Below, piece after piece: positions 1 through 64,000 of a stretch of 64,000 nucleotides of DNA. How positions within the stretch are numbered: the first letter of the stretch is position 1; the number at the start of each line of letters is the position of its first letter. The stretch is from Opitutaceae bacterium (GTDB lineage Bacteria; Verrucomicrobiota; Verrucomicrobiia; Opitutales; Opitutaceae). The stretch is from positions 1 through 64,000 of the forward strand of contig JAQUYL010000002.1 in assembly GCA_028691845.1 (NCBI GenBank). The letters run 5' to 3'. The position numbers and the translations under genes are program-made. The notes under the pieces are model-generated. The model was not told the origin of the DNA and ran no database searches. It saw nothing but the letters and a program-made list of their open reading frames with translations.

Positions 1-171
1 CACGCGCATGGGGTTGGCAAATGGAGTGGCATGCATCAGATCCGCCGCCTCCGCCTTGGCGCGCTTCAGATCCATATCCACCATGACGATCTCACCGCCC
101 GTGCCGCGTTGAATCAGGGCATAGGCGGCGGTCGAGCCTACCCGACCACTTCCCACGATGCCGATTTTCAT
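1..171 (-). CDS. ldh: L-lactate dehydrogenase, N-terminal part (runs off the left edge)
   Basis: The 57 visible codons encode the start of an NAD-dependent L-lactate/malate dehydrogenase. The Rossmann dinucleotide-binding loop GSGRVGS is at residues 7-13, followed by an acidic residue at the end of strand 2 (VDMD) and the sequence DLMHATPF. The last is typical of lactate dehydrogenases such as the Thermus enzyme rather than of malate dehydrogenases. The enzyme would reduce pyruvate to lactate with NADH in the cytosol, which fits a fermentative lifestyle. The ATG at 169-171 is preceded by a good Shine-Dalgarno GGAGG (complement of 178-182), one of the few in this window. The C-terminal catalytic His and substrate-binding Arg lie outside the window, so lactate versus malate specificity rests on the N-terminal resemblance. 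Confidence 0.85.
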
Positions 172-762
172 AGGATGCCTCCGTTAAAAAATGATGTGCC
201 CGGGGCTGGCATGGTTGAGACGACGATGATTTGCATGGCTGAATGATGATCAAAACATGGGGCGTTTCATCACGCAACGGACAACCGGATGATAAGACGG
301 ATATTAAAAGGTTTTATTTGCTTTGGGTCCAATGTCACGGAGCTTGCCCCGGTCTGGGGGAGGAGAAAAGAAAGGCGGGAATTTCATGGCAGGGGCACCC
401 TGGATCCAGAAGACGGCCTGGGTTGGTTCGTGCCGGAACTGGCAACGGGCTGGTCGTTTGCCGAGAAATCCGGGTGGCAGGAGGCGCTCGAACCCGCCGC
501 AGCAAAGGCGCAGCCGCAAAATTAAGCTCAGGAAGTCTTCGCTTGTAAGCTGCTTAAGAAGCATCGGCCGGCCGCGAGAAATCGCGCGCCGGCTGATCGA
601 TATGCCGCCGCACGCGACACCTGGGGGATAAGGGTTCGTGGAGCCGTGTTTAGACGGAGGACTATCTTTCAAGCGCACTTGCCGGTGGCGGCGGGAGTTT
701 GATGAACTCACTCCTTTGGCGTGCCGAAGGGTGCTGATCCCTTTGCCTCACGTCCGATCCAT
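172..762. other. Intergenic region between ldh and the outer-membrane gene
   Basis: No convincing gene is seen. The left part must hold the leftward ldh promoter and its ribosome site. The right part holds a run of hairpins, the largest at 563-597, and then the leader of the rightward gene at 763. Short open frames on both strands have atypical composition and no recognisable family. Confidence 0.6.
563..597. other. Strong hairpin with GAAA tetraloop
   Basis: Two arms (563-577 and 582-597) pair over about 14 bp with one bulge and one G-T pair, closed by GAAA at 578-581. GAAA is a GNRA loop that is stabilising in RNA when read on the plus strand. Two short hairpins precede it: GCTT/AAGC at 541-550 and TGCTT/AAGCA at 551-563. 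No U-tract follows, so it is not a standard terminator. It could be a structured leader of the gene at 763, or a REP-like element. Confidence 0.45.
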
Positions 763-2004
763 ATGCATTCATCCTTTCACACCGGTCTTCTTCGTTGCGG
801 CCGGCCCATTCGGGCCGCCGCGGGTATTGCCGCCGCCAGTCTGTTCGCAACCACTGGAGGCGCGGAGCCTGCGGCCCAGGCACTCAAGGTGGCCGTGGGA
901 TTCGAGCAGGCCTACGACACCGATGTGTTTCGCATGGACCAGGGGCCGCTCGGCGATCGCGGGTCGGCCGTGACCACGCTCTCGGCGCAGGTGTCGGGGA
1001 CGCTGCCGTGCGGCATCGCGGCCAGTTATGCCCCCATGGCCGCATGGTACTGGAGCGATTCGTCGGAGGACAACATGCGCCATGTCGGCACCTTCAGTGG
1101 CAAGGGCGAGGTGGCCGCGGCAAACTGGGAGGCGTCGACCCAGACCACTTATGTGGATGGATCCCGGCAGGCGCCGGCCTTTGGCCTGGGCCACAGCTGT
1201 TTCACGATCGCGCAGGGACGGGAACGGCGGGAGCAATGGCAGAACCGGTCGAGCCTGGCGGTACGGGTGGATGGGCCGGTTGGTTTCGTCCGCGCGGCAG
1301 GCGCTTTTGCGGGCTACGATCTGCGCACCGTCCAAAGTGCGGCGGCGGGCTACGACAATTATGTCGATCGCTACGACATCCAGGGCGGCGTCGATGCGGG
1401 CTGCGCGGGCAAAGGCCGCCCGACATTCTGGCTGGGCTACCGGCACGGCTACCAGTTTCAGGATCGCGACGGCGGCCGGCCCAGCGACCGGTCGAATCAC
1501 TATGACCGGCTGGTCTTCGGGGTGGAGGGCCAGCTCGCGCCCTGGTTGAAAATCGCCGTGCAAGCCGGTCCGGATTATCATCACTATGCGTCCGGTTCAG
1601 CCGGTCATCGCTACCTGACCCGGTTGTTCGCCGATGCAAGCGCCACGTTGCGCGTGGCGCCGGGGGACACCGTGCAACTCACGACCAAGCACTTCCAGTG
1701 GGTGTCGAGCACCGGATTCGCCAGCTACAATGATGTATCCTGCCAGACGGTCTGGAAACACGATTTTTCGCAGAGCATCAGCGTCACGATTGGTGGCAAG
1801 GCTCTGGCGGGGCTATACGATGGCATTGTGCGAAAAGACTGGATCTATGCCGGCACGGCCGGAGTGACCTGGCGCGCCGACGCCCAGTGGGAATGGGTGT
1901 TCGGCTATATGCATGAGATCGGACACGACGCCTCGGCGCTGAATGATCCAAACCGCGAATGGCGTCGCGACCTGACCAGCATCGGCTTGACTTGGAAGTA
2001 TTGA
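763..2004 (+). CDS. Outer-membrane beta-barrel-like protein
   Basis: About 413 residues. The N-terminus from the ATG at 763 has a basic then hydrophobic stretch ending in an Ala-rich segment (about residues 15-40), consistent with a Sec signal peptide. The mature part is rich in alternating polar/hydrophobic strands with many Tyr, Trp, Gly and Asp and ends in a strand closing with an aromatic residue (WKY). That pattern is usual for outer-membrane barrels recognised by the BAM machinery. I do not recognise a specific family; a porin-like or uncharacterised barrel is the likeliest reading. A GTG 42 bp upstream is in frame, but the peptide it adds precedes the signal sequence, so I prefer 763. 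It stands alone, with a pseudogene behind it. Confidence 0.7.
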   Translation: MHSSFHTGLLRCGRPIRAAAGIAAASLFATTGGAEPAAQALKVAVGFEQAYDTDVFRMDQGPLGDRGSAVTTLSAQVSGTLPCGIAASYAPMAAWYWSDSSEDNMRHVGTFSGKGEVAAANWEASTQTTYVDGSRQAPAFGLGHSCFTIAQGRERREQWQNRSSLAVRVDGPVGFVRAAGAFAGYDLRTVQSAAAGYDNYVDRYDIQGGVDAGCAGKGRPTFWLGYRHGYQFQDRDGGRPSDRSNHYDRLVFGVEGQLAPWLKIAVQAGPDYHHYASGSAGHRYLTRLFADASATLRVAPGDTVQLTTKHFQWVSSTGFASYNDVSCQTVWKHDFSQSISVTIGGKALAGLYDGIVRKDWIYAGTAGVTWRADAQWEWVFGYMHEIGHDASALNDPNREWRRDLTSIGLTWKY

Positions 2005-2074
2005 TAAGTGGGTCGCGGCACCGCGAAATCACAGGGTAGCGCATGCCGCCAGGAGCCGTCTCCGCGGGTCCGGC

Positions 2075-2365
2075 CTATGCGGCCGCATCCGGCAGCCCCA
2101 TCCGGCGCCGCCAGCGGTGGTGAGAAGCCAGTCCGGACCGGATGGATTCGTGCTCAAGGTGTTTCACACCGTACTCGCGGCAGGCCTGCTCGAACAGCCG
2201 GGAGAAGGGGAAATCCGCCTCCTCGACGCAATGTGCCAGCTGAAACACGACGCTCAATGTCACGCCCGGCACCAGGATCGCCACGGCGCGGAACGCCAGC
2301 ACCACCCCAACGAAGTGGAGGCACAAGGGCAGCACGAACGCCAGGGCTAGGAAGACCGCCCGGCC
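2075..2365 (-). pseudogene. Fatty-acid (acyl-CoA/acyl-lipid) desaturase remnant with internal deletion
   Basis: Read leftward, this frame has a membrane segment followed by FQLAHCVEEADFP, matching the central part of DesC/linoleoyl-type desaturases. It then jumps directly to a C-terminus of the form CREYGVKHL...SHHRWRRRMG, which matches the last 40 or so residues of the same family. The segment that should lie between them, with the third histidine box (HxxHH type) and a transmembrane pair, is missing. So are the N-terminal half and the first histidine boxes. The result cannot be an active di-iron desaturase. The frame stays open across the junction, so the deletion removed a multiple of three. 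The upstream boundary is approximate, because the frame continues open into sequence that no longer resembles the family. Confidence 0.7.
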
Positions 2366-2392
2366 CCTGGGTTGGGCGCCGGCTGTGACAGG

Positions 2393-2629
2393 ATGCAACG
2401 GGCGGCGGCCATCCTGGAAGCGGAGCGCAAAAACCTGGTCGGCGAACGCCTCGCAATCAAGGAGCACCACGCGTCTTTGCGGCGGGAGGAGGAACTGCAA
2501 CGACGCGAAGCCCATCTGGTGCAACGTGAGCGCTCGCCAGCTCATCAGCCCCTGTCGGCCGCCCCGGCGACCACGCGCAAGTCGGCTCTTGCGTCAGCCA
2601 AATCGTTCCTCGCGCTCGGCCGAAGCTGA
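2393..2629 (+). CDS. Small hypothetical protein with coiled-coil
   Basis: 78 residues from the ATG at 2393. The first 50 residues are rich in Glu, Arg, Gln, Ala and Leu in a heptad-like pattern (for example AAAILEAERKNLVGERL), predicting an alpha-helical coiled coil. The tail is Ser/Ala-rich. Composition looks like real coding sequence, and the opposite strand there no longer matches the desaturase family. There is no clear ribosome site and no recognised family. It may be a fragment left by the event that destroyed the neighbouring desaturase. Confidence 0.4.
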   Translation: MQRAAAILEAERKNLVGERLAIKEHHASLRREEELQRREAHLVQRERSPAHQPLSAAPATTRKSALASAKSFLALGRS

Positions 2630-2770
2630 TTGCTGGGTGCGTGCGACCGCGGGTTGACGCGCCCCATCCTGCGCCAGGGTGGGCCCCCGGTTCGCTGTCC
2701 GTCGTTGGCTACTGGGGCGGCCTCTGGGGCGCACCCCGCTTTTCGCCGCACCCGCCCGTGCCCCGGGGTA

Positions 2771-2793
2771 TTTGTCACCTATTGGGTGACAAA
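2771..2793. repeat. Dispersed 23-bp palindrome, copy 1
   Basis: Perfect 9-5-9 inverted repeat, TTTGTCACC-N5-GGTGACAAA, in the gap downstream of the CoA-binding pseudogene. It shares about 24 identical bases with copy 2 at 5692 in the opposite orientation. See the related finding for the other copies. Confidence 0.8.
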
Positions 2794-2868
2794 ACAGAAT
2801 GCCACATCCCAACGGTTGCAGAGCCGGTCCGGCGTGGTTCCGGTCGCAGGGAAGGGCGGTGCATCCAG

Positions 2869-3338
2869 CTACGGCGCGGTGGCCGTATCCGGCGGCAGCC
2901 GGCCGAGCACATGCCAGAGCCAGCGGTGGAATCGATGAATGGCGTAGCCGGTCGGCAGAAACATGAGGATGCGGTGGCCGTGCACCGCAGCGATGCCGTG
3001 TGTCGCGCAGAACGCCACAGCGGCAGGAGATGATGCACCCTGTTGCATCCAGACACGACGGACGCCGGTGGCGAGAGCTTCCCGCAGCACCTGCATCGTC
3101 TGCGCTGGCGGAACGACGATCAGCACACCCCGACGGGTTCAGGCAGTGAGGCGAGACTTGGAGCGCGCGGCCGTCCTTCGATAACGGCGGCGCTCGGGTG
3201 GACCGGAAAGATCCGGTAACCGTTGGCCACCAGTCCGCGCAGCGTCCGCTTGCCGAACTTTCTTTCCGTGCGGGAAGTGCCGACAATGGCGAGCGCCTTC
3301 TGCGCCAGAAAATCGTCGACCACATGCCTCGAGGTCAT
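2869..3338 (-). pseudogene. CoA-binding domain protein (YccU-like), frameshifted
   Basis: Two overlapping leftward frames together spell one CoA_binding-domain protein. The N-terminal half (ATG at 3338, VDDFLAQKALAIVGTSRTE) carries the Rossmann-like first strand and glycine-rich loop. The C-terminal half (LIVVPPAQTMQVLREALATG, then VWMQQGASS) carries the second half of the fold. They join near 3120-3130, where a two-base gain (GTGTG for GTG) or one-base loss shifts the frame and gives an early stop. Family members are about 140-150 residues, matching the combined length. The role of the family is poorly defined beyond CoA binding. Whether this is true decay or a sequencing error cannot be told from one sequence. 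Confidence 0.75.
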
Positions 3339-3426
3339 GGTGAAATTGGCGAGGGAGAATGAGGGCTCAACGGAGGAAGGCCGCCGGTTTACCACGGGCC
3401 GCCGCCTGCTGTCGCTATCTGCATGT

Positions 3427-5325
3427 TCAGTTCTGATCCAGCGCCGTGAGGGCCGTGACCAGGGACTCCCACTCGGCCGTGGCGGCGTGCAGCCGGTCGA
3501 CGACCCCGCTCAACTCGCGATTCACCGCCGCCGGTTTGCCGGGTTCCTGGTATGTTTCCGGCGCCTCCAGCCGGGCGGTGAGTTCGCCCTGCCGCTCCTC
3601 GAGTTCGGTGATTTCCTTTTCCAGCGCGTCGACCTGTGCCTGCAGCGCGCGGCGTTGCCTGTTGCGGGCGGTGCGCGCCTCGGCTTCGGCCCGGCGCTGC
3701 TCCTTTGTCTTCGATCCGGATGAAACTGGAGGCGCGGCGGCCCCTGGCTGGGGCCGCGCGTCGGTGAATCCGGCGGTCAGCGCCGCGCGGGCCGAGGAGG
3801 CGCGGGACTTGTCGAGATAGTAATCGTAGTTGCCGGCATAGGGCGTGAGGCGCCCAGCATGGACGTGCAGCACCTGGTTGGCGATGGCCCGGATGAAATA
3901 GACGTCGTGGCTGATGAAGATGAGGGTGCCCTCGTATTGGCGGAGCGCGTTGACCAGCGCATCCGTGCTGGCGATGTCGAGGTGCGTGGTGGGCTCGTCC
4001 ATCAGCAGCAGGTTGGGTGGCGCGAGAAGAAACTTTGCCAGGGCCAGGCGCGATTTTTCACCGCCGGAAAGGACGGAGACGCGCTTGAACACATCATCCC
4101 TGCGAAACAGGAAGCCGCCGAGAATGGTGCGCGCCAGCTGCTCGGTGATCGCCGGGTTTTCCGCGCGCATTTCCATCGCCTCCTCCAGCACTGTGTGCCG
4201 CGGGTTCAGGTTCTCCAGTCGGTTCTGGGAAAAATAGCCGACGCGGACGTTGCTGCCGAGTTCGCGTTCCCCGCCCTGGATCGGGACGAGGCCGGCGAGG
4301 ATCTTGAGCAGCGTCGACTTGCCGGCTCCGTTGGGGCCCACCAGCACCAGGCGCTGGCCGCGCTCGGCCTGGAAATCCAGGTCGCGGTAGACGACGAGGT
4401 CGCCGTAGGCCTGCTGCACCTTGGCGAGGGTCGCGACCTTAAGACCCGAACGCGGCGGCTGGGGGAAATGAAAACGCGGTGCGCTGATGTCGTCCTCGGG
4501 CAGCGCGACGGCATCCTCGCGCAGGCGCTCGATCTGCTTTTCCTTGGACTTGGCGCGCGAGGCGAGGCTGGCCTTGGCGCCGAAGCGGTCGACGAAACGC
4601 TGGAGGTGTGCGATTTCGCGCTGCTGGTTCTTGTAGGCGGAGAGCTGCTGGGCGTGGTGCGCCTCCTTCTGCCGGAGGTAATCGTCGAAGTTGCCCGTCC
4701 AGCGGTAGAGGGTCTGGTTGCGCAGCTCGAGGATGCCGGTGCACAGCTCGTTGAGAAACGCGCGGTCGTGGGAGATGATCACGAGTCCGCCGGGATAATT
4801 CCGCAGGTAGGCCTGGAACCAAAGCAGCGCCTCGAGATCGAGGTGGTTGGTCGGCTCGTCGAGGAGGAGCAGCGTGGGTTCCTGCACGAGCAGGCGGGCG
4901 AGGTGGGCCCGCATCACCCAGCCGCCGGAAAAGGTCTTGGCCGGGCGCTCGGCGTCACTCTCGCGGAAGCCGAGGCCGGCGAGGATCTTCTTCGCCCGCG
5001 GTTCGAGCGTGTAATCCGGGTCGTGCTCATCGAGCGCTTCACCGGCCGCATGATGCGGCGAATGTCCGAGGGCGATCTCCAGGATGGTCTCGGCGCCGGC
5101 CGGCGCGCTTTCCTGGGGCAGGAAGCCGAAGCTGGCGCCCCGTTCCCACTCGATTGTGCCCGCTTCGAGCGAATCCTCACCCAGGATGAGATTGAACAAA
5201 GTGGTCTTGCCCGTGCCGTTGGCGCCGACCAGGCCCAGCCGGTCCGTGCGCTTCACGAACAGCGACACGTCCGCGAACAGGGTGCGCGGGCCGAAGGACT
5301 TGGAAACGCCGGCCAGTGTGAGCAT
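3427..5325 (-). CDS. ABC-F family ATP-binding protein (ribosome-associated)
   Basis: 632 residues with two ABC ATPase domains and no membrane segment. The first has Walker A GANGTGKTT near residue 35, the signature SGGW near 175 and Walker B LLLLDEPTNHLD. The second has GPNGAGKST near 335, LSGGEKSRLALAKF and LLLMDEPTTHLD. The linker between them is basic and helical (the P-site tRNA interaction motif region of ABC-F proteins), and the last 80 residues form an Arg/Glu/Gln-rich coiled coil, as in YheS/Uup-type members. ABC-F proteins bind the ribosomal E site and rescue or regulate stalled translation; some protect against antibiotics. Which subgroup this is cannot be settled by eye. The ATG at 5325 starts a typical MLTLAGVSKSFG beginning. 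Confidence 0.93.
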   Translation of the reverse strand: MLTLAGVSKSFGPRTLFADVSLFVKRTDRLGLVGANGTGKTTLFNLILGEDSLEAGTIEWERGASFGFLPQESAPAGAETILEIALGHSPHHAAGEALDEHDPDYTLEPRAKKILAGLGFRESDAERPAKTFSGGWVMRAHLARLLVQEPTLLLLDEPTNHLDLEALLWFQAYLRNYPGGLVIISHDRAFLNELCTGILELRNQTLYRWTGNFDDYLRQKEAHHAQQLSAYKNQQREIAHLQRFVDRFGAKASLASRAKSKEKQIERLREDAVALPEDDISAPRFHFPQPPRSGLKVATLAKVQQAYGDLVVYRDLDFQAERGQRLVLVGPNGAGKSTLLKILAGLVPIQGGERELGSNVRVGYFSQNRLENLNPRHTVLEEAMEMRAENPAITEQLARTILGGFLFRRDDVFKRVSVLSGGEKSRLALAKFLLAPPNLLLMDEPTTHLDIASTDALVNALRQYEGTLIFISHDVYFIRAIANQVLHVHAGRLTPYAGNYDYYLDKSRASSARAALTAGFTDARPQPGAAAPPVSSGSKTKEQRRAEAEARTARNRQRRALQAQVDALEKEITELEERQGELTARLEAPETYQEPGKPAAVNRELSGVVDRLHAATAEWESLVTALTALDQN

Positions 5326-5726
5326 GGAAGCTGCCCACGAAAGCGCCCGCCCGCCCGGCGGTCAAGGCGCGTGCGCCCCGGCGAGCGATGGAGTGGCTCT
5401 CCAGGTCGGCCGTGCCGAGGAGGGGGATGGTCAGCGCCGTGCTTCCATCGCGCGAGCACGATCCTCGTATCGCGTCGGGCGGCGCAGGCATCGGCAGGCG
5501 TCTGCCGCCTGCGCTGGCCGCCCTCGTAATGCGCGAGCTGGTGGACGTGACGGCCGCGATTGAGCACCGTGTGGATTTTCGCTTCGTGGGTTCCGTCGTT
5601 TACGGGATGGGTTCGCCCATGACTTCGGATTGGTTGTCAATCACGTGTCATGCACCCATGGCGGACCGGCCTGTCCCGTTGATCTGACGAGAAAGTCACC
5701 CAATAGGTGACAAATACCGTTGCTGA
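5326..5726. other. Intergenic region containing palindrome copy 2
   Basis: About 400 bp between the 3' end of the EamA gene (leftward) and the start of the ABC-F gene (also leftward). It should contain the ABC-F promoter. Apart from the palindrome at 5692-5714 no gene or RNA is recognised. Confidence 0.5.
5692..5714. repeat. Dispersed 23-bp palindrome, copy 2
   Basis: AAAGTCACC-N5-GGTGACAAA, 9-5-9 geometry, starting 12 bp before the leftward stop codon of the EamA gene (that is, just downstream of that gene). Opposite orientation to copy 1, judged by the asymmetric centre (CAATA versus TATTG). Confidence 0.8.
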
Positions 5727-6635
5727 CTAGCTGACCAGTGTGAGCGCGACCGCGCCGCCGACGGCGATGGCGCCGCCCACGAGCGAGCGGAACGGTGATT
5801 TTTCGCCCTCGATCCAGCGGGCGAAGGGGATGATGACGAGCGGGGTGGTGGCAGTGATGGGGAGCACGATTCCACTGGGGGCCGTGGCCAGCGCCCACTG
5901 ATAGCTGCTCATGCCGAGAATAGGGCCCGCAAAGGCATTGCCCAGCACCCACAGGTAGTCCCGGGGCTGATGGGCGCGGGCCGCGGCCGTTCGCGTCGGA
6001 TCGGCGCGCCGTGACTCAACCCACCATTGCAGGGCAAACCAGGTGCCGGTGAGAACCAGACCGCCCACGATGCGCTGGAACGCTGCCGTGAGTCCGTCGA
6101 GGTGCTCCCCGGCGGCGGCGGCAACGGCAAAGCCCCGCCGGCTGACCACGGCGCCGAGAGCCTGGCCCGCGGCGGCCAGCACTCCGAACACGACGCCCCA
6201 GCTGCGTACCTTGACCCGCGGCGGATTCGCCCGGGTCGGCATGAGCGCGAGCACGATGCCGCTGAGGATGACGGCACTGCAGGCGAGTTGCGCCGGGGTG
6301 AGCCGGGTGTCCAGCCACAGCCATTCGACCATGATCGCGATCGGCACGGCGAGGCACTGGTTCATCATGGTCGTCAGCCGCGAGCCGAGCCGGGGCAGGG
6401 CCGCGAAAAAGGCGAGATCGCTCAGGCCCATGCCGAGCACGCCGCTCAGCAGAAACTGGTTCAGGGCCGCGCCGCGCAGTCCCTGCCCGAACAGGAAGGC
6501 CCACAATCCGAGGAACACCAGACCCACCAGGAGGCGGCCGAGATTGGCGCGCGCCGGCCCGAGCACCTGCTGGCTGCGGTTCGCCAGCACGGCGGACAGG
6601 GAGAAGCACACGGTGGTAAGGAAGGCGGGGAACAT
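5727..6635 (-). CDS. EamA/DMT-family membrane transporter (first paralogue)
   Basis: 302 residues with about ten hydrophobic segments arranged as two EamA repeats of five helices. It shows the typical family features [11 protein letters not shown] at the third/fourth helix and a late [23 protein letters not shown] in the second repeat. Proteins of the drug/metabolite transporter superfamily export or exchange small metabolites at the inner membrane; the substrate is not predictable. The ATG at 6635 starts directly with the first helix ([13 protein letters not shown]), while longer in-frame starts add a charged, unlikely leader. A close paralogue lies at 14293-15174. Divergent to the DUF255 gene, with about 100 bp between the start codons. 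Confidence 0.88.
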
Positions 6636-6739
6636 CAAAGGTCGCCGACTGCAATAGAAGAGGCAACAGGTTGATGCCCGCGCAGGAAAGAGTGAAGTTT
6701 CCATTCGCTTTGCGGCCCCCGCTGGTTTCATTGCCCCGC

Positions 6740-8938
6740 ATGACCGAATCCGACGGCCGCCCGCGGCCACGCCCCAATCGGCTTGCGCATGAAAAATCGC
6801 CCTACCTCCGGCAGCACATGCACAATCTGGTGGACTGGCTGCCGTGGGGCGAGGAGGCCTTCGCCCGGGCCCGGCGCGAGCAGAAGCCGATTTTTCTCTC
6901 GGTCGGCTACTCCACCTGCCACTGGTGCCATGTGATGGCCCACGAATCGTTTGAAAACGAAACCGTGGCCGCCACGCTCAACCGGCATTTTGTGCCGGTC
7001 AAGGTCGACCGCGAGGAGCGGCCCGACATCGATCACATCTACATGACGTACGTGCAGGCGGCGACCGGGCGCGGCGGCTGGCCGATGAGCGTCTGGCTGA
7101 CTCCGGGACTCAAGCCGTTTTACGGTGGCACCTATTTTCCCCCCGAGGACAGGCAGGGAAGGGCGGGGTTTCTCACGGTGCTTCGGGCCCTGGCCAAAGG
7201 ATGGACTGCAGACCGGGAGAATTTCATCAAAGTCGGCGAACAGGTGACCGAAGCCCTGCGCGGCCACGGTCGGAATCCGGCCCAGTTCGACAGCGCTGCC
7301 GCCACCGGGGAAGACGATTTGGCGATTCTCGGGGAGGAGGCCGTCAGGCAATGCTATGCGCATTGCTCTGAATCGTTCGATCCCAATTGGGGCGGTTTTG
7401 GCAGCGCGCCGAAATTCCCGCGCCCGGCGGTGCTCAATTTCCTGTTCCGATTCGCCGGACAGCAGCGCGGAGAGGCGAAGGACGGAGCCGAGGCAGTCCG
7501 GATGGCGTACTTCACCCTGCAGAAGATGGCGGAAGGGGGAATGCACGACCATGTCGGCGGTGGTTTTCACCGTTACTCGGTGGACGCGGAGTGGTTTGTC
7601 CCGCACTTCGAAAAAATGCTCTATGACCAGGCGCAGCTCGCGTCCGTCTTCCTCGAGGCGCGGCAGGCCACGGGAGACGAGTTCTACGCGAGGATCGCCC
7701 GCGAGGTTTTCGACTATGTCGGCCGTGATCTCACCAGCCCGTCCGGCGGGTTCTATTCCGCCGAGGATGCCGACAGTCTTCTGCGGCCGGGCGCTGAGGA
7801 ACACGCCGAGGGCGCGTACTACGTCTGGTCGCAGGGCGAGATCGAGCGCGCCCTCGGGGCGGACGCCGAGATCTTTTGCCTCCACTTTGGCGTGCAAGCC
7901 GGGGGCAACGTCGAGGGGATCAGCGACCCGCTGGGTGAGTTTCGCGGCAAAAACGTCCTGCGGCAGCGACGCGCGCTGGCGGCCACGGCGGACGAATGCC
8001 GGCTCGATGTGCATGCGGCCGGCGAAAAGCTGCGGCTCTGCCTGGCGCGACTGCGCGAGGCACGGGCCAGCCGGCCCCGGCCCCATCTGGACGACAAGAT
8101 CATCACGGCCTGGAGCGGACTGATGATTTCGGCCCTGGCTAAGGGAGTCCAAGTGCTCGGCGATCCCGCCTGCCTGGCCGCCGGCATCCGCGCAGCGGAA
8201 TTCCTGAGGCGGGAGCTCTACGATCCGGCACGGGGCGTGCTCTACCGGAATTATCGCGAGGGCCGGAGTGCCATCGAAGGCTTTGCGGAGGACTATGCCT
8301 TTCTCGTGCAAGGGCTGCTCGATCTGTACGAGGCGTCATTCGAAATCCGCTGGCTGCAATGGGCGGAGCAACTCCAGGCTGCGATGGACGGCTTGTTTTG
8401 GGACGGGGAGAGCGGCGGCTACTTCAATTCCCGCGCCGGCGACCCCGGCGTCATTGTCCGGTTGAAGGAAGACTACGACGGCGCGGAGCCCGCGCCGTCA
8501 TCGGTGGCGGCATTCAACCTGCTCAGGCTGGCCCGGGCCCTGGGCGAAAATGACGGCAGTGAACTGCGGCGCACCGACCGGGCGCGGCGGACGATCGAAT
8601 CGTTGCGGGCCCGCTGGATCGCCGCGCCGTCTGCGCTGCCGCAAATGCTCTGCGCCACCATGCTGGCGCTGGAGCCGCCGCGCACCGTGGTAATCGCCGG
8701 CGATCCGCGGCGGGATGATTTTCGTGAACTGACGGCAGTGCTGCACGAACGGCTGGGGCCGAGGCGCGTGCTGCTGGCGGCCGACGGCGGCGCCGGCCAG
8801 CAGTGGCTGGCGGAGCGCATGCCCTATCTCGCGGAGATGAAGCCGCTGGACGGCCGTGCGACCGCCTACGTGTGCGAGAATTTCACCTGCCGGCAGCCGG
8901 TCTCAACCCCGACCGCGCTGCGGTCGCTGCTGAAGTGA
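6740..8938 (+). CDS. DUF255 thioredoxin-domain protein (YyaL/SSP411 family)
   Basis: 732 residues from the ATG at 6740. The N-terminal third is a thioredoxin-like domain beginning with the family hallmark [14 protein letters not shown]. It carries the redox pair CHWC at residues 60-63 and the following HVMAHESFE. The rest is a long alpha-helical (alpha/alpha barrel) region resembling glycosidase/epimerase barrels, with motifs such as FEKMLYDQA and YSAEDADS. The length fits the family's usual 650-750 residues. The role is unknown; it is cytosolic as no signal peptide is seen. The frame extends further upstream (from 6671), but the usual family N-terminus begins at 6740. Confidence 0.92.
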
Positions 8939-9086
8939 TTCTCGGGAATCTGCAATCGGGTGGGCGCCGGTGTCTCTACCGACGCCCGTCGCCCATGAGG
9001 ACATCGGCAACCACCGCGCAGAAGGGCGCCTGAAGGAGAGCCGTGGGGATCGCGCGCCCCAGGAAACCTGGCCCGCGATCTGGCGA

Positions 9087-9563
9087 CTATTTGTCCTCTG
9101 CCACCTTGAGTTCCGCTGAGGACTCGGCGGAGGAGCTGAGCAGGTCGCGGATCGATTCGATGATCCCGAGCATTTCGCCATGTTTCGCGGCGAAAGTCAG
9201 CAGGCGGATCTCCTCCTCGTCGAGGCCGGCCTGGCGGATCGTCTCGGTCAGTTGAGTCAAAGCCTGGTTGGTGGTCCGCGCATAGGTCGAAACCTTGCGG
9301 CGGGCGGTGGCGAGGGTGGCGGGTTCGGACAGGCGGATGCCGCTGGTGGCCTCCAGCCAGAGAAGGGCGAGGCTGGTCATCTCCGATGAATCGGCCGCAT
9401 ACCCCATTTTCCCCATCAGGCGGGCCATCGTCTTGAACTTCACCTGGCGTCCGCCTTCGACGTTAAGGACGGTATTGCGATGGCAGCGGGCCAGGGCAGC
9501 CAAAGCTTCGTGGCTGAGTCCCTTTTGTTCCCGCAATTTGCGGAAAAGCTGGGTGTATTGCAT
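9087..9563 (-). CDS. XRE-family helix-turn-helix transcriptional regulator
   Basis: 158 residues. The first 60 form an HTH_3/XRE domain (LREQKGLSHEALAALARCHRNTVLNVE), with the recognition helix around residues 27-36. The remainder is alpha-helical and ends in an acidic/Ser-rich tail, perhaps a ligand or dimerisation region. It is divergent from the small protein/response regulator pair, sharing the 9564-9665 intergenic space, so it may regulate that pair and itself. Such regulators bind short palindromes as dimers. Whether it recognises the dispersed TTTGTCACC-type palindrome of this window is an open speculation. The ATG at 9563 is the only sensible start. Confidence 0.85.
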   Translation of the reverse strand: MQYTQLFRKLREQKGLSHEALAALARCHRNTVLNVEGGRQVKFKTMARLMGKMGYAADSSEMTSLALLWLEATSGIRLSEPATLATARRKVSTYARTTNQALTQLTETIRQAGLDEEEIRLLTFAAKHGEMLGIIESIRDLLSSSAESSAELKVAEDK

Positions 9564-9638
9564 CGGGAAGGTGCATGAAGCCGGAGGCCGGGGTTGTCAA
9601 TGCGGGCAGCACCGGGCCAGTGGGCAATTAGATCGATG

Positions 9639-9667
9639 TTGACAAAAATTGGGCAACTACAAAATAT
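9639..9667 (+). promoter_or_regulatory. Possible sigma70-type promoter for the small-protein/response-regulator pair
   Basis: A perfect -35 TTGACA at 9639-9644 is followed after 17 bp by AAATAT at 9662-9667, a weak -10. If this is used, transcription would begin near 9674, after the ATG at 9666, which favours a start at the GTG at 9684 instead. Confidence 0.4.
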
Positions 9668-9914
9668 GTTGCATTCAACGGGAGTGAAAAAACACCGGAA
9701 AAAAGCGGGCAAGGGAAAAACAGGCCGGGTGCGGCGAATTCATTGCAGCCGGCTGTTGACGACGCTGGTTCGTATCTGCCAACGCCTGCGGGAGTTGCAA
9801 TCGCACCCCGCTGTCCGCTCGGCCTACTTGGAAGTGGAGCAGGAACTGGAGGTGTTATTGAATCGTTCGCAGCGGCAGGAACTGCCCCGGTTGGCCGGTC
9901 GGCGCGAACCATGA
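9666..9914 (+). CDS. Small basic/helical protein coupled to a response regulator
   Basis: 82 residues from the ATG at 9666 (a GTG at 9684 is an alternative). The first 25 residues are very Lys/Arg-rich (KKHRKKAGKGKTGR). The second half is helical and acidic (YLEVEQELEVLLNRSQRQEL). No family is recognised. That it is real is supported by the ATGA overlap of its stop with the start of the response regulator at 9911, indicating translational coupling. The basic head suggests nucleic-acid contact, which is inference only. Confidence 0.6.
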   Translation: MLHSTGVKKHRKKAGKGKTGRVRRIHCSRLLTTLVRICQRLRELQSHPAVRSAYLEVEQELEVLLNRSQRQELPRLAGRREP

Positions 9915-10366
9915 AACCGGCTACCGGCATCCTCGCTTCGCCCTGCCCCCGCATCCTGGTGGTGGATGATGTGGAAAGCCTGCGCTGGTTGCTGGTCAAG
10001 GTGCTGCGCCGGGTCGGGTACATAGTGGATATGGCTGGCGACGGTTGCGGAGCCTTGCGAAAGATACGGGAATCCCGCTGGGACGCCGTGATACTGGACA
10101 TGGAACTGCCCGACATGACAGGTTTGGAGCTGTATGAGCAGATCCGGCGGGAAGATGCTGACGCAGCGCTGCCGGTTGTGTTCATCACGGGGCGTCCGGA
10201 GTACTACCGGGCGCGATGTCTCAGCCTGGTGCCGGAAGCGCTGATGTTGGCCAAACCGTTCGATGCCGAACAACTCGTGAGCCAGCTCGAACATTGTCTC
10301 GGGGCGCGGCCGCTAAAGGCGGACCTGCCTGCCGTAAATAGCGGCCTCGGCTGGCCGCGTTCCTAG
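9911..10366 (+). CDS. Single-domain response regulator (CheY-like receiver)
   Basis: 151 residues, a receiver domain with no output domain. It has the acidic pair D19-D20, phospho-acceptor D63 in WDAVILDMELPD, Thr at FITG and the conserved Lys115 in LAKPF. All catalytic residues are present, so phosphotransfer is likely. It was placed at the ATG at 9911 because this overlaps the preceding stop by ATGA and gives the usual short lead into ILVVDD. Its cognate kinase is not adjacent. The 3' end overlaps the convergent phosphodiesterase gene by 4 bp. A short tail of 25 residues follows the domain. Confidence 0.88.
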   Translation: MKPATGILASPCPRILVVDDVESLRWLLVKVLRRVGYIVDMAGDGCGALRKIRESRWDAVILDMELPDMTGLELYEQIRREDADAALPVVFITGRPEYYRARCLSLVPEALMLAKPFDAEQLVSQLEHCLGARPLKADLPAVNSGLGWPRS

Positions 10367-11605
10367 CGGGCGAGGGCTTCGCGTACGAGGCGCTGGTCGC
10401 CGTTGTTGGGGGCGGGCTTCACGACAAGCACGGCGCACAGCAGATTGTAAATCTCAATGTTTTCAAAGTCATCGATCTCCACTCCCCTCTGGAAGGCCGG
10501 GCCGATGGCCAAGAAGAGCGCGCCCATGTCGGGCAATGCCGGATCGTACCCATGCTGGCCTCGGATATAGGTGACGGCGCGGCTGGGCCAGTTCAGTTTG
10601 CTCTCGATGTTCCAGCCCTCGTCGGCGATGAGTACGACCGGCGGGATGCGTGGATTGTCGCGGTAATGGAACCGGGCGGGAGTTTCCTCGCGCAGAAAAA
10701 CCTGCAGGTGGGGCACGTTTTTGGCCCGGATCCGCTCGGCGAGCTCGGCGGCGGTGCCGGTCTTCGGCCGGAGCCCGCCATTGGCGCCCAGCGAGTCCAC
10801 CGTCACCTCGAAGGGGTTGACCAGATCCTCGACAAAGATGACGCGATCGGGGCCGCAGGGCGTCATACCATGGTCGGCGACGATGACCAGGCTGGCCGTC
10901 TTGCGCAGGCCGCGGGCGGCGAGACCGGCAAGCAGACGGCCGATGGCGGCATCGGCCTCATTCACTGCGGCGGCGGTTTCGGGTGCGTCGGGCCCGGATT
11001 TGTGGCCGGCCCGGTCGACGTTATCGAAATAGAGGGTGATGAACCGCGGCCGTTCGGCCGCCGGCAGGTCGAACCACTTCAATAGGCCGTCAACACGTTG
11101 CGCGCAGGTGAGACTGCCGTCGAACGTCTGGGAGTACGCCGGTCTTGCCCCACGGATTTCCGCCTCTGAGCCGGGCCAGAAAAAAGCACCCGCTGCGCAC
11201 TCCCTGCAAGGCGGCGGTAATCCAGATCGGTTCGCCGCCCTGCCACCAACGTCCGTCGATGGCGCACTCATGCTTCGCGAAGACGAAGGTGGCGGCGAGT
11301 GCGGGATCGTAGAATGTGTTGCTGGCGATACCGTGATGCGCGGGACGCAAGCCGGTGGCGATGCTGTAGTGGCTGGGGAAGGTTTTCGAGGGGAAGCACG
11401 AGGTCATCCGCCGGGCGTGCACGCCGTCCCGGGCCAGCGCGCGGAGGTTGGGGGCGTCATATTTTTGCATGTAATCCCACCGGAATGCATCAATGGAAAG
11501 GAGGATCAGCGAATCGGTGTTGCGGGTGGCTGTTGCCGGACCGGAGTTGGGCAGATTCGTGCAACCGGCGATGCCCAGCAGCAGGAACAGGAGCAAGCGC
11601 GCCAT
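10363..11605 (-). pseudogene. Lipoprotein nucleotide pyrophosphatase/phosphodiesterase with +1 frameshift
   Basis: Two leftward frames join into one alkaline-phosphatase-superfamily enzyme of about 413 residues (type I phosphodiesterase/ENPP-like). The N-terminus is a lipoprotein signal ending in the lipobox IAGC (Cys15). The nucleophile region is FPSKTFPSHYSIATGL, with Thr in the ENPP position. The metal ligands DNVD..GH, ADHGM and GQHGYD are all present in the second frame. The frame change lies in a run of six A (T on the coding strand) at 11180-11185; with five, the protein is continuous. The catalytic set is otherwise intact, so this is either a very recent lesion, a slippage site or a sequencing error. 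It would cleave phosphodiester or pyrophosphate bonds at the outer membrane or periplasm. Confidence 0.85.
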
Positions 11606-11659
11606 GCGGCAATTCTATGGCGGGTTGCGGTTCGGCGCGCGATCTGCATTGTTATCGCC

Positions 11660-11866
11660 ATGAGCGACATCGAACGACTGATCCAGCTGGAGGAACGTTA
11701 CGCTTTTCTCGAGCACCACGTGGCCGAGCAGGACAAGGCCATATTGCGGTTCAGCGAGGAAGTGACCAAGCTGCAGTTGGAGATCGCCGGCCTGCGCTCA
11801 CTGCTGGCCGCGGCGGCCGAATCCGACGACGACGCACTGCCCGACGACCGCCCTCCGCATTACTGA
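11660..11866 (+). CDS. slyX: SlyX-family small coiled-coil protein
   Basis: 68 residues. Begins MSDIERLIQLEERYAFLEHHVAEQDKAI and continues as a leucine-zipper-like coiled coil, ending DDRPPHY. The terminal PPHY is the hallmark of SlyX proteins. Function is unknown. It is divergent from the phosphodiesterase with about 54 bp between the start codons. Confidence 0.9.
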   Translation: MSDIERLIQLEERYAFLEHHVAEQDKAILRFSEEVTKLQLEIAGLRSLLAAAAESDDDALPDDRPPHY

Positions 11867-11906
11867 ACCGCGCCGGACACAGGCGCCGGATGATAATTTC
11901 CTTTCA

Positions 11907-12050
11907 ATGAGCACCGGACCGACGGAGGCCCGATACAGAACTCTTTCGCACCAGCAATGGACGCGATTCCGGGAGGTACGAAGGGATGCGGCCGTACGTG
12001 TTTTCTGGAACAGCGTTTTTGAAGCCAATCAGCGGTATCGTGCCGGATAG
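11907..12050 (+). CDS. Very small hypothetical protein (47 residues)
   Basis: Starts at the ATG at 11907 and ends at TAG 12048-12050, three bases before the convergent gene's stop. The sequence has a normal protein-like composition with Trp, Phe and alternating charged residues (QQWTRFREVRRDAAVRVFW), predicting an amphipathic helix. There is no Shine-Dalgarno and no known family. Tight packing between slyX and the next gene supports it; the short length keeps confidence moderate. Confidence 0.45.
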   Translation: MSTGPTEARYRTLSHQQWTRFREVRRDAAVRVFWNSVFEANQRYRAG

Positions 12051-12053
12051 CGC

Positions 12054-13403
12054 TCAGAACATCGCCGAAACCTCGATGTGGCGGCCGGGTTCGAGCGTGA
12101 TTTCACCGCCGAGGGCGGGCGTCTCGTCGTTCTTGTAGAGCTTGCAGCGTACCGGCGCCGTGGCGTCCTGCGTCGACCACCCCCACTTGCCGATGGAAAT
12201 AAATTGCATGGGCTGGCCGCGATCCCAGCTCAGTCCCGGGCCTTCACCGCGGATAAAAAGCTTGTTGCCGATTCCGACATAGGCCGTGGCGAGCAGACGC
12301 GTCGCCCCATCGGACGAGGCGGAGGATTCGGGTTTGTCACCAAAGGCGTCGGCGCGGTCGTCCGACGACGGCGAAAGCTCGAGCACGAGCGGTTGACTGG
12401 CGGGTCCCTCTTCGGCCGGCCCCGGCGCTGTGGCCGCCAGGGCTGTCTCTTCGGACTTCGGCTTCCTGGGCGGACGCGGCTTGCGGAGCCTGGGTTCCTC
12501 TTTTGACTCGGCGGCGGCTTCGGGGCCGGGCGCAGCCGTTTCAGCCGGACTCGTGGAAGGCTCGGTGAGGGGGGGCGCCGTGTCGGGTGCGACGGGAGAC
12601 TCAGGCCTGGCTTCGGGTTTTGCTTTCGGTTCCTGCGCCGAATGGAGAGGGGGACTGAGATCAACCGGGGCGGCAGCAGGGATGGCGGGCGCCGGGCTCT
12701 CCGCCTTGGCGGCGGTTTTGGCTGCAGCGACCATGGCCTCGAATGCGGCGGCCTTGGCGGAAAGTTTTTGATGGAGATCGTTGACGTGCTGCTCGTATTG
12801 CCGGCCGGCGTCGGCAAGGGTTGAGACAACCTGCTGGAGCTTGAGCTCGGCGGCGGAGAGCTGCGTGCGGGTCGCTTTTTCCAGCGTGCTCATTTCGGCG
12901 ACGGCTTTCTGTATCTTGTCCGCCACGGCGTGCAATTTGTCGGTCTCGCTCTGGCGGAGCGCGGCCAGTTCGGCCTCCATGTTCTCCTTTCCCGCGTCAT
13001 CTGCCTGCTCGAGCTGCTGGCTGAATTCGGCGAGCTTCTCCTGCATGCGATATGGCAGGTTCTCGGCGGTATGGACGGTCTTGTGCACGGCCTCCTCGAC
13101 TGCTTTGGCATGTGCGGTCGTGCGGGTGAGGGTGTCGCTGGCGGCGTGCAGGCGTTTGATTTGCCCTTCCATGGCGTCGTGGAGCTGGCGTGCGGCCTCA
13201 TCCTGGGCAAAACCGTAGTCGGTGATGAAGGGCACCAGGATAGTGATGGCGCCGAGCACCACGCACACGACAGCACTGATGAGCGGGGTCGGGGCGAAGG
13301 GATCTTTCGCGTAAAAGACGATCAAGAAAGCCGCGCCCAGCAGGGCGGCGTCGGCGAGCAGGAAGGGCCACTTGGGGAGTCGGGGGGCGGGTTCAAGATT
13401 CAT
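12054..13403 (-). CDS. Membrane-anchored coiled-coil protein with proline-rich linker
   Basis: 449 residues of unknown function. Two hydrophobic segments (about residues 12-30 and 38-60) are followed by about 170 residues of coiled coil (QLEQADDAGKENMEAELAALRQ and similar). An Ala/Pro/Glu-rich linker (about 230-345) and a compact C-terminal domain (about 365-449) follow, with strands such as GNKLFIRGEGPGLSWDRG and a final EVSAMF. The last domain looks beta-rich, faintly like a carbohydrate-binding immunoglobulin-like fold. The layout of an inner-membrane hairpin, spacer rod and globular tip suggests an envelope scaffold or sensor. The ATG at 13403 is directly ahead of the first membrane segment. 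Confidence 0.75.
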   Translation of the reverse strand: MNLEPAPRLPKWPFLLADAALLGAAFLIVFYAKDPFAPTPLISAVVCVVLGAITILVPFITDYGFAQDEAARQLHDAMEGQIKRLHAASDTLTRTTAHAKAVEEAVHKTVHTAENLPYRMQEKLAEFSQQLEQADDAGKENMEAELAALRQSETDKLHAVADKIQKAVAEMSTLEKATRTQLSAAELKLQQVVSTLADAGRQYEQHVNDLHQKLSAKAAAFEAMVAAAKTAAKAESPAPAIPAAAPVDLSPPLHSAQEPKAKPEARPESPVAPDTAPPLTEPSTSPAETAAPGPEAAAESKEEPRLRKPRPPRKPKSEETALAATAPGPAEEGPASQPLVLELSPSSDDRADAFGDKPESSASSDGATRLLATAYVGIGNKLFIRGEGPGLSWDRGQPMQFISIGKWGWSTQDATAPVRCKLYKNDETPALGGEITLEPGRHIEVSAMF

Positions 13404-13529
13404 AGGCGGGTCCGCGGGCCTTTTTTTCGCCCGGCGGGGATGTTTTCACAAGGCAAAAACCGGCCCGCGCCGGTCGCGGCATAACTCCTTGCGCCCGGAC
13501 CGGGAGCGAACATCCTTGCTTTGGTGCCG

Positions 13530-13796
13530 ATGAGCTCCTCTCCCTTTATGCGCATCGAATGCGAGCAGCGCGGCCGGTCGCGACATTACGTGGTGCATCT
13601 GGCCGATCCGCGGTTTACCATGGAGTTCGCGCCTGACACGGAGGCGCCCGACCGGGTCGTCCGAGGGGTGCTCCGGCGGCTATGCGTGCCGAATTCGTGG
13701 GCGGGCGACTACGGCAAATACATTCCGCTGCTCAACACAGCCCAGGAGTTTTTTACCCAGTCGTTTGGCGACCGGGGCGCGGAGCGACGGCTTTAG
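13530..13796 (+). CDS. Small conserved-looking hypothetical protein
   Basis: 88 residues from the ATG at 13530 (a TTG three codons upstream is possible). Begins MSSSPFMRIECEQRG and contains HYVVHLADPRFTMEF and WAGDYGKYIPLLN, a mixed alpha/beta composition with good codon bias. No known domain is recognised. It is divergent from the coiled-coil membrane protein and convergent with the next gene. Confidence 0.65.
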   Translation: MSSSPFMRIECEQRGRSRHYVVHLADPRFTMEFAPDTEAPDRVVRGVLRRLCVPNSWAGDYGKYIPLLNTAQEFFTQSFGDRGAERRL

Positions 13797-13846
13797 GGGG
13801 CGGGGGGATGGAGGAGGGAGGCACGGGTGGCGTACCGCAGCATGGC

Positions 13847-14221
13847 TCACATCAGCAACCGCCGCGCCGCCATGCCGCAAAGCGAGAGCAGCATGCCGAC
13901 ACGGATTGATCCCTCGAAGGTGAGGAGGACCAGCACCCATTTCAGGCCGCAACTGCTGCGTGCGGCGTAGCCGATGGCGGTGACGGCGAGCAGCACGAGG
14001 CCCTGCGCGCGGCCGAACGGATGAAGGAGCAGCGAGAGCATCCACGCCAGGTAAACCAGAAAGCTGATGCTCCATACTGCGGCGAGCGACTCGCGCATCG
14101 GGAGGGAGCGCGGGTCGAGGTTGGCCTTGATTTGTTTGATCCCCAAGTAGCGCTCGCAGATGACGAGTTGCCAGACCTCGAACACGAGGAACAGCGGCGC
14201 CAGCAGGACCAGAGGATTCAT
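13847..14221 (-). CDS. Four-helix membrane protein, unknown function
   Basis: 124 residues with about four hydrophobic helices, starting MNPLVLLAPLFLVFEVWQLVICERYLG and ending in a hydrophobic helix and ARRLLM. It contains YLGIKQIKANLDPRSLPM between helices 1 and 2. No family is recognised. Its start lies 71 bp behind the stop of the EamA gene at 14293, same strand, so they may be co-transcribed. Confidence 0.65.
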   Translation of the reverse strand: MNPLVLLAPLFLVFEVWQLVICERYLGIKQIKANLDPRSLPMRESLAAVWSISFLVYLAWMLSLLLHPFGRAQGLVLLAVTAIGYAARSSCGLKWVLVLLTFEGSIRVGMLLSLCGMAARRLLM

Positions 14222-14292
14222 CCGCCGTCACCTTCACGCAAGCCGGCCTGCTCCGCAAACATTTCTGCGGCCGGCCTGCCCGGAGGTTCGGC

Positions 14293-15174
14293 TCACCGCC
14301 AGATCATCAGCCCGGCGACGCCAGCCGCGGCCAATACGGCACCGATATAATAAATGGGAAGCGGCCAGGTTTTCTCGAAACGGGCGGCGAACGGAATCGT
14401 CAGCAGCGGCGCCGCGGCGACGATCGGTTGCACCAGGCCGGCGGGGGTGGTGCGGAGCGCCCACTGGTAACAGGTCACACCGAGGATCGGACCCGTGAGC
14501 GCGTTGGCCAGCACCCACGGCCAGGCGCGGCCGGTTTCCCTGGGGTGCTCGGCGCGTAGCCAGCCGACAATGACCCAGGCGACGGCCGCGACCAGCAGGC
14601 CGCCGAGCGCGCGCTGGTAGGCCGCCGTGCCGGCGTCGATCACTTCGTGTGCCCTGGCGGCGGTGGCGAACGCCTTGCGACTCAGCACGGCGCCGGCTCC
14701 CTGGCCGGCGGCGGAGAGCACGGCCCAAGCGACGCCGGGGCCCCACTGCGCCATGGCGATGCGCGGCAGGCTCCGCGGCAGGAGCCCGATCGCCACGCCC
14801 GCAATCGTGACGGCGGCGCAGACAATCTGGATCGGGGACAGCCGCGTGCCGAGCCACATCCATTCGATGGCCGCGGCGAACACGGCCGAGCCGCACTGCA
14901 CGATGAGGGTCGATAGATTCGAGCCGAGCCGCGGCAACGATTGAAACATCGCCAAGCCACCCAGGCCGAAGCCGACGAGCCCGCCGGCGAAAAACCAACC
15001 CAGCGCCGCGCCGCCGAGTCCCTGTCCGGCGAGATGCGCCCATGCGCCGAGCACCAGCGCGGCGACGGCGAGCCGCCAGCAGTTGGCCGCCGTGCTGCCG
15101 AGCCGGTGTGCCGCGCGGTTGGCGAAAACCGGCGTGAGCGCAAAAAACAGAGTTGTGCCGAGCGCGCCGATCAT
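14293..15174 (-). CDS. EamA/DMT-family membrane transporter (second paralogue)
   Basis: 293 residues, ten hydrophobic segments in two EamA repeats. Shares distinctive stretches with the gene at 5727-6635: LPRLGSNLSTL, the Arg-Lys/Arg-Arg turn before the repeat boundary (VLSRKAFA versus VVSRRGFA), NALTGPILGVTCYQWAL and IVAAAPLLTIPFA. The two are clear paralogues. The substrate is unknown. It starts at the ATG at 15174 with no leader. The palindrome copy 3 sits 29-53 bp upstream of this start, where an operator for this gene could lie. Confidence 0.88.
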   Translation of the reverse strand: MIGALGTTLFFALTPVFANRAAHRLGSTAANCWRLAVAALVLGAWAHLAGQGLGGAALGWFFAGGLVGFGLGGLAMFQSLPRLGSNLSTLIVQCGSAVFAAAIEWMWLGTRLSPIQIVCAAVTIAGVAIGLLPRSLPRIAMAQWGPGVAWAVLSAAGQGAGAVLSRKAFATAARAHEVIDAGTAAYQRALGGLLVAAVAWVIVGWLRAEHPRETGRAWPWVLANALTGPILGVTCYQWALRTTPAGLVQPIVAAAPLLTIPFAARFEKTWPLPIYYIGAVLAAAGVAGLMIWR

Positions 15175-15203
15175 GGGGTTTTGACCCCTGCCGTCAGCGG
15201 AAC

Positions 15204-15226
15204 TTTGTCATTTAATAGATGACAAA
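15204..15226. repeat. Dispersed 23-bp palindrome, copy 3 (divergent)
   Basis: TTTGTCATT-N5-GATGACAAA with one G-T mismatch. The core differs from the other copies but the symmetry is kept by paired changes (ACC/GGT become ATT/GAT). It extends to a CTTTGTCAT / ATGACAAAG pair at 15203-15227. It lies between a TonB receptor gene and the EamA gene, both leftward. Confidence 0.7.
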
Positions 15227-15253
15227 GCCATACCCGGAGGCGGGTGGATGATT

Positions 15254-17356
15254 TCAAGGTTTCCATTCCAGGCCGAGGGTGAAGTTACGCTTGGTTCCAG
15301 GCAAGAAGATGGCGGTCGCCGCGGGAACGCGGGCGATGTCGAGCACGCCGGCAGTACTGGCGATATGCCGGCGGTCAAACAGGTTGCGGACAGCGGCGAA
15401 GACAGTCAGCCGCGGGGAGATGTGCCAGCCGGCGCGGGCATTAAACAGTCCGCTGCCGCCATACGCCAGGCGGCCGGCGTGGTCGACCGGGGTGCAGCCG
15501 CCGACCCACGTCATCTCGCCGGCGGCAAACCAGCCGCGCGGATGCTCGTAGTAAAGCTCGGCGTTGCCGGTGTGGGGCGGCGTCCCGGCGATCCGGTTGC
15601 GTCCATAGACGGAGTCATCGTCGAAATAGAAATGATTCCAGGTGGCGGTGGTGCTCAGGATGAGGCGATGCCCGTTCTCGAGCAGGCGCCAGCGGAGGGC
15701 CGTTTCTATGCCCTCGTGTATGGTGGAGCCGGCGTTGACCGCGCCGCGAGGCAGTCCGGAGGCATCGGCGAGTCGCAGGATTTCATCGTGCCAGCGGCCC
15801 TGGTAGGCTGTGACGTTCCAGGTGAAACGGAGGAAACGGCCGCGCAAGCCGATTTCCGCTGTGGTGGCGGTTTGCGGACGCAGAGCGCGGCTGGTGAGTT
15901 TGAGATTGGGGAACCTGCCGCCGACCGACTGCAGGTCGTCAAACGTGGCGGGTTCGGCCCCGCGCGAGACGGCAGCGCAGACCGACAGGTCGGAGCGCGC
16001 CAGCCAGAGGAGGCCGGCTCGCGGCGAGATGTCGCGCGTGCGGAGGGTGCGGGCGACGTTGTCGGCGGTGGCGGCGGTGGCCAGTCTGTCTTCGATCTCG
16101 CGGCGGGCCCAGAGCGCGGTGACCCCGCCCCCAATCGCGACCGAAGGGTGCAGCCACACGATGTCCTCCATGTTCAGGGCCCAGGTGCAGGCTTTCAGAT
16201 CAAGATCGGCGAACCGGTTCGCGCGCCGACCGCTGTCGTTGACGAAACGCTGGAGATGGTTCGCGCCCACCGAGAAGGTGGAGCGCGCCAACAAGTGGTG
16301 CTCGACTGCGCCGAGCGCAACGCGCCGCACGATGGTGCCGTGGCCGCCGAGATCGCCGCTCCGCGAGTCGCTCTCGCCGTTAGCCTGCAGTTGGCGGAAA
16401 TCATCCTGCATGTGCTGCCAGGCGAGGCCGGCCGCCAGGACGCCGTCGTCCGGCGCCGATTTGATCTGGGCCGTGGCACGGATCAGCGAGGACTCGCGTT
16501 TGGGCAAATCGCGCAGCACGGCGGCCGAGACCGAGCGCGGCCTGGCTTCGGCCTCGGCCAGGGTAAGCGGACCCGGCACCTCGTAGTCGGGCCGCGCGGC
16601 GTAGATGGAAAAATCGGCGTAGGTCGCGGGTGAGAGCCGGCGGTGCAGGCTGGCGTTCAGGACGGATCGGATCTGCCGGCTGTGGGCGCGGTAGCCGTTC
16701 TGGCGGTCGTGGGAGCCGGCGAGACTGGCGGTCGTATCGGGCGGTTTGGCGACAGCGGAGAATTGCGCCCGCAGCGCGTCGAAATCGCCCATCTCGAGGC
16801 GCAGGGCGACACCGGCGGGAGAGTCGGCAGATGCGCCGACGGCATTAAGAACGCCGCCGAGGACGGCGGGGGTGAGACCGGCATGCACGGTGCCGCGATA
16901 GATTTCGACGCGGGAGAACAGCTTCGGATCGAACAGTCCGCTATGGAAGGATCCGTCGGCGCGGCTGAGGGGCAGACCGTCGGCCAGCAGGGCGACGCCG
17001 CGGCTGGTCGGCGCGCTGTCCAAGCCCGAGCCGCGGATTGTGATCCGCGGCGGCTCAAAACCGCCGAAACTTTCCTGCAGGACAACCCCGGGGGCGCGCC
17101 GCAGGGCCTCGCCGAGGGTGGCGATGCTGCGCGCCGACCAGTTGTTGTCGATCACGACAGAGGTCGAGCCGAGGACGGAGGCGAACGTGTCACCGCGGGC
17201 CGGCGCCATGTTGGGATCGATCTTCTCCTCAATGAGCCACGGGGGCATGACCACGGGGTCGTCGGCCGCCCGGCACGACCCCCCGCCGGCCAGCAGCCAC
17301 CAGCCGAGCAGAGTGGCCGGAAGCAGACGGGCAACCAAACGGATCAACGGCATCAT
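15254..17356 (-). CDS. TonB-dependent outer-membrane receptor
   Basis: About 700 residues. A signal peptide (MMPLIRLVARLLPATLLGWWLLAG, cleaved near SCRAA) is followed by a plug domain. The plug includes LGEALRRAPGVVLQESFGG, ITIRGSG and a loop ADGLPLSRADGSFHSGLFDPKLFSRVEIYRG. A 22-strand-type barrel with alternating aromatic residues follows, ending in NFTLGLEWKP. It imports a chelate or other small molecule using TonB energy. Substrate is not evident; FeS or iron genes are not adjacent, and an EamA exporter follows on the same strand. An in-frame ATG at 17404 is an alternative start; I chose 17356 because it leads straight into the signal peptide. Divergent from the TolC/MacAB unit. Confidence 0.9.
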   Translation of the reverse strand: MMPLIRLVARLLPATLLGWWLLAGGGSCRAADDPVVMPPWLIEEKIDPNMAPARGDTFASVLGSTSVVIDNNWSARSIATLGEALRRAPGVVLQESFGGFEPPRITIRGSGLDSAPTSRGVALLADGLPLSRADGSFHSGLFDPKLFSRVEIYRGTVHAGLTPAVLGGVLNAVGASADSPAGVALRLEMGDFDALRAQFSAVAKPPDTTASLAGSHDRQNGYRAHSRQIRSVLNASLHRRLSPATYADFSIYAARPDYEVPGPLTLAEAEARPRSVSAAVLRDLPKRESSLIRATAQIKSAPDDGVLAAGLAWQHMQDDFRQLQANGESDSRSGDLGGHGTIVRRVALGAVEHHLLARSTFSVGANHLQRFVNDSGRRANRFADLDLKACTWALNMEDIVWLHPSVAIGGGVTALWARREIEDRLATAATADNVARTLRTRDISPRAGLLWLARSDLSVCAAVSRGAEPATFDDLQSVGGRFPNLKLTSRALRPQTATTAEIGLRGRFLRFTWNVTAYQGRWHDEILRLADASGLPRGAVNAGSTIHEGIETALRWRLLENGHRLILSTTATWNHFYFDDDSVYGRNRIAGTPPHTGNAELYYEHPRGWFAAGEMTWVGGCTPVDHAGRLAYGGSGLFNARAGWHISPRLTVFAAVRNLFDRRHIASTAGVLDIARVPAATAIFLPGTKRNFTLGLEWKP

Positions 17357-17622
17357 ATCCGGCTCAGCCGGGATGTTGACAAAGGCGGTGGTGTTATGAT
17401 CCATGAGAGCTCGAGGGTGATAAAATTTGGATTTTGAGGATCCGCTAAGCCATTCTGCGAGTAAGAAGTGTGGCGTAATCCTGGAGCAGGGCGGCATCGT
17501 CACGGTTTGGAGCTGTCGTAATAGGCCTTATTCGCATGCGGTTTGCCCGCTCTCGCACCAAATTCACGCCGATTCGTGGCCATGTCGTTGCGGACGACCG
17601 GGACCGGGGTTGAGCTGATGAC

Positions 17623-19212
17623 ATGAAATGTCCGTTGTCATGGAGATCCTCCATCAGCCGGATCGGGTTTGCCGGTGCGCTTCTTGTTTACGGGCACCTC
17701 CCGGGGAAGGGGGCGGAGGCGATGCCGGGCGCTGGCGCGCCACAAGTGCTTTCGCTGCAGGACTGCATCACTACGGCATTGGCGAGGAATTTTGATCTCC
17801 GAATCAACCGCCAGGAGCCGGTCATAGCGGCGGGGCGGCTCGATTCCGCCTTGGGAGCTTACAGTCCGACCGTCAGCTTTGGCGTCGAACGCGAGCACGC
17901 CAACACTCCGACCGCCGGCGGCACCTCCACGATCAGCAACAGCACCGCAACCACTGCGGGCGTGGCGGGCCTGCTTCCCTCCGGGGCGACCTACTCCGTC
18001 GCGGCCAATCTCACAGCGAGCACAGGTTCGCAGAGCAGCCTGGCGCTTCCCGGCACCTTCACGAGTTATACGGCAGCCCAAGGCACGCTGGCCCTGATCG
18101 AAATCACCCAGCCGCTGCTTAAAAACCGCCGGATCGACAGCGCCCGGCTGGCACTCCGGCAAGGCAGACTCGCCCTGCGCTCCGCCGAGCTGACCGCGTT
18201 TCAGCAGGCGATGGAAACTGTTGCCGGGGTGGAGCAGGCTTACTTCGACCTGCTCGCAGCCCGCGAAACCGTACGCGTCAAGCAAAGCGCATTGCATCTG
18301 GCCGAGCAGTCGCTGGCCGACACGCGGAACCGCATTTCCATTGGTTCGCTCGCCCCGCTGGACGAGAAGGACGCCCAGTCTCTTGCCGCCTCCAGCCGGG
18401 CCGACCTGCTTTCCTCCCAACAGAATCTCCGGCAAAAGGAAAACGCCCTCATCGCCCTGGTGACCGATTCGTTCACCGAATGGCGGCTGGCTGGACTCCA
18501 GCCCATGGATACGCTTCGCGCCGACCCATGGGAAACCGACTACGCCTCCAGCGCCGGTCGAGCGCTCAGCAACCGTCCCGAACTGGAGCAGATCCATCTC
18601 GCCCTCGATCAGCTTGAGCTGGACGTTCGATACAAGGAGGACCAGCGCCACCCGTCGGTCGATCTCAAGGGCAGCTATGCAGTGCAGGGAGCCGGTGCCG
18701 GCCCAAACAGCGTGCTGAGCCAGTGGCGCGAGACGGACCATCCCTACTACACGATTGGAGTGACGGTGTCGTTTCCCTGGAGTGAACGCGGCAGCCGCGG
18801 TGCGATCAGCGCGGCGCGCGGCCAGGCTGAACAGGCGCGTCTCCAGCTCGCCCAACAACGCGAGGTCATCCTGGGCGAGGTCGACAGCGCCATCGTCGCC
18901 GTTCGATCTGATGCGGAACGCATCACCGCCACCCGGGAAGCCCGCGCCTTCGCCGAGGACGCGCTCGAGGCCGAGAAACAGAAGCTCGCGACCGGCACCA
19001 GCACGACGTTCGCCGTCCTCCAACTCCAACGCAATCTCGTGAGCGCGCAAGCGGATGAAATCCAGGCGCTCGCCGACTACAACAAGGCGCTCTCCACGCT
19101 CCGATTGAGGGAGGCCGCCACCCTCGAATTCTGGCGCATCAAGTTCGCGGCCGATCCGGTCGGCGGCGGCGCCCTGGCCACCAACTCCACTTCCTCCCCT
19201 TACCAGCCATGA
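17623..19212 (+). CDS. TolC-family outer-membrane efflux channel
   Basis: 529 residues with signal peptide (about 1-31) and two OEP repeats (starting LSLQDCITTALARNFDLRINR and the second around residue 330, RPELEQIHLALDQLELDVRYKEDQ). Long helices dominate, with heptads such as ARETVRVKQSALHLAEQSLADTRN. It forms the trimeric outer-membrane duct of a tripartite export pump. Its stop overlaps the adaptor's start (ATGA at 19209), making this the first gene of an export and signalling unit that continues to 24652. The start at 17623 is supported by the signal peptide. Confidence 0.93.
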   Translation: MKCPLSWRSSISRIGFAGALLVYGHLPGKGAEAMPGAGAPQVLSLQDCITTALARNFDLRINRQEPVIAAGRLDSALGAYSPTVSFGVEREHANTPTAGGTSTISNSTATTAGVAGLLPSGATYSVAANLTASTGSQSSLALPGTFTSYTAAQGTLALIEITQPLLKNRRIDSARLALRQGRLALRSAELTAFQQAMETVAGVEQAYFDLLAARETVRVKQSALHLAEQSLADTRNRISIGSLAPLDEKDAQSLAASSRADLLSSQQNLRQKENALIALVTDSFTEWRLAGLQPMDTLRADPWETDYASSAGRALSNRPELEQIHLALDQLELDVRYKEDQRHPSVDLKGSYAVQGAGAGPNSVLSQWRETDHPYYTIGVTVSFPWSERGSRGAISAARGQAEQARLQLAQQREVILGEVDSAIVAVRSDAERITATREARAFAEDALEAEKQKLATGTSTTFAVLQLQRNLVSAQADEIQALADYNKALSTLRLREAATLEFWRIKFAADPVGGGALATNSTSSPYQP

Positions 19213-20645
19213 TTAAACGTCTCGCTCCCTGGTTCGTTCTGGTCCTCGCCGCCGCTGCGGTATTCATCTGGTGGCGACGCACCGGCACGAGCACCGCCGC
19301 CACTTTGACCTATCGGACCGCCACGGTGCGGCGCGGCGATGTCACACAAACCGTCACCGGCAGTGGCACGCTCTCGGCCCTGACCACGGTCGATGTCGGC
19401 ACGCAGGTTTCCGGCCAAATCTGGAAGATCTATGCCGACTACAACGACACCGTGCAGGAGGGCCAGCTCCTCGCCGAGATCGAACCCTCCACCTACGAAG
19501 CCCGGCTTTTCCAGGCCGAGGCCGACCTGCTCTCCACCCAGGCGGCCCTGGGGCTCAAGCAGCTCAACGTCAAGCGCGCCACCGAGCTGCTGGCCAAGAC
19601 GCTCGTCTCCCAGGCCGATTTCGACCAGGCAGCCGCCGAGCTGCGCCAGCAGGACGCCACCGCCAAGAAGGCGGAGGCGGCGGTCAAAAGCGCCCGGGTC
19701 GACCTCGAACGCTGCAGGATCTACTCGCCGGTCAACGGCGTCGTGCTCAAGCGCGCCATCGACGTCGGCCAGACCGTGCAGGCAAGCTTCTCCGCCCCAG
19801 TCCTCTTCACCATCGCCCAGGATCTACGCCAGATGGAAATCTCCGCCAGCATCTCCGAGGCGGACATCGGCAATGTCGAGGCCGGGCAGAGCGTGACCTT
19901 TACCGTGGACGCCTTCCCTGGGCGCACGTTCGAGGGCAGGGTGCGGCAGGTCCGCAACGATTCCACCATCTCCAACAACGTTGTCACCTATCCGACCATC
20001 GTCTCCGCGGACAACGCCGACCTCAAGCTGCGCCCCGGCATGACCGCCAACATCGACATCACCACCTCTCGGCGCACCAATGTGCTGCGCGTGCCCAACG
20101 CCGCGCTGCGCTTCAAGGCGCCCGACGGAGCCACGGTGGTGGCCGCCGCGGCGAATAGACAGGCGTCCCAATTCGATCAGATGCCCGCCGAGATCGAGCA
20201 GCGACGGCTAGCCCGGTTCGACGCGAACGGCGACGGCAAACTCGACGACGACGAGAGCAAGGAGATGGAGGCCAGCATGCGCAACCGGCTGTCGGCGAAC
20301 AACAGCGATGGCGGATTCGGCGTGCCCGGTGCCGGCGGCGGTCCGGTCCGCGCCGATTCCCCGTCCTCTTCCAGCTCCACCACCTCCCAGCCGGTCACCC
20401 TCCATCTGGTGATGGGACAGCCCAACGCCGCCGGTCATGCCACGGGCACGCTCCAGGCCGTCCATGTGTTCGCCGGCGTAAGCGACAGCACGAATACCGA
20501 GATTCTCTCCGGAATCGAGGAGGGTGCTGTTGTTGCCACCGGCACTGTCTCGGCGCAGGCGGCGGCCGTGGCCGCCGCTGCGACCAGCGGGACCAACAAC
20601 ATTTTCGGCCCGCCCCGTCGGCCGGGTTCCAGCAGGAGCCGCTGA
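19209..20645 (+). CDS. macA: MacA-like periplasmic adaptor (membrane fusion protein) with EF-hand loop
   Basis: 478 residues. N-terminal membrane anchor (residues 5-22), lipoyl/biotinyl-like half-domains (around 60-95 and 170-200), an intervening alpha-hairpin (VKRATELLAKTLVSQADFDQAAAELRQQ), then beta-barrel (IVSADNADLKLRPGMTANIDI). The usual C-terminal part is interrupted by about 80 residues with a canonical EF-hand calcium loop, DANGDGKLDDDE at 338-349, in a helix-loop-helix context (LARFD...ESKEMEASM). It links the MacB-like ABC transporter to the TolC-like channel. The EF-hand is unusual for the family and suggests calcium- or envelope-dependent control; that is inference. Start by ATGA overlap with the preceding gene. 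Confidence 0.92.
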   Translation: MIKRLAPWFVLVLAAAAVFIWWRRTGTSTAATLTYRTATVRRGDVTQTVTGSGTLSALTTVDVGTQVSGQIWKIYADYNDTVQEGQLLAEIEPSTYEARLFQAEADLLSTQAALGLKQLNVKRATELLAKTLVSQADFDQAAAELRQQDATAKKAEAAVKSARVDLERCRIYSPVNGVVLKRAIDVGQTVQASFSAPVLFTIAQDLRQMEISASISEADIGNVEAGQSVTFTVDAFPGRTFEGRVRQVRNDSTISNNVVTYPTIVSADNADLKLRPGMTANIDITTSRRTNVLRVPNAALRFKAPDGATVVAAAANRQASQFDQMPAEIEQRRLARFDANGDGKLDDDESKEMEASMRNRLSANNSDGGFGVPGAGGGPVRADSPSSSSSTTSQPVTLHLVMGQPNAAGHATGTLQAVHVFAGVSDSTNTEILSGIEEGAVVATGTVSAQAAAVAAAATSGTNNIFGPPRRPGSSRSR

Positions 20646-20658
20646 TCCTCCACCCACC

Positions 20659-21420
20659 ATGCAGCCCGTCATCGAAATCATCGATTTGCATCGCATCTAC
20701 CAGACCGGCGCCGCGCCGGTGCACGCCGTGCGGGGTCTTTCGTTGCGCGTCGGGCCCGGAGAGTTCGTGGCCGTCATGGGCGCCAGCGGTTCCGGCAAGT
20801 CCACCCTCATGAACATGCTCGGCTGTCTCGACCGTCCGACCCGCGGTACCTATCGCCTCGACGGCACCGATATTTCCTTGCTCGACTCCGACGCGCTCGC
20901 CGCCATCCGCAACCACAAGATCGGTTTCGTTTTCCAGGGCTTCAATCTCCTCAGCCGCACCACCGCGCTCGAAAACGTCGAACTGCCCATGCTCTACGCC
21001 CACCCCCCGCTGCCCGGTCGCGACATTCGCGAGCGGGCCGTCCGGGCGCTCGGGCAGGTGGGTTTGGGCGCCCGGGGCGACCACGTGCCCAGCCAGCTTT
21101 CCGGCGGCCAGCAGCAGCGCGTCGCCATCGCCCGCGCCCTTGTGCTCGGGCCCTCGCTCCTCCTTGCCGATGAGCCGACCGGCAATCTCGACACGCACAC
21201 AAGCATCGAGATCATGGGCGTCTTCCAGCAACTCAACGACAGCGGCATGACCATCGTCATGGTCACGCACGAACTCGACATCGCCCGCTACGCCCGCCGC
21301 ACCATCATCATGCGTGACGGCCGCATCGTGCGCGACGAACCCGTTCCCGTCCGCCTCGACGCCGCCCTGGAGCTCACCCGCGTGGCCGCCGAGCACGAAG
21401 CCGCCGACCTCATCGTATGA
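20659..21420 (+). CDS. macB: MacB/LolD-type ABC transporter ATP-binding protein
   Basis: 253 residues. Walker [10 protein letters not shown] near 42, Q-loop FQGFNLL, signature [15 protein letters not shown], Walker [13 protein letters not shown] and switch His in VTHELD are all present. This is the separate ATPase half of a MacB-like exporter, which uses ATP to drive a mechanotransmission pump with MacA and TolC. The ATG at 20659 is 13 bp behind the adaptor; the frame is open further back, but the typical [14 protein letters not shown] beginning settles the start. Stop overlaps the permease start by ATGA. Confidence 0.93.
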
Positions 21421-22637
21421 AACGACTTCTCGCCATCCTCCGCGTCGCGCTGCGCGCCCTGCGCCGCAACCTGATGCGCACCTTCCTGACGATGCTGGGC
21501 ATCATCATCGGCGTCGCCGCCGTCATCGGCATGGTCAGCATCGGCACCGGCGCTCGCGTCCAGGTCGAGCAGCAGATCGCCGCCCTCGGGCAGAACGTCA
21601 TCATAATCATGGCGGGCAACATGAGCCGCGGCGGCAGGTTCTCCGGCATGGGCGGCGCGCCCACGCTGACGCTTGAGGACGCCCGGGCCATGCGGCACGA
21701 GATCGAGGGCGTCGCCTACATGAGCCCCGAGGTCCGCGGCAACGAGCAGATCATCGCCGGCAACCTGAACTGGAACACGTCTATCATGGGCGTTAGCCAC
21801 GAGTACCTCGACCTACGTGCCTGGCCGCTCGCCGAGGGCGATTTTTTCACCGAGCAGGACATCAAGGCCACGGCGCGGATCGCCGTGCTCGGCCAGACCA
21901 CGGCAAAAAAACTTTTCGAAGACTCCAATCCGATTGGCGCCGCGATCCGCATCAAGGGCGTGCCATTCACGGTAGTAGGCCTCTTGGTGGCCAAGGGCAG
22001 CAACATGATGGGCCAGGACCAGGACGACATCGTGCTCGTGCCCTATTCCACAGCGATGCGCCGGCTGTTCGGGCAGAATTTTCTTCGCTCGGTCATCCTC
22101 GGGGCCGCCGATGCCGGCCAGATCTCCGAGGTCACGACCCAGATTTCCGAGCTGCTTCGCCAGCGCCATCGCATCCAGCCCGGCCGGGACGACGACTTCA
22201 TGGTGCGCACGCAGCAGGAGATCACCGAATTCGCCACCTCCACGGCCAGGGTCATGACCGGCCTGCTCGGCGCCATCGCCGGTGTGTCGCTGCTGGTCGG
22301 GGGCATTGGCATCATGAACATCATGCTGGTTTCGGTCACCGAGCGCACCCGCGAGATCGGCATTCGCCTGGCAGTGGGTGCGCGCCGGCGCGACATCCTC
22401 CGGCAGTTCCTCACCGAGGCCGTGCTACTCAGTGTCGTGGGCGGCCTCATCGGCATCGCGGCCGGGATGGGGGTGTCGGCCGTGCTGGCCGCCCAGTTCA
22501 ACTGGCCCACGCTCACCCCCGCCCATGCGGTGGTGGGGGCGTTCCTGTTCAGCGCGGCTGTGGGTGTGTTTTTTGGATACTATCCGGCCCGACAGGCCGC
22601 ACGGCTCGACCCCATAGAGGCGCTGCGTTATGAGTAG
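21417..22637 (+). CDS. MacB/FtsX-type ABC transporter permease
   Basis: 406 residues. One N-terminal membrane helix (about 20-40, TFLTMLGIIIGVAAVIGMVSIG), a large periplasmic MacB_PCD domain (45-260), then three C-terminal helices including GGIGIMNIMLVSVTERTREIGIRLAVGARRRDI, the FtsX signature. It ends [19 protein letters not shown], a classic tail. In MacB itself ATPase and permease are fused; here they are split, as in many Gram-negatives. Translationally coupled to the ATPase. Substrate (peptide, toxin, lipoprotein or antibiotic) is unknown. Confidence 0.93.
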   Translation: MKRLLAILRVALRALRRNLMRTFLTMLGIIIGVAAVIGMVSIGTGARVQVEQQIAALGQNVIIIMAGNMSRGGRFSGMGGAPTLTLEDARAMRHEIEGVAYMSPEVRGNEQIIAGNLNWNTSIMGVSHEYLDLRAWPLAEGDFFTEQDIKATARIAVLGQTTAKKLFEDSNPIGAAIRIKGVPFTVVGLLVAKGSNMMGQDQDDIVLVPYSTAMRRLFGQNFLRSVILGAADAGQISEVTTQISELLRQRHRIQPGRDDDFMVRTQQEITEFATSTARVMTGLLGAIAGVSLLVGGIGIMNIMLVSVTERTREIGIRLAVGARRRDILRQFLTEAVLLSVVGGLIGIAAGMGVSAVLAAQFNWPTLTPAHAVVGAFLFSAAVGVFFGYYPARQAARLDPIEALRYE

Positions 22638-22706
22638 ACGTTCCGGGGATGATGGTTTGATTCTTTCGCCCGATCCTTCTTGATCAGGCCTCGATTCCTC
22701 AAGCGC

Positions 22707-23891
22707 ATGGCTGCCGAATCCATCTTTGAAAGCGGGACTGGAGCGCCGTTCAGCGGCGCGGCCGGGTTTTCGCCCGTCACCCGCTGGGCGCTGCTGACCG
22801 GGGTCTGGCTGGTGGTGAGCGCGGCCTTCGCCGTGCAGATCTACGCGCTCGGCATGGTGCCTTGGGCGACCGCCGCGGCGCTGGCGCTGCTGGACTGGGG
22901 GCCGTGGATGGTTTGTGCTCCGGTGGTGATCTGGCTGGCCCGGCGCCTGCCGCTCGGCCCAAAAACCTGGCACTGGGCCTTGCCGGCGCATCTCGGCAGC
23001 TGCCTGGTTCTGGTGCTGCTCATGGATGTAGGAACGTCCATGCTGGTACGCGACCGCCGGGACTTGTTCCCGCCGCCTCCGCAGGAGCGCAGGCATCGCG
23101 AACGCGGGCAGGGGCCCCGGGAAGAGCGCAGTCGTGCGGGGATCAAGTTCCTGATCGAGCGCGCCCGCATGTCCATCCCGGTCTACTGGATGCTCGTCGC
23201 CGCCACGCTCGCCCTCTCCCATCAGCGGCGCAGCCTGGAACGCGAGCGCCGGGCACTGCAGGCCGAGGCCCACCTGGCCGAGGCGCGGCTCGAGGCCCTG
23301 CAGGCGCAGTTCAAACCCCATTTCCTTTTCAACACCCTCAACACCATCGCGGAACTGGTCTACGAGAATCCCGCCGCCGCCGAGGACATGATCACCTCGC
23401 TGAGCGAGCTGCTGCGCACCGTGCTGGCCGTGCAGCCGCGCCGCGAGCTTCCGCTCCGTGAGGAGATTGAGTTCATCGAGCGCTACTGCGCGATCCAGCG
23501 GGTGCGCTTTGCCGACCGGCTGCAGGTGCGCTATGAGATCGAACCGGCGGCCCGGGAAGCGGTCGTGCCGGCGCTGCTGCTGCAGCCACTGGTCGAAAAC
23601 GCCATCATTCACGGAATCGCGCCCGAGCGCACCGCCGGCACGGTCTTCATTCGCGCCCGCACGGCCGACGACCGGCTGCGCCTCGAGGTGGCGGACACCG
23701 GCGTCAGGTCCCCGGCGGGCCGGCCGGACGATGACCGGCCGCTGCACTTCCAGGAAGGTGTCGGTCTGACCAACACCCGGGCCCGGCTCGCGGCGTTGTA
23801 TGGCCCGCAGCACACTTTTGCCCTGGAACGGGCAGGGGAAGGCGGTGTGGCGGTCAAAATCGAACTGCCCCTGCGCCGGACGACCCAATGA
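22707..23891 (+). CDS. LytS/YehU-type sensor histidine kinase
   Basis: 394 residues from the ATG at 22707. Four or so membrane helices (about residues 20-150), a coiled-coil linker (RRSLERERRALQAEAHLAEARLEALQ), then a His_kinase domain with the phospho-acceptor His in KPHFLFNTLN (about residue 204). The ATP-binding lid follows (LLLQPLVENAIIHGI, and GVGLTNTRARLAALYG). Its stop overlaps the response regulator by ATGA, so the two are a cognate pair. Being downstream of the exporter genes, the pair probably senses an envelope signal and controls them. Confidence 0.92.
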   Translation: MAAESIFESGTGAPFSGAAGFSPVTRWALLTGVWLVVSAAFAVQIYALGMVPWATAAALALLDWGPWMVCAPVVIWLARRLPLGPKTWHWALPAHLGSCLVLVLLMDVGTSMLVRDRRDLFPPPPQERRHRERGQGPREERSRAGIKFLIERARMSIPVYWMLVAATLALSHQRRSLERERRALQAEAHLAEARLEALQAQFKPHFLFNTLNTIAELVYENPAAAEDMITSLSELLRTVLAVQPRRELPLREEIEFIERYCAIQRVRFADRLQVRYEIEPAAREAVVPALLLQPLVENAIIHGIAPERTAGTVFIRARTADDRLRLEVADTGVRSPAGRPDDDRPLHFQEGVGLTNTRARLAALYGPQHTFALERAGEGGVAVKIELPLRRTTQ

Positions 23892-24652
23892 AAATCTCCA
23901 CCCTGATCGTCGACGACGAGGCGCCCGCCCGGGTGCGCTTGCGGCGCCTGCTGGCCCCGGAGTCCGACATTGAGATCGTGGGCGAGGCGGCCAGCGGCGA
24001 AGACGCCATTCTCGCCATCGGCAGGCTCCACCCGGCCCTGTTGTTTCTTGATGTGCAGATGCCCGCGCCCAACGGGCTGGCGGTGCTCCGTGCTGTGCGC
24101 GACGAATGGCTGCCGTGCACGATTTTCACCACAGCCTATGCCGAGCACGCCGTGGCGGCCTTCGAGCTGCACGCACTGGATTACCTGCTGAAACCGTACT
24201 CTCGCGAGCGCTTTGCGGCCGCCCTGGCTCGGGCGCGCCAGCACCTTCTCGCCACCGGCCCGGCGGCGGGGGATGCCCGCGTGGCGGCGCTGCTCGCCGG
24301 CCAGACGATAGAAAACGCGCCGGTCGAACGTTTCCTCGTCAAGAACAGGGAGCGTTATCTGGTCGTGCGGGCCGCCGACATCGAGTGGGTCGAGGCTGCG
24401 GCCAACTACGTGGTGCTGCATACGGCGGCGGGCAATCACGTACTCCGGCGCACACTGGCGGCCGTCGAGGCCGACGTCGATCCGCGGCGCTTTTTCCGGC
24501 TGAGCCGTTCCTCGCTCGTGAACCTCGCCACAATCCGCGAGGTGCAGGCCCTGGCGGCGGGCGAACACGTGGTGATTCTGCGCAGTGGCGCGCGGTTGAC
24601 CCTGACGCGGGGGCTCCGCGAATTGCAGGAGCGATTGAAGAGCCTGTCTTGA
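23888..24652 (+). CDS. LytTR-family DNA-binding response regulator
   Basis: 254 residues. Receiver domain (1-120) with acidic D9-D10, phospho-acceptor D55 in LFLDVQMP, and KPYS. LytTR DNA-binding domain from about 145 (RFLVKNRERYLVVRAADIEWVEAAANYVVLHT) to the C-terminus (RRFFRLSRSSLVNLATIREVQ). It binds direct repeats as a beta-fold. The 254-residue length is normal. Partner of the preceding kinase by gene overlap. Confidence 0.93.
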   Translation: MKISTLIVDDEAPARVRLRRLLAPESDIEIVGEAASGEDAILAIGRLHPALLFLDVQMPAPNGLAVLRAVRDEWLPCTIFTTAYAEHAVAAFELHALDYLLKPYSRERFAAALARARQHLLATGPAAGDARVAALLAGQTIENAPVERFLVKNRERYLVVRAADIEWVEAAANYVVLHTAAGNHVLRRTLAAVEADVDPRRFFRLSRSSLVNLATIREVQALAAGEHVVILRSGARLTLTRGLRELQERLKSLS

Positions 24653-24811
24653 CCGGAGACCGCCCAACAGGGGGGCGGATGGCATGGGGATTGGATCCGG
24701 TGGAGAATCGGCGGCTCGCGGCCGGTCTGGGGACGCGACCCTGCGAAAGCGGGATGGCCGCTGCTGTTTGGCCAGGAAATGCGTTATGACTTGAGGGAAG
24801 GGGGAAAACCC

Positions 24812-24840
24812 TTGACTGGGCTTTTGCGCCGGTGTTACGC
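24812..24840 (+). promoter_or_regulatory. Putative nikR promoter
   Basis: TTGACT at 24812-24817 is followed after 17 bp by TTACGC at 24835-24840, inside the left arm of the operator at 24831. The weak -10 overlaps the NikR-type repeat, so binding would block polymerase. The implied transcript would begin close to the start codon at 24849, giving a nearly leaderless mRNA. Confidence 0.4.
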
Positions 24841-24860
24841 TTCCTTGAATGCGTAACACC
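24831..24860. promoter_or_regulatory. NikR operator overlapping the nikR start codon
   Basis: Perfect inverted repeat GGTGTTACGC-N10-GCGTAACACC. Its inner part, GTGTTAC-N14-GTAACAC, matches the NikR signal described by comparative genomics for delta-proteobacteria and relatives, rather than the E. coli GTATGA-N16-TCATAC site. The nikR ATG (24849-24851) lies within the operator, which argues for direct autorepression by nickel-loaded NikR. No second copy was seen in the window. Confidence 0.85.
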
Positions 24861-25286
24861 ACAGGCGATAGTACAACCCGGTTCAGCGTGTCCCTGCCGG
24901 CCGCCCTGGCACGGGAGCTGGACCGGATGACCCGGGAGAAGGGCTACGACAATCGCTCGCTGGCGATTGCCGACATGATCCGGGCAAATCTGATCGATCA
25001 CCGGCAACAGCAGGACGACGCCGAAATCGCCGGCAGCATCACCTTGGTCTACGATCACCACCGGCATCACCTGCAGGATCTGCTGACGGACCTGCAGCAC
25101 GACCACCAAGGAATCATCATTGCCGTGATGCACGTGCACCTCGACCACCACAATTGTCTGGAGGTGCTGGCCGTGCGCGGCCTGGCGGGGGAAATCAAGA
25201 AGCTGGCCGACGAAATGATCGCCGCCAAGGGCGTGAAACACGGCAAGCTGACGATCACAAGCACGGGCAAGGATCTGCCGACCTAG
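24849..25286 (+). CDS. nikR: Nickel-responsive transcriptional regulator NikR
   Basis: 145 residues. N-terminal ribbon-helix-helix DNA-binding domain (TRFSVSLPAALARELDRM, residues 10-27, then YDNRSLAIADMIRANL). The C-terminal ACT-like nickel-binding domain has the ligand set in HVHLDHHNCLEVLAVRG (His, His and Cys as in E. coli His87, His89, Cys95) and an upstream HHRHH stretch. It represses nickel-uptake genes when nickel is bound. The gene heads a nickel module with a TonB receptor 87 bp downstream. No Shine-Dalgarno is present and the start lies inside the operator. Confidence 0.95.
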   Translation: MRNTTGDSTTRFSVSLPAALARELDRMTREKGYDNRSLAIADMIRANLIDHRQQQDDAEIAGSITLVYDHHRHHLQDLLTDLQHDHQGIIIAVMHVHLDHHNCLEVLAVRGLAGEIKKLADEMIAAKGVKHGKLTITSTGKDLPT

Positions 25287-25373
25287 GCCGGCGGGCGGCG
25301 AGCGGCCGCAAAGGACGGCAGGGCCGTCGTTTTTCCCCGCAGCCCGGCTTCCAAGACAGGAACTCCTTTTCTC

Positions 25374-27338
25374 ATGAAGAACGTATCCAAACCATGCCTT
25401 GTCGCCATGGCTTCGGTCGCGGTGTCGTGCCTTCCCTGCACGGCCGCGGAGCTGGCTCCCTCCGCGGGCAGTGCACCGGTGCAACTGCCGCAATATGAGG
25501 TGGTAGAGCAGCCGCTAGCCAGCCTCCCCGAAGTTGATCGCTTCGCCTCGGCAACCACGACCATCAGTGAGAACCAGCTCCGGGATCTCAAGGCGCTCGA
25601 TTTTGCCTCGGCCCTGCGGCGGACTCCGGGTGTGACCATTACGCGCTACAACCAGATCGGCGCTTTCGGCGGCGGCGAGGGAGGCGCGGTGTTTATGCGC
25701 GGATTGGGCGCGAGCCGTCCCGGCGGCGAGATCAAGACGATGATCGATGGCGTGCCCAAGATGAATGGCATCTTCAACCACCCCCTGCTTGACCTGCTGT
25801 CCGTAGACTCGGCGGCGCGCATCGATGTCCATTCCCGCGCCACTCCGCTCGATTTCAGCAACACGTTTGCCGCGGTGAACATCACGACACCCCGCATCGA
25901 GGCCGCGGGGCAGGTCACGCGTGCCACCGTGGCCTCCGGCAGCTTTGGCACGGTGGTGGAGCGTCTCGACCACGGCGCGAAGCAGGGCGCTTTTGATTAC
26001 TACCTGAGCCAGAGCTTTCGGCGCTCCGACGGGGCGCGGGCTGATTCCGACGGCCGAATGGAAAATTATTTCCTGCGTCTCGGCTGGGCGTTTTCACCCC
26101 AGTGGAACCTGAGCTACGAACTCAACCGCACTCACAACCGTGCCACCGACCCCGGGGTGGAGGGCGCAACGCCGGGAGTCACGTCGACCCGAGGTGAGAT
26201 CTACGAGACCGCCGACTGGCTGCATATCGCAGCGCTCACCCACCGTAATCCCCGCGCGGAAGGGTCGGTCCGGGCCTACTGGAACGAAGGCGAGGGCAAT
26301 TGGACGCGCCGGCAATTTTCGGGAAACTCGGACAGTCTCAACGACTGGCGGCTCTCCGGGGTGCGCTGGCGCGAAACCACGCACCTCTGGGAGGGAGGCG
26401 AGATCCTGGCCGGGACCGATCTCGACTACGATCGCGGCACCAGCCGCTCCGTGCCCCTCGCTCCGGCCCAGCCGAATGTGTTCGGCCCCTCCACCGTGCG
26501 CATCCTGTCACCGTACGCGGGCGTCAATCACACGCTGACCATCGGCGGGGTGGATTTCACGCCGTCGGCGGGGGTGCGTTATTACGATCACAACCGTCTC
26601 GACTCGCGCTGGGCGCCGCAGGCCGGGGTGACCGCGGTGGCCGGTTCCACGAAATGGCATGCCGGTTTCAACCGAGCGGTGAATTACCCCGGACTCGAGG
26701 TGCAGGCGTTGTCGCAGTTCATGCCCGCGCTCGGGAAGAGCTGGATGGCGCTGAAGCCCGAGCAGGCGGACCAGTTTGAACTCGGTGTCCGACAGCTGGT
26801 GACACCGGACGCGGCAGTGGCGGTAACGGTGTTCCGCAATCAGGCGCATGACCGTTATGTGATCGCGTTTCCGCCGCCACCTCCCCCGCGCTACCTCAAC
26901 CTGGGTTCCTACCGGACTGAGGGGATCGAGGTCACTGCCGAAACCGCCCTGAACCGGGAGCTGGCCTTGTTCACCGGTCTCTCGTGGCTGCGTACGACCC
27001 CGGGCGGTCTGCCCTATGCGCCGAAATACACCCTGACAGGCGGACTCAACTGGCGGATCGCGACCGGCTGGCTCCTGAGCACGGACGGCAGTTACGCTTC
27101 CTCCATGCACGCCTACAGCGAGGCCCGGACGGCCACAGCTTCCAATCCGACCATGGTGGGTGCCCAGTTTCTGCTGAATGCCCGGCTCAGCCGCCGGTTT
27201 GCCTGGCCGGACGCCGGGAAGATGCACGCCGAGATCTATATTTCGGGCGAGAACCTCACGAATCGGAAATTTGCCTATACGCCCGGTTATCCCGTGCCAG
27301 GTATAAACCTTATGGCCGGCGTACGGTTCGAGCGATGA
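25374..27338 (+). CDS. TonB-dependent receptor, probable nickel(-chelate) uptake
   Basis: 654 residues. Signal peptide (to about residue 25, AVSCLPCTAA), TonB-box-like region, plug with LRDLKALDFASALRRTPGVTITRYNQ, FMRGLGASRPGGEIKTMIDGVP and barrel ending GINLMAGVRFER. The barrel is somewhat short (22-strand family members are often longer). No special histidine cluster stands out. The nickel assignment comes from context: it sits directly downstream of nikR and its operator, with a membrane protein 42 bp behind. Other metals or chelates cannot be excluded. Confidence 0.85.
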   Translation: MKNVSKPCLVAMASVAVSCLPCTAAELAPSAGSAPVQLPQYEVVEQPLASLPEVDRFASATTTISENQLRDLKALDFASALRRTPGVTITRYNQIGAFGGGEGGAVFMRGLGASRPGGEIKTMIDGVPKMNGIFNHPLLDLLSVDSAARIDVHSRATPLDFSNTFAAVNITTPRIEAAGQVTRATVASGSFGTVVERLDHGAKQGAFDYYLSQSFRRSDGARADSDGRMENYFLRLGWAFSPQWNLSYELNRTHNRATDPGVEGATPGVTSTRGEIYETADWLHIAALTHRNPRAEGSVRAYWNEGEGNWTRRQFSGNSDSLNDWRLSGVRWRETTHLWEGGEILAGTDLDYDRGTSRSVPLAPAQPNVFGPSTVRILSPYAGVNHTLTIGGVDFTPSAGVRYYDHNRLDSRWAPQAGVTAVAGSTKWHAGFNRAVNYPGLEVQALSQFMPALGKSWMALKPEQADQFELGVRQLVTPDAAVAVTVFRNQAHDRYVIAFPPPPPPRYLNLGSYRTEGIEVTAETALNRELALFTGLSWLRTTPGGLPYAPKYTLTGGLNWRIATGWLLSTDGSYASSMHAYSEARTATASNPTMVGAQFLLNARLSRRFAWPDAGKMHAEIYISGENLTNRKFAYTPGYPVPGINLMAGVRFER

Positions 27339-27380
27339 ATTCGCCCGGCTGCTCCACCCTGGCCTTCCCTGCCGATCGTA

Positions 27381-27956
27381 ATGACTGAATCAATTCCCGC
27401 CGGCGTCCGACGCCTCCCCCGTTTCCTGACCGCATCCCTGGCCCGCGAGGTGGGGATTCTGCTGAGCCTTTCGGTGATGTTCCCGTTCATGATCCATGTA
27501 ATTCCGGTGCCCGGGGACTCCCAACTGGGGCCGAGATTGCTTCCGATGTTTTATGCCCCCCTGCTGGCGGTGCTGTGGGGGCACAGGCGGTCGGCCGTGA
27601 CGGTCGCGCTGCTGGCGCCGTGGCTCAACTGGGCGCTCACATCGCATCCGGCTCCTCCGGGAGCGGTTGTAATGATGATCGAACTACTGGGGTTTGTGCT
27701 GGTCATGCGGACGCTGCTGGCGGGCATGGGTGCGCACTGGTTTCTGGCCGGCCCAGCGTATTTTTCCGGCAAGGCGGCGGCGGTGCTGGTGACGACTCTT
27801 TTCCCCGCCTTGATTGGCGGACGTGCGGCGTTGGAGTGGGCGGCGCAGAGTGTGGCCGTCGGCGTGCCCGGCATTTCCATCCTTTTACTGATCAACTGGC
27901 TGGGGCTGCGATTATATCCGCCGGGTCCGGCTGGAGGCGGCCCGATGGCCGCGTAA
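27381..27956 (+). CDS. Polytopic membrane protein (ECF S-component-like)
   Basis: 191 residues with about six hydrophobic helices. It begins after a short basic lead (TESIPAGVRRLPRFLTAS) with LSLSVMFPFMIHVIPVPGD and continues with short helices separated by small loops. The size and pattern resemble the substrate-capturing S component of energy-coupling-factor (ECF) vitamin/metal transporters, but no diagnostic motif is seen. It follows the TonB receptor of the nickel module by 42 bp, so a role in nickel passage over the inner membrane is plausible. No ECF ATPase or T component lies nearby. Confidence 0.65.
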   Translation: MTESIPAGVRRLPRFLTASLAREVGILLSLSVMFPFMIHVIPVPGDSQLGPRLLPMFYAPLLAVLWGHRRSAVTVALLAPWLNWALTSHPAPPGAVVMMIELLGFVLVMRTLLAGMGAHWFLAGPAYFSGKAAAVLVTTLFPALIGGRAALEWAAQSVAVGVPGISILLLINWLGLRLYPPGPAGGGPMAA

Positions 27957-27977
27957 GATCGCGCGGCGGCCGCTCCG

Positions 27978-28781
27978 TCACTCGGACGAGGGTGCTCGGA
28001 GCAATTTCCGGAGATAGGCCAGCCAGGTGTCGAGGCCTTCGCCTGACCGCGCCGAGACTTGGAATACCTCGGCCTGCGGCGCGGCGCGGCGGATATTATC
28101 AAGCGCCATGGCGCGGTCGAACTCCATGGCACTGGCCACATCGATCTTGGTCAGGACGACGGCATGGGCGCTGCTAAACATGGGCGGATATTTCAGGGGT
28201 TTGTCCTCGCCCTCGGTGCAGGAGACGAGCGCGATGCGCCGGTTCTCTCCGAGATCAAAGGAAGCCGGGCAGACGAGGTTGCCGACGTTCTCGATGAAGA
28301 GCAGCCGGACTTGATCGAGCGGCAGCGCCGCCAGCCCTCGCGCAATCATGCTGGCGTCGAGATGGCAGGTCCCCCCCGTGGTGATCTGCGCCACCGGCAC
28401 GCCGGGACGGTGAAGGCGCCGTGCATCGTTGGCGGTCTCCAGATCGCCGACCAGCACGGCCAGACGCACTTCCGCGGCAAGCGCCTCGATCGTCCGCTGC
28501 AGCAGGGTCGTCTTGCCGGCTCCCGGCGAGGAAACAAGATTCAGCACGCACATGTTTCGTCGGCGGAAAAATTCGCGGTTTTCCTCCGCGCGCCGGTCAT
28601 TCTGATCGAGCAGGCGCATCTCCACCGCGACGCGTCGGGTGGTTCCGGGCAGCATGTCACCGGGGGGAGCGGGCGGGGTATCCGTCGGATCGCGCACATC
28701 GACCGTGACCACATCATCGGACGGGGCTGGATGCGAGGAAGCCGGCTGCGGGGTCGACGAAGAAGGAGAGGAGGAATTCAT
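27978..28781 (-). CDS. hypB: HypB, nickel-inserting GTPase of hydrogenase/urease maturation
   Basis: 267 residues from the ATG at 28781. A Ser/Pro-rich N-terminal 45 residues lack the CxxCGC motif and the His-rich stretch found in many HypB proteins. The G-domain has P-loop SSPGAGKT, LVGDLETANDA, TTGGTCHLDA, FIENVGNLVCPA and GEDKPLKYP, and the guanine motif TKID. HypB hydrolyses GTP to load nickel into [NiFe]-hydrogenase. It is convergent with the nickel module, yet its other neighbour is an [FeFe]-hydrogenase, which needs no nickel, so it may serve another nickel enzyme located elsewhere. The leader contains a GTCATCA/TGATGAC palindrome. Confidence 0.92.
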   Translation of the reverse strand: MNSSSPSSSTPQPASSHPAPSDDVVTVDVRDPTDTPPAPPGDMLPGTTRRVAVEMRLLDQNDRRAEENREFFRRRNMCVLNLVSSPGAGKTTLLQRTIEALAAEVRLAVLVGDLETANDARRLHRPGVPVAQITTGGTCHLDASMIARGLAALPLDQVRLLFIENVGNLVCPASFDLGENRRIALVSCTEGEDKPLKYPPMFSSAHAVVLTKIDVASAMEFDRAMALDNIRRAAPQAEVFQVSARSGEGLDTWLAYLRKLLRAPSSE

Positions 28782-28846
28782 GGGCAAGCAGGGTGGACAA
28801 AATCCAACCCTGGAACATATGCAGAATCGGGTGAATTCAAAATCAA

Positions 28847-28864
28847 GTCATCAGCCATGATGAC
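28847..28864. promoter_or_regulatory. Inverted repeat GTCATCA-N4-TGATGAC in the hypB leader
   Basis: A perfect 7-bp inverted repeat with a 4-base spacer lies 66-83 bp upstream of the hypB start codon. It has the geometry of a dimeric repressor site. It does not match the NikR site found at nikR. Confidence 0.5.
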
Positions 28865-28956
28865 ATAATATTCCCTTCGGGCCGTCCGGCGGCCAGCAGC
28901 CCAGGACATTCGGGTTGCCGGGGTGGGCATCCCCCGGCGGAGGCCCCTTCCCAGCG

Positions 28957-28979
28957 AAAGTAACCCAATAGGTGACAAG
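28957..28979. repeat. Dispersed 23-bp palindrome, copy 4
   Basis: AAAGTAACC-N5-GGTGACAAG, 9-5-9 geometry, two deviations from the consensus. Same orientation as copy 2. It lies between hydA and hypB. Confidence 0.7.
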
Positions 28980-29232
28980 TTGCCGGGCCGCATGCCGTGC
29001 GCTGGCGGTGTGGGGCGGTGTGGAATTAGTATTGGATGGCAATCGGAGCAGATTGGGAAAAGCGAAAGAGCTTTCGTTCCCTGGGCGCCGGAGCGGGCTT
29101 GGCCGGACCCGCGGTGACAGGCGGCCCGAATCCTTGGGGCAGCAGGAATGAACCTGCTGCATCCGCCGGAGGCGGGAGAGCCTTTGCCTACGCGGGGCCT
29201 TTTCCCGCCGCCGGAGCGTTGGCGGGTGGTTT

Positions 29233-30978
29233 TTAGCGTTGGTAGACTGGGCGTGCGGTGTACTGGGTATGGAGGAGGTGGTGGGCCTTATCGCTGAGGG
29301 GCTGGCCGAGGAACTCTTTGTAGAGACGGATGACCTCGGGGTTCTCGTGCGAGTGGCGGACGGGACAGTCGCGATCGTCCTGGTAGAGGCCGGCGCTGCG
29401 CTGCGTGCGCCGCTTGTTGTCGACGCCGTAGGGCTGGCCGCCGCCGCCGATGCAGCCGCCGGGGCAGGCCATGACCTCGATGAAGTGGTAGGGGAGCTCC
29501 TGGCCGGCCTTGCGGGCGGCGCGGACGCGGTTGAGCACTTCCTCGACGTTGGCGAGGCCGTGGGCGACCGCGACGCGCACCTTGGCGCCGTTGACCGATA
29601 TCTCGCCTTGCTTCACCCCGTCCAGCCCGCGCACGGCATCGACCTCGACCTTCTCGAGTTTCTTGCCGGTGGCGTAGAAGTAGGCGGTGCGGATGGCCGC
29701 CTCCATGACCCCGCCGGTGGCGCCGAAGATCGTCCCGGCGCCGCTGTATTCGCCGAGGACCGAGTCGGGCTCGGCGTCGGCCAGATTGAGGAAGTCGATG
29801 CCCGACTGTTTCAACATGCGGGCCAGCTCGCGAGTGGTGAGGGAAACGTCGACGTCCTTGTGGCCCGAGGCGTACATCTCCTCGGTGCGGGAGAGTTCGT
29901 ACTTCTTGGCCGTGCAGGGCATGATCGAGACCATGTAGAGCTTCGCCGGGTCGATCTTCATCTTTTCGGCGTAGTAGGTCTTGGCGAGCACCCCGAGTAT
30001 CTGCTGCGGCGACTTGGCGGTGGAGAAGTTGTCGATGAAGTCCCAGTGGTTCTTCTCCATGAAGTCGGTCCACGAGGGGCAGCAGGAGGTGATCAGCGGC
30101 AGCGGGCCGCGTTTATGGGCGAAGCGCTGGATGAACTCGCTGGCCTCCTCGACGATGGTGACATCAGCGGAGAAGTTCGTGTCGAAGACCGCCTTGAAGC
30201 CGAGCCGGCGCAGGGCCGCATAAAGCTTTTTGGTGAGATTGGTGCCGGGGGGCAGGCCGAAGGCTTCGCCGAGGGTGACCCGCACCGAGGGAGCGATCTG
30301 GACCACGCAGACCTTTTCCGGGTCGTGCAGGGCCTCCCAGACGGCGGGGGTTTCGTCGTTCTCCACGATGGCGCCGGTGGGGCAATGGGCGGAGCATTGG
30401 CCGCACTTGACGCAGGGCGACTCCGCCAGGGTGATGTCCCCGGCAGGGGCCATGCGGGTGTTAATGCCGCGATCGAGGAAGGAGAGAGCCCAGACGTTCT
30501 GCATCTCCTGGCAGACCTGGATGCACCGGCCGCACTTGATGCACTTCTCGAAATCAATGACGATCGAGCCGGTGGAGGTGTCGGGCGGAGTGTCCCGCAC
30601 GTAGCGCTTGATCGACTCCATCGGGATGTTGAAGTCGGCCGCGAGGGACTGGAGTTCGCACTCGCCGTTGCGGCCGCAGTTGAGGCAGGCCTGCGGGTGG
30701 TTGGAGAGGATGAGTTCGAGGGTGGCGCGGCGTACATCGACGATGTCGTGGTCGTGCGTCGTGATCTCCATGTCGTTCTCGAGCGGCGTGCAGCAGGATC
30801 GGATCAGCTTGTTGCTGCCCTTGTTGCGGACGATGCAAATGCCGCAGGCGGCGGTGGGCAGCAGGTCCTTGTGCTTGCACAGCGTCGGGATCTTGACCTG
30901 GACCTGGCGTGCAGCGTCGAGGATTGAGGTGCCCTCGGGCACTTCGACGTCGATTTGGTTGATGCGGGCTTTGATCAT
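29233..30978 (-). CDS. hydA: [FeFe]-hydrogenase catalytic subunit HydA (NADH-dependent, group A)
   Basis: 581 residues. N-terminal [2Fe-2S] domain (Cys34, Cys45, Cys48, Cys62/63); His-Cys3 [4Fe-4S] site ([14 protein letters not shown], 94-107); two [4Fe-4S] ferredoxin motifs ([11 protein letters not shown] 146-156 and [11 protein letters not shown] 189-199). The H-cluster domain has TSCCPSW (297-303, with the proton-relay Cys), MPCTAKKYE (353-361) and [14 protein letters not shown] (503-516). A small-subunit tail ends the protein. All catalytic residues are intact. It reduces protons to H2 with electrons coming through HydB/HydC from NADH, in the cytosol. The start overlaps the hydB stop by ATGA. 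The maturases HydE, HydF and HydG are not in the window. Confidence 0.96.
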
Positions 30979-32957
30979 GGCGCAACGGCGGGTTTGGCGG
31001 GCTCGCGGGCCGGCTCTGCGGTCGAGGCGCGGCTCATTTTGCGCGCGTAGCTCGGGCCGCCTTCGAGGTAGGCTTTGTATTCCTCGTCAAAATAGCGGAG
31101 GGTGGAAAGGACGGGGTTAGGCGCGGTCTGGCCCAGGCCGCAGAGGGATGCCTTCTGCATGGCCGAGCAGATTCGCCGGATCGTGACCAGATCCGCCGGG
31201 GAGCCGCGGCCGCGGGAGATGCGGTCGAGAATCTGCAGCATCTGGTAGCCGCCGATGCGGCAGGGCGCGCATTTGCCGCAGGATTCGTCGACACAGAAGC
31301 GCAGGTAGAACTTGGCCACTTCGACCATCGAGTCGTGCTGGTCCATCACGAGCATGCCGCCCGAGCCCATGATCGAGCCGAGCTTCTGCAGGGTCTCGTA
31401 GCTGATGGGGGTGTCCAGGTGCTGGCTCGGGATGACGCCGCCGGAGGGACCGCCGGTCTGCACCCCCTTGATGTCCTTGCCATCGAGGACTCCGCCGCAG
31501 ACGTCGTAGACGATGTCGTGGAGCGTGGTGCCCATGGGCACCTCGACCAGCTGGGCGTTGCGGACCTTGCCGGTGACGGCGAAGACCTTCGTGCCCTTGG
31601 AGGATTCGGTGCCCAAGCCGGCGAACCAGGCTCCGCCGCGCAGGAGGATGGCCGGCACGGAGGCGAGGGTTTCGACATTGTTGATGGCGGTAGGCTTGCC
31701 CCACAGGCCGCGGACCGACGGATAGGGCGGCCGCGGGCTCGGGCTGCCGCGCTTGCCTTCGATGGAGGCGATGAGGGCGGTCTCCTCGCCGCAGACGAAG
31801 GCCCCGGCGCCGAGGCGCACCTTGGCGTTGAAGCTGAAGCCGGTGCCGAGAATGTTTTCGCCCAACAGGCCAGCTTCGCGGGCCTGGACGATGGCGCGCT
31901 CGATGCGCTCGACGGCCCTGGGGTATTCGGCGCGGATATAGAAGTAACCCTGGCTCGAACCCATGGCGTAGGCGGCGATCATCATGCCCTCCAGGACCGA
32001 GTGAGGATCGCTCTCGAGCACGCTGCGGTCCATGAAGGCACCGGGGTCGCCCTCGTCGCCGTTGCAGATGACGTAGCGCTGGGCGGCGGGCTGGGCGCGG
32101 GTGAGCTGCCACTTCAGCCAGGTGGGGAAGCCGGCGCCGCCGCGGCCGCGCAGGCCGCTGGCCTTAAGCTCGCCGATCACCTGCTCGGGCGTCAGTTCCA
32201 AGAGGGCCCGGCGGAAGCCCTGGTAGCCTTGGGCCCGGCCCAGGTAATCCTCCAGGCTGTCGGGGTCGATCGCGCCGCAGTTGCGCAGGACGACGCGCAC
32301 CTGCTTGTCGGTCTCCTTCCAGAGGAGTTCCTCGAGCACCTTGCCGCCGGCGACCGACTTGGTCACGATCCGCGCCACATCGGATGCCAGGACGTTGGCA
32401 TAGGTCACGGCGGAGGGCAGGAGCTGGACGACGATTCCCTTGTCATAGACGCCCATGTCCAGCGCGCGGACCACCTGCACTTTGCCGGCCAGGCCGCGGC
32501 GCTTCAATTCCTCCGTGAGAGAAAACTGGAAAAACTCGGTCTTGTTGCCGGATTCGGGGCCGGTGTCCCGCACGAGGATGTGCGTCACCGGGTCGGTGAG
32601 CGTCAGGCTGCGTCGGCGCGTGGCGATGACATGTTCGTCCACCAGCTGGTGCGTCCCGCAATGCTCGCTGATGATCCGGCCGGCCACCTGGGCGTCGACA
32701 CGGCCGTAGTGCACGCGCGGCATCCCCCGGGCCTGCACCTCGACCACCGGGTCCGCGAAGGAATAGCCCACCGAGCCGGCGCGCAGCAGCGCGATCGGCA
32801 ACTGCCGCTCCAGCCGGATGCGGTTGATCTCATTGAACACGATCTCGGCGCCGGCGGCGATGCCACCGGTGTCGAGCTGCACCCGGATCCATTCTGCCGG
32901 ATCGCTGGCAGGGGAGCGGGCGAGGGCTTCCAGATCAGTGCGGCTTAAAGGCTTCAT
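30975..32957 (-). CDS. hydB: NADH-dehydrogenase-like subunit HydB with two degenerate N-terminal domains
   Basis: 660 residues, NuoF-like. The catalytic core from about residue 265 has the NADH/FMN motifs [16 protein letters not shown] and [34 protein letters not shown], and the [4Fe-4S] motif [12 protein letters not shown] with a later Cys. Before it lie two thioredoxin-like domains (about 20-120 and 125-230) that align with the [2Fe-2S] domain of HydB but have lost the cysteines: GTGC-type positions read LDTGG and DTGPESG, and GCCGRC-type positions read GSVGYS and LDMGVYD. The C-terminal two-[4Fe-4S] ferredoxin domain of Thermotoga HydB is also absent. It is the flavin subunit that oxidises NADH. 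Overlaps hydC and hydA by 4 bp each. Confidence 0.94.
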
Positions 32958-33628
32958 TTCTTACTCTCCTGTTTCTTGGCGGCCTCGATCAGGCCGGGAA
33001 TGTCCGAGGTCTTGACGCGCCCGTGGGTCTGGCCGTCGACGACGACGGCGGGCGCCATGCCGCAGCAGCCGATGCAGCGCACGACCTCGAGCTGGAACTG
33101 CCGGTCCGCCGTGGTCTGGCCCTCCGACACGCCCAGGCGCGAGCGGGATTCGTTGAGAAGGTCGGCGGAGCCCTTCAGGTAGCAGGCGGTGCCATTGCAC
33201 ACGGTGAGGCTGTGCGCCCCGGGCGGCTGCAGCCGGAAGTAGTGATAGAAAGTGATGACCTCGTAGATGCGCGCCAGCTTCACCCCCAGTTCACGCGCAA
33301 GCTCCATAGCCACCTCCCGGGGCACGTAGCCGTGCTGGTTCTGGATGGCATGGAGGATCATGATCAGGTTGCCCTCCTCCTCCCGCCAGCGGGCCACGTG
33401 AACCTTCACATCCCGCCGGATGGTCGAGTCGAGTTTGCCCTGGATGCGGCGCAGCCGCTCCAGCCGCACCTCGATCACGCGGGTCAGCTCCTCGGAGATC
33501 TCGCGCGGAATGAATCCGTGCTTGTGCTCGAGTGTCTCTAGCAGATCGAGCAGCGCCGCCTCGTCGGCTTTCTTCAAGTCGCGTCCGCCGCCTGTTTCGG
33601 CGTGCTTCGCTGGGAGATGAGTGGTCAT
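32954..33628 (-). CDS. hydC: [2Fe-2S] NuoE-like subunit HydC
   Basis: 224 residues from the ATG at 33628 (a TTG nine codons upstream is in frame). The thioredoxin-like [2Fe-2S] domain has CNGTAC and CIGCCGMAP ligands, the NuoE pattern of CxxxxC and CxxxC. The N-terminal helical part carries a duplicated feature: [14 protein letters not shown] and [15 protein letters not shown], the second being the normal NuoE helix and the first a likely extra copy. It feeds electrons between the HydB flavin and HydA. First gene of the operon hydC-hydB-hydA, with a promoter in the AT-richer gap upstream. Confidence 0.93.
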
Positions 33629-34031
33629 ATTGATGCGTTGGGATGCTTTGTTCAACTTGTGGAGCTAATCTGGCTACTGCGATAAGAAATCGCACGAGGA
33701 GTCCTATCTTAAGATGAAATAATCTTATTTATGATTTATTGGTGCACCCGTGAAATAGAAACGCTCGCGGCGGACCGCCAACTCGTTGACTGACAATAAT
33801 CCGCTGTCCTTTGTCCATTTTGGGTGGAAATGTTAAAGTGAGATTCCGGCGCCATTATGACAACAGCGGACAGGCAAAGGGCGGCCCGTTGATGGCCTCC
33901 TGTACGGTCGGCGCAGGGTGGGCTGCGCGCCTGACAAGTTTCCGGGGGAGGTATCCATTGCTGATGAAAGTTCGATATCTCTGCTCGGGGCGAGGACTTG
34001 GGAGGGCGCGCCACTTGACGGCAGGGCTGAC
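33629..34031. other. AT-richer intergenic region with the hydCBA promoter
   Basis: Divergent region between hydC (leftward) and the CDF transporter (rightward). Contains a perfect palindrome ATCTTAAGAT at 33706-33715 and a small hairpin GCGAT/ATCGC at 33679-33693, both candidates for redox or hydrogenase control. No Rex-type TTGTGA/TCACAA site was seen. The frame reading into 33918 before the CDF start is not believed. Confidence 0.5.
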
Positions 34032-34676
34032 ATGGCTTTTGTTGTGCGAGTGAACGCTACCCCGGCTTCGCACGAACAAGACATCCGCCGGGGGCGAGTA
34101 CTGGAATATTTTACCTTGGGTTGGAACGTGCTCGAGGCAGTGGTGGCCATGGGGGCGGGCTGGCTGGCGGGCAGCGTGGCGCTCATTGGCTTTGGGCTTG
34201 ATTCCGTGATCGAGAGTCTGTCGGGCGCGACGTTGCTGTGGCGGCTGCAGGCCGGGCATCGTGGAACACAGCGAGAACGTCAGGCGGAAAAATTGGTGGG
34301 GGTTAGTTTCTTTCTGCTGGCCGCCTATGTCGCGGGGGAAGCCGGCGCAGCCTTGTGGCAGCGCGAATCGCCCGAAACCAGTCTGGTCGGCATGGCGCTC
34401 GCCGGCGCGTCGCTCATCGTCATGCCGTGGCTCGCGCGGGAGAAGCGCCGCGTGGCGGCCCGGCTGGACAGCCGCGCTCTAGTGGCGGATTCAAAGCAGA
34501 CCGATCTGTGCGCCTGGCTGTCGGCCATCCTGCTCGCGGGCCTTGCGCTCAACACCGGGCTGGGCTGGTGGTGGGCGGACCCGGTGGCGGCGCTGGTGAT
34601 GGTGCCCATCATCGTGCGGGAGGGGGTGGTGGCGCTGCGCGGCGGGGAGTGCGGCTGCCACGGCCCGGGGCATTGA
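34032..34676 (+). CDS. Cation diffusion facilitator-like transporter
   Basis: 214 residues from the ATG at 34032. Five to six membrane helices. FGLDSVIESLSG in the second helix carries the Asp of the transport site (S/D..E pattern), and DSKQTDLCAWLSA provides the second metal-binding Asp. The ending HGPGH with GECGCHG adds a Cys/His-rich tail. The cytosolic C-terminal domain of larger CDF proteins is missing, so it is a short family member. It likely moves divalent cations (Zn2+, Fe2+, Mn2+, Co2+ or Ni2+) out of the cytosol. A longer in-frame extension exists, but its sequence is not like the family. Confidence 0.8.
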   Translation: MAFVVRVNATPASHEQDIRRGRVLEYFTLGWNVLEAVVAMGAGWLAGSVALIGFGLDSVIESLSGATLLWRLQAGHRGTQRERQAEKLVGVSFFLLAAYVAGEAGAALWQRESPETSLVGMALAGASLIVMPWLAREKRRVAARLDSRALVADSKQTDLCAWLSAILLAGLALNTGLGWWWADPVAALVMVPIIVREGVVALRGGECGCHGPGH

Positions 34677-34741
34677 ATGCGTCAACACCTTTCCCGCAGC
34701 CGGCGACGGGTTTGCCCAATTGAAATTGGCATGCCGCCCGG

Positions 34742-36886
34742 CTACGCGCCATCCGTGGCGAGCTGACGTTGGAGTTCGCGGTGATCGATTTTGCCCGTGG
34801 CCAGTTTGGGCAGGGAAGGAACCACCCTGAGTTCGCGCGGGGCGCAGAGATTGCCGAGGCCTTTCCTGTGGATGATGCCGCGCACGTCGGGCAGCCGCAA
34901 TCTGGCTTCGTTGGTCACCGCGATGAGCTTCTCGCCCTTATCGGCATCGGGCACGGCAATCACGGCGATCGTGCAGCGCAGGCCGAATTGCGGGAAGGCA
35001 CCGGCGAGGGCGTCTTCGACGGCGGTGAGGCTCACCATTTCGCCGCTGACCTTGGCAAAGCGTTTCAGCCGCCCGCGGATGTGGAGAAAACCGTCGGCGT
35101 CCACCTGTACGATATCGCCGGTATCGTACCAGCCGCCGAGGGACCGAAACTGCTCGTTGGCCTCGGGATTGAGATACCCCTTCATGATGTTCGGACCTCG
35201 GACCAGCAGGCGGCCGCCGTCGTCGACGCCCTCGACGGGCTCGATCCGGTATTCGATGCCGGGCAGAAGTTTCCCGGCGGAACCGCAGTTCGGCTCCATC
35301 CGGCTGTTCACACTGATGACCGGGCTGCATTCGGTCGCGCCGTAACCCTCGAGGATGCGTATGCCATACTTGCGCGCCCAGGTTTCAAAGGTCGCGCCCT
35401 GCACCTTTTCGGCCCCGGCCACGAGGAAGCGCAAGGTGCTGAAATCGTAAGGATGCGCCTTCCGGGCATAACCGTTAAGGAAGGTGTTGGTGGCCATCAG
35501 GACGGTGCAGGCGCGGTCGTAGACGAGCGTCGGCACCAGCCGGTAATGCAGCGGCGAGGGATAGAGAAAGGCGTAGCAGCCCCGGACCAGGGCCAAGAGC
35601 GTGCCGGTCAGACCAAAGCTGTGGAAGAGTGGCAGCGCGTTGAAAAAGCGGTCGTTGTCGGTGAGATCAATGACAGCGGTGACCTGGCGGATGTTGGCGA
35701 GCAGGTTGCGGTGGGTGAGTTCGACGCCCTTCGGGGTTCCCTCCGAGCCGCTGGTGAACAGGATGACGGCGCTGCCCTCCGGCTGGAGTGCCGCAGTGCC
35801 CAGGCCGGCGCCTGGCGAGAACGCGTGGCGGAGGAGAGCGACGAATTTGGCCGGACGGGAGAAGCCGGTGCGGACATCTTCGAGATAGATCCATTCGAAA
35901 CCGGCGGCGGTGAGGGGGGCAAGATTGAGCCGCGTCCTTTCGATGAACTGGCGAGAGGTGACGATCTGCCTCAGTCCAGCCAGTTGGGCGCAAGCCAGCA
36001 GGGTCGAGCTGCCGGTGGAAAAGTTCAGGATGGCCGGCACCTTGCCGGCGGCCCACAGGCTCAGGAGGGTGATCGGCATGGCGTTGACATTGGGCAGCAG
36101 CACGCCGATGCGTTCGCCGTCCTTCGGGCCGAGCCGCCGGCGCCAGGCCCGGGAAAGAAGATCGGCGGCGACCATTAACCGCCGGTGGGTCAGCTTGGTG
36201 AAGGTGACATCCTCGAGCGCGATGCGGCCGGGAATGTTGGCGGCGGTTTCGGCGATGGCAGCCAGCAGGTTCCGGGGGCCGTGCTCCATCTCGACTGCAA
36301 ATTGCTGGGTGACGATCCGGTCACGCAGCCAGGTGGTGAGCTTCTGCCGCGCGACCGTGTAGGAAACGTTTTCCAACACCGGGGCGGACCGGGCGTCGCT
36401 GAAGTGGGCGCTGACGCTCGGAAACCATTTTTTCCAGCCGGGATGCCGCACGAAACGGACGCGGTTGGCGTTGCGCAGGTAGCAGGTGATGACTTTGGCG
36501 TTGGTTTTGCGGATCAAAAACCCCGTGCCGTCGAACATCTTCATGAGGCCGCCGGTGAGTGATATCCGTCCCTCGGCAAACAGCACAAGCCGCCCGCCTT
36601 TTTCAAGAAACCCGGCGATGTCGCGCACGGCGTAGGGCGAGGTCGTATCCACCGGAAACGTCCGGCGGTTTACCATCATGAGCCGGTGCAGCCAGGTGGT
36701 TCCCGCCGTCGTGCTGGAAGTCACGAATTTCCAGTCATCCTCGAGCACGGCGGCCAGAAATATCCAGTCGAGCCACGAGACATGATTGGGGATGAGAAGC
36801 ACCGGGCCGCGCGTCCGGAGCGGTTCGGTATTATAGGCGCGGAACCGGAAGCACAGTCGGGCAAGCAAGCGGAGAAACAGCTTCAT
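34742..36886 (-). CDS. aas: Aas: lysophospholipid acyltransferase / acyl-ACP synthetase
   Basis: 714 residues. N-terminal PlsC-type acyltransferase with HxxxxD motif NHVSWLDW and a later EGRIS. C-terminal AMP-forming acyl-acyl-carrier-protein synthetase with ATP motif FTSGSEGTPKGVELTH, YGATECSP, and YDTGDIVQVD near the end. The bifunctional enzyme re-acylates lysophosphatidylethanolamine with fatty acids at the inner membrane. The start at the ATG at 36886 is supported by a GGAGG Shine-Dalgarno (on the minus strand, complement near 36892-36900) and by the ATGA overlap with lplT; the open frame further upstream is a shadow of lplT. It is paired with the transporter, as in E. coli. Confidence 0.95.
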   Translation of the reverse strand: MKLFLRLLARLCFRFRAYNTEPLRTRGPVLLIPNHVSWLDWIFLAAVLEDDWKFVTSSTTAGTTWLHRLMMVNRRTFPVDTTSPYAVRDIAGFLEKGGRLVLFAEGRISLTGGLMKMFDGTGFLIRKTNAKVITCYLRNANRVRFVRHPGWKKWFPSVSAHFSDARSAPVLENVSYTVARQKLTTWLRDRIVTQQFAVEMEHGPRNLLAAIAETAANIPGRIALEDVTFTKLTHRRLMVAADLLSRAWRRRLGPKDGERIGVLLPNVNAMPITLLSLWAAGKVPAILNFSTGSSTLLACAQLAGLRQIVTSRQFIERTRLNLAPLTAAGFEWIYLEDVRTGFSRPAKFVALLRHAFSPGAGLGTAALQPEGSAVILFTSGSEGTPKGVELTHRNLLANIRQVTAVIDLTDNDRFFNALPLFHSFGLTGTLLALVRGCYAFLYPSPLHYRLVPTLVYDRACTVLMATNTFLNGYARKAHPYDFSTLRFLVAGAEKVQGATFETWARKYGIRILEGYGATECSPVISVNSRMEPNCGSAGKLLPGIEYRIEPVEGVDDGGRLLVRGPNIMKGYLNPEANEQFRSLGGWYDTGDIVQVDADGFLHIRGRLKRFAKVSGEMVSLTAVEDALAGAFPQFGLRCTIAVIAVPDADKGEKLIAVTNEARLRLPDVRGIIHRKGLGNLCAPRELRVVPSLPKLATGKIDHRELQRQLATDGA

Positions 36887-38142
36887 TTCGCCTCCCCTCC
36901 GGTGGAACGTTCCGGAATTTTCAAGGCCAACGCGATGAGCGCCAGGACGGCCGCGAGAGCCACGAACACCTGCAAGGGCGTCAGGTTGAACGCGGTCAAC
37001 AATCCGAGGAAGACGCTGCCTGCGGCCATCGCGCCATAATCGAAGAAATTCTGGATCGAGACGGTCTTGCCCAGCTTGGACTGGTCGGTTTCCGCCTGAA
37101 GGGCGGCATTGAGCGGGACGATCAGCAGGCCGCCGCAACCGCCGGCCGCCACCAGCGCCACCACCACGAGGGCAAGACCCCAGTGCCCCCCGAGCAGGCC
37201 GAGCAGCAGCACTCCCGCGGCCATGAGCAATCCGTAGCGTCGCGTCCACGAGAGATCTCCGACCCGGTGGAACTGCCCCGCCAGTTCACAGCCGGCGACG
37301 ACGCCCAGCACCAGGCCGACCTTCAGCGTCACGAGCTTGAAGTTGGTGATGTGAACCACCCCGGCCTCCCGGAAGACCTCGAGGCCCCAGGCCTGGAGAT
37401 TGCCGCGCAGGGTGGCGCCCGCGAACCAGAACATACCGCAGCCGAGGAGCACGCGGAACAGCCGCGGATGCCGGGCCAGGAGGAGCAGCCGGCGGCCGAA
37501 TTCACCGAGGTTGTGGCGAAACGCGGCGTCGGGATTGCACGGCGTGCGATCCATGGCGGCGTTGAAGGCGAGAGCGGCGGCGTACAGTGCAAGGCTGGCC
37601 AAGTAGCAGGGGGGCAGGGTGAGGAAATGATCGTAAACCCATCCACCGGCCCCGAGTCCGCCGACGATGGCGACCAGCGTCAGCATTTCGACCGTGCCGT
37701 TGGCCTTGACGAGGCGTTCGACCGGGAGGAGTTCGGGCAGAATGCCGTACTTGGCCGGCGAGTAGACGCAGGCGCCGATCCCGATGAGGCCATAGCTCGC
37801 GAGCTGCCAGAGGCGGCTCGGTTCGAACTGCGACTGGTAATGCCACACGGCCAGCAGTCCGGCCGCCGTGCCGGCCAGCTTCAGCAGGTTCCCGCCGAGG
37901 AGCCACGCCGTCTTCGGCATGCGATCGTTGAGGAATCCGGCCAGCGGCGCCAGGAAGATGAAGGGCACGAAAAACGCCACGTTGAACAGGAAGTTCTGCT
38001 GGTTGACGTACTGCTCCGTGATCTGGCCGGAGGTCTGCTGGTAGGTCAGCGGACCAAGGATTGCGGCTAGAATGAAATTGTCTCCAAACGCGCCCAGAAA
38101 CTGTCCGGCAAGCAGCAGGAGGTAGTTGCGGTTCGATTTCAT
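36883..38142 (-). CDS. lplT: LplT-like lysophospholipid transporter (MFS)
   Basis: 419 residues with twelve membrane helices. Typical start NYLLLLAGQFLGAFGDNFILAAILGP and the motif YSPAKYGILPELLPVERLVKANGTVEMLT of the LplT subfamily. It flips lysophospholipids across the inner membrane to Aas for re-acylation. The stop overlaps the Aas start by ATGA, showing one translation unit. Confidence 0.93.
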   Translation of the reverse strand: MKSNRNYLLLLAGQFLGAFGDNFILAAILGPLTYQQTSGQITEQYVNQQNFLFNVAFFVPFIFLAPLAGFLNDRMPKTAWLLGGNLLKLAGTAAGLLAVWHYQSQFEPSRLWQLASYGLIGIGACVYSPAKYGILPELLPVERLVKANGTVEMLTLVAIVGGLGAGGWVYDHFLTLPPCYLASLALYAAALAFNAAMDRTPCNPDAAFRHNLGEFGRRLLLLARHPRLFRVLLGCGMFWFAGATLRGNLQAWGLEVFREAGVVHITNFKLVTLKVGLVLGVVAGCELAGQFHRVGDLSWTRRYGLLMAAGVLLLGLLGGHWGLALVVVALVAAGGCGGLLIVPLNAALQAETDQSKLGKTVSIQNFFDYGAMAAGSVFLGLLTAFNLTPLQVFVALAAVLALIALALKIPERSTGGEAK

Positions 38143-38613
38143 TCAGCACGAGGAAGGCCGGGCATGAGTGTTAGTTGCTGGTTCGCATGCGATCGTCTCT
38201 CACCGGCCCGCCCCAGAGGGGAGGGAGGATTTTTGGACCGGCGCATGGAGGCGGAATTTGGCACCAGCTCCTGGGGCCGGATAAGCTGAAGGCAACCTTG
38301 TCGTGTCCGGCAGAAGACGGCAAGAGATGAAAGCGCAAGCGGCGGGCGGCGCGAGGCGGTGGCAGGGTGGCGGCAAGAAAGACCATCCCCGGGGGGCCTC
38401 GGGCGGGGGGCGACAATGACGCAGGAATCACAGGTTGGCGGCGAGGTTTAGCGGGGCGGCAGCAGGCGCCAACCCGTCGGGAGGGGCGGTGGTCTGGCGT
38501 GGCTGGAGGGTGACCTTGACCGGATTGGGTTTGTGGGCGAGGCCGGCACCGGTGGCTAGATCAACCGCCCCGCAGGCGACCAGGCCGCACGGACCGGCCA
38601 GCAGATTGCCCGC

Positions 38614-38770
38614 CATGCCAGCGGGGCCGCCCGAGGGCTTTGACCCGATCGAGATTGTGGCGCTGTGGCATGGAGCCCCGACGCCGCTAATCAGGACAGT
38701 GCTGGAGCAGGCCCAGCGCTTTGTGCGCGAGCAGTGGCCGCAGTGGGCGTGTTCGGACAAACTGGGCTGA
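38614..38770 (+). CDS. Possible short helical protein or fragment
   Basis: From the ATG at 38614 a rightward frame of 51 residues has a protein-like stretch IEIVALWHGAPTPLIRTVLEQAQRFVREQW. Its upstream part (from 38435) reads as low-quality sequence, and the other strand (38428-38760) is also open. I cannot decide between a real small gene, a decayed fragment or chance; neither strand gives a known family. The rest of the gap from 38143 to 38814 shows nothing recognisable. Confidence 0.3.
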
Positions 38771-38814
38771 GCGCACTGGGGTTGGCGGGCGGCGCCGCTT
38801 TCCGGCCATTGGTT

Positions 38815-39228
38815 CTAACCCGTGGGGCGAACCGCCAGCCAGCCATAGGCGAGAGTGTGGACAACGCACTCAGCCAGGAACAACTTGTAGCCGAAGCGGA
38901 GCCACGGGGTCGTGAGCACCGGCCGGACGCCGAACCACCGGGTCGGGCCCAGCCGTCCGCCCCAGAAGATCGCCGTTGAGCAACATACGATCCGGGCGAA
39001 GGGCGTGCCAGTGATCAGTGCGGGCGCGAAGAGGAGCGAAATCAGCCCCAGCAACGCCATCGTCGCGCCGGCCGTCATATACGGTTCGAAAGTGAGCCGA
39101 CGGTGGCGGAGTTTTCCAAGGTTAGACTCCCAGTCGGGCGGGATGGGGGTGAGGCACGCGCACAGCAGCGTGACGAAGTGAAACGCCCCCGCAAGGCGCA
39201 CACCCAGAATCCAGAGCGAGTCGCTCAT
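38815..39228 (-). CDS. Four-helix membrane protein, unknown function
   Basis: 137 residues with about four hydrophobic helices (LWILGVRLAGAFHFVTLLCACL, ATMALLGLISLLFAPALI, RIVCCSTAIFWGG and FLAECVVHTLAYGWLAV). The loop WESNLGKLRHRRLTFEPYM is polar. No family is recognised. Starts at the ATG at 39228. It stands between two gaps, on the same strand as hppA. Confidence 0.6.
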   Translation of the reverse strand: MSDSLWILGVRLAGAFHFVTLLCACLTPIPPDWESNLGKLRHRRLTFEPYMTAGATMALLGLISLLFAPALITGTPFARIVCCSTAIFWGGRLGPTRWFGVRPVLTTPWLRFGYKLFLAECVVHTLAYGWLAVRPTG

Positions 39229-39242
39229 GATGGAGGATTAAC

Positions 39243-39268
39243 CACGAAACGCACGAAATGGCACGAAA
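39243..39268. repeat. Three tandem CACGAAA heptamers
   Basis: CACGAAA occurs at 39243-39249, 39252-39258 and 39262-39268, spaced by 2 and 3 bases. Similar short arrays are scattered in intergenic DNA of Planctomycetes/Verrucomicrobia; this link is from general knowledge and was not searched. Confidence 0.6.
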
Positions 39269-39430
39269 GGATTTTCGGAAAACGGCAGATTAGCTACGGA
39301 CGACCATCCACGGCGGGGCCCAGCGCGCGACAAGCATATCAACCGGGCCCGGCGACCGGTAATCGCGTACATTGGTGTTATGCCAACGTCCCCTAGCTAT
39401 TAGACTTATCCCGCGAGTGGTCACGGGCAG

Positions 39431-39486
39431 GGCGCGACCGCTGGGCGCGCCGCAGTACCATTCGCGGACGGCCCGGCGGTCCGTCC
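39431..39486. repeat. REP-like pair of inverted hairpins with conserved loop
   Basis: Hairpin A (39431-39451) has stem GGCGCG/CGCGCC around the loop ACCGCTGGG. Hairpin B (39466-39486) read on the minus strand has stem GGACGG/CCGTCC around ACCGCCGGG. The loop is conserved while both stem strands differ in a compensating way. The two units face each other, the typical REP twin layout. Confidence 0.65.
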
Positions 39487-39570
39487 CTACCGCGCCAAAG
39501 TCCAAATCCTACGGGCGGTTGGTATTAATCCGTGGCCAATTGCCTTGGGCCAGAAAACAATAGGCCGTGG

Positions 39571-39603
39571 AAAAAAAAGAGCGGAGCCGCGTGGCTCCGC
39601 TCT
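39571..39603 (-). terminator. Rho-independent terminator of hppA
   Basis: On the minus strand an 11-bp perfect stem (AGAGCGGAGCC / GGCTCCGCTCT) with a 4-base loop is followed by a run of eight T (complement of A at 39571-39578). It lies 25 bp behind the hppA stop. One of the clearest signals in the window. Confidence 0.92.
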
Positions 39604-39627
39604 GGTGACAAGAATTACCGTCGGCGA

Positions 39628-42132
<2,505 letters not shown>

Positions 42133-42357
42133 AAGAATAAAGGGGTAATGCTAAAAAAAATGCCAAGCGCCGCGGACGGAATCCAGACAAATGGCAAGTA
42201 CATGGAGGCCTTAAGGTGGATAAATCCACCCCGCCAACACCGTTAATCCCATGGTTGAAAACTGTGCAAGGCATTTCCAATGCAGTGGTATGAAGCTGTC
42301 ACACAAGCCGTTCCGGCAGGCCGGTTTTATCCAGTTTCCATTGAAGATATTTTTGTT

Positions 42358-42540
42358 GTGCGAACGTGCCGCTCTTTGTGCGCGGCAAGGTGCGGCTGAG
42401 CGTTGCATCGGGGTCAGGGCAAACGTGTTGGCGCCTGCGCCCGGCTGAACGCATCCGCGTGAACCGCCTGTCCCGATTGCAATCGGAACACGACCCCCCC
42501 TGACCTGCGTTGGCAGGATGCCGCTCCGCTGCGATGCCGC
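42358..42540 (-). pseudogene. Degraded RHS-core fragment upstream of hppA
   Basis: Read leftward, one frame gives DPDATLSRTLPRTKSGT, nearly identical to [17 protein letters not shown] of the large RHS gene and to the same part of the orphan. The nucleotide match continues about 80-100 bp past it, with frameshifts, toward sequence corresponding to 50470-50530. Neither end of an RHS gene is present. The rest of the gap 42133-42704 holds nothing recognisable but must contain the leftward hppA promoter. Confidence 0.7.
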
Positions 42541-42704
42541 CATCCCCGCCCACTGCATCGATCCGATTGGATTTACGGGTCTGGTTCCTCAGCCCTCAAT
42601 GGCCGTGCGCGGTTGCGGGCAACCGGCGGCTGGCGTTTTGAAGATCGGGGCCGGGTGGTGAATCAGGCTTTTCGACGGCGGCAGATTGCTCAAGTGTCGC
42701 GCTC

Positions 42705-43652
42705 ATGAAGGACTATGGGCAACTGCTGTTGACCATCATGCCGGTGTTTGTGCTCATTGCACTGGGCGCGCGGCTGCGGCGCGGCGGCTGGTTGAGCGGC
42801 GAGGCCGAACGGGGATTGGTGTGGTTCCAGGTAAACCTGCTGTATCCGTCGCTCATTCTCGAGAACGTGCTCGGCAGCGCAGCCTTGCGTGAGCCGGGCA
42901 ACCTGCTCTGGGCGCCTTTGGCCGGCTTTATCACCACGGCCGGCGGCATGGGGCTGAGCTACTACGCCGGGCGCCTGCTGGGGCTCACGACCGGAGGCGG
43001 TCTGCGCACGTTCGGCCTCTCGAGCGGCATCTACAATTACGCCTTTGTGCCGATCCCGATAATCACCTCGCTCTGGGGATCCGGCAGCCTCGGCGTGCTC
43101 CTCGTGCACAACGTGGGCGCGGAGGTCGCCGTCTGGACGCTCGGCATCCTGCTCCTGTCGGGCCTCTCGCTGCGCGAGGGCTGGCGCAAGCTGATCAATC
43201 CCACCGTGGTTTGCCTGTTGCTCTCCCTCGCCCTGAACCTCAGCGGCCTCGATTCCACGGTGCCGGAGTTCCTCCGCAAAACCGTGGGCATGGTCGCGGC
43301 CTGCGCCATCCCCTTCGGCCTGCTGCTGAGCGGCACGGCGCTGGGCTCCTGCCTCGACCAGCTGCGCGAACTGATCCATTTGCGCACGCAACTGGGGGCG
43401 GTTGCATTGCGTCTGGGCCTGCTCCCGGTGGCGTTTCTTCTGCTGGCGAAGTACCTGCCGTGCCCCCTCGAACTGAAACGGGTCATCGTGGTGCAAGGGG
43501 CGATGCCGTCGGGCATGATTTCCCTTTGGCTCGCCACCTACTACGGCGGACATCAACTCACCGCGGCCCGCGTGGTGGTGGCGACCACGCTGGCGGGGTT
43601 GATCACCATTCCTCTCTGGCTGAGTTTCGGCCTGCGGTTTGTCGGAGTGTAG
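42705..43652 (+). CDS. AEC-family (auxin efflux carrier-like) transporter
   Basis: 315 residues with about ten helices in two inverted halves. It begins LLLTIMPVFVLIALGARLRRGGWL. Central features include GIYNYAFVPIPIITSLWG, and the second half has VVQGAMPSGMISLWLATYYGG, typical of the AEC family. Such transporters carry small organic anions or amino acids (malate, auxin in plants). The substrate is unknown. Confidence 0.9.
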   Translation: MKDYGQLLLTIMPVFVLIALGARLRRGGWLSGEAERGLVWFQVNLLYPSLILENVLGSAALREPGNLLWAPLAGFITTAGGMGLSYYAGRLLGLTTGGGLRTFGLSSGIYNYAFVPIPIITSLWGSGSLGVLLVHNVGAEVAVWTLGILLLSGLSLREGWRKLINPTVVCLLLSLALNLSGLDSTVPEFLRKTVGMVAACAIPFGLLLSGTALGSCLDQLRELIHLRTQLGAVALRLGLLPVAFLLLAKYLPCPLELKRVIVVQGAMPSGMISLWLATYYGGHQLTAARVVVATTLAGLITIPLWLSFGLRFVGV

Positions 43653-43704
43653 GGCGATGCAGCGGGGGCTTTCGCTTTGGTCATTTTTGTGCAAGGTGAC
43701 CGGC

Positions 43705-44199
43705 ATGAGACGACTGCTGAGCCTGCTTTTTGTCCTGAGTCTGGTCGCTCGCGCCGTCGTGGCCGCCCCGCTCCCGCTGGAAAAGGAAGTGGCTGACCTT
43801 GCCGCCGGATCGCAAGTGACGGTCGTGCATCTCTGGGCACCGTGGTGCCCGAACTGCCGGACGGAGCTGCGTCCGGACGGCTGGGCCAAGTTCATCGGCG
43901 CCAATCCGGCGGTGAAATTCGTGTTCGTGAACGTCTGGCACAACGGTGACGCCGGTACCGCGATCCTCGACCAGGCCGTCCTCGGGGCACAGCCGAACTT
44001 TCTGGCGCGGATGCACCCGAACGGCACTCGCAAAGGCGACGGACGCATGACGAAGTTTCTCGACCTGCCGGTCGCATGGATTCCGGCGACGTGGATTTAC
44101 CGCGAAGGCCAGCTGTGCTACGCGCTCGACTACGGCGAAGTCCGCTTCCCGATGCTGCAGCAAATGATCGACGATGCCCGCGCCGACTGGTCGCACTGA
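43705..44199 (+). CDS. Secreted thioredoxin-like protein
   Basis: 164 residues from the ATG at 43705. Signal peptide (RRLLSLLFVLSLVARAVVA), then a thioredoxin fold with the redox site WAPWCPNC and a later cis-Pro-like region DLPVAWIPATWIYRE. It would act in the periplasm as a disulphide reductant or isomerase. It follows the AEC carrier at about 50 bp, same strand. The frame is open further upstream, but only from 43705 does it begin with a signal peptide. Confidence 0.88.
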   Translation: MRRLLSLLFVLSLVARAVVAAPLPLEKEVADLAAGSQVTVVHLWAPWCPNCRTELRPDGWAKFIGANPAVKFVFVNVWHNGDAGTAILDQAVLGAQPNFLARMHPNGTRKGDGRMTKFLDLPVAWIPATWIYREGQLCYALDYGEVRFPMLQQMIDDARADWSH

Positions 44200-44228
44200 T
44201 CCAAGCCGGCGATGGCGCCGCCTGCCTT

Positions 44229-44972
44229 TTAGTCTGGCCGGCCCGCGGTTCGCCGCAGGTTGTCGCACACGACAGCGGCCGCGACCGCGGCGTTGAGCGA
44301 TTCTGCCGCGCCGTAGCGCGGGATGGTCACGAAACGCGTGACGCACTTTCGCACGGCCTCCGATAAGCCATGGCCTTCGCTGCCGATGACAACCACGGCG
44401 TCGCGCGTCGGTCGCAGGGCATGCACGTCATCACCATCGAGCGCGCAGCCCAGCACCGGCACGGTCAGGCCTGCCAGCTCCGCGGCCAGCGGCAGCGTGA
44501 TCGTCCGCACCCGGGCGAACGAGCCCATGCTGGCGTTGATGACTTTCTGCGAAAAAAGATCGGCGCAGTCGGGCGAGAGCAACATGCGGTCGAACGCAAA
44601 CCAATCGGCGATGCGCAGCAGGGTGCCGACGTTGCCGGCGTCCTGCACACCGTCGAGCGCCAGGGTGAGTCCGTGCCCGAGTTCATCCGGACCGAGTGCC
44701 ACGCGTTCCAGGCGGCCAACGGCCAGCACCTTCGAAGGCGTGGGGAAATGGCTGGCCCGGGCCATCTCGGCGGTCGTGAGGAGGCGGACGCGTCCATCCG
44801 CGGGTGCACCGGTCCAGTCCGGTGTCGCATAGATTTCCAGCAAAGGGTAGCCGGCGGCGAGCAGCTCACCGACGACCTTTTCGCCTTCTATCACAAACAA
44901 GCCGGAGGCTTCGCGATGTTTCTTTTCGCGCAGCGAACGCAGGCGGGCGATCTCGGCCTTGGACAGAGGCAT
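44229..44972 (-). CDS. TrmH/SpoU-family RNA 2'-O-methyltransferase
   Basis: 247 residues from the ATG at 44972. N-terminal substrate-binding domain (LREKKHREASGLFVIEGEKVVGELL), then the SPOUT knot domain with DGVQDAGNVGTLLRIADWF, VVVIGSEGHGLSEAV and a final IPRYGAAESLNAAVAAAVV, the three family motifs. It uses S-adenosylmethionine to methylate 2'-hydroxyls of rRNA or tRNA. Convergent with the thioredoxin gene. Confidence 0.93.
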   Translation of the reverse strand: MPLSKAEIARLRSLREKKHREASGLFVIEGEKVVGELLAAGYPLLEIYATPDWTGAPADGRVRLLTTAEMARASHFPTPSKVLAVGRLERVALGPDELGHGLTLALDGVQDAGNVGTLLRIADWFAFDRMLLSPDCADLFSQKVINASMGSFARVRTITLPLAAELAGLTVPVLGCALDGDDVHALRPTRDAVVVIGSEGHGLSEAVRKCVTRFVTIPRYGAAESLNAAVAAAVVCDNLRRTAGRPD

Positions 44973-45078
44973 GGCGAGAAAAGAACAGGCCGACCGCGCC
45001 TTGGCAAAATCTAACCACGTCATTCCGACTGCGGTCCCCCTGCCTTTCAGGGGCGGCGTAAAACGGCGGCGGCCGGGG

Positions 45079-45642
45079 CTAGGGTTTTTCCAGAAATAGC
45101 TTCAGGGCCTCCAGTTTTCCCGTCCAATAGGTCTTCATGGCCTCGGCGGTGTCGGCATCGGGCAGCTTGCTGTGCTCGGGGACTACCTGGCACTTGAGCG
45201 GACCCTTGGGCCAGAAATTGATGCTGACGCTCGTGCCGTCACCCCAAGTGATCCGGATGGATTTGTGCGGCGTGGCCTTGCGGACGGTAAGCGGAGCATG
45301 GGCCAGCCATTGCTCGCGCAGGACCGGATCCCTCCATGCCTCAAATGCCTTGGACACCGGCGCGGCAATGGTCCGGTTGACGCTGATCTCGAAGCCACCA
45401 GCCGGAGCGGCGTGCCTGGCGCGAAGGCCGCGCGCCTGTTCAAAACCGGTGGTGACCGTTTGGGCCCACGAGCCGGCGACCCCGTGATGGTCGTAGAGAA
45501 ACTCGGCGGTTTGCTGGTGCGGCCAATTTCCCGCCCCGGCCTTGTCCAGGATCTTGAGCCACTGCGTCCAGGATTTGCCGGTGGCCTTCTGCACCGCGGC
45601 GGACGTGATGCCGTTGATTTTGTCAGTCGTGCTTTTTTTCAT
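45079..45642 (-). CDS. DUF4287 plus SRPBCC (AHSA1-like) domain protein
   Basis: 187 residues from the ATG at 45642. N-terminal helical DUF4287-like part (AVQKATGKSWTQWLKILDKAGAG...FLYDHHGVAGSWAQTVTTGFEQARG), then a START/SRPBCC fold (ISVNRTIAAPVSKAFEAWRDP...ISINFWPKG). Members bind hydrophobic ligands or act like Aha1 co-chaperones. The open frame continues another 87 codons upstream, but it does not resemble the family and begins in an uncharacteristic region, so I use 45642. Confidence 0.83.
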   Translation of the reverse strand: MKKSTTDKINGITSAAVQKATGKSWTQWLKILDKAGAGNWPHQQTAEFLYDHHGVAGSWAQTVTTGFEQARGLRARHAAPAGGFEISVNRTIAAPVSKAFEAWRDPVLREQWLAHAPLTVRKATPHKSIRITWGDGTSVSINFWPKGPLKCQVVPEHSKLPDADTAEAMKTYWTGKLEALKLFLEKP

Positions 45643-45918
45643 GAGCGGGCCGAAGACAAGTTTGAGAAAGTCGCCGCAAAGAGCAAGAGACGGGCAACGG
45701 GCAGTGAGTTCTTGAAGGAAAGCGGTGTGGTCGTCCGTTGAGGCAAGGATGAAGCCATTCGCGGCAGAGTCGAGTCGCAAGCGGCCGGGAGGCCAAGCGG
45801 AGGCTCTGGGCAAATAGCGCGAGGGGGCATTTCCCGTCAGATCGACCACGGGAAGGGGATCTCGTTTTCCAGCAGATTTTGTTTCGACCCCACCGCGAAC
45901 CATGTTACTTGTTATTGC

Positions 45919-47259
45919 ATGAGCGAAGAACCGCCCAAACTGCGTCTCAAGCCCCGTCTCGCCACTGACTCAACCCCCACCACGGCGCCCGCCGCCGAAC
46001 AGACGCCTGCTGCCGTCGACAAACCCTCGAGCGGATCTTCCCCCGCGCCTTCCCCCGCTAGCGATTCCCCCGCACCGGTCACGAACCCTACTCCGCCTCC
46101 GGTGCCGCCGCCGGTCCGTCTCAAACCCCGCCTTGCCGGTGACACCCCGGCTTCCTCAACTTCCAAGCCGCCGATGCCGGTGCCGGCCTCGGAGTCTGCG
46201 CCTCCGGCCCCACCACCACCGGCGCAACCGCCCAATCTGGCTTCCGCTCCACCGGTTGTCCCGCCCGCGGTCCCGTCAGATGCTGCTGCCCCGGCCACCT
46301 CCGCCCCCGGGGCCCAGGCCGAGGCACCGAAGCCCAAGTTCGCGCTGAAGCCCAAGTCGGAAGTCGCGCCATCTCCGTCATCCGCAAGTGCGCCGCCCCC
46401 GGCTGCCCCGCCACCGGAGGGGAAGATGGCAGAGTCCGCACCAGCCGGGATAGCAGCCCCTCCGCCGATACCGCCACCCATAGCGAAGTTTCCGCCGCCC
46501 CCTGGCGTGAAAAAGAGCGAAGCCGGGCCGGCCGCCAAACCGGAAGAGAAACCCGAAGAGAATCCGGAAGAGCAGCCCGCGGGAAAACCCGAGGAGAGCA
46601 AGGGCTTCAAATTTGCGATTATCGGCGTGCTCGTTGGAGCGGTGGTCATCCTTGGCGGTGCATCGATCTATCTCTACAAACATTTCACCAAGCCACCGCC
46701 GCCCAAACCGGTGGCGACAGCTCCGAAGCCGGCTGCCAAGGGGGCCGCGCCCACCGCGCCTGTCACGCAACCGGTTCCGACCGCTTCTGCGCCAGAAAGT
46801 CCGGCGACAGCCGTCCCCACGACCGGGTACGGTCAGGCGGTCGAGAAGGCCCGCCAGACGGTCGCAGCCGTGAAGCAGCAGGAGGTCATTCCGAGCAACG
46901 AAGTGATCAAGGCCGACGCAGCTGCCCCCGCCCCGACTGCCGTCACAATCGAGGCGAAAGCCGCTGTCCCAGCGGCGGTGCCACCACAGGAACCGCCGGC
47001 TGTGCCAATCGCAGCCATTCCCGAGGTTGAAGCACCACCGGAAGCGAGCGCGGCGTTCAAGGCCTGGGTAAACAATCTGAAGATTGGCGGGGTCAGCGTG
47101 CGCTCCGGCGTCCCCCGCGTGCTAATCGAACGCACCACCTACACGCAGGGCGAAGTCGTCAATCCCCAGCTGGGCATTACCTTCGAGGGCTACGATGAAA
47201 AGCGGCACATGGTGAAGTTCAAGGACAAGAGCGGCGCGATTTTCGAGCGGCACTGGTGA
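45919..47259 (+). CDS. Proline-rich single-pass membrane protein
   Basis: 446 residues of unknown function. A cytosolic Pro/Ala/Ser-rich N-terminal half carries two near-identical RLKPRLA motifs (residues 9-15 and 67-73) and a third ALKPKS. One membrane helix (about 233-252, KFAIIGVLVGAVVILGGASIYLY), another Pro/Ala-rich linker and a compact C-terminal domain (about 380-446, FKAWVNNLKIGGVSVRSGVPRVLIERTTY) follow. It is probably a periplasm-facing domain on a flexible stalk. No known domain is identified. Confidence 0.75.
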   Translation: MSEEPPKLRLKPRLATDSTPTTAPAAEQTPAAVDKPSSGSSPAPSPASDSPAPVTNPTPPPVPPPVRLKPRLAGDTPASSTSKPPMPVPASESAPPAPPPPAQPPNLASAPPVVPPAVPSDAAAPATSAPGAQAEAPKPKFALKPKSEVAPSPSSASAPPPAAPPPEGKMAESAPAGIAAPPPIPPPIAKFPPPPGVKKSEAGPAAKPEEKPEENPEEQPAGKPEESKGFKFAIIGVLVGAVVILGGASIYLYKHFTKPPPPKPVATAPKPAAKGAAPTAPVTQPVPTASAPESPATAVPTTGYGQAVEKARQTVAAVKQQEVIPSNEVIKADAAAPAPTAVTIEAKAAVPAAVPPQEPPAVPIAAIPEVEAPPEASAAFKAWVNNLKIGGVSVRSGVPRVLIERTTYTQGEVVNPQLGITFEGYDEKRHMVKFKDKSGAIFERHW

Positions 47260-47407
47260 AGGAGAAACGGACTCTCCCTTCTTCATCGGCCCGCTTGGGC
47301 GGAAAGGGAGATCCGGGGTAACGGCGGTCGTTTCAATGTCCGTGGCCGAGGCCACCTGCTGCCATCGAGGTCGGCGGCGGTCGATCCTCCGTCGGCTGTT
47401 CCCACCT

Positions 47408-48085
47408 TCAGGAATGCAGCGCCGCCCGGATGCCATGCAGCAACTCCGGGTCGGTGGCGATGGCGAGGATGCCGTTCACCACGAATTGCACCCCGATGCA
47501 CATGATAAGGAAGCCCATGATCTTGTTCATGGCGTTCAATCCCACCGGCCCAATGAAGCCTTGAAGGCGATCGGCAAGCCTGAGCACGGCATAACTGATG
47601 ATTGCGACCACCATGATGCCAAGGATGATGGCGGCATAGTCGAGCCAGCTTGAGGCCAGCGAGGTGAAGCCGAGGGTGACCGCGATCGAGCCGGGGCCGC
47701 TGAGCAGCGGGATGGCGAGCGGTGAAAAAGAAACATCCACCTTGCGTCGAGCCGCCTCAAGTTCCGATGCGTCCGGACGCCCGGCCCCGATTGACGGGCC
47801 CAGCATGCTCATTCCCATGCCGGTCATGACGATGCCGCCGGCGATGCGCATGCCGGGAATGGAGAGGCCGAAGAAATTCATCAAAAACGTGCCGCCCACC
47901 AAAAAACTAACCAGGATGCCCACCATGTAGCAGCAGCCCTTGCGGGCCTGGCTGCGACGGCGCTGCTCGCTGTCGCCCTCCGTAATGGCAAGAAAGGTGG
48001 GGGCGGCTACGAGAGGATTAATGATGGGCAGGAGGGCCAGGATTGTCCCGAGAATCAGACTCCAGAAATGGCTGACGGCTGGCAT
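47408..48085 (-). CDS. MarC-family membrane protein
   Basis: 225 residues, six helices, from the ATG at 48085. Contains the family features LLPIINPLVAAPTFLAIT, PGMRIAGGIVMTGMGMSML, SPLAIPLLSGPGSIAVTLGF and IGPVGLNAMNKIMGFLIMCIGVQF. The function is uncertain; the proposed drug-resistance role has been withdrawn. Follows the dus gene on the same strand. Confidence 0.9.
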   Translation of the reverse strand: MPAVSHFWSLILGTILALLPIINPLVAAPTFLAITEGDSEQRRRSQARKGCCYMVGILVSFLVGGTFLMNFFGLSIPGMRIAGGIVMTGMGMSMLGPSIGAGRPDASELEAARRKVDVSFSPLAIPLLSGPGSIAVTLGFTSLASSWLDYAAIILGIMVVAIISYAVLRLADRLQGFIGPVGLNAMNKIMGFLIMCIGVQFVVNGILAIATDPELLHGIRAALHS

Positions 48086-48153
48086 GAATGCCAGATTCGC
48101 GATTAACAGCTGACAATTCAAGGCAACATGCGGTGGCCGCCGACCAGCGGCTG

Positions 48154-49257
48154 TTACCATTCTTCCACGGGTCCCTTGGGCACCGGGATTCCGGGGCCGT
48201 GGCCGCCAGCCTGCGCGCCCAGGAAGGAGGCGACCAGCGGGACGGGGCGATATTTGGGAAGAAGTTCACCGTGTTCATCGCAAAAGGGCCGGCGCCACAG
48301 CGCATGCGCGGCCAGCAGTTCCTCGAATTCGTCGCGGGTGCGCAGCGCCACCACCTTCCTTTTGAATTCCTTGGCCGGACCCAGCCGCTTTGCGTGCCAG
48401 GCGGCGGCCTTGCGGAATTGCCTGCAGCCGCGCCCCTCGCCGAAGATCTCGATCATCAGGTCGAGATGCCGGCGCATCACCCGGACGCGCTCGGAGTAGC
48501 ACGGTTCGGCCGAGAGCGCACCCGTGGCCAGGTACTGCTGCGTGTGGCGGAATATCCACGGATTGTACAACGCGCCGCGGCCGATACTGACGCCGGCACA
48601 GCCGGTTTCGTCTAACATCTTCCTCGCGGCCCCGGGCGTCGTGATGTCGCCGTTGCCGATGACCGGAATCGTCGGCGCGGCCTGCACGACGGCGCGAATG
48701 CCGGCGAGGTTCACGGTGCCGCCGAATCCCTGGGCGCGGGTTCGGCCGTGCACAAAGACGGCGGCGACGCCGGCCGCCTCCAGCACGCGCGCCAGATCGG
48801 GTGCGGTGAGATTCTGCTCGTCCCAGCCGAGGCGCATCTTGGCGGTGATGGGAATTTTGACCGCCTCCACTATGCCCCGCACGAGCCGCTCGGTCTTCCT
48901 CAGTTCGGTCATCATCGCCGAGCCGCCGCCGACTCCGACGACCTTGCGTACCGGGCAGCCCATGTTGATGTCGACCGAGGCGAGGCCGAGCGACCCGACG
49001 AAGGCGGCGGCATCGCGCATTTCCTCCGGCACGGCGCCGAACAATTGCACTGCCAGCGGTCGGTCGGCCGGCGCCGTTCGGATGAGTTCCATCGCCCGCG
49101 GATTTCTTTCGAGCAGCGACCGGGCGTTGACGAGATCGGTGGTGGCCCAATCGATGCCGCCGATCTCACGCACGACCAGACGGAAGGGCAGATTAGTATA
49201 ACCCGCCAGGGGCGAGAGAAACAGGTTGGAACCTAGGTGATAAGGGCCGAGTCGCAC
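48154..49257 (-). CDS. dus: tRNA-dihydrouridine synthase (Dus family)
   Basis: 367 residues with a GTG start at 49257. TIM barrel with FMN: LSPLAGYTNLPFR, catalytic Cys in DINMGCPVRKV, phosphate site GGGSAMM, KMRLGWDEQN, VHGRTRAQGF, NGDITT and GVSIGRGALYNPWIF. It reduces uridines in the D-loop of tRNA with NADPH. C-terminal helical domain of normal size. The GTG is favoured because the barrel starts 12 residues later. Confidence 0.93.
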   Translation of the reverse strand: MRLGPYHLGSNLFLSPLAGYTNLPFRLVVREIGGIDWATTDLVNARSLLERNPRAMELIRTAPADRPLAVQLFGAVPEEMRDAAAFVGSLGLASVDINMGCPVRKVVGVGGGSAMMTELRKTERLVRGIVEAVKIPITAKMRLGWDEQNLTAPDLARVLEAAGVAAVFVHGRTRAQGFGGTVNLAGIRAVVQAAPTIPVIGNGDITTPGAARKMLDETGCAGVSIGRGALYNPWIFRHTQQYLATGALSAEPCYSERVRVMRRHLDLMIEIFGEGRGCRQFRKAAAWHAKRLGPAKEFKRKVVALRTRDEFEELLAAHALWRRPFCDEHGELLPKYRPVPLVASFLGAQAGGHGPGIPVPKGPVEEW

Positions 49258-49713
49258 GAAGGGAGGGAGGGGCGGTCAGTCAATTAATCCACTGGTTGGG
49301 GAGCGACGGGTTTCCGCTGAGTGCGCAAACACGTGGTCGTGTTGCCTTTCAATTCAGACAAGCTGACAGGTGTCCGGAATGTTTGTACGTGTAAATGTAG
49401 TTTTTTGTCATGCCGGGGTCATGGCGGCGGAGGGGAATCAAGCTATCGGGAGCTTCGCCCTTGCCGGGACCAAAACTGACCTCCACAAAGGCCCCGACAT
49501 AGCCAAAGCGAGTCGCGCGGCTGACCCGGTTCTCAACAAGCTTGCGGTGGAAGTCCCACCCCGAGGGAGGCAAGTTGCCGAGGGACAGCGGATCCAGGGG
49601 TGGGAGTTTTCGTTGCCGCGTTCGGATGGTAAGAACCAAGCCCGTAACCGGGCCGCTGCTTCGAGAAGCTTGTTCTGGATTAATTTTCAAGTAGCGCTGG
49701 CACGTCCTCCGCT
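49258..49713. other. Gap between dus and the RHS orphan region
   Basis: About 450 bp with open but unconvincing frames on both strands. It includes the dus promoter on the right of the gene. I see no recognisable gene, RNA or terminator here. Confidence 0.5.
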
Positions 49714-49743
49714 ATTGGTTGCCGCTATTATACGGCAACCAAT
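49714..49743. terminator. Perfect 11-bp inverted repeat at the 3' end of the RHS orphan
   Basis: ATTGGTTGCCG at 49714-49724 pairs with CGGCAACCAAT at 49733-49743 around an 8-base AT loop, which contains the stop codon of the orphan. No T-run follows on the minus strand, so it may be an end-of-element hairpin rather than a classical terminator. Confidence 0.5.
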
Positions 49744-50723
49744 CCAGATTGCTGAATAGTCTGTTGCGTACTCGGGCTTTTGAAGTAGTTAATCAGTGCC
49801 GGACCGCTGTTATAGACCGTAGCGTCAAGCACCTTTATGGCGTCTCCAGTCACAACCTGGCCGACGGAAACAGACGCACCTAGTTTTCCCCCGAAAATTA
49901 CCTGGGTAAACTCATTCTGCATCTCGCCCCAACTATCAAAGGCCGATCCAGCCTGCTTAAGCAGTTGGCTCCTTTGCTCGTATGGCAGTGTTAGCAGCTG
50001 CTGGATTAGAGCATTGGTGGCAGGATTCTGCGCACATAAGCCCAGCGGATCAACTCGGCCGATGGGGTTATTACCGACAAAGACGTACCAGTTGAGACCA
50101 CCGTCAAATTTAATTGGGTCAGCATTGATAAAGCGCATCAACCGTGGGTTGTAGTAACGCGCGCGCATGTACTGCAGTCCATTGGCGTCGGTCATCACGC
50201 CCAGCTCGCCGTTGAACAGGAAGGAGGTGTCGCTTGAACCGGTGTGCGAAACGGCTGCTCCGTAAGGCGCATAGCTCCAGCGATCCGTGACCGTCTGACT
50301 GCCATCCGTCAGCGCCAGGGTGCTGCCGATTTGGTTGAAGTGATAGGTTGAGGTTGACCCACCGGTCTCCTCGTAGAGCAGTCCCACGCCGTACACGTAG
50401 TAAGTCGTCGTGCCACTCTTGGTGCGCATCAGGGTGCGGCTGAGAGCCGCGTTCGGATCGACCACGAAGGTGGCGGCGCCCGTGCCGGTGATTTCCACCC
50501 GCAAGCCATCGGGATTGCAGCGGTAACCCGAGCCGCCGGCATTGGTCAGACGGTTGCGGGTATCGTACGTGTAGGGAGCCAGACTGCCGCTCGGCAGCGG
50601 GCCGTATGTCATGTTGCCGTCGGCATCGTGGATATAATCAATCCGATTTAACACGAGGTCGCGGAGAGCGCAGAGGAATTGCCCTGTGACGATTCTTTCA
50701 CTTGTTGGCACGCTGGTCCTCAC
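49728..50723 (-). pseudogene. Displaced (orphan) RHS core with alternative C-terminal tip
   Basis: 331 codons, but RHS similarity begins only at residue 33 ([11 protein letters not shown], near 50627); the first 32 codons are unrelated sequence. Residues 33-229 repeat the C-terminal RHS core of the gene at 51179, ending [16 protein letters not shown]...NNPIGRVDPLGL. Then comes a different tip of about 102 residues (starting CAQNPATNAL and containing SWGEMQNEFTQVIFGG). No start site or signal is credible, so it is probably silent and serves as a cassette that can recombine onto the large RHS gene. The tip family is not recognised. Confidence 0.8.
50037..50627 (-). repeat. RHS-core repeat block, orphan copy
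   Basis: Encodes the same 197-residue core as the block at 51692-52285, with high DNA similarity over about 590 bp. Such repeats allow homologous exchange of the tip encoded beyond it. Confidence 0.8.
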
Positions 50724-50747
50724 TGTGCTTTGGTTAGCCTGCGCGTT

Positions 50748-51164
50748 TCACTTAATTTCTGCAGCTAAGTTCGCTGTGTCTTTGTGCCCGAGTTCGATGG
50801 CTCGCTTCAAAAGTTTCAATGCTAGCTCTCTATCTCCACTTCCTGAAGCCCATACCCTAATCGCTTCGCCATAGAGTGCCGGAGGATACTCCAAGGCGAC
50901 TGCCATCTGGCGATACTTTCGGGCCTGAGGGGCATCACCTAATCCGATTCCATAATGCGCCGCAAGCCTGTTGGCTGCCTCACCATCACCTTTCTCGGCT
51001 TTGGCCTTATATCGGACGACATCCTGATCAGATAGGATCGCGCCATGTCCTATGTGAGGCAAGGTCACTACTTCTTCATTGCCTTGCTTACTTGTCGTCT
51101 TGTCGGTTGTGCACGCACTAAGCGCTAACGAGGAGACGACTAAAATTGCGGTAGATTTTCTCAT
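50748..51164 (-). CDS. Sel1-like-repeat lipoprotein, candidate immunity or partner protein
   Basis: 138 residues. Lipoprotein signal peptide with lipobox LSAC (Cys18), then a polar linker and two Sel1-like helical repeats (AANRLAAHYGIGLGDAPQARKYRQMA and ALKLLKRAIELGHKDTANLA). It starts 14 bp after the RHS stop codon on the same strand, the position at which cognate immunity genes of RHS toxins are found. Sel1 repeats mediate protein-protein contact and do occur as immunity proteins for envelope-acting toxins. That assignment is from position; binding to the tip has not been shown. Confidence 0.75.
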   Translation of the reverse strand: MRKSTAILVVSSLALSACTTDKTTSKQGNEEVVTLPHIGHGAILSDQDVVRYKAKAEKGDGEAANRLAAHYGIGLGDAPQARKYRQMAVALEYPPALYGEAIRVWASGSGDRELALKLLKRAIELGHKDTANLAAEIK

Positions 51165-51178
51165 GGAAATTGAGCGGC

Positions 51179-54100
51179 TTACTTTCTCGGATTAGGCAAC
51201 TCGCCTGACTCAACCGAGTTTGTCGGACCTGTTTTCGCGGGAGCAGGTGCTTCTCCATACACGCCCGGCACTGTAACAGTCTTGCTGACCTTGCCGTCGG
51301 GATTCACCTGCATCCACGTTCCCTTGCCGCTTTGGTCTCCGACTGTGACGCCTTTGAACTGACCGCTCTTCGCCCCGACCTGCGGCGCGACCGCTTTAGT
51401 CGCGACGACCACCGTAGATCCGGTTGCTTTCGCGATCGCCTTCATCTCGCTCAAATTTGAGCCAACGCCACCGTAGCAAACCATCGCTTGAATCGGCTGC
51501 CCCGGTTTGTGGCCGGCAGCATTGATCGCAGAGATAATTTGAGATGATGAAACGCTAACTATTCCCCCTTGGTCTGCAAAGAAACCGCCGGCCTTGTCAC
51601 CATGAACAACGACCGTGAAAACTGGTCCACCTGTTGGGATCACTTGGCCACTCGTGAAAGCTGGATCACCTGGCAAGATTAAATTTACATCCGCTAATCC
51701 TTCAGGATCGACATTGCTGATCGGATTGTTCTCAACGAACGCATACCAGTTGAGTCCACCCCCGAAGCCAATTGGGTCAGCATTGAGGAACCTCATCAAT
51801 CGGGGGTTGTAGTAACGTGCGCGCATGTACTGGAGTCCGTTCGCGTCGGTCTGCACGCCCAGTTCGCCGTTGTAGAGGAACGGTGTGTCCGTGGAGCCGG
51901 TCGTCCGCGTGGCCGCTCCGAACGGTGCATAGCTCCACCGGTCTGTGACGTTCTGGCTGCCATCCGTCATCGCCAGCGTGCTGCCGATTTGGTTGAAGTG
52001 ATAGGTTGAGGTTGAAGAACCGGCCTCCTCGTAGAGCAGCCCCAGGCCGTAGACGTAATAGGTCGTGGTGCCACTTTTTGTGCGCGTCAGGGTTCGGCTC
52101 AACGCGGCGTTGGGATCGACCACGAACGTGGCGGCACCCGTGCCGGTGATCTCCACGCGCAGGCCGTCGGGATTGTAGCGGTAGGCCGAGCCGCCGGCAT
52201 TGGTCAGCCGGTTGCGGGTATCGTACGTGTAGGGAGCCAGACTGCCGCCGGGCAGCGGCCCGTAGGTCATGTTGCCGTCGGCATCGCAGCCCACGTTCTG
52301 GCTGTTCCAGGTGGATAACCGGTTGTCATCGTCATACAGAAGACTATCGGTGGCGAGGGTCACGGCGGCGGGCTTGGGGTGGATGAACGAATAGATGATG
52401 CGCCCGTCGTCATCGTAGTGCAATTCCTGAAAGGCCAGGACGACGCCATTGCTGCGGCAGTCCTTGATGAACCGCACCTGCCCCGCGGCGTCGTATTCCT
52501 GGAGCCGGTAGGTGCCGTTGGGCCGGTCGATCCGCGTCAGCCGACTGGCGTTGTTATAGGTGTAGGCCGTCACGCGGTTGTTCCAGTCGGTCACGGTCCA
52601 GAGCCGGCCGAAGTCGTCGTAGGCGTAGGTGACGTTCCCCTTGCCGTTCGGATAGGCAATCTGGGAGAGCTCGCCGCTAGGCAGATATTGGTAGCCGAGG
52701 GTATTCCCTTCGCCGTCCTGGTATTGGGCGAGGCGGTTCAGCGCGTCATAGGAACGGTAGGTCGTGTGGCTGTTCTCAACGACCTCCTTGGGCGCGCCGT
52801 TGGGCCAGTAGGTGAAGGTGGTGGTGCCGACGCCGTCCGTGCGCTGGGTAAGCCGGCCTTCGGAGTCGTAAGCAGAGAAGGTGGTTGTCTGGTTCGATGG
52901 TTCGGTCACGGTCTCAAGCAGTCCGCGGATGTTCCGCGTTTGGGTGGTCGGCAGGTTAAGTGGCGTGGTGACCGTGGTGATGCGCTGGGTGTCGGTGTAG
53001 CTCCAAGTGAAGGACCGGTTGAGGCGGTTGGCGACAGTGGTCGGCCGCCCGTCCTTGTCGTAGACATAATCCAAGGTCCGGTTTTCGGCGTCGGTTGTGC
53101 CGTCCTTGAAGCCGCGGGCGTCGTAAACGTCGGTGGTGGTAAATCCGAGGGGTGTGGTGACAGTGGTGCGATGGCCGTCGTCGTCGTAGCCGAAGGTGGT
53201 GGTACGGTTGAGCGCATCGGTGACATGCCAGAGCCGCTGGGCGCCGTCGTAGCCATAGGTCGTGGTGTTGCCGAGGGCATCGGTGCTGGTCCAGAGCAAC
53301 ACGCGCTGATCGTAGGCGTTGGCGAGGGTGGTCACCTGGCTGGAGATCGGGCCACGCTTGACGGTCAGCAGATGGCCGAGGGCATCGTAATCGTAGTCTA
53401 CTTTGCGGCCGGAAGCGTCGAGGGTGTAGTCGACATCGCCCGCGTCGTCGTAAACGGTCTGGGTGTCGTACTGGGTGGCTCCTTCCCATTGGATTACGTG
53501 GGTACGCTGACGGCGGGCATTATAGGCGCAGGTGGTCTTGGCGTTGTTGCGGTCGATAAACTGGGTCAGGTCGCCACGGGCGTTGTAGGTGAAGCTATCG
53601 GTCGTGCTGTCCGGATAGGTGATGCTTTGCGGATTGCCGTAGCCGTCGTAGGCATAGGTCATCACGGCCCCGGAAGCGTAGGCGGCAGGATGGAGGGTCT
53701 GGATTCGCCCGCGGCCGTCGTAGGTGTAGGAGGTGACAAGGCTGCCGGGAGCGGTGACGGTGGCCACCTTGTGCTGGGTCGTGTAGGTGTACACGGTTTG
53801 CTGGCCTTCGAAGTTTCCCACCTGCGTCGGACGGCTCTGACTGTCATAGACGATGCTACGGCTTTGGCCCGCAGGATTGGTTTCACTGACGAGAACATCA
53901 TTGGTGTCGTAGTCGTAAGTGGTCACACTGCCGCGTGGAGTGGCGTACGTCACCAGGCGATCGGCTCCGTCGTACTGCCAGCAGGCGAGGTGGTTGAGCT
54001 GATCGACGACAAAGATCTTGCGGCCACGGGTGTCGAAATAAGTGCAAACCTTGTAGCCGAGCGGATCGACTTCGGCGCTGAAGCCAGGTGCGATCCAGAG

Positions 54101-57100
54101 ATTGGTGGCGCGGTTGGTGTCACCAAAGACGCGTTGGCGCCAGACGCGTTTCCAGGTGTCGTAGTCGTTTTCGATCACGGTGCGATTGCGAGCATCCTTC
54201 ACGCGGGTGAGGCAATAATCGGAATCCATCTCGTAACGCTGCGTTTTGTTCTCCGCGTCGATGTAGGTGAAAGTGGTCCCTTCGCGGCCGTATTGAACGG
54301 TGCGGCCGGTGCTGTCGGCGACCTGGTAGAGCCGCCCCGAACCGTCGTAGGAGAACGTGAAAGTGCGGTTGTAGGCATCGGCAACCAAATAGAGCCGGTT
54401 GGAACCGTCGTAGCTGGCGGTCAGGCTGTAGTTGAACTGATCGACAATGCTGGTGAATTTGCCGTCCGCGGCGCGAAAGTGGATCGTATTGCCGTGACGG
54501 AAGGCGAGATCGTGCGAATTGTCGGACTGCTTCGTGAGCGTGGCGGCGATACCCGGCGGTGGGGCATAGGTACCGCCCGGTTGCTTGACGAACTCCATGG
54601 ACCGGGCGCCGAGGGCAAGGGCCGCGCGACTATTAATCTGTTGGTCGACCGCCCACGAGAGAGCCGTGGAGGCCAGCAACCAGGCGCGGGCCGTGGACTC
54701 GGTGGCGACAGCATCCTGCGCCAGCCGCACAGCAATGAGAACCGGCAGCACTTCATCAACGGTAGCGCGCTGCATATCGAGGTCGTTCGGACTGCGCATG
54801 GTCAGCTGCAGACCGTAATTGTGGGTCCAGCCGCGGCCAAGGCCGACGGGATCGCTGAGACGGCGGGCGCTGTTGTAGTTGCGATCGAGCCGGAGGGCGT
54901 TCGGCTCGTTTTCATTGCCGACAACCAAGTCTGTATCACTTTTCAAGAAAGCCCCGGTAGTCAGGTCAACCGGATCGGAACCAATGGTCTGAGCTTGAGC
55001 CGGGATGGTCTGGCTTGCCGTGGTCTGGGCAGCCGATGTCGGCTGCTCCACAGAAGCCGATCCGGTAGGATAAGGGCTGACACCTCCACGAGCACCGCTG
55101 ATCCAGCTACCGACGCCGCCGTACGTGGTGATTTGGTAATAACCGCCAAAGATGGAGCCGCCACACAGAACGCTACTGTTGCCCAGAAGTAGAATTTTCT
55201 CCCCGGCATTGATCGAATTCTGGATATTGCTGACGGCGCCTGCCCCAAGGGTGGTATCGTTGAAATTCTGCAGACTTCCCACCGTTGAACTGTAGTTACT
55301 CGAATCCAGAAGATAGGCGTCCCGATTAAGTGTCATCGCATAATCGAGAAGAGAGGGTGTGCCGAAAGCTGACTGACCGGACATCTGCTGGATGGCCGTC
55401 CCCTCCAAGGCTCCGAACAACAAGTCGATGGCGCTTAGAACCGTGCTTTTCGAAGGCGCAGAAGTTGATCGAAAACAGACTCCGGCACAAAGGTTCACGG
55501 GAATATCGACCAGAGGATTCCCATTCCGCAAACAAACGAACCCACCGTGGAACATGCGCGGATAGTCGTGTTGCAAGGACGCGCTACCGAGGGTGGACAA
55601 TTCATGGCACTGCGCCATGTACTGCTGTCCCACAATCTGGAGCCGATCCGTTAGCGTGACATTAGAAGGGGCCGCCGCCTCCTTGGCCGAAACATCCTGC
55701 AAGGTCTTCTGGAGGCGCCCGACCATAGCCCCGAATCCATAGGGCACGGCGACGGCATTCTGTCGTAGCACCGTGGTGCTGCCCTCATAAACATAAGAAA
55801 TTCCGCCATAAAACGCCACAGGTAATTCGAAGCCTATGGTAATGACTATATTCTGGGAGGGACTGCCCGAGGATTCGCGATCGACTTCCAACCCATTAAG
55901 GCGGGTAATCGCAGTGCCGCTGCCATCGAATTCACAGATCAGCGGCTGACCCAACAGTTCCGGACCCTCGAACCAAAGGGTATTTGTTCCCACCTCCAGC
56001 TTGATATGGCCGATATAAGTGTCCGGGATACCGCTCAAGGGGGTCGGCTGGTAGCTGCCATTGCCGACTGTGTGCAACAGCCCCTCCGGGTAGCAGGTTG
56101 CGCTTGGCGCCGTCACGCTAACCACCTCTGGCTGAATGACGGGTAATCGGGCCAGTTCAGCACCGCTGAGATCATGCAGCGTGGCAGAAGAGCGGATGGC
56201 ACTGGAGGCGGCAGCCGCCAGCGTATTGAGATATGAGCGTAACCCAGAACTGCTGATGGCAGGAGAATAGGCGGAGGCATTGCTCGCCCCGGCTGCGGCA
56301 GTGGCGGCACTCCAGGAATATCCCGTCTGGGCATCAAGATTGGGCAGGGTTTGCCCGGGATGCCGGGAAAGCCAGTCGATGGCATGGGGTTTGACGCTGG
56401 GCACAAACCAGACCTCCCCCCGGCCCGGAATCGTGATGCTCACATTCATGCAGACAAGACGGAGCATGCCATCGGCTTCGAATTCGGGCCAAAAGTTGTG
56501 CAGGAGACTAATGGCGCTGGCGTCGTCGTTCACTCCGAGCCATTCGTAGACCCCGACTTGATTTGAGCCCGTGGCTGTCCGGGGAATCCACGTCCATTCC
56601 TCCCAATAGGTCGGAGTATAATTGGCGGCCCGGAACAGCGCGCCCAGCAAGGCGCACTGGTCCATGTCGTTGCCCGCCCTTTCCAGGAAGGTCAGATAGG
56701 CTCCGCGCTGGCACCCAAAGTAAAATTCCGTACGGATGTTATTGCGTACCCACTCATAGATGCGGATGGGATCATAACCGAGGTTTTCGGCCAATTTTCC
56801 GATCGCTGCGTCGCAGTTGGGGTTGTCCGCATATGGTGAATAGACGATGCCGGTGCTATTGGGATCGGGGTTGATTATGGAGTAGGCGGAAACACCACCG
56901 TCCCGGCCGTTGCCGCCCCGGCTTTTGGCGATGCCGGCACCAACGAAGGCCATCGGCAGGGTAGTTGGCTCAAGCATACTCTCCCATCCATCATGAATAT
57001 GGGATTTGCGTTTCACCTTTTCTTTTTGGGCACCCAAGCTGGAGCCGGCCATGATGAGCAGGACGGCCAATGCCAACGAGAACGGACGGGCGATGCGCAT

Positions 57101-57139
57101 GACCGAAATCATGATGATTGATTGGCAAGATTTTTTCAT
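51179..57139 (-). CDS. RHS/YD-repeat protein with transglutaminase-like head and variable tip
   Basis: 1986 residues. N-terminal signal peptide (1-37), a transglutaminase-like domain (about 95-260) with active-site-like Cys in [10 protein letters not shown], a DUF6531-like segment ([21 protein letters not shown]), then the YD repeats ([19 protein letters not shown] and many others). The RHS core ends [30 protein letters not shown]. The 170-residue tip after this motif has VVVHG and, 41 residues on, AMVCYGG, like the His-Gly and Cys blocks of clan CD peptidases. RHS cores form a closed beta shell that holds a toxic tip, released by autoproteolysis. The ATG at 57139 overlaps the RCC1 stop by ATGA. 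Confidence 0.93.
51692..52285 (-). repeat. RHS-core repeat block, main copy
   Basis: Counterpart of 50037-50627 within the large RHS gene, encoding its core end up to DPEGL. The downstream tip (about 51182-51691) is unrelated to the orphan tip. Confidence 0.8.
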
Positions 57140-60100
57140 GGCTGGACCCCCTGAATATTGCCTTCGGCGTCCTTGTTGTATTGCCCACCGGGACCGCTCT
57201 GGAGCTGGTTGGTCCGGTCATACGTGAAAGTGTGCACGTCAACGTCCGACGGGGCACAAGGATTGAGGCCCAGCGTCAGCTCCACTTCGTTCGCCACGCC
57301 ATCGCCGTCAGAATCGCCCGGTCCCATGCTATGCGTGAAGAGCGTGGTCTGCGCGTTCCCGGCGGTCACCTGAATGAGGCTCAACACATTCGGGCTCGCC
57401 GCTTGTTTGTAATACAATTGGACGTAACCGGATGAATCCGTAAAGAGGGTCAAGAGGAGGAACGTCCCTGTGGCCCCGCTCGTTGGCGCCAGTTGCCCGC
57501 CCCCTTGGGTCACGACAAAGGTAACCGGCGCATTGACGAGTGGCGTGGTATTCGTGCTATCCCGCACGCGTGCCACAAACGGCTGCGCATTGAACGCACT
57601 CACGTTGCCGAACTGGTTGTTGCCACCCGTAATCGTCAACGTCGGTGTCGCGCCGTTATAGGATGTGCTCGGATCGGCAAAATCCGATATGCTGTTGCCG
57701 TTGGAGTCGACTAATGTCGGATTCGTGCCGTTGAGGAATTCTTGAATGTCGGAGAGCCCGTCGCTGTCGGAATCGGCGCCGCCCGTATGGCTGAGGTTAC
57801 CGAAGTACTGCATCTCCCAGGCATCACTGATGCCGTTCTGGTTGGTATCATCGGCCCATAAGATAAGCCGGATAGGGCACTGAGTCACTCCACCCCAGCC
57901 AATTCCCAACTGGCCGGAGCCATTATAGCCCCAAGCTCGAATCGTCCCATCGCTCTTTACGGCCAGCGTGTGACTGCCGCCTACGGCTATGGCCACCACG
58001 CCGGTCAAGCCGTTCACCAGCGCCGGGCTCATCCGCTGCGTGGTCGTCCCGTCGCCTAACTGGCCACAGCTGTTGCCCCCCCAGGCCCAGACCGTCCCGT
58101 CGCTCTTCAAGGCTACGGTGTGAGAATCACCCGCGGCTATAGCCATCACGCCGGTCAAGCCGCTCACCTGCACCGGGCTTAACCGCTGCGTGGTCGTCCC
58201 ATCGCCCAGCTGGCCGTTGCTATTGTCTCCCCACGCCCAGACCGTTCCATCGCTCTTTACGGCCAGCGTGTGACTGCCGCCTGCGGCTATGGCCACCACG
58301 CCAGTCAAGCCGCTCACCTGCACCGGGCTTAACCGCTGCGTGGTCGTCCCATCGCCGAGCTGGCCGCAGCTGTTGCCCCCCCACGCCCAGACCGTGCCAT
58401 CGCTCTTCAGCGCCACCGTGTGATTCAGTCCCGCAGCCACGGCTGCCACACTCGTCAATCCTCCGCTCACCGGTACTGGATTTAACCGCTGCGTGGTCGT
58501 CCCGTCGCCCAGTTGGCCATAGTAATTATATCCCCAGGCCCGTACGGTCCCGTCACTCTTCACAGCCACGGTGTGACTGCCGCCTGCGGCCACCACCAGC
58601 ACACTCGTCAGGCCATTCACGAACGCTGGGTAGGACCGTTGTGTTGTCGTCCCATCGCCCAGTTGGCCGTTGCTATTCCTCCCCCAGGCCCGGACGGTGC
58701 CGTCACTCTTCACGGCCACGGTATGACTGTCGCCTGCGGCCGTCGCCACCACGCCCGTTAGGCCGTTCACCTGCACCGAAGTCAGCCGCTGCGTTGTTGT
58801 GCCATCGCCCAGTTGGCCATAATCATTACATCCCCAGGTCGAGACTGCTCCATCGCTCTTTACTATCGTCGAATGATCGTTGCCTGCGGCCACTGCCACC
58901 ACGCCCGTCAAGCTGCTCGCCTGGACCGCGCTGGTCAGAAGTGACGTTGTCCCGTTTCCAAACTGGCCGTAATCATTATTCCCCCAGATCCAGATTGTGC
59001 CATCGCTCTTCTTTAGCGCCACCGTGCAGTTGCCACCTGCGGCTAACATCAACGCGTCGATCGATGGGTTCGTCTGCACCGGACCCACCCGCTGGATCGT
59101 TGTTCTATCACCCAGCTGGCCGCAGCTGTTGTCTCCCCAAGTCCTAACGGTATAATTACTCTTTAGGGCCACTGTGTGATTGGCGCCTGCGGCCACTGCC
59201 ACCACACCCGACAACCCGCTCACCGGCACCGGACTTAATCGCTGTGTTGTCGTGCCGTCGCCCAGCTGACCGCAATCATTCTTCCCCCAAGCTCTGACGG
59301 CTCCGTCGCTTCTTACTGCTACCGTGTGACAGCCGCCTGTGGCTATGGCCACCACGCCCGACAACCCGTTCACCTGCACCGGACTTAACCGCTGCGTTGT
59401 CGTGCCGTCGCCCAGCTGACCATTGCTGTTCAACCCCCAAGCTCTGACCGTTCCGTCGCTTTTCACTGCTACCGTGTGACTGTTGCTTGCAGCTATGGCC
59501 AGCACCCCCGTCAAATTGATCACTTGCACTGGACTTAACCGCTGCGTTGTCGTGCCGTCGCCCAGCTGACCATTGCTGTTCAACCCCCAAGCCCAAACGG
59601 TCCCATCGCTTTTCAGAGCCAACGTATGGGAACTGCCAGCGGCCACCGCCACCACGCCCGTCAAGCCGCTCACCTGCACCGGGCTCGTCTGCTGTGTTGT
59701 CGTTCCATCGCCCAGCTGGCCATTGCTGTTCAACCCCCAAGCCCAGACTGTTCCATCGCTCTTCAAGGCCACCGTGTGATTGCCACCTGCCGCCGCCGCC
59801 ATCACATCCGTCAAGCCGCTTACCTGCACCGGGCTCGTCCGCTGTGTTGTCGTTCCGTCGCCCAATTGGCCAAAGTCATTTTTCCCCCATGTCCAAACCA
59901 TCCGATCATTCTTTACCGTTACTATGTGGGACGCCCCAGCAGTCACTGCCGCGACAACAGCCAACCATCTTACTTGCACCGGAGTGCTCCGCGATGTTGT
60001 CGTTCCGTCGCCCAGCTGGCCGTTGTAATTATATCCCCAAGTCCAGACCGTGCCGTTGCTCTGCAAAGCTACTGTGTGATAACCACCCGCTGCCATGGCT

Positions 60101-62994
60101 CCCACGCCCATCTGGCCGTTTACCTGCCCTGGGATGGTCCGCCAAGACACCCACACTGGTGTGTGGGGGAGACCGCCCAGCTGGCCGTTGTGATCCTCTC
60201 CCCAAGCCCAAAAAGAGCCATCACTTCTCAACGCCACTGTGTGATAGCCACCCGCGGCGACAGCCATCACGCCAGTCAATCCGCTTACCTGCACCGGAGT
60301 GGTCCGTCGTATTGTCGTGCCGTCACCCAGCTGGCCACTGCTGTTCGACCCCCAAGCTCTGACGGTTCCGTCGCTTTTCGCGGCTACCGTGTGGCTGCCG
60401 CCTGCGGCAATAGCCACCACGCCCGTCAGTCCGCTCACCTGCACCGGAGTGGTCCGTCGTATTGTCGTGCCGTCGCCCAGCTGGCCATAGTAATTATATC
60501 CCCAAGCTCTGACGGTTCCGTCGCTTTTCGCGGCTACCGTGTGGCTGCCGCCTGCGGCAATAGCCACCACGCCGGTCAGTCCGCTTACCTGTACCGGAGT
60601 GGTCCGCTGCGTAGTCGTGCCGTCGCCCAGCTGGCCATAGGAATTATATCCCCAGGCCCAAACGGTTCCGTCACTCTTCAGAGTCACCGTATGAGAACCG
60701 CCCGCAGCTACGGCCCCGGTCGAGGGCAGGGGGGCGTCGCCGTAATTGGCGTGCACCGTGGCGTCGCCCGAGCCCATCGTGAAGGTCGTGGATGCGGCGG
60801 CCGGGTTGGCGATGCTCCCGGGGCCAGAGACCAACGTCCAACCCGAGAAGACCTGCCCGCTCGGCGGCGTGTTGGCGGTGATCGTGACGTTCGTCCCAAC
60901 CGTCAGTCCCGAGGCGCTCCCGGAGCCGCTTTGCACGGTCAGCGTGTAGGTAGTTGTCGCCACCGCGAGGGCATTGCTCCAATCCGACCAGTTGCCGACG
61001 GCGTCGCGAGCGCGGACCGTCATCTGGTAGGTTGTGTTGGTGTCCAGCCCGGTGACGCTCATACTGGTCCCCTCGGTGGTTCCCAACGAGGTGCCGCTCC
61101 GGCTGACCTCGTAGGCGGTCACGCCGACGTTATCAGCCGAAGCGCTCCAACTGAGGGTGAAAGAAGACGTCGTGACGCTGCCGGCCTGCAGACCGTTGGG
61201 CACGCTGGGCTGGGTCGTGTCGACGTAATTGGCCTGCACCGTGGCGTCGCCCGAGCCCATCGTGAAGGTCGTGGTTGCGGCAGCCGGGTTGGCGATGCTC
61301 CCGGGCCCGGAGACCAACGTCCAACCCGAGAAGACCCGCCCGCTCGGCGGCGTGTTGGCGGTGATCGTGACGTTCGTGCCGGCCGTCAATCCCGAGGCGC
61401 CCCCAGAGCCGCTCTGCACGGTCAACGTGTAGGTGTAGGGAGCTGTCGTGACCGCGAGGGCATTGCTCCAACCCGACCAGTTGCCGGCACCATCGCAGGC
61501 GCGAACCGTCATCTGGTAGGTTGTATTGGCGTCCAGCCCGGTGACGCTCATACTGGTCCCCGCGGTGGTTCCCAACGAGGTGCCGCTCCGGCTGACCTCG
61601 TAGGCGGTCACGCCGACATTATCCGTCGAGGCGTTCCAACTGAGGGTGAAAGAAGACGTCGTGACGCTGCCGGCCTGCAGACCGTTGGGCACGCTGGGCG
61701 GAGTAATGTCGACGTAATTGGCCTGCACCGTGGCGTCGCCCGAGCCCATCGTGAAGGTCGTGGTTGCGGCAGCCGGGTTGGCAATGCTCCCAGGCCCGGA
61801 GACCAGCGTCCAACTTGAGAAGACCAACCCGCCCGGCGGCGAGTCGGCGGTGATGGTGGCGTTCGTGCCGGCCGTCAAACCCGAGGCGCTCCCGGAACCG
61901 CTCTGCACGGTCAGCGTGTAGGTGGGCAGGGGCACATAATTGGCCTGCACGGTGGCGTCGCCCGAACCCATCGTGAAGGTCGTGGTTGCGGCAGCCGGGT
62001 TGGCAATGCTCCCAGGCCCGGAGACCAGCGTCCAACTTGAGAAGACCTGCCCGCTCGGCGGCGCGTTGGCCGAGATACCGACGTTCGTGCCGGCCGTCAG
62101 TCCCGAGCCGCCCCCGGAACCGCTCAACACCGTCAGCGTGTAGATGGGCTCATAATTGGCCTGCACGGTGGCGTCGCCGGAACCCATCGTGAAGGTCGTC
62201 GATGACGAGGAGGCATTGGCGATGCTCCCGGGCCCAGAGATCAGGGACCAATTCGAGAACACATACCCGCTCGGCGGCGAGTTGGCCGAGATACTGACGT
62301 TTGTACCGGCCGTCAGTCCCGAGCCGCCCCCACTGCCGTTCTGCACCGTGAGCGTGTAGGTGGGCAGGGAGACAGAGAAACTGCTCATCACGTTGCCGTT
62401 CGAGTCCCACACCCCGTCACTATCGATGGCCCGAATGTGGACGTTGTAGTCGCCGACCTCCGATGGCGTCCAATTGATGGACGCCGTGGCATTGCTGCCG
62501 CTGATGCTGGTGCCGTCGACATAATTCCAGCCCGGCAGATTCGGCCCGTTGATGTAGAAATTGAGCGTGCTCAGGTTGCCGTCCGGATCGGAGGCGTTGC
62601 CCGTCAACGTCGTCGATTGCCCGAGTACGATATTCGTGCCGCTCACCCAGTTGGTCTGGGGCGGCTGGTTGCCCGTTATGGAGACATAAAAAGTAGCGCT
62701 ATCATCATAATACAAATCATTATAAGAATCATACGAAGATGCATAAACATCGTAAGTCACCGTCTGCACCCCGGTGTCCGTCGTCGTCAGTGAGGCGCTG
62801 GTATAGCCCCAAGTCTGAAAGACCCCGTTCTTGTGGATCTCCACGGAAGGATCTCCGATATAGCCTGTTACCCACGCTTCAACCACGTAGCTCTGCCCGC
62901 TGGCCACGGACGACGGGGCGGAATAATTGGCAGTAATAGCTGTGGCTATTGTAGGCGCCAGCAGCGCGATGAAAAAGAAAAGGCGTCCTAACAT
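57136..62994 (-). CDS. Giant RCC1/FN3/repeat surface protein ending in a YD motif
   Basis: 1952 residues from the ATG at 62994. Signal peptide ([18 protein letters not shown]), an Ig-like region, five InlB-B-type repeats of about 70 residues ([10 protein letters not shown]...[11 protein letters not shown]), two fibronectin type III modules ([21 protein letters not shown]) set between repeats three to five, and 18 RCC1 repeats ([11 protein letters not shown]...[13 protein letters not shown]). Calcium-type motifs ([36 protein letters not shown]) and a last YD-like segment [25 protein letters not shown] finish it. RCC1 repeats fold into beta-propellers. The stop overlaps the RHS start by ATGA. 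It is probably secreted or surface-held and may act with the RHS protein. Confidence 0.92.
57880..60715 (-). repeat. Tandem array of 18 RCC1 repeats (about 150 bp each)
   Basis: In-frame coding repeats within the RCC1 protein. Most carry [11 protein letters not shown] and [20 protein letters not shown]; one unit (near 60150-60230) is degenerate, with [11 protein letters not shown] in place of the GDGTT loop. High DNA similarity between units makes recombination and copy-number change likely. Confidence 0.9.
60730..62370 (-). repeat. Five InlB-B-like repeats with two interspersed FN3 modules
   Basis: Coding repeats of about 70 residues, sharing [28 protein letters not shown] and [13 protein letters not shown]. 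The third and fourth, and the fourth and fifth, are separated by near-identical FN3 modules, so the block (repeat plus FN3) itself seems duplicated. Confidence 0.85.
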
Positions 62995-63013
62995 GGCAGT
63001 GTCGGGTTGGGGG

Positions 63014-64000
63014 TTATAAGGCTGCCAAGGAGGCAAGCGTTGCCTTCAGGTCGCGTTGGGCTGAAACAGAAAGGACAAGCCCATTGCGATCGACCAAGTA
63101 CACAAGCGGCGCGGTGGTCAAATTGAGCTGCTTTGCAAGCGGGCTTTCACACCCGCGCTCATTATAAAGCTGCAAATCGGGTAATTTCGCCTTTTGGGCC
63201 GCAGCCTTGGCTGCGGACACATCAGTATCAAGATTCACTCCGATCAGTTTCGCATCGGGAGGGGCTTGTTTGATTATCGCCTGAGCTAATCCCAGGCTGG
63301 ATGAATTCCCCGCCGCCCATGTGTAGAGAATAACCTTCTGTCCCCTGATCGACTCGGGAGTGATAACGGCCCCCACTGCCGGACGCAGCGGATCGAGTAA
63401 CGGACGTCCCACAAAGGTGCAGCGGGTTGCCAGCACCCGAGCCCCCTTCTCCACATACGCTGGGGTGTCTTTATTATCAGTAAGTTCCTGCGCCAACCGG
63501 GCCGCAATATCGTCGGAACTCCACTCGGCCACATGCAAAAGGGCCTCAAATCCATATGGGACATCCGGAAATTCGCTTATCAGACCCCGCTCAACCTTTT
63601 CATAAGCGCTGAGCCGATCTGCCATCTTCTGTCCCTGCTGCTGTCTGGCTGTGAAATGGTCAGCAATGGCAGCTATCTCAAACCGCTTGGATAAAGGGAT
63701 CGTCGTGTCACTGCGAACTCCCTTCACCGCTTGGTCCCGCCGCTCTTTTTGTGCAGTGCTATCGTATCTTGCCGCGTATAAAAGCGCTAGCGCTTCCGAG
63801 CATTCAGCCTCCTTCGCCTCCGGACGCTGGGAATACTGCGTGTAGAAGTCCTTGTACTTGTCCGCTTGTTGAATGTAGCCCGCCGCCACCTGCACCTTGG
63901 CCTCCTTGGCCACGGACTGGGGCGCAGCCAGATTCTTAAGTGCCGCCCATTGCTGGGCAATGGCGTCGTTAGCTGGAGCCGGCGCGGTCATCTCTGTTTT
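63014..64000 (-). CDS. Thioredoxin-fold protein with helical N-terminal part (starts beyond the window)
   Basis: At least 328 residues; the frame is still open at the right edge (KTE before the internal Met at 63991), so the start lies outside. The N-terminal two thirds are helical ([32 protein letters not shown]). The C-terminal third resembles a TlpA-like thioredoxin fold ([41 protein letters not shown]...[16 protein letters not shown]), but WAAGNS replaces the usual WCxxC, so no disulphide exchange is expected. Its stop is 19 bp ahead of the RCC1 gene, so it is probably part of the same operon. Confidence 0.8.

Follow-up and report, generated by a model that had tools for sequence, protein, structure and literature searches.

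Two G+C-rich hairpins lie side by side in the window (the whole 64,000-nucleotide stretch of Opitutaceae DNA analysed here), between two leftward genes: a pyrophosphatase gene (39628-42132, minus strand), which is the upstream neighbour, and an ORF (38815-39228, minus strand) that matches no family. What is this pair, and how did it come to occupy this site? The original prediction held it to be a REP-like element of the kind mobilised by TnpA-REP transposases. Our results bear this out: the element has a GTAG-type foot, the genome contains further copies, and its RAYT gene has one unit on each side, the two being inverted. The twin hairpin is very probably a REPIN, that is, a non-autonomous element mobilised by the RAYT (TnpA-REP) of the same genome.

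Anatomy of the element

The pair consists of two inverted copies (window 39426-39491) of a 26-base unit with the consensus GGTAGGG-NNNN-ACCGCYGGG-NNNN-CC. The left unit (39426-39451, plus strand) carries the hairpin GGCGCG-ACCGCTGGG-CGCGCC at 39431-39451, and the right unit (39466-39491, minus strand) the hairpin GGACGG-ACCGCCGGG-CCGTCC at 39466-39486; a 14-nt spacer (39452-39465) separates them. The two stems, the near-identical loops and the inverted orientation are exactly as originally described. The supposedly fixed loop is indeed near-identical in both units, but it is partly paired within: in the single-stranded state, the fold of each unit consists of a stem of 6 bp followed by an A·G mismatch, two further base pairs and a GCY triloop. 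Outward of each hairpin a five-base foot stays unpaired in this fold. The right foot is an intact GGTAG, whereas the left one reads GGCAG, a decayed GGTAG with GCAG in place of GTAG. The pair as a whole (39424-39493) folds as one long hairpin (-26.4 kcal/mol, z -3.0). Allowing at most one mismatch, the full 26-base pattern matches the window twice and none of 100 shuffles; at Rfam gathering scores, the window has no match.

Copies in the same genome

The original prediction proposed a genome-wide search, in which a lack of further copies would speak against it. Further copies do exist: across the whole 2.95-Mb genome we found 12 exact units (7 forward and 5 reverse; reversed control 0 + 0), spread over 7 contigs, a low count for a REP family. 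A GT[AG]G stands at the hairpin foot of all 12, as the search pattern required, and the right unit of the window is one of them. Most units of this genome are arranged as inverted pairs (REPINs), and the inverted double pattern occurs at five places, with spacers of 14-19 nt, against none in the control. Two further pairs are less regular: that at C18:72.6 kb is degenerate, and that at C12:102.3 kb is mutated and has a long spacer. Units that are single or truncated occur at C17:112.6 kb and C15:27.3 kb. The number of units rises to 14 when one mismatch is allowed. Of the three matches with two mismatches, those at C12:102335 and C15:27313 have the appearance of decayed copies, and the one at C34:73202, within a gene, was set aside as a probable chance match. 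At up to three mismatches the search returned 28 matches against 17 in the control, and the three-mismatch matches were discarded as being at chance level. The nine-base loop alone is not enriched in the genome (66 + 62 matches against 76 + 89 in the reversed control) and is therefore uninformative as a marker of the family.

At one of these copies (G000:C18:72618, near position 1500 of locus L034) the GTAG foot appears to supply the TAG stop codon of the upstream ORF, an arrangement published for other GTAG REPs. By eye, this ORF ends in an arginine-rich, PEP-CTERM-like tail.

The RAYT transposase

The genome also holds the transposase gene that the original prediction suggested looking for. 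A profile search with Pfam Y1_Tnp gave one match, whose product belongs to the NCBIfam equivalog REP_Tyr_transpos (92.9 bits, cut-off 80); beside this single Pfam match, the search for RAYT relatives counted a second RAYT-like match in the genome. The protein aligns to the E. coli TnpA-REP structure 4er8 (E 3e-8), its sole solved relative by sequence, and keeps the HUH histidines, the W-Q...D-H..R stretch, and the catalytic tyrosine followed at the fourth position by an asparagine; PMC6006769 describes what the equivalent residues do in the E. coli enzyme. One REP unit stands directly before the gene and another, inverted, directly after it, both of the same class as the units of the window.

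Hairpins on both flanks, as judged by a strict test, are present at 17 of 38 RAYT loci. Other RAYTs of the family (L066-L084) are flanked by different GTAG hairpin classes, for example with perfect 9-bp stems and TCC or GCC triloops. Since RAYTs in several family genomes are flanked by other hairpins, the match between RAYT and REP is not one to one.

Compensatory changes in the stems

The original prediction saw compensatory change in the two stems of the window. Two stems cannot show covariation, but the claim does hold across genomes. We collected 73 distinct units from the loci available, and in 58 of them the four-base arms are completely complementary, against a shuffle mean of 17.5 and a maximum of 31 in 10,000 shuffles, which do not model the relatedness of the units. 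A first test on distinct arms gave a weak result, with 6 of 19 combinations paired (shuffle mean 1.7, maximum 9), and we therefore repeated it on 54 combinations taken from the matches listed in the family and phylum searches. In this larger set 17 combinations are fully paired, compared with a shuffle mean of 2.5, and none of 20,000 shuffles, which again do not model relatedness, reached as high; counted by cell, with G-T included, 188 of 216 are paired (shuffle mean 118). Thus, the stems change in a compensatory way that keeps the palindrome.

Distribution across genomes

The repeat and the transposase also go together across genomes. In a family sample of 200 genomes, which includes that of the window, the exact unit is present in 67, in up to 93 copies, with a single control match across all 200, and RAYT relatives are present in 139. 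Both occur in 58 genomes, the REP only in 9, the RAYT only in 81 and neither in 52 (Fisher p 0.00016, kinship not modelled). All 27 genomes with at least 10 units carry a RAYT, and in the nine REP-bearing genomes without a RAYT match the count ranges from 1 to 9 units. Where the RAYT is closest (E up to 1e-55; 13 genomes, among them that of the window), the median is 24 units, compared with 0 for the remaining 187 genomes, again with kinship not modelled. In a phylum sample the exact unit was found in 17 of 145 genomes; 15 members of that sample are family genomes, and 5 of these have a match. A search with the RAYT led to named loci in Verrucomicrobia and Kiritimatiellae, including Oleiharenicola and another Opitutaceae member.

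A RAYT locus beside lpxB

One copy in this genome lies inside a gene. A REP pair (L002:3815-3885) sits in frame within the lpxB ORF (2993-4246), in a variable loop of LpxB directly before a conserved SGT stretch. The stretch that received the insertion is variable in all relatives seen; by eye, the LpxB proteins of G059 (L127) and G078 (L142) contain degraded REP-like sequence at this position, and those of G135 and G073 have none there. Intragenic REPs are known, the GTAG ones being most numerous in O. terrae (PMC3733652), and in-frame REP insertion into flexible loops is discussed in PMC6006769.

The same gene also adjoins the RAYT (L002:2517-2996). At ten loci (L055-L063 and L065), which hold ten of the eleven best-scoring RAYTs, the gene order is oxidoreductase, RAYT, lpxB; they come from ten genomes of six genera (g1, g2, g16, g39, g40 and g45). 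The oxidoreductase is of the Gfo/Idh/MocA type, and the RAYT lies between it and lpxB (L002:2440-3000; L055-L063, L065). This order is absent from the remaining 28 RAYT loci that we inspected. A REP-like hairpin can be seen by eye on both sides at all ten loci, seven of which pass the strict test on both sides. At L065 (G120), serine occupies the position of the catalytic tyrosine, and the right hairpin is decayed. Approached from the lpxB side, the 30 best lpxB loci include 28 with an oxidoreductase match and 4 with a RAYT in between; among the 24 gaps without a RAYT, one (L128) contains a REP pair alone.

Do these RAYTs share one history at this site? On a RAYT tree built from 38 rows minus L167, which is too short, those at the lpxB site cluster, with 2 changes against a shuffled mean of 8.9. 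Most forks are weak, and G073 and G188, which belong to one genus, are not grouped. A single ancestral origin, judged from the 2 changes on this tree and the 1 change needed in 26% of bootstrap trees, is neither shown nor excluded. Mean identity among the ten loci is 0.62 for the RAYT, 0.81 for the oxidoreductase and 0.66 for LpxB. Distances between RAYTs correlate with those between oxidoreductases (Mantel r 0.49, p 0.002) and between LpxB proteins (r 0.51, p 0.0008), the ten rows being few for such a test. Syntenic RAYTs with changing yet palindromic REPs have been reported in gammaproteobacteria (PMC2817692), and RAYTs are described as single-copy, vertically inherited genes (PMC8049555). 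We tentatively offer a scenario that we regard as rather unlikely in full: a RAYT resident in the lipid A operon, between a UDP-GlcNAc-type oxidoreductase gene and lpxB, may have been inherited with it across genera, its flanking REPs kept paired by compensatory change, and may have repeatedly seeded REP pairs into LpxB at its variable loop, in which case a cell-envelope enzyme may be remodelled by a transposase that has been domesticated. The orthologous RAYT locus itself, in ten genomes of six genera, provides ground for testing why RAYTs are kept.

Origin of the window copy and alternative explanations

The REPIN reading draws on a repeat family, a RAYT, the physical linkage of the two, their co-occurrence across genomes and compensatory stems, all of which are observed. 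For cleavage and movement by the RAYT we infer, by analogy with E. coli TnpA-REP, the following course. In single-stranded DNA, such as the lagging-strand template, each unit would fold with the mismatch in its stem; the HUH/tyrosine transposase would recognise the GTAG foot together with the irregular hairpin, cut beside it, and then copy or move the pair to a new site. In the case of the E. coli enzyme, both GTAG and the stem bulge are required (PMC8266576). Several observations count against this reading, namely the 81 RAYT-bearing genomes without this exact REP, the lack of a RAYT match in 9 of 67 REP-bearing genomes, and the flanks of the window copy, which are common to up to four others, so that a different element may have moved it. 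The low copy number, the other hairpins beside RAYTs of several family genomes and the strict flank test, with 17 of 38 loci, weigh in the same direction.

The last of these points deserves closer attention. The pair is enclosed in a larger repeated sequence, some 146 bp in length (39380-39525), whose ends, ATGCCAAC and GTTGGTAT, are near inverted repeats. The window copy and the copy on G000:C24 agree over this length from end to end (ATGCCAAC/ATACCAAC to GTTGGTAT) at 91% identity, and partial partners share the right arm (C31 and C18) or the left arm (C15:27.3 kb). The window copy may thus have spread in a different way. Compared with the C24 copy (L035), it lacks about 8-9 bases at 39485-39500, which in C24 lie between two GGTAG direct repeats; such a gap is what slippage or GTAG-to-GTAG rejoining would leave.

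We consider it possible, if less probable than not, that a different transposase spread the window copy inside a MITE-like repeat with the ends ATACCAAC...GTTGGTAT, the REP pair being a passenger. Besides the shared 146 bp and its partial partners, the right-arm pattern speaks for this, occurring four times in this genome and, at up to three mismatches, in none of the 199 other family genomes. However, the inverted ends are a near-match of no more than about 8 nt, and the search for a target duplication gave no clear one. A MITE-like origin also leaves unexplained both the link to the RAYT and the copies that lack the arms (in lpxB, at C15:41.0 kb and on the RAYT flanks), and so competes only as an account of how this one copy moved. 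A more general objection to the REPIN reading would be that the hairpins persist because of a role in RNA, as a terminator or mRNA 3' end, and that their spread is incidental. The pair does lie downstream of the pyrophosphatase gene, and most REPs in the literature have such a position behind a gene (PMC3733652), but this gene has its own terminator-like hairpin (39603-39578, minus strand), located before the REP pair and outside the repeat, and we rejected a terminator role for the pair on this ground. Moreover, no T-run follows the REP, copies occur within lpxB and around the RAYT, and the GTAG feet, although they lie beyond the paired bases, are conserved, all of which makes an RNA role very improbable. 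Chance formation of G+C-rich palindromes would agree with a loop no commoner than its reversed control, but has a negligible probability in view of the 12 exact copies of the full unit against none in that control. A REPIN served by the RAYT therefore remains our preferred explanation of the element. The window copy itself is probably old and weakened, because one of its feet is GCAG and it is spread within a longer repeat.

Comparison with known systems

By every feature tested, the window element belongs to the GTAG REP/REPIN/RAYT systems. As an element class it is ordinary, and this kind of system has already been published: Di Nocera et al. (2013, PMC3733652) describe 24 GTAG REP families, several of them in the verrucomicrobium Opitutus terrae. 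Our literature searches, which missed the abbreviated 'O. terrae' of that paper, found almost nothing on this REP in Opitutus. We provisionally count the widespread REP reported here as a new member, set beside the 24 families by their described features and not by the loop (ACCGCYGGG). What our analysis adds is a RAYT/REP pair with genome-by-genome co-occurrence and covarying stems, extended to a large verrucomicrobial set.

The features described for the GTAG REPs in PMC3733652 are those of the window family: a GTAG foot, a 6-9 bp stem, compensatory subfamilies, head-to-head dimers, copies within genes and REPtrons. Likewise, the REPINs of Bertels and Rainey (2011, PMC3116915) are inverted REP doublets whose members are a short distance apart and can fold together into a single long hairpin, in genomes with a RAYT; those described there number in the hundreds, whereas here we find five clear and two degenerate pairs, whose halves have different stems. 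Insertion in frame into coding sequence is shared with intragenic REPs and with the RPE of Rickettsia, but RPEs carry CGTC rather than GTAG and are without a transposase of their own (PMC3733652). The E. coli REP/TnpA-REP system has in common with ours the GTAG foot, a conserved stem mismatch and an HUH-Y transposase flanked by REPs. It differs in having an AA-GC bulge (PMC8266576) in place of the single A·G mismatch and GCY triloop, and the RAYT found here has D at the position of E100 of TnpA-REP.

Follow-up and report, generated by a model that had tools for sequence, protein, structure and literature searches.

The window, a 64,000-nucleotide stretch of one contig of an Opitutaceae bacterium, contained a large Rhs gene of 1,986 amino acids on the minus strand (51179..57139). 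The encoded protein was composed of a signal peptide, a DUF6531 domain, YD repeats, the Rhs core, and a tip of its own, and was matched by DUF6531 and RHS_repeat of Pfam and by YD_repeat_2x and Rhs_assc_core of NCBIfam. Its N-terminus was hydrophobic, with a maximum hydropathy of 2.52. The tip of this main Rhs gene extended about 171 residues past the core (51182..51691, minus strand) and had a GC content of 55%, compared with 62% in the core; no relative of this tip was found among the 57 genomes searched. A lipoprotein-like ORF of 138 amino acids with a weak Sel1 match (50748..51164, minus strand; N-terminus MRKSTAILVVSSLALSACTT) started 14 bp 3' of the main Rhs gene and, judged by this position, probably encodes the cognate, immunity-type partner of the tip in the main Rhs protein. 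On the minus strand, the main Rhs gene and the Sel1-like ORF were followed by the orphan frame, a stretch of about 470 bp without coding signal, and a Dus-type gene. The GC content was 60–62% in the core, 51–55% in both tips, 51% in the Sel1-like ORF, and 64% in the window, and the GC-poor tips and partner gene agree with the description of Rhs loci (PMC2935791).

The start of the main Rhs gene was overlapped by 4 bp (ATGA) by a frame for an RCC1-repeat protein of 1,966 amino acids (57136-63036, minus strand), which had a YD/Rhs-like tail at its end. At two other loci, L003 and L039, the gene preceding the Rhs gene likewise had a YD/Rhs-like tail at its end, and this two-gene order seems to be conserved.

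The orphan frame (49728..50723) was located downstream of the main Rhs gene on the same, minus strand and comprised 331 codons from a GTG. It consisted of 32 leading codons (50628..50723), a core block of 198 codons ending at DPLGL (50034..50627), and a tip of 99 residues (49731..50027). The core block, assigned by its Rhs_assc_core match and by alignment to the main gene, repeated a block of the main gene (51692..52285, minus strand) over 594 bp without any gap and with an offset of 1658 bp, and the identity outside both blocks was at background on either side. Identical positions amounted to 489/594 bases (82.3%) and 172/198 residues (86.9%), with longest identical runs of 40 and 38 bp, and third codon positions held 67 of the 105 differences. 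The divergence of the blocks was dN 0.10 and dS 0.64 by NG86, and 0.08 and 0.83, respectively, by YN00, which corresponded to a dN/dS of about 0.10–0.15. Rhs_assc_core (TIGR03696) was located at the end of both blocks with E values of 1e-22 and 3e-23 (1.2e-22 for the orphan). The main gene and the orphan contained the only two Rhs cores of the 2.95-Mb, 37-contig genome, and no third was found. Assembly collapse was considered as an explanation of the two blocks and is unlikely at 82% identity.

The last 90 bp of the core were more divergent between the blocks (70% identical) than the rest, and a more divergent core end was also observed in several surveyed pairs with unrelated tips. Therefore, the core end tends to travel together with the tip. 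By sequence comparison, the main and orphan tips were unrelated to each other. The core end occurred in two forms, each found across genera. The form DPIKFDGG, just before the DPxGL site, was common to the orphan (50034-50140) and one G006 cassette (L033, G006:C6); at the same position, the main gene carried DPIGFGGG, as did the second G006 cassette.

The 32 leading codons were a run-through of the spacer and not Rhs sequence, with a coding score of 0.09 per codon, a GC content of 51%, and no other match anywhere in the genome. The orphan frame merely extends here back into the spacer 3' of the Sel1-like ORF. No signal peptide was found in the leading codons, in which the maximum hydropathy was 1.15 versus 2.52 in the main Rhs gene. 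No clear Shine-Dalgarno or ribosome site was found at the orphan start, and no promoter-like site was found in a search of positions 49200-52400. The preliminary description had stated that the orphan repeats about 197 residues of the RHS core with high DNA similarity and then carries a new tip. The ungapped alignment of 198 codons and the unrelated tips confirmed the repeat itself, but the similarity was overstated, since the identity was 82.3% and no identical run exceeded 40 bp. Its view of the leading codons as unrelated filler was fair in light of their uniqueness, base composition, and low coding score, and the claimed want of a credible start and signal peptide was borne out by the sequence, in which no clear ribosome site, promoter-like site, or hydrophobic segment was found.

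Homologues of the orphan tip in two relatives were about 186 residues long, and the tip matched their first 99 residues, with identities of 58% to G806 and 45% to G007. These two genomes, both of one sister genus, were the only ones with clear relatives of the tip when 388 genomes from the phylum, 252 genomes from the family, and 57 relatives were searched. By codon position, the identity in the orphan tip was 71, 74, and 30%. The tips of G007 and G806 ran about 86 residues past the stop of the window frame, with extensions that were alike (...PVLSSSPGIEVTSS...), and each was then followed by an overlapping ORF of 171–173 amino acids with a hydrophobic, signal-like N-terminus; the two ORFs resembled each other. 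Neither the last ~86 residues of the tip nor this partner ORF was found in the window in any frame. The stretch between the orphan and the Dus-type gene (49258..49713), a single copy in the genome, had no coding signal, with six-frame coding scores of at most 0.03 and a best ORF of 0.07. No linked cognate immunity gene was present 3' of the orphan, and positions 49258-49730 contained no coding ORF or homologue of the partner. An ORF at 49349-49690 was rejected as an immunity gene because its coding score was near zero and it did not resemble the known partner genes.

A weak third tip match in G123 (E 0.002) was full of stops and was set aside. The plasmid search gave no match to the orphan tip and none to the DNA of the locus, and neither the orphan nor the main tip matched any known toxin family. 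Single-sequence structure models of both tips had pLDDT values below 40 and were too poor for structure searches. A comparison of tips between arrays, in which the motif used caught only 13 tips, added nothing beyond the three known tips. The comparison with the longer homologues suggests that the orphan tip is not complete and was probably truncated by loss in the window. Alternatively, the C-terminal extension may have been gained in the sister genus, since both relatives of the tip belong to that one genus.

Residue 99 was the last with homology to the full-length tips, and the homology stopped exactly at an inverted repeat (49714..49743) with two perfect 11-bp arms and a loop of 8 nt, which contained the orphan stop codon and had an RNA fold z of -4.0. 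Only two perfect hairpins with arms of at least 11 bp, including this one, were present in the 64 kb. The other strong hairpin (39578-39603) was located 3' of the pyrophosphatase-like gene and had a T8 tail, as expected of a terminator. The hairpin at the orphan stop was rejected as an intrinsic terminator; it had no T-run, and its left arm was tip-coding sequence. Since this left arm aligned with the relatives, the right arm probably arose by fold-back copying when the 3' part of the tip was lost.

When the two blocks were compared by a relative-rate test with the two G006 cassettes as the outgroup, the orphan and main branches had 8 amino-acid changes each, with 21 and 16 silent changes, respectively. 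Because the changes were about equal on the two branches, the orphan core has not been a neglected copy for long. It either diverged as part of a full-length gene and arrived by lateral displacement, or was detached recently. Since the rates were equal and both blocks were constrained, the blocks probably diverged in separate full-length genes, of which one arrived laterally, and were brought together by lateral C-terminal displacement. The silent differences between the blocks were clustered (P 0.015), and thus some past exchange or partial gene conversion may have occurred between them, in which case recombination would not be absent.

A main gene with a downstream orphan on the same strand was also found in G006:C11, G007:C1, G012, G011, and G044, from the family and the order. 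The homology arms were 97% identical over 986 bp in G006:C11 and 90.5% over 1001 bp in G007:C1. In addition, G006:C6, G006:C22, and G038:C7 contained arrays in which the fragments had similar cores but differing tips. The main/orphan layout is common in these relatives, with homology arms ranging from about 73% to 97%, and the window pair is of middling to low identity. In G012, the core ends of arrays L035 and L036 were 100% identical over 600 bp, and the first 93 tip residues were also identical in L035; these array units are very recent tandem copies.

The arrangement is that of the well-known rhs-main / rhs-CT-orphan pairs (Jackson 2009; Koskiniemi 2014), here in a probable Verrucomicrobiota genome. 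As in an rhs-CT-orphan, the core fragment ended in Rhs_assc_core/DPxGL, the frame was located downstream on the same strand, the tip was non-homologous, and there was no start or export signal. In Salmonella Typhimurium LT2 (STM0291/STM0292; PMC3967940), a large Rhs gene and its partner gene are likewise followed by a fragment on the same strand, and this orphan shares about 0.5 kb of core homology, has no start or export signal, and carries an unrelated tip. The LT2 main gene and orphan, 95% identical over 522 bp, recombine and deploy the orphan toxin, the one case in which such recombination was shown (PMC3967940). However, the arms in the window, from a different phylum, were 82% identical over 594 bp, and the orphan here had a truncated tip and no partner gene, in contrast to the complete toxin and immunity gene of the LT2 orphan. 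The locus also resembled the displacement arrays of Enterobacteriaceae, such as SMA1610-1612 of Serratia marcescens (Jackson 2009, PMC2935791), with silent downstream core fragments, non-homologous GC-poor tips, and frequent fragment decay. The Serratia core fragments are 91.6% identical in amino acids, in contrast to 86.9% here, where only a single orphan was present. The same layout was found in the core-plus-tip arrays of G006:C6, G006:C11, G007:C1, and G038:C7, and in G006:C6 each tip was followed by its own small ORF. Unlike the window pair, several of these have arms of 90–97% and full tips of about 185–300 amino acids.

The orphan is best explained as a displaced Rhs C-terminal cassette, which was left behind or brought in at a tip exchange and has since decayed; the probability of this reading was estimated at roughly 0.7. 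Recombination within the conserved core would have replaced the large Rhs gene's tip, following the C-terminal displacement model (PMC2935791), and a core fragment with another tip would have stayed, or been brought in, downstream of the large gene. A rearrangement at the 11-bp inverted repeat would then have removed the orphan's partner gene together with the 3' half of the orphan tip. Because no linked partner gene was present, the orphan is classified, on its sequence, as a degenerate remnant of an rhs-CT-orphan cassette and not as an intact putative toxin/immunity pair.

Since the orphan lies downstream in the same orientation with a core-homologous arm in register, recombination across these blocks would produce an in-frame fusion of the large gene and the orphan tip, with a deletion of about 1.66 kb. 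Such homologous recombination is possible in principle and should be rare at 82% identity. Its product would carry a truncated tip and no orphan partner gene, and would have lost the Sel1-like gene. The preliminary description had regarded the orphan as a ready donor for tip replacement, whose tip might be seen joined to the large gene in other isolates. The displaced tip and the in-frame core arm were recovered, but its readiness is unlikely because of the lower identity, the incomplete tip, the missing partner gene, and the loss of the Sel1-like gene. The orphan-type tips of G007 and G806 were carried on shorter Rhs fragments that belonged to another core lineage and had different core-tip linkers; the Rhs frame was broken upstream in G007, and the G806 assembly has gaps. 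The tip module thus also occurs on other cores. It was never joined to the large gene among the family relatives examined, and in none of the genomes searched across the phylum, the family, and the relatives was it found on a core of the lineage of the large gene. The search of genome contigs gave one relative of the core, without the orphan tip.

Alternatively, the orphan could be silent but functional, and homologous recombination could place this cassette on the large gene in part of the population, in the manner of Salmonella LT2. The core block in register and the missing start and export signal are consistent with this, there is a precedent with 522 bp at 95% (PMC3967940), long near-identical arms exist in relatives (G006:C11, 97% over 986 bp), and the clustered silent identity suggests past exchange. 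It is nonetheless unlikely at an identity of 82%, with no identical run above 40 bp, a truncated tip, and a missing partner gene, for want of which the recombinant would be unprotected if the tip were toxic. An old duplication in place, by which the core end was copied locally long ago and the copies diverged side by side, is quite unlikely. It would account for the tandem position, the ungapped register, and the dS of 0.64–0.83, but the orphan core was as constrained and slow as the main core (8 versus 8 amino-acid changes), unlike an unexpressed local copy, and its divergent end (last 90 bp 70% identical) had the DPIKFDGG form of a G006 cassette, unlike the neighbouring main core.

Two further readings assume that the 99-residue tip is a complete domain. 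It is very unlikely that this tip would be an undescribed domain working without a partner gene, with the orphan core kept under selection by ongoing gene conversion with the large gene; if so, the locus would diversify both the tip and the end of the core. Expression of the orphan as a small protein of its own, translated from an internal start, is highly improbable, given that no promoter-like site, clear ribosome site, signal, or partner gene was found. The frame is open, the tip shows codon-position constraint, and internal expression is known for Salmonella Rhs-CT toxins (PMC7043789), but the codon constraint may pre-date the truncation.

As a displaced and decayed cassette, the locus alone is an ordinary, partly decayed example. 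Together with its relatives, it documents in probable Verrucomicrobiota genomes the Rhs displacement layout that has been best studied in enterobacteria. The arms of about 73%–97% across the relatives form a natural series for the question of how much identity tip exchange needs, and the locus shows how a cassette may decay, here by loss of the partner gene and of the tip's C-terminal half, with an inverted repeat where the tip breaks off.

A short relic of the same Rhs core, DPDATLSRTLPRTKSGT, was located at 42365-42415 within 42347-42499 on the minus strand (blastn E value of 5e-6 in the window). It was positioned 8 kb away, in a spacer with pyrophosphatase-like and permease-like genes on either side.
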